Source: Desulfuromonas sp. SDB (GTDB lineage: Bacteria > SDB-A). From it: a stretch of DNA of 9,767 nucleotides. The notes under the pieces were generated by a model. That model had not been told where the DNA came from. It did no database searches and saw only the letters and a program-made list of their open reading frames with translations. A program made the position numbers and the translations under genes. The stretch spans positions 1 through 9,767 of the forward strand of contig LKUE01000130.1 of NCBI GenBank assembly GCA_001412365.1, written 5' to 3'. How positions within the stretch are numbered: position 1 is the first letter of the stretch; every line of letters begins with the position of its first letter. Below are positions 1 to 9,767 of this stretch, in pieces.

Positions 1-57
1 GAAGGAAAGATCACTTCTGAACAGGCGGAAAAATTAATTAAATCACTAAAAGGATAA
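1..57 (+). CDS. C-terminal end of a protein with a SHOCT-like helical module (partial)
   Basis: Only the last 18 codons and the TAA stop are in the window; the frame is open from base 1. The visible residues include EGKITSEQAEKLIKSLKG, which closely resembles NEGKISVDEAERLLSAI at the start of the protein encoded at 502-942. This 'ML.EGKI..EEAE.LL..L' helix-turn-helix-like pattern is the short SHOCT-like module found in small bacterial proteins and next to DUF4097/YvlB-type proteins. Here it sits at the extreme C-terminus. The stop codon lies inside the ribosome-binding region of the next gene (AAAAGGA at 48-54), so the two are almost certainly cotranscribed. The function of the missing N-terminal part cannot be judged. 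Confidence 0.75.
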   Translation, partial: EGKITSEQAEKLIKSLKG

Positions 58-60
58 ATT

Positions 61-489
61 ATGTTGAAAGTAATCTTGTTGATCATCCTCTGGTTGTTGT
101 ACTGGGCTATAAAAGGTCTGGTGATAAAGACCAGAGGAGTGAGAGTGGGGTTTATGATTGCCACTTCCCTGTTGATGGGGATAATGTTTTGGCTGGGATT
201 AAGCTTCCATCCGGTCACCGCATCAATTCTGATCATCTATCTTCTGATCAGCTACGTGGAGTATGTGTTGACCTGTTTCAATGTCAAAGTTCCCATAATG
301 CCGGTTTACTCCTACATCCGGGTGATCAATGAACAGGTAGCCATCCGCTACAGTGTATTCAAGCCGTTGGTGCTGCTGATTGCGGATATTATCTTAATAT
401 TCAAAAGAGCCCCGATGCTTGGATTCAGCGACACCCTGGAAGTGGATGTAAACAGCAGGGATAACGTAGTAGTAAATATCAGAATATAA
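61..489 (+). CDS. Small integral membrane protein of unknown function
   Basis: A 142-residue protein starting at ATG 61, three bases after the upstream stop and preceded by AAAAGGA at 48-54. Hydrophobic stretches at about residues 2-20, 30-48, 52-72 and 100-115 suggest three to four membrane helices. A basic loop (KTRGVRV) lies after the first, which would put that loop in the cytoplasm by the positive-inside rule. The last 20 residues are polar and strand-like (LEVDVNSRDNVVVNIRI), so the protein probably ends in a small extramembrane beta segment. I do not recognise a family. It is sandwiched between two genes for SHOCT-like modules with gaps of 3 and 12 bases, so it likely works with them, perhaps as their membrane partner; that is inference. 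Confidence 0.8.
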   Translation: MLKVILLIILWLLYWAIKGLVIKTRGVRVGFMIATSLLMGIMFWLGLSFHPVTASILIIYLLISYVEYVLTCFNVKVPIMPVYSYIRVINEQVAIRYSVFKPLVLLIADIILIFKRAPMLGFSDTLEVDVNSRDNVVVNIRI

Positions 490-501
490 AGGAGTTTTAA
501 A

Positions 502-942
502 ATGAACGAAAAGACTAAAATATTGGAGATGCTCAATGAGGGTAAAATCAGCGTAGATGAAGCGGAGCGTCTTTTAAGTGCCATCGATCAGGTAAAACCG
601 GATCACCATAAGAAGATATCCAAGGCGATAACTTTGAGTACAGATAAAAACAGCCCTACATCAACCTCTAACACCGGGAAATATCCCCGGGCCAAGATTA
701 AGATCATTGTAGATTCCAAGGACGGGGACAATGTCCGGATAAGCGTGCCCCTGAAACTGGCAAAATCCATAACCAAGTTCATACCTCACAGCGCAATGGA
801 AGACATTGAAGATGAAGGAATTGACATTAAGAATATCATAGAACATCTGGATGAGTTAGTGGATGAGATGGATGAAGATCTGGTAAATGTCCAGTCTTCC
901 GATGGGGATAATGTCCGCATTTTTATTGAGAAAAATGAATGA
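502..942 (+). CDS. Small acidic protein with N-terminal SHOCT-like module
   Basis: A 146-residue soluble protein; ATG 502 follows AAAGGAG (488-494), which overlaps the stop of the membrane-protein gene. Residues 1-29 (KILEMLNEGKISVDEAERLL) form the SHOCT-like two-helix module. Residues about 30-53 are a polar linker rich in Ser, Thr, Lys and Asn. The rest is a compact acidic domain. It opens with IIVDSKDGDNVRISVPLKLA, continues with FIPHSAMEDIEDEGIDIKNIIEHL, and closes with a second strand pair, VQSSDGDNVRIFIEKN. The DGDNVRI element occurs twice (around residues 74-80 and 134-140) and flanks the helical centre. I recall similar 'SHOCT-like domain-containing' hypothetical proteins beside DUF4097 genes, but no defined activity. 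There is no signal peptide or membrane helix, so it is cytoplasmic. It is the last gene of the operon, followed by a strong hairpin. Confidence 0.85.
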   Translation: MNEKTKILEMLNEGKISVDEAERLLSAIDQVKPDHHKKISKAITLSTDKNSPTSTSNTGKYPRAKIKIIVDSKDGDNVRISVPLKLAKSITKFIPHSAMEDIEDEGIDIKNIIEHLDELVDEMDEDLVNVQSSDGDNVRIFIEKNE

Positions 943-977
943 TTGTCGAAGCCATATTTAAAGTTAAATCATATTGA

Positions 978-1011
978 AGTCAGGGAGAAAACAAGGACTT
1001 TCTCCCTGACT
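978..1011. terminator. Strong hairpin between convergent genes, probable bidirectional terminator
   Basis: A perfect 13-bp stem (AGTCAGGGAGAAA at 978-990 pairing with TTTCTCCCTGACT at 999-1011) encloses an 8-base loop. It lies 35 bases after the plus-strand stop at 942 and 14 bases beyond the minus-strand stop at 1026, exactly between convergent operons. Neither side is followed by a good T tract; the minus strand continues TTCAATATGATTT. It is therefore not a classical intrinsic terminator, though position and symmetry fit shared transcript-end formation or stabilisation. Confidence 0.7.
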
Positions 1012-1025
1012 GATTAAGAATAGAT

Positions 1026-3263
1026 CTAATCAACTATAAGAAATTTTCCCATATCAGTTAAATTAGCAGCTTCTAGTATGTAGAAGTACAAGCCTGGTTT
1101 CTCCGGTTTATAAGTTAACAGATGATCCCCGGAGGTAAATGATTGACGGGGGATGAGGTTGGATAGCTGTCTTCCCGAAATGTCATATATAGTTAAGGAA
1201 ATATCACCGGTTAGGGGCAAGGTAATATGAAAGGTAATTTGTTCTCTGGCCGGAGTAGTAAATGCGCAGGAAAATTGACTATTCTTGGTTAATTCTTCCT
1301 CAATTCCCAATGAAGTACAGATAAATGAATAATATAATGAAGGGGCGCTATCCGGATCAGTACTCTCATTTAATCCTCTGTCTCTGGCGTAGATATAGTA
1401 TTTAACCGTATCCGGATTCAGGGTAACCTGGGGGATCTCACCAGTATACCAGTTATCGCTGGAACAGGTTAATTCAGTTGAGTCCCAGACGGCATCTTCA
1501 GTTCTTTTATAAAACAATAGAGCAGTATCCAGGATAAGATTATCGGTTATCTTCGCATTGATTAGGTAGGGACCGGGATAAGTAGTATCATTTACAATGG
1601 TAGTTGATTCAATGACCGGGGGAGTTATATCACATAGCCCTTCCAGATAGACCAATCTCAAGGGCTCATCGGGGTCATCGGAATACACTTTCAGGGTTCC
1701 TGGATAGTGATATTGCACTAAAGGGTGAAAATATACTTCTAATGGCAAAATATTATTAGGCAGTATGGTATCTGGAAACCAGTGAAAGATATCTAAGGAA
1801 TATACATTATTGGTTGATATTACACTGTCTATTATCAGTTGCTTTTCTCCGGTGTTTTCTAGAACTAAATATTGCCAATAACCTGAATCACCTGGGGGAA
1901 TATTCCCAAAATCATGAAAAGTATCGTAAAGTAAAATGTTTTGAGACAATGCAGTTCTAAACTGATAGATCATACTATCCCGGCAACCTGCATATATTTC
2001 AATAAGTCCGTTATTGTTGCCATCTCCTACTGCTAAACCTTCAATCCAATCAGGGAGAGTGCCAATAATTATATAATCCCAGGAAGAACCGTTGAATTTA
2101 TGTTGATAAACTGAATAATTATCGTAAGCAGCATAAATTTCAATTTCACCATCGTTGTTACCATCTCCACAGGTAAGCTCATATATTTGATTGTTTATAT
2201 TTGTTGCAAACGGAGTGCTATTCCAGGTGCTGCCATCCCATTTATGCTGGGCGAGAAATCTGTAATAGGATTCGTAAACTTCAAATTCACCATCTTTATT
2301 GCCATCACAGACCACGATGTTGCTAACTCCCATTTGGTAATGATAAACTACGGTAGTTCGTTCCCAGTGATTTACTACCCATTTATATTGATACAGATAA
2401 CCGTTTTGCATATAACCCCCTCCACCTCCGTAAACTTCTAATTCCCCGTCGTTATTACCATCTCCTATTGCAATAGAGAGAAGGGGGTAATAACCGGGAC
2501 CTATATTCATGATATGCCATGAGTTACTAACATATTTATGCTGATATATAATGCTGTCCCGGACACAGTAAACTTCCTGCATTCCATCGTTGTTTCCGTC
2601 ACCTATTGCCATTTTCTTACAGCCGATCCCGATGCTGGTACTGTCCCAGGAACTTCCATTCCATTTATACTGGAACACGCTATCGGTATAAGCAATGTAA
2701 ACTTCTAATTCCCCGTCATTGTTACCGTCTCCGACTTTAATATCATTTATCCAACTAACCACCGAACCGACAATGGTAGTATCCCAGGAGGTTCCGTTGT
2801 ATTTGCATTGATAGATCTTGCCGCAACCAGTGCAACCGTATATTTCCATTTCTCCATCATTGTTCCCGTCCCCTACTGCGACTGCGCTAAGTGATTTATG
2901 GCAATTATTAACTGTACTGGTAGCGAAAAAATATGGTTGGGTAATTCTTTCATTAATGGTATAGCACATTTTCAGGGTATCCAAGTTTATTACCAGGTCA
3001 TAAATTCCAGTTATCGAACCGTTTAAATTGAAATCACAGGTTAGATAATTGTCATTAACCACGGTTATATTGGTGGCATTTATTTCAGGATTACCCGATC
3101 TGACTAGCTTCAAAGGGGAGGTGCTTGAATTGAAGTTACTCCCGAATATATGTGCATTTATCAAGGTATCATTGGTCCCTGATTGGGGCCAGATGTGGGT
3201 TGCAGAAGCACTCAACGCTGATGAGGTTAACAAAATAACAATAACCACTAATCTGAATTTCAT
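1026..3263 (-). CDS. Secreted T9SS protein with IPT/TIG-like domain, seven DGNNDG repeats (probable beta-propeller), HYDIN-like and Ig-like domains
   Basis: A 745-residue exported protein. The start at 3263 is well supported by AAGGAGG (3269-3275) five bases upstream. Residues 1-21 form a signal peptide ending ASA|T. Residues about 23-95 resemble an IPT/TIG immunoglobulin-like fold. Residues about 125-440 hold seven repeats of 44-52 residues built on V-G-D-G-N-N-D-G-E-x-E-[IV]-Y followed by [YF]Q.K[WYF].G.SWD; the first Asp of each is near residues 132, 178, 222, 268, 320, 367 and 414. The DxNxDGxxE loop is a calcium-binding geometry as in FG-GAP/VCBS repeats, and seven copies suggest a seven-bladed propeller. 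Residues about 445-545 (FGNIPPGDSGYWQYLVLENTG) resemble ASPM/SPD-2/Hydin or DUF1573 domains. Residues about 546-650 are Ig-like (VKYYIYARD). Residues about 665-745 are a T9SS type A sorting domain (LTIYDISGRQL, PGLYFYIL, GKFLIVD), implying outer-membrane export and surface anchoring or release. A sigma-54 promoter and enhancer-like site lie upstream. The biological role is unknown; adhesion or glycan binding is plausible. Confidence 0.9.
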   Translation of the reverse strand: MKFRLVVIVILLTSSALSASATHIWPQSGTNDTLINAHIFGSNFNSSTSPLKLVRSGNPEINATNITVVNDNYLTCDFNLNGSITGIYDLVINLDTLKMCYTINERITQPYFFATSTVNNCHKSLSAVAVGDGNNDGEMEIYGCTGCGKIYQCKYNGTSWDTTIVGSVVSWINDIKVGDGNNDGELEVYIAYTDSVFQYKWNGSSWDSTSIGIGCKKMAIGDGNNDGMQEVYCVRDSIIYQHKYVSNSWHIMNIGPGYYPLLSIAIGDGNNDGELEVYGGGGGYMQNGYLYQYKWVVNHWERTTVVYHYQMGVSNIVVCDGNKDGEFEVYESYYRFLAQHKWDGSTWNSTPFATNINNQIYELTCGDGNNDGEIEIYAAYDNYSVYQHKFNGSSWDYIIIGTLPDWIEGLAVGDGNNNGLIEIYAGCRDSMIYQFRTALSQNILLYDTFHDFGNIPPGDSGYWQYLVLENTGEKQLIIDSVISTNNVYSLDIFHWFPDTILPNNILPLEVYFHPLVQYHYPGTLKVYSDDPDEPLRLVYLEGLCDITPPVIESTTIVNDTTYPGPYLINAKITDNLILDTALLFYKRTEDAVWDSTELTCSSDNWYTGEIPQVTLNPDTVKYYIYARDRGLNESTDPDSAPSLYYSFICTSLGIEEELTKNSQFSCAFTTPAREQITFHITLPLTGDISLTIYDISGRQLSNLIPRQSFTSGDHLLTYKPEKPGLYFYILEAANLTDMGKFLIVD
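1944..2891 (-). repeat. Seven-fold coding repeat (about 140 bp) in the 745-residue secreted protein
   Basis: The seven DGNNDG units correspond to a degenerate tandem array of roughly 132-156 bp per unit. On the plus strand, motifs such as 'CCATCGTTGTTACCATCTCC', 'CCGTCGTTATTACCATCTCC' and 'CCGTCATTGTTACCGTCTCC' recur at about one per unit. Units differ enough at synonymous and loop positions to show that the array is old rather than freshly expanded. Unit 5 (GNKDGEFEVY) has lost the leading Gly of the motif (CDGNKDG), and unit 7 has GNNNG in place of GNNDG. Confidence 0.85.
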
Positions 3264-3326
3264 AAGTTCCTCCTTAAAATTCCCTTATAAGCACTTTTTA
3301 AAATATTGATAAACATAAAAGCATAA

Positions 3327-3342
3327 TGCAATTTATATGCCA
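3327..3342 (-). promoter_or_regulatory. Sigma-54 (RpoN) promoter for the 745-residue secreted protein
   Basis: The minus strand reads TGGCATATAAATTGCA, which matches every position of the sigma-54 consensus TGGCAYRNNNNTTGCW with correct -24/-12 spacing. Transcription should begin near 3316, giving a leader of about 50 bases before ATG 3263. The same box, with one change in the spacer, lies upstream of the other secreted-protein operon at 5298-5313. The flanks are also similar (ATGCAATTWATATGCCA on the plus strand). Confidence 0.85.
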
Positions 3343-3431
3343 GAATGATCACAAATGCCTATGCTACTTCTTTAAGTACATTTATGGAAAGAGTATTTGG
3401 CGGGGAATTGGTTGAATTTCTAAAATACAGA

Positions 3432-3456
3432 AATATTTCCGAAAATCGGAAATATT
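3432..3456. promoter_or_regulatory. Perfect palindrome, candidate enhancer site (UAS) for the NtrC-like regulator
   Basis: Arms AATATTTCCGA (3432-3442) and TCGGAAATATT (3446-3456) are exact inverted complements around AAA. The 17-bp core TTTCCGAAAATCGGAAA (3436-3452) matches the two cores at 5380-5396 and 5399-5415. Its centre is about 128 bp upstream of the predicted sigma-54 start near 3316, a standard enhancer distance for NtrC-family activators. It lies in a gene-free interval, which makes a regulatory role likelier than a terminator one; the AT-rich outer arms and 3-base loop are also poor terminator geometry. Confidence 0.72.
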
Positions 3457-3480
3457 AAATATTAATGAATTATATGTAAA

Positions 3481-3511
3481 TTATTTTATTTACTTTCAAG
3501 CAAATAAATAA
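3481..3511 (-). terminator. Weak AT-only stem downstream of the 475-residue protein gene
   Basis: TTATTTTATTT (3481-3491) can pair with AAATAAATAA (3502-3511) with one bulged base around a 10-base loop. It lies 35 bases past the stop at 3547 on the minus strand. It contains no G-C pairs, so stability is low. It is listed only because no better terminator is visible between this gene and the downstream enhancer-like palindrome. Confidence 0.25.
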
Positions 3512-3546
3512 GAATTAAAAGTTAATCATGTCAATGAGTGTTATTT

Positions 3547-4974
3547 CTATAGAACTAAAAATTTTCCAGAATAGTTATTCTGATCTATCTTCAGGTTGAA
3601 GAAATAAACGCCTTTATTTTCAATATTGAAGTTGATATTATGATTTCCTGCTGAATAAGATTGAGATAAAGGAGTAGAAATAAATCTTCCGGTAAGGTCA
3701 AAAATATTTAGCTTAACAGTACTGTTCTGGTATAAACAAAATTCCAGATTTACTGAATTATCGGTTAACTGATCAATATGAAATGATGTCTCAAAAGGAT
3801 AAGATAAAATAATTTCTTCTACTGCTACCCCATAGGCGTCAGTTTTAATTAAATATATGTCACTGTCATACATGGATATTTCTGAATTGCCAAGGATAAT
3901 ATATCCTCCATCAGTGGTTTGCTTTACAAATTTTCCATAATCATGATTAGCAATCCCAAAAGTTTTAGTCCATAGAGTATCTCCATTACTATTAGTTTTA
4001 ATTAACCATATATCAAAATAGTTGGGATAACCAGTCCAGCAATCACCGACAATGATATATCCTCCGTCAGTGGTTTGCTGAACTGAATAACCCCATTCAT
4101 CGAAAGAACTAGTTCCAATAGATTTTATCCACATAGTGTTACCATAATTATCGGTTTTAATTAACCAAATATCAGATTCAACTCCATTATTAATGGTATA
4201 GCCAACTATAATGTAACCCCCATCAGTAGTTTGCTGAACTGAAAAAGCTTTATCAGTCTGGGTGGTTCCAATAATTTTAGTCCAGGATGAATCCCCATCA
4301 TCATCAGTTTTAACTAGGATAATATCTGAATAATTACCTCCTCCAAAAGAATAGGTATAACCAACTACAATATAGCCCTCATCATCAGTCTGTTGAACAA
4401 ATAAACCTCGATCTACAGAAGAACCTCCAAAAGTCCTAGCCCATACACTGTCTCCGTTTTGATCAGTTTTTGCTAGAAAAATATCGTAGCTTCCAGCTCC
4501 GTATGATGAAGTTGAACCAGTGATAATAAAACCTCCATCAGTAGTTTGCTGAATACAGTTCCCTCGATCGAAATGTTGTCCTCCACCGGTATTAGACCAT
4601 AGAGTATCGCCATTACTGTTTGTTTTAATTAGGTAAATATCTTCTCCTCCAACTCCAAATGACTCGGTAGAACCAAGTACAATATATCCTCCATTTGTGG
4701 TTTGCTGAACTGAATAGCCAACATCAATTTCACTTCCCCCATAAGTCTTACTCCAGGTGATATTTCCCCAGTCATCAGTCTTAATTAGATATAAGTCTGA
4801 ACCACCAGCACCATAAGACTCTGTATATCCAGCAATAATATATCCTCCATCAGATGTTTGTTGGATTGAATTGCCCTCATCAGGCATATTTCCCCCATAA
4901 GTTCTGGTCCAACCGGATACAAGGTTAGGGAAAACAATGAACAATGCTATTGAAATTATTATTTGTTTTTTCAT
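3547..4974 (-). CDS. Secreted T9SS protein with seven QQTTDGGYI repeats (probable beta-propeller)
   Basis: A 475-residue exported protein. I place the start at ATG 4974, not 10 codons upstream at 5004, because AGAGGAGA (4979-4986) sits at the right distance and the signal peptide (MKKQIIISIALFIVFPNLVSG, cleavage near residue 20) then begins cleanly. Residues about 24-385 contain seven very regular repeats of 52-53 residues. Each has W.[KR][TS].G(G), a D..G..VQQTTDGGYI[IV].G segment, then SDI[YW]LIKTD..G. QQT falls near residues 38, 90, 142, 194, 247, 299 and 351 (KQT in the last). Residues about 400-475 form a T9SS type A sorting domain (LNIFDLTGRFI, KGVYFFNL, GKFLVL). The protein should cross the outer membrane via T9SS. 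It is the second gene after the 81-residue CxxC protein with a 43-base gap, both downstream of the sigma-54 promoter at 5298-5313. Similar repeat proteins are frequent but uncharacterised in FCB-type genomes; no catalytic residues are recognisable. Confidence 0.9.
   Translation of the reverse strand: MKKQIIISIALFIVFPNLVSGWTRTYGGNMPDEGNSIQQTSDGGYIIAGYTESYGAGGSDLYLIKTDDWGNITWSKTYGGSEIDVGYSVQQTTNGGYIVLGSTESFGVGGEDIYLIKTNSNGDTLWSNTGGGQHFDRGNCIQQTTDGGFIITGSTSSYGAGSYDIFLAKTDQNGDSVWARTFGGSSVDRGLFVQQTDDEGYIVVGYTYSFGGGNYSDIILVKTDDDGDSSWTKIIGTTQTDKAFSVQQTTDGGYIIVGYTINNGVESDIWLIKTDNYGNTMWIKSIGTSSFDEWGYSVQQTTDGGYIIVGDCWTGYPNYFDIWLIKTNSNGDTLWTKTFGIANHDYGKFVKQTTDGGYIILGNSEISMYDSDIYLIKTDAYGVAVEEIILSYPFETSFHIDQLTDNSVNLEFCLYQNSTVKLNIFDLTGRFISTPLSQSYSAGNHNINFNIENKGVYFFNLKIDQNNYSGKFLVL
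3820..4905 (-). repeat. Seven-fold coding repeat (156-bp period) in the 475-residue secreted protein
   Basis: The unit length is nearly constant at 52 codons. On the plus strand the segment CCTCCATCAGTGGTTTGCT at 3905-3923 recurs with few changes at 4061-4079, 4217-4235 and 4532-4550: the first three are exactly 156 bp apart, and the fourth fits two further units (one with an extra codon). DNA-level conservation is higher here than in the DGNNDG array of the neighbouring gene, suggesting more recent duplication or ongoing homogenisation. Confidence 0.85.
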
Positions 4975-4978
4975 TTTA

Positions 4979-4986
4979 TCTCCTCT
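4979..4986 (-). promoter_or_regulatory. Ribosome-binding site fixing the start at 4974
   Basis: The minus strand reads AGAGGAGA followed by TAAA and ATG. No comparable site precedes the in-frame ATG at 5004, so the shorter protein with a proper signal peptide is preferred. Confidence 0.8.
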
Positions 4987-5017
4987 AATTGATATTATTT
5001 TCAATTACTAACATTTG

Positions 5018-5263
5018 TTATGGAATGAATCGCTCAAATCTGGCTGCGCAGATGGGGCATAGCAGCCAATCGTTATTACCTGACATTACCTGCTGTACCC
5101 AGCGTTGTTCAGTTTCTGCTTTGGACATGCCCAGGGCAGTCCCGAAATTTAAAAGAATAGAATCTGGACGCAGCCCGGCTCCCACCGCTTTTTTTATCTG
5201 CTTTGACGAGTAGCGGATGGAATCCGCCCCTAGGGATACATTGCATAGATCACATACATTCAT
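5018..5263 (-). CDS. Small protein with two CxxC pairs, probable zinc-binding protein
   Basis: An 81-residue protein starting at ATG 5263. TAGGAGT (5268-5274) precedes this start. The longer in-frame start at 5302 lies upstream of the transcription start predicted from the sigma-54 box, so it cannot be the normal one. Cys4 and Cys7 (CDLC) at the N-terminus and Cys69 and Cys72 (CPIC) near the C-terminus would make a four-Cys zinc site closed over a mostly helical middle (QIKKAVGAGLRPDSILLNFG, then AETEQRWVQQVM). There is no signal peptide or membrane segment, so it should be cytoplasmic. I do not recognise a named family. It is the first gene of the sigma-54 operon that also encodes the 475-residue secreted protein. 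A role as an accessory or regulatory factor is possible but not shown. Confidence 0.82.
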   Translation of the reverse strand: MNVCDLCNVSLGADSIRYSSKQIKKAVGAGLRPDSILLNFGTALGMSKAETEQRWVQQVMSGNNDWLLCPICAARFERFIP

Positions 5264-5267
5264 AAGA

Positions 5268-5274
5268 ACTCCTA
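5268..5274 (-). promoter_or_regulatory. Ribosome-binding site fixing the start at 5263
   Basis: The minus strand reads TAGGAGT with four bases before ATG 5263. It selects the internal Met (MNVCDLC) over the upstream one at 5302, which lies inside the promoter region. Confidence 0.75.
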
Positions 5275-5297
5275 TTTTGTACTTATAAATAGATAAA

Positions 5298-5313
5298 TGC
5301 AATTAATATGCCA
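5298..5313 (-). promoter_or_regulatory. Sigma-54 (RpoN) promoter for the CxxC protein and 475-residue protein operon
   Basis: The minus strand reads TGGCATATTAATTGCA, a full match to TGGCAYRNNNNTTGCW. The predicted start near 5287 leaves a leader of about 24 bases before ATG 5263. It differs from the box at 3327-3342 by a single spacer base (TTAA versus TAAA). Finding two full matches, each in front of a co-oriented unit and next to a sigma-54 activator gene, makes a chance origin unlikely. Confidence 0.87.
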
Positions 5314-5379
5314 AAATTGTTAATAATATTAAAACAACCAATTTAAGGCAATTTATAAATTTGAGTAAATAGTGATCAA

Positions 5380-5396
5380 TTTCCATTTTTCGGAAA
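5380..5396. promoter_or_regulatory. Candidate enhancer site 1 for the NtrC-like regulator
   Basis: TTTCCATTTTTCGGAAA is an imperfect 17-bp inverted repeat with half sites TTTCC and GGAAA spaced exactly as in the palindrome at 3436-3452. Its centre is about 101 bp upstream of the predicted start near 5287. Confidence 0.7.
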
Positions 5397-5398
5397 TA

Positions 5399-5415
5399 TT
5401 TCTGTTTTTCGGAAA
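5399..5415. promoter_or_regulatory. Candidate enhancer site 2 for the NtrC-like regulator
   Basis: TTTCTGTTTTTCGGAAA has the same 17-bp layout, with one half-site mismatch (TTTCT). It is centred 19 bp from site 1 and about 120 bp upstream of the predicted start. It abuts the stop codon of the regulator gene (TAA at 5418-5416). Tandem sites about two helical turns apart favour cooperative binding of activator dimers. Confidence 0.68.
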
Positions 5416-6819
5416 TTATCTATGCTTGTAGAAATGGTGTTTAGCTATACCGGTAGCTTTAACTGCATCCAGAACTTTACCGTCAAATGATTTTAAGATA
5501 GATTTGACCAGGGATTCCTTAATATCTTCCAGATTGATTTTCTTTTTGATGATAATATCAGCTAATTCATCAATTAATTCCTGTTCATCTAGTTTAACTG
5601 AAGGTTGATCTGAATTTAAAAAATTAAAATCAGAATCAATTAATATTTGATTTGATCCGGAGACAATTATTGCTCTCATCACCGCATTTTCCAATTCTCG
5701 TATATTACCCGGCCAGGGATATTTTAATAGCAGGGAGAGAGTATTACTGTCTAATTCCTTGGGAGGAAGGTTCATCTCATTACAGAATTTATTTATATTG
5801 AAAGCTACCAACTCTTCAATATCTTCTTTTCTTTCCCTTAACGGTAAAAGATGAAGGGGATAACTGTTGATCCGGTAGTAAAGATCTTCTCTAAAATCAC
5901 CCTGTTTAACTGCTATCTCCAGATTCCGGTTGGTGGCAGAGATCAACCTGAAGTCCACATCAATAGTTTTATTACTGCCCAACCGGGAAAATTTCTTTTC
6001 CTGAAGAACATTCAGCAGCTTGATCTGAAGATTGATATTCATTTCCCCTATTTCATCCAGAAATAAAGTTCCCTGATCAGCCAGTTCAATTTTACCGGGT
6101 TTGGAGTTAACTGCTCCCGTAAATGCTCCTTTCTCATATCCGAACAATTCACTTTCCAGCAAATCCTGGGGGATGGCTGCACAGTTGATTTTGATGAATG
6201 GTTTTTCTTTTCGGGGACCGGAGGAGTGAATTAATCTGGCAACTACCTCCTTGCCTGTACCGGTTTCGCCGGTTATCAGAACATTTACGGATAATCCGGA
6301 TATTTTCAGAACATCCTCAAATATTTTATTTAATCCTTTTTTAAGCCCGATGATCTTGGTGTTCTGTTCGAAGAGCCTGTGCTTTAATTCCTGGTTCTCC
6401 ATATCTAATAATTTCAGATAGTCTGCGGTTTGTTTCTTCTTAGAACACTCCGCAATAATTAGATCCAAGGTTTGCTGAAGTTCTGTTAAATCAATTGGCT
6501 TTTCAATGAAATGATTTACCAGGCCTTCATTTAGTACCTTTTCCAGTAGCTGTTTGTCCCCGTATGCGGTAAATAAAATCCCATATCCATAATTATTTTT
6601 TTCTTTTGCGGCCAGTAAAAGATCAATTCCGGTAACTCTGGGCATTTTGTAATCGGCAATAATTATGTCAAAATAATCTTTTTCCAATTCATGTAGAGCT
6701 TTTTGGGGATCAGAAAAGAAATCAATATTGTACTCTTGGAAATATTCCTTTAAATCTTCAATTAAGCTGGATTCATCATCTACAAACATGATTTTCAAAT
6801 TATGTTCAGAAATTTCCAT
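5416..6819 (-). CDS. NtrC-family sigma-54 dependent response regulator
   Basis: A 467-residue transcriptional activator. Residues 8-125 are a receiver domain with acidic D14/D15, phosphoacceptor D56 (IIIADYKMP), T84 and K107 (EKPID). Residues about 130-160 look like a coiled-coil linker. Residues about 160-390 are the AAA+ sigma-54 activation domain: Walker A GETGTGKE (184-191), ELFGYEKGAFTGA with the sigma-54 contacting GAFTGA loop (231-236), Walker B TLFLDEIGEM, arginine-finger region FREDLYYRI, and sensor II WPGNIREL (369-376). The C-terminus is a Fis-type HTH (residues about 434-467; KVLDAVKATGIAKHHFYKHR) that stops right after the recognition helix, without the usual few extra residues. 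All key residues are intact, so it should hydrolyse ATP and open sigma-54 promoters. ATG 6819 is preceded by AAAAGGAAA inside the end of the kinase gene; the kinase stop is one base away, so the pair is translationally linked. Likely targets are the two sigma-54 promoters downstream on the same strand. Confidence 0.95.
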   Translation of the reverse strand: MEISEHNLKIMFVDDESSLIEDLKEYFQEYNIDFFSDPQKALHELEKDYFDIIIADYKMPRVTGIDLLLAAKEKNNYGYGILFTAYGDKQLLEKVLNEGLVNHFIEKPIDLTELQQTLDLIIAECSKKKQTADYLKLLDMENQELKHRLFEQNTKIIGLKKGLNKIFEDVLKISGLSVNVLITGETGTGKEVVARLIHSSGPRKEKPFIKINCAAIPQDLLESELFGYEKGAFTGAVNSKPGKIELADQGTLFLDEIGEMNINLQIKLLNVLQEKKFSRLGSNKTIDVDFRLISATNRNLEIAVKQGDFREDLYYRINSYPLHLLPLRERKEDIEELVAFNINKFCNEMNLPPKELDSNTLSLLLKYPWPGNIRELENAVMRAIIVSGSNQILIDSDFNFLNSDQPSVKLDEQELIDELADIIIKKKINLEDIKESLVKSILKSFDGKVLDAVKATGIAKHHFYKHR

Positions 6820-6820
6820 G

Positions 6821-9472
6821 TTATTTCCTTTTCATGGTTATAGCAAATTCACTGCCCTTGTTTTCTTCTGAATTCACTGAAATATTCCAACCCATTTTCA
6901 ATACTAGATTTTTTACAATATAAAGACCAAGGCCAGTTCCTTCACCTACCTCTTTCGAGGTGTAAAAAGCATCAAAGATATATTTCAACTCTTCCCGGGA
7001 CATTCCTTTCCCATTGTCTTTGACAATGATAACAGGATCATATTCGGTTTTAAATGCCTTTATTTTAATTTCTCCTTGTTCATCAACTGCATCTAAGGCA
7101 TTGAGAATAAGGTTGGATAAGATTTGGATTAGTGCATCATAATTTGCATATATACTGAGATCTTTCTCAATATCAATAGAAAATATTACCTTCTTATCTT
7201 TGTAATCCTCAAATAATTTAATTATCGGGGGAATGAGTTTTTTTAAATTTAAATTTGTTTTCTTAATTATTTCCTGATAGTAAAGGGACTTAAGGTTTTT
7301 TATGATATTGGTGATTCTATCCAGATTATATTTAATCCGTTCAATATAAGGTTGAGTTTTTTCCCTGGTGGTTGAATCTAGGTTGTTTAGATATTTTTTT
7401 AAGTTTTCCAACGGAGCACTAATGGATATCAGGGGATTAATTAATTCATGGGATATTCCCCCCATCAATTTTCCAAAGGTAAAATATTTGTTTTGTTCGA
7501 ACAGGGAATTTTTCATTTTCTGAAGACGGAGTAGAGCGTCAATCCTGGTCATCAATTCATCAGCGGAAAATGGTTTGTAGATGAAATCTACTGCTCCCAG
7601 AGATATTCCTTTCAATTTTTCCTTATCCCCTGTTTTGGCGGTCAGAAAGATAAAGGGTATATCCTGATATATATCCCGATTCACCATGTTTTCATAAAAT
7701 TGATAACCATCCATTTCATCCATCATAATATCGGACAGAATCAGGTTAGGTAAGGGGATAGAGGTTATTTTATCTAAAGCGATCTGACCATTTTCAGCAG
7801 TGAAAACATTGTATTTTTTGGATAATTTATACTGGAGGAATTTCAGCAAGTTCTTATTGTCTTCTACTACTAGTATATTTTCCCGCTGGGATAAATATTT
7901 TTCTTGATGCAATTCCAACTCGAATTGAAAGTTTTCCGGAGTGGAAACTTCAAAATCAGTTTGAATATTTTCAGATCCATCTGGTATATATCGGGGTAAG
8001 GTAAGGGTAAATTCACTGCCCTGATCCTTCTCGCTTTTTAAGTTAATGGTTCCATCTAATGATTTAACTATTTCCGAGGTGATGTAAAGACCCATCCCGA
8101 TACCCTGGATGTTCTGCTTGGCGTGAGAAATCTGGTAAAATGGTGAAAATATATGTTTCTGCTGCTGATCGGAAATCCCCATTCCAGAATCTTTTACTTT
8201 TAGAATTATAAAGCTGTGATCATTGTCTAAGAAAACATCAATTGTGCCCTGGGTTGTATATTTTATAGCATTATCCAGAAGATTGTTAATGATCCGGTCA
8301 AAGGCAAAAGGATCTGCCTTTATGTATAGGTCAATGGCTAAGTTACTGATTAGGTTGATGTTTTTTCTATGAGCATAGCTTCTAAATACCTTTAACTTGT
8401 CTTTTACTATTTCGGAGATGTTTACTACTTGGTCATGATTGTAAAATATCTGACCTCGCTCCAGTTTTTCCGCATCCAGAAAATTTACCATATCCCTTAA
8501 CAGTTTATTGAGGTTCTGTTGAATAACCTTCAACTCTTCAGAAGGTGGAGACTTACTCATGTACTCAGTTAAATAGTTCTGAATAATGGTTAGAGGAGTT
8601 TTGGTTTCATGAGCAAGATTAATGAATAAATTGGTTTTCTGCTCACTGGCTTTTTCAATTTCAAGTTTCGCTTTTTCCAGTTCCCGGGTTCTTTGGTTAA
8701 CTTTTTTTTCAAGATTATCTCTTAAATCTATTAAGTGGTAATGTTCCTGGTTGAAATGGGAAGTTAGGGCATAAGCGGAAAATAAAGCCATGGCTAGACA
8801 ACCGATGTTTACCATAAGGGATTGTAGGAAATATGAAAAAACATTAATAATCCAAATGGTTTGGATTATCATTCCTAAATAGAAAAAGACAATTCCAAAA
8901 AATATCAGTAATTTCCATTTCTGCTTATACCTTCTTCCCTTTTTGTTGAAAAAAACCTGAATTATTCTGACTGCAATGTAGATACTCCAGGGAACGGGTA
9001 TAACCGTATTTATTATCTCAGGAATATTCCAGTTTTTTATTATTATGTAGAGGATTAAACCCATTATATAGGGAGTTAGGATACATAAGATATAGCCCCA
9101 GATTAGTTGATTTTTTAATGTCTGTAGTTCTAGAGCATAGTATATGAAATAAAGAAAACTGAAAATTAAAAATACACTGGTTAAGCCTTCTAAGGTAATT
9201 CTGTAAACTAAAGGTACAATCTGATAGTGAGGATCGAATTCAGGGATGAGCATTTTTTGGATGACGTATACCATAAATGAAAATATCAAAATAGCGTAGT
9301 GCAAATTATTCTTATCTTCAGGTCTGCCCCAGTAAACCAATAGATGGTAAATTGCCAGGGTGGAGTAGATCCCCAAGAATATAAATGCTATATATATGGG
9401 AACTAATTCAGAAGTATGAAGGGTTTTAGGGGCAAATGCGGAGTTTTGAATTATTAGTTTTAATAATAACAA
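6821..9472 (-). CDS. Membrane hybrid histidine kinase with kinase-receiver-kinase architecture
   Basis: An 883-residue sensor kinase. The start is TTG 9472, weakly supported by TGGAA just upstream; an in-frame stop immediately before it rules out a longer protein, and the next Met lies inside a membrane helix. Residues about 25-240 carry about seven hydrophobic helices, resembling the 7TM part of 7TMR-DISM sensors but without the large periplasmic domain. Residues about 245-280 are a coiled coil. The first kinase core has H288 (NLAHETKTPL), N-box NNLLDNAIKY (396-405), DSGMG and GIGMGLYI (457-464). A receiver at 531-650 has E537/D538, phosphoacceptor D581 (LILSDIMMD), T611 and K633. The second, NtrB-like core has H675 (GGISHELINPL), N791 (LILNALDAV), DNGKG and GTGLGLYI (845-852). 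Both cores look catalytically complete. The second is the likely donor to the NtrC-type regulator encoded one base downstream; the first may phosphorylate the internal receiver to control it. The signal is unknown. Confidence 0.93.
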   Translation of the reverse strand: MLLLKLIIQNSAFAPKTLHTSELVPIYIAFIFLGIYSTLAIYHLLVYWGRPEDKNNLHYAILIFSFMVYVIQKMLIPEFDPHYQIVPLVYRITLEGLTSVFLIFSFLYFIYYALELQTLKNQLIWGYILCILTPYIMGLILYIIIKNWNIPEIINTVIPVPWSIYIAVRIIQVFFNKKGRRYKQKWKLLIFFGIVFFYLGMIIQTIWIINVFSYFLQSLMVNIGCLAMALFSAYALTSHFNQEHYHLIDLRDNLEKKVNQRTRELEKAKLEIEKASEQKTNLFINLAHETKTPLTIIQNYLTEYMSKSPPSEELKVIQQNLNKLLRDMVNFLDAEKLERGQIFYNHDQVVNISEIVKDKLKVFRSYAHRKNINLISNLAIDLYIKADPFAFDRIINNLLDNAIKYTTQGTIDVFLDNDHSFIILKVKDSGMGISDQQQKHIFSPFYQISHAKQNIQGIGMGLYITSEIVKSLDGTINLKSEKDQGSEFTLTLPRYIPDGSENIQTDFEVSTPENFQFELELHQEKYLSQRENILVVEDNKNLLKFLQYKLSKKYNVFTAENGQIALDKITSIPLPNLILSDIMMDEMDGYQFYENMVNRDIYQDIPFIFLTAKTGDKEKLKGISLGAVDFIYKPFSADELMTRIDALLRLQKMKNSLFEQNKYFTFGKLMGGISHELINPLISISAPLENLKKYLNNLDSTTREKTQPYIERIKYNLDRITNIIKNLKSLYYQEIIKKTNLNLKKLIPPIIKLFEDYKDKKVIFSIDIEKDLSIYANYDALIQILSNLILNALDAVDEQGEIKIKAFKTEYDPVIIVKDNGKGMSREELKYIFDAFYTSKEVGEGTGLGLYIVKNLVLKMGWNISVNSEENKGSEFAITMKRK

Positions 9473-9605
9473 TACTTATTCCAGTTAGGTATTTGTTTAG
9501 ATTAATCAGTATCACTGTTTAGTTGAAAACTCAATTGATATAATTTAAGAGGATGACTACGGATGAATACGGGTAAACAACCCACCACCCCGGATATTTG
9601 ACATA

Positions 9606-9655
9606 ATTGACAGGATGCCCTACCAATACCCAACTACTAAACCACAGATGAACAC
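9606..9655 (+). repeat. Imperfect direct repeat, copy A (about 50 bp)
   Basis: It starts ATTGACAGGATGC and ends ACCACAGATGAACAC. It aligns with 9720-9767 with a few substitutions and single-base gaps, at an offset of 112-114 bp. It includes the second ACCACAGATGAACAC copy. Confidence 0.65.
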
Positions 9656-9719
9656 AGAGCCCAACCCAGCACTTCCTCACCCAACACAGAGTCCACCGCC
9701 CGTCCCCGGGAAAAATACT

Positions 9720-9767
9720 ATTGACATGATGCTTCCCAATTACCATTACAAAACCACAGATGAACAC
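9720..9767 (+). repeat. Imperfect direct repeat, copy B (about 48 bp, reaches window edge)
   Basis: It starts ATTGACATGATGC and ends AAACCACAGATGAACAC, matching copy A. Because it runs to the last base, the array probably continues outside the window. Confidence 0.62.

Follow-up and report, generated by a model that had tools for sequence, protein, structure and literature searches.

The 9,767-nucleotide stretch of DNA analysed here (hereafter the window), the complete contig C130 of a 3.14-Mb genome of 98.7% completeness from an uncultured bacterium, very probably encodes a self-contained sigma-54 circuit, in which a kinase would govern a regulator that acts, through a doublet of inverted repeats and sigma-54, on the genes for a CxxC protein and for two proteins exported by type IX secretion (T9SS). 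Three observations support this wiring: the doublet is unique to these two units in the genome, the regulator, the doublet and the CxxC gene are conserved together in a second genus, and none of the other credible sigma-54 promoters has the doublet. Along the minus strand, a hybrid kinase comes first, followed by an NtrC-type regulator, unit A and unit B, with the following features:

6821-9472, minus strand: hybrid sensor histidine kinase with a 7TMR-DISM membrane domain, HisKA-HATPase, receiver and a second HisKA-HATPase (Pfam)
5416-6819, minus strand: NtrC-type response regulator and sigma-54 activator, with receiver, AAA+ domain with GAFTGA, and a putative C-terminal Fis-like helix-turn-helix
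5380-5415, unit A: tandem doublet of 17-bp inverted repeats, TTTCCGAAAAACAGAAA and TTTCCGAAAAATGGAAA, 19-bp period; probable activator binding sites
5298-5313, unit A, minus strand: sigma-54 promoter TGGCATATTAATTGCA, match to TGGCAYN5TTGCW
5018-5260, unit A, minus strand: first gene, encoding a CxxC...CxxC protein of 80 aa without signal peptide
3547-4974, unit A, minus strand: 475-aa T9SS type A cargo protein with seven delta-60-like repeats of ~52 aa; TIGR04183, 27.2 bits
3417-3452, unit B: tandem doublet with the inverted repeat of unit A again, TTTCCGATTTTCGGAAA and TTTCTGTATTTTAGAAA, 19-bp period
3327-3342, unit B, minus strand: sigma-54 promoter TGGCATATAAATTGCA, match to TGGCAYN5TTGCW
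1026-3263, unit B, minus strand: 745-aa T9SS type A cargo protein with seven FG-GAP-like repeats (DGNNDGExE[IV]Y); PF13517; TIGR04183, 26.9 bits

A sequence-only reading of the window had placed a hybrid kinase and a GAFTGA-containing NtrC-type regulator upstream of two minus-strand units, each with a full-consensus sigma-54 promoter, and both statements are borne out, the former by Pfam and the GAFTGA motif. The 17-bp repeat that it described is also real, but both units carry two copies rather than one or two, and these lie 120-155 bp (unit A) and 154-189 bp (unit B) upstream of the start codon instead of 100-130 bp; moreover, the span given for the circuit (3316-9472) had left out the target gene of the second unit. 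Adjoining the end of unit B, the plus strand encodes a membrane protein and a SHOCT-like DUF2089-C protein (61-942), which are outside the circuit. At its other end (9635-9767), the contig terminates in two copies of TACTAAACCACAGATGAACAC, possibly a dispersed repeat that interrupted assembly. An Rfam search gave no match.

The regulator shows the receiver and the AAA+ sigma-54 interaction domain with a GAFTGA loop that mark the NtrC family (PF00072, 62 bits; PF00158, 235 bits), and is predicted to bind DNA and to activate sigma-54 at the expense of ATP. Its C-terminus aligns to the helix-turn-helix of the genome's other activators, and Pfam HTH_8 gives no match to it at an E-value of 10. A scan of GTDB r220 with this protein revealed no ortholog: near-full-length matches are about 32-42% identical, and the top identities, reaching 53%, stem from partial AAA+ matches. 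The kinase could act on other regulators.

The consensus TGGCAYN5TTGCW, expected 0.01 times in shuffles of the window, occurs there twice. Both promoters combine the -24 GG with the -12 GC element, and rpoN, on whose presence the sequence-only reading had made its proposal depend, is encoded in this genome and found in all four genomes of the phylum examined. The doublet ends 66 bp (unit A) or 74 bp (unit B) ahead of the -24 element, TTTCTGTATTTTAGAAA being a weaker second copy in unit B. Classical NtrC sites likewise have a 17-bp dyad geometry. At zero to two mismatches, the doublet pattern is found at two places in the 3.14-Mb genome, namely both window units and each time perfectly, so the random scatter that would have spoken against regulation is not seen; three further places appear at three mismatches (reversed control, 0), and the expectation with up to three mismatches is 0.00 in 200 shuffles of the window. 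A single repeat with one mismatch matches 26 genome places versus 3 in the control, and therefore the doublet alone discriminates; the looser single-repeat pattern was dropped as a marker for being too unspecific.

Both cargo proteins exceed the curated cut-off of TIGR04183 (Por_Secre_tail, 23 bits), and the genome encodes the T9SS translocon SprA (TIGR04189, 461.9 bits over the frame against a cut-off of 200), which is found in 4/4 genomes of the phylum examined. The 475-aa protein is probably a seven-bladed beta-propeller, its structure model being all-beta at low confidence (pLDDT 57), and the 745-aa protein is probably a beta-propeller as well; both would be located at the cell surface. 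As about 130 genes of this genome carry a T9SS tail, the circuit would select two cargo proteins rather than enable export. Hence, of the earlier proposal that the regulator switches on export of the two propeller-like proteins and the CxxC protein, its action on the sites is supported, while the effect on cargo would reduce to the synthesis of two proteins among about 130.

Across the genome, TGGCAYN5TTGCW has 16 matches (reversed control, 0). We judged 11 of them credible, as a plausible gene starts no more than about 105 bp away, a choice made by hand with the genes already in view; the remaining five fall within or against what look like coding frames. The TTTC-type doublet is present at the two window promoters only, the other nine credible promoters being without it, and the upstream regions examined at these contain different inverted repeats or none. 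One such repeat, TTGCAATATGCAA / TTGCAAAATGCGA, is common to contig C14 and the pilA-like contig C257 and also precedes pilA in a second genome of the phylum, G003. It lies upstream of sigma-54 promoters (C14 ~3924, C257 ~1350, G003 ~1501), with pilA-like genes and one T9SS beta-propeller gene behind it, which suggests a joint pilin and surface-protein regulon. Given that the repeat of C14 and C257 is distinct from the window doublet, different activators probably read different repeats.

For the phylum, the comparison set comprised four genomes from one family and two genera. In G001, which belongs to the other genus, contig C13 carries kinase, regulator, doublet, promoter-like element and CxxC gene in the same order as the window. 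The last 572 aa of the kinase are present there and 70% identical over 568 aa, the regulator is 77% identical, and the CxxC protein, in the same position, 58%, whereas other activators of these genomes reach at most 51% identity to the regulator over partial matches. The end of the putative recognition helix (AKHHFYKHR / AKHHFYKYR) is nearly identical in both genera and unlike that of other activators. The G001 doublet occurs once, between the regulator and CxxC genes, departing from the pattern at two positions and keeping the 19-bp period; only 24 of its 36 letters are identical between the genera, and what is conserved is the dyad arrangement, together with the period and the spacing from the promoter. 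It lies 73 bp from the promoter-like TGGCATGGATATTGAT, whose function is less certain because it carries GA, not GC, as the -12 dinucleotide. The sole full-consensus sigma-54 match in this gap is on the opposite strand and was set aside, as its transcript would run back across the doublet and enter the regulator gene. The regulator ortholog and the CxxC gene are both missing from the two remaining genomes, G002 and G003. The conserved synteny that the sequence-only reading had named as support is seen in G001. Conservation rests on two genomes, the sole carriers among the four examined.

For the CxxC protein, searches of plasmids, viral contigs, Pfam, NCBIfam and PADLOC gave no relatives, nor did 94 genomes outside the family, and PDB sequence and fold matches were discarded as noise. 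Its predicted structure (pLDDT 87) is a small fold, with the first CxxC ahead of a strand and the second opening the last helix. This suggests a resemblance to a treble clef with a helical insert, possibly zinc-binding, a reading made from the secondary structure with no fold match behind it.

The circuit might serve mainly the CxxC protein, with the downstream T9SS genes as replaceable passengers whose control is incidental, since the CxxC gene is the conserved first gene and the sole target seen in both genera, while G001 yields no second doublet with up to two mismatches, and the beginning of its next gene looks unlike the 475-aa protein. Yet the G001 contig stops at that gene, unit B has a doublet and promoter of its own that would directly drive a T9SS gene, and three other loci of the genome also have T9SS genes behind sigma-54 promoters, so we regard a circuit centred on the CxxC protein as rather unlikely. 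It is still less probable that another sigma-54 activator binds the doublets and that the adjacent kinase-regulator pair acts elsewhere: the genome holds ten NtrC-type matches, and adjacency by itself is no proof, but the doublet lies beside this regulator only in both genera, regulator and CxxC gene are either both present or both absent in each of the four genomes, and the genome's other sigma-54 promoters are devoid of the motif. As far as sequence reaches, no other regulator is favoured for these sites, a point on which the earlier proposal had been open to refutation. That the repeats are instead terminators or processing hairpins of the upstream genes, the promoters using distant sites, is very improbable, for although one of the repeats of unit B resembles a terminator hairpin by score (11 pairs and a T-rich tail, which we count against our main reading) and both doublets sit 3' of a gene, the unit A doublet has no terminator score, and protein binding sites would fit the two copies at a fixed 19-bp period, their nearly invariant spacing from the promoter and the dyad pattern kept in G001.

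The circuit that we favour, kinase to regulator to doublet to sigma-54, would then operate as follows. The membrane hybrid kinase would sense a cue and control, by phosphotransfer, the phosphorylation of the adjacent NtrC-type regulator, which, once activated, would bind the two neighbouring 17-bp palindromes 66-74 bp upstream of the -24/-12 promoters, form an AAA+ ring and loop to the sigma-54 RNA polymerase. This would drive one operon for the CxxC protein and the 475-aa seven-repeat T9SS protein, and a second for the 745-aa seven-repeat FG-GAP T9SS protein, both cargo products then being exported by the T9SS that serves many further proteins.

T9SS-tail genes are found in five of the 11 credible sigma-54 units (both window units, C14, C114:4442 and C208:3243), which has a probability of ~0.003 at an assumed 10% per unit, a rough figure taken from 130 tail hits with the gene total uncounted. 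Contig C114 (792-10314) encodes a 1716-aa activator, two sigma-54 promoters, a PqqD-like protein of 110 aa and a 1201-aa T9SS protein of the C25 peptidase family, and contig C208 (1107-8599) a 1717-aa activator, a sigma-54 promoter, a 525-aa S74-containing secreted protein and a 174-aa T9SS protein. Both giant activators combine protein kinase, AAA, TPR, GAF, sigma-54 activator and Fis helix-turn-helix domains and have their targets on the same strand; they resemble one another and differ in class from the window regulator. An activator followed by sigma-54-driven T9SS genes is thus also found at C114 and C208, which makes the window circuit one of at least three such cassettes. A third giant kinase-type sigma-54 activator, on C353 (1-4958), is interrupted by the contig end. 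In G002, contig C127 (1501-3016) carries a sigma-54 promoter with a small pseudopilin-like gene and the gene for a secreted FG-GAP-like protein behind it. It is conceivable, though rather unlikely, that in this deep lineage sigma-54 constitutes a general layer of T9SS cargo selection built from exchangeable cassettes, each with an activator of differing sensory class, T9SS genes under sigma-54 control and often also a small protein containing Cys. Such cassettes would choose among about 130 surface proteins, and the CxxC protein would be a dedicated, zinc-binding partner of its circuit, acting for example in feedback inhibition or cargo handling.

The type of wiring is already known. The PrsK/PrsR system (TIGR02916/TIGR02915) likewise pairs a membrane histidine kinase with an NtrC-like regulator and a motif of 17-nt scale ahead of -24/-12 promoters, and its targets too are exported and bear a C-terminal sorting domain; in that system, associated with PEP-CTERM genes, the 17-nt motif is sometimes repeated and the spacer to the -24/-12 element averages 62.8 nt (Haft et al. 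2006, PMC1569441), and RpoN dependence has been demonstrated for a PEP-CTERM gene (PMC9850573). In contrast, the window encodes different kinase and regulator families, whose scores stay far under the cut-offs that would make them PrsK (TIGR02916, 168 versus 300 bits) or PrsR (TIGR02915, 322.3 versus 502.6 bits). It also has a different motif, belongs to T9SS rather than PEP-CTERM/EpsH sorting, and comprises two operons adjoining the regulator, where PrsK/PrsR has a dispersed regulon. In Porphyromonas gingivalis, PorY-PorX-SigP also ties two-component control to type IX secretion, through an ECF sigma factor acting on T9SS machinery genes (PMC4800418); the window regulator has no such ECF output, but a sigma-54 AAA+ domain, with -24/-12 promoters and cargo genes as its targets. 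Activator genes co-localised with sigma-54 operons behind palindromic sites are known from Desulfovibrio vulgaris (PMC4641369), where the targets cited are metabolic (pyruvate formate-lyase), unlike the T9SS cargo here. More broadly, sigma-54 has been described as a controller of the bacterial exterior tied to surface-structure genes, and the list in the abstract of that paper (exopolysaccharide, flagella, lipids, LPS, lipoproteins and peptidoglycan) does not name T9SS cargo (Francke et al. 2011, PMC3162934). The sequence-only reading had known of no described system of this kind, which does not hold for the design, given PrsK/PrsR, and is so far borne out for T9SS cargo: in the portions of the open-access literature covered by our search, we found no paper linking sigma-54 to T9SS cargo and no description of this use of the wiring.

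The sequence evidence points to a tight, cue-dependent sigma-54 control of single T9SS cargo operons. Where PorXY-SigP acts on the machinery through an ECF factor, control here would be exerted at the level of the cargo, in a phylum of which four genomes were examined, and the result supplies a testable pair of motif and promoter. It further suggests that sigma-54 control arose separately for PEP-CTERM and T9SS sorted exports.

Follow-up and report, generated by a model that had tools for sequence, protein, structure and literature searches.

The enhancer sites of NtrC in enterobacteria, TGCACC(A/T)4TGGTGCA, are 17-bp dyads of the 6-N5-6 type with an A/T-rich centre. They lie upstream of a sigma-54 promoter, their regulator carries a REC, an AAA+, and a Fis-like domain, and the targets are nitrogen genes; the NtrC sites of glnA are about 30 bp apart. 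The distance of bEBP enhancers from their promoter, on its upstream side, is usually 80-150 bp (PMC4987338). Such promoters very often carry tandem palindromes, which aid hexamerisation of the activator (PMC6296734). In Pseudomonas putida, the NtrC-type regulator CbrB acts on several regularly spaced, non-palindromic subsites, which are placed upstream of a sigma-54 promoter (PMC6296734). In Desulfovibrio vulgaris, there are many EBPs per genome, with largely distinct motifs for each regulator (PMC4641369).

The window analysed here is a stretch of 9,767 nucleotides from Desulfuromonas sp. SDB (genome G000), in which all genes from 1026 to 9472 are encoded on the minus strand. Like the NtrC sites, the sites of this locus are 17-bp 6-N5-6 dyads with an A/T-rich centre upstream of sigma-54 promoters, and the neighbouring regulator has REC and AAA+ domains and a putative Fis-like domain. 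However, the half-site, TTTCYR, is unlike that of NtrC, the dyads nearly abut with 19 bp from centre to centre, unlike the glnA sites, and the targets are probable T9SS-exported proteins rather than nitrogen genes. The sites resemble the CbrB subsites in number, regular spacing, promoter type and regulator class, but each subsite is here a dyad. As in D. vulgaris, many EBPs and largely distinct motifs were found in the genome; compared with those regulons, the present one is predicted from sequence and limited to one locus. Very probably, the palindrome of this locus forms part of a tandem UAS (enhancer), of which it is the stronger half, and the activator acting there is a sigma-54-dependent response regulator of the NtrC type, with the product of 5416-6819 as the most likely candidate.

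An exact palindrome with 11-bp arms had been reported at 3432-3456 in the preliminary description. This was borne out, as the segment reads AATATTTCCGAAAATCGGAAATATT, with a 3-bp gap and zero mismatches between the arms. Its 17-bp core, TTTCCGANNNTCGGAAA, occurs exactly only once in the 3.14-Mb genome (433 contigs). When intergenic sequences of 283 bp and matched composition were simulated, 0.6% contained arms of at least 11 bp; among simulated whole windows, approximately 7% contained them somewhere. The palindrome length is by itself only moderately surprising, and its significance comes from the context.

On the minus strand, the core of the palindrome is the promoter-distal dyad of the promoter P2 (site A, 3436-3452, perfect TTTCCGATTTTCGGAAA, centre approximately -128). 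The palindrome had been described as standing alone; however, a degenerate promoter-proximal dyad (site B, 3417-3433, minus strand TTTCTGTATTTTAGAAA, forward-strand reading TTTCTAAAATACAGAAA, centre approximately -109) is offset from the core by exactly -19 bp. Site B matches 9 of the 12 consensus positions, including all 8 outer ones, and the null probability of these 8 outer matches is about 4e-5 per position. Moreover, sites A and B are joined by a TA linker in a 19-bp register, which is identical to that of the pair at 5380-5415.

This second pair belongs to the promoter P1 and is also read on the minus strand. Its site A (5399-5415, TTTCCGAAAAACAGAAA, centre approximately -120) lies directly 3' of the regulator stop codon, and site B (5380-5396, TTTCCGAAAAATGGAAA) is centred at approximately -101. 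The two P1 dyads were found to have the arms in common with the palindrome, as previously stated, with 2 mismatches each. The tandem span is 36 bp at both promoters. Counted from the sites, the matches to TTTCCG-N5-CGGAAA amount to 12 + 9 (21/24) at P2 and 11 + 11 (22/24) at P1. The proposed trade-off between affinity and cooperativity, in which a lone perfect site was set against tandem imperfect ones, is thus not upheld, since both promoters carry tandem sites of nearly equal score.

The distribution of the motif in the genome was then determined. The layout TTC-N9-GAA-N4-TTC-N9-GAA was present only at 3418-3451 and 5381-5414, and the control gave 0. When up to 2 mismatches were allowed, the core was found at 18 places, 15 of which were inside ORFs, and the 3 intergenic ones were the sites of this locus. 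The 15 places inside ORFs, a number comparable in magnitude to that of the control (8), were dropped as background. It had been a concern that the motif might lie mainly in coding regions, which in substance is not the case. The looser pattern TTTCNG-N5-CNGAAA gave 19 places against 1 for the control, but this comparison is not clean, since the pattern is self-reverse-complementary and the control is not. The Rfam search gave no hit.

Both pairs are followed by a sigma-54 promoter on the same strand as the pair. The P2 promoter is TGGCATATAAATTGCA (3327-3342, minus strand), with an inferred transcription start near 3316, and the P1 promoter is TGGCATATTAATTGCA (5298-5313, minus strand), with an inferred start near 5287; the starts and the dyad centres were computed with -24 placed on the second G. 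Both are perfect TGGCAY-N5-TTGCA elements, and both conform to TGGCAY-N5-TTGCW with the GG and GC elements 10 bp apart. The gap from the end of each pair to its perfect -24/-12 promoter is 66-74 bp, and the dyad centres lie at -128/-109 for P2 and -120/-101 for P1. These centres (-101 to -128) fall within the 80-150 bp range of bEBP enhancers (PMC4987338), and the pairs further show the dyad of fixed spacing and the regular multi-site register of a bEBP UAS, the latter being a frequent rather than a universal criterion. The genome encodes rpoN (PF04552, E 4.2e-47). Neither the promoters 3' of both pairs nor the class of the regulator had been included in the preliminary description.

A palindrome by itself would also fit the operator of a repressor or of a sigma-70-type regulator unrelated to sigma-54. 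Nevertheless, positions from -101 to -128 are too far for simple occlusion, and such an operator would not account for the conserved arrangement with perfect sigma-54 elements adjoining a bEBP gene. We regard this explanation as very improbable.

Genome-wide, the promoter consensus TGGCAYRNNNNTTGCW had 13 matches, whereas its reversed control had none. Eleven of these are outside ORFs, and all 11 lead into an ORF, whose start is 47-118 bp from the first base of the promoter for the 9 promoters elsewhere in the genome and 79 and 50 bp for the two window promoters. The other two matches lie inside a long frame (C114) and inside an opposite-strand ORF (C398). Further sigma-54 promoters carry different dyads, for example TGCACAAAATTTGTGCA on C365 (L027), TGTTCTATTATAGAACA on C114 (L019), and GGTGTTAAAATTATTAACACC on C301 (L026), as is expected if the regulators have private motifs. 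In addition, two other sigma-54 promoters (L017 and L026) are situated just 5' of genes starting like response regulators, hinting at sigma-54 cascades or autoregulation.

To our analysis of conservation, one orthologous locus contributed, that of G001, which belongs to another genus of the same family. The G001 regulator is 76% identical, and the gene order of kinase, regulator, and small CxxC gene is kept. Directly after the matching TAA stop codon, G001 carries TTTCCGATTTCCGGAAT-AT-ATTCCGTAAATCGGAAA. Compared with the P1 pair of the window, the 19-bp register is equal and the arms are nearly alike, whereas the centres are changed; the arms are therefore retained in the orthologous intergenic region, where the preliminary description had looked to a comparison. 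A TGGCAT-type element, TGGCATGGATATTGAT, follows the G001 pair at 73 bp, and its -12 element is degraded (TTGAT rather than TTGC(A/T)). In G002 and G003, whose best regulator match is approximately 42% identical, no intergenic pair of the four-half-site layout was found. A comparison of operators with the regulator relatives in named genomes was dropped, since these are too distant (best full-length match approximately 42%).

The 12 half-sites of the 6 dyads (6-N5-6) from the two organisms read TTTCYR, with the first T sometimes replaced by A. T2, T3, and C4 never vary, Y and R occupy positions 5 and 6, and A or T stands at positions 7-8 in nearly every case; the dyad centres are A/T-rich and variable. 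The earlier suggestion that conserved arms around a variable centre would form the binding site of a dimeric regulator gains support from these half-sites and from G001, where arms and register are kept and centres are changed. Chance occurrence of the palindrome in AT-rich intergenic DNA, to which the frequency of equally long palindromes among the simulated windows lends some room, would leave aside the register-exact tandem partner, the second tandem, the orthologous retention, and the adjoining promoters. Since the register, the promoters, and the conservation have to be taken together, chance is hardly credible as an explanation.

Two other elements were noticed in these regions. The sequence ATAAAT-N3-CTTAAA lies between enhancer and promoter at P1, P2, and the G001 P1 (window 3371-3385 and 5342-5356, minus strand), and is possibly the site of a bending protein. 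In G001, a perfect sigma-54-like TGGCATTTAAGTTGCT (L040, 2971-2986, minus strand) points back to the regulator gene. It is flanked by the enhancer pair on one side and by the degraded forward promoter on the other, and could be a chance match, or a divergent or antisense promoter.

The T9SS gene at 3547-4974 lies on the same strand as the palindrome and ends about 90 bp ahead of it, and the palindrome might also be the intrinsic terminator hairpin of this gene. A terminator scan scored 3456-3432 on the minus strand as weakly terminator-like, the RNA fold reached -13.6 kcal/mol (z -4.4), and the G001 tandem also folds well (-18.8 kcal/mol). However, only 3 of the 11 pairs in the stem are G-C, the U tract at P2 is broken (UCUGUAUUUU), and no U tract was found 3' of the P1 pair or of the G001 pair, so that the defining features of an intrinsic terminator, a stem rich in G+C and a U tract after it, are not present. 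Furthermore, the P1 pair of the window shares the half-sites and the 19-bp register with G001 but, at -8 kcal/mol (z -2.4), lacks the long G001 hairpin. A terminator would also leave the degenerate partner and the two sigma-54 promoters unexplained, and we consider it improbable.

The predicted binder of the enhancer dyads is the response regulator encoded at 5416-6819 (minus strand), which consists of REC, a sigma-54 AAA+ domain with the GAFTGA loop, and a putative Fis-like C-terminal domain. Pfam matches were obtained for REC (E 7e-17), the sigma-54-activator AAA+ domain (E 3.6e-70), and the AAA+ lid. The phospho-acceptor D56 is invariant across a 14-sequence alignment, and sequence and fold searches led to NtrC4 and NtrC1 (structures 3dzd and 1ny5). 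No HTH was detected by Pfam in the last 89 residues. In the same alignment, the C-terminal end aligns with the Fis-like HTH ends of relatives, and the predicted model shows four helices at 412-425, 430-444, 449-456, and 460-466 (pLDDT approximately 77-85); the putative HTH is assigned on the alignment and this model. The gene of a hybrid sensor histidine kinase (6821-9472, minus strand; 7TMR-DISM, two kinase modules, and REC) lies 1 bp before the regulator gene.

Alternatively, the sites may be enhancers that serve a different sigma-54 regulator; the genome has about 20 matches to the 5416-6819 regulator, and members of the family are able to act away from their own gene. This explanation is less economical and appears unlikely, since every intergenic near-match of the motif sits at this locus, the pair abuts the regulator stop codon in two genera with the order of kinase, regulator, and small gene kept in G001, and the remaining sigma-54 promoters carry different dyads.

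As for the likely targets of the tandem enhancers, the first P1 gene encodes an 81-aa protein with two CxxC pairs (5018-5263, minus strand), whose G001 orthologue is 57% identical; Pfam gave no family for it, and the fold search gave no confident match. The second P1 gene encodes a repeat protein with a T9SS type A sorting tail (3547-4974, minus strand), and the two genes, separated by 43 bp, probably form an operon. The likely target of P2 is the FG-GAP repeat protein with a T9SS type A sorting tail encoded at 1026-3263 (minus strand), probably a cell-surface protein. No orthologue of it was found in G001, where only weak matches to the tail and the repeats were obtained. An inverted repeat with 13-bp arms (AGTCAGGGAGAAA..TTTCTCCCTGACT) was observed at 978-1011, 3' of a gene ending at 942, and is probably a terminator. 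Near the contig end, ACCACAGATGAACAC is repeated at 9641-9655 and 9753-9767; with at most 1 mismatch, it has 34 genomic occurrences (control, 0), many of them at contig ends, and is probably a dispersed repeat at which the assembly breaks.

The sites, their register, the promoters, the regulator domains, rpoN, and the conservation in a second genus are established at the level of sequence. From these, we infer binding by the 5416-6819 regulator, its phosphorylation, looping, and activation. In the proposed course of events, the hybrid kinase would phosphorylate the REC domain of the regulator at D56, and regulator dimers would bind the two 17-bp dyads, TTTCYR-N5-YRGAAA, 19 bp apart. The bound dimers would assemble into a hexamer, which would reach RNA polymerase-sigma-54 at the -24/-12 element approximately 70 bp downstream via DNA looping and spend ATP to open the promoter complex. 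Switching on P2 would then yield the FG-GAP T9SS protein, and switching on P1 the small CxxC protein and the second T9SS protein.

We further speculated that the kinase, the bEBP, and the two tandem enhancers constitute a private two-component/sigma-54 circuit, whose sole regulon is the CxxC protein and the two T9SS-tailed surface or secreted proteins, and that the P2 promoter was gained since the split from G001. We put forward this wider proposal tentatively, with slightly more doubt than confidence. The control mode is already well known, and this locus adds another case. A narrow literature search retrieved no report in which type IX-exported proteins are controlled by sigma-54, and nothing specific to this lineage. 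The analysis leads from an unexplained palindrome to a complete candidate circuit of sensor, activator, enhancers, promoters, and targets in a little-studied bacterium, whose lineage is known here from a draft genome. The dyad motif offers a handle for reading the specificity of the regulator, and, as other sigma-54 promoters have dyads of their own, the pairing of regulators and motifs could be worked out genome-wide. If the private circuit is true, an uncultivated lineage would display exported proteins in a stimulus-gated manner.
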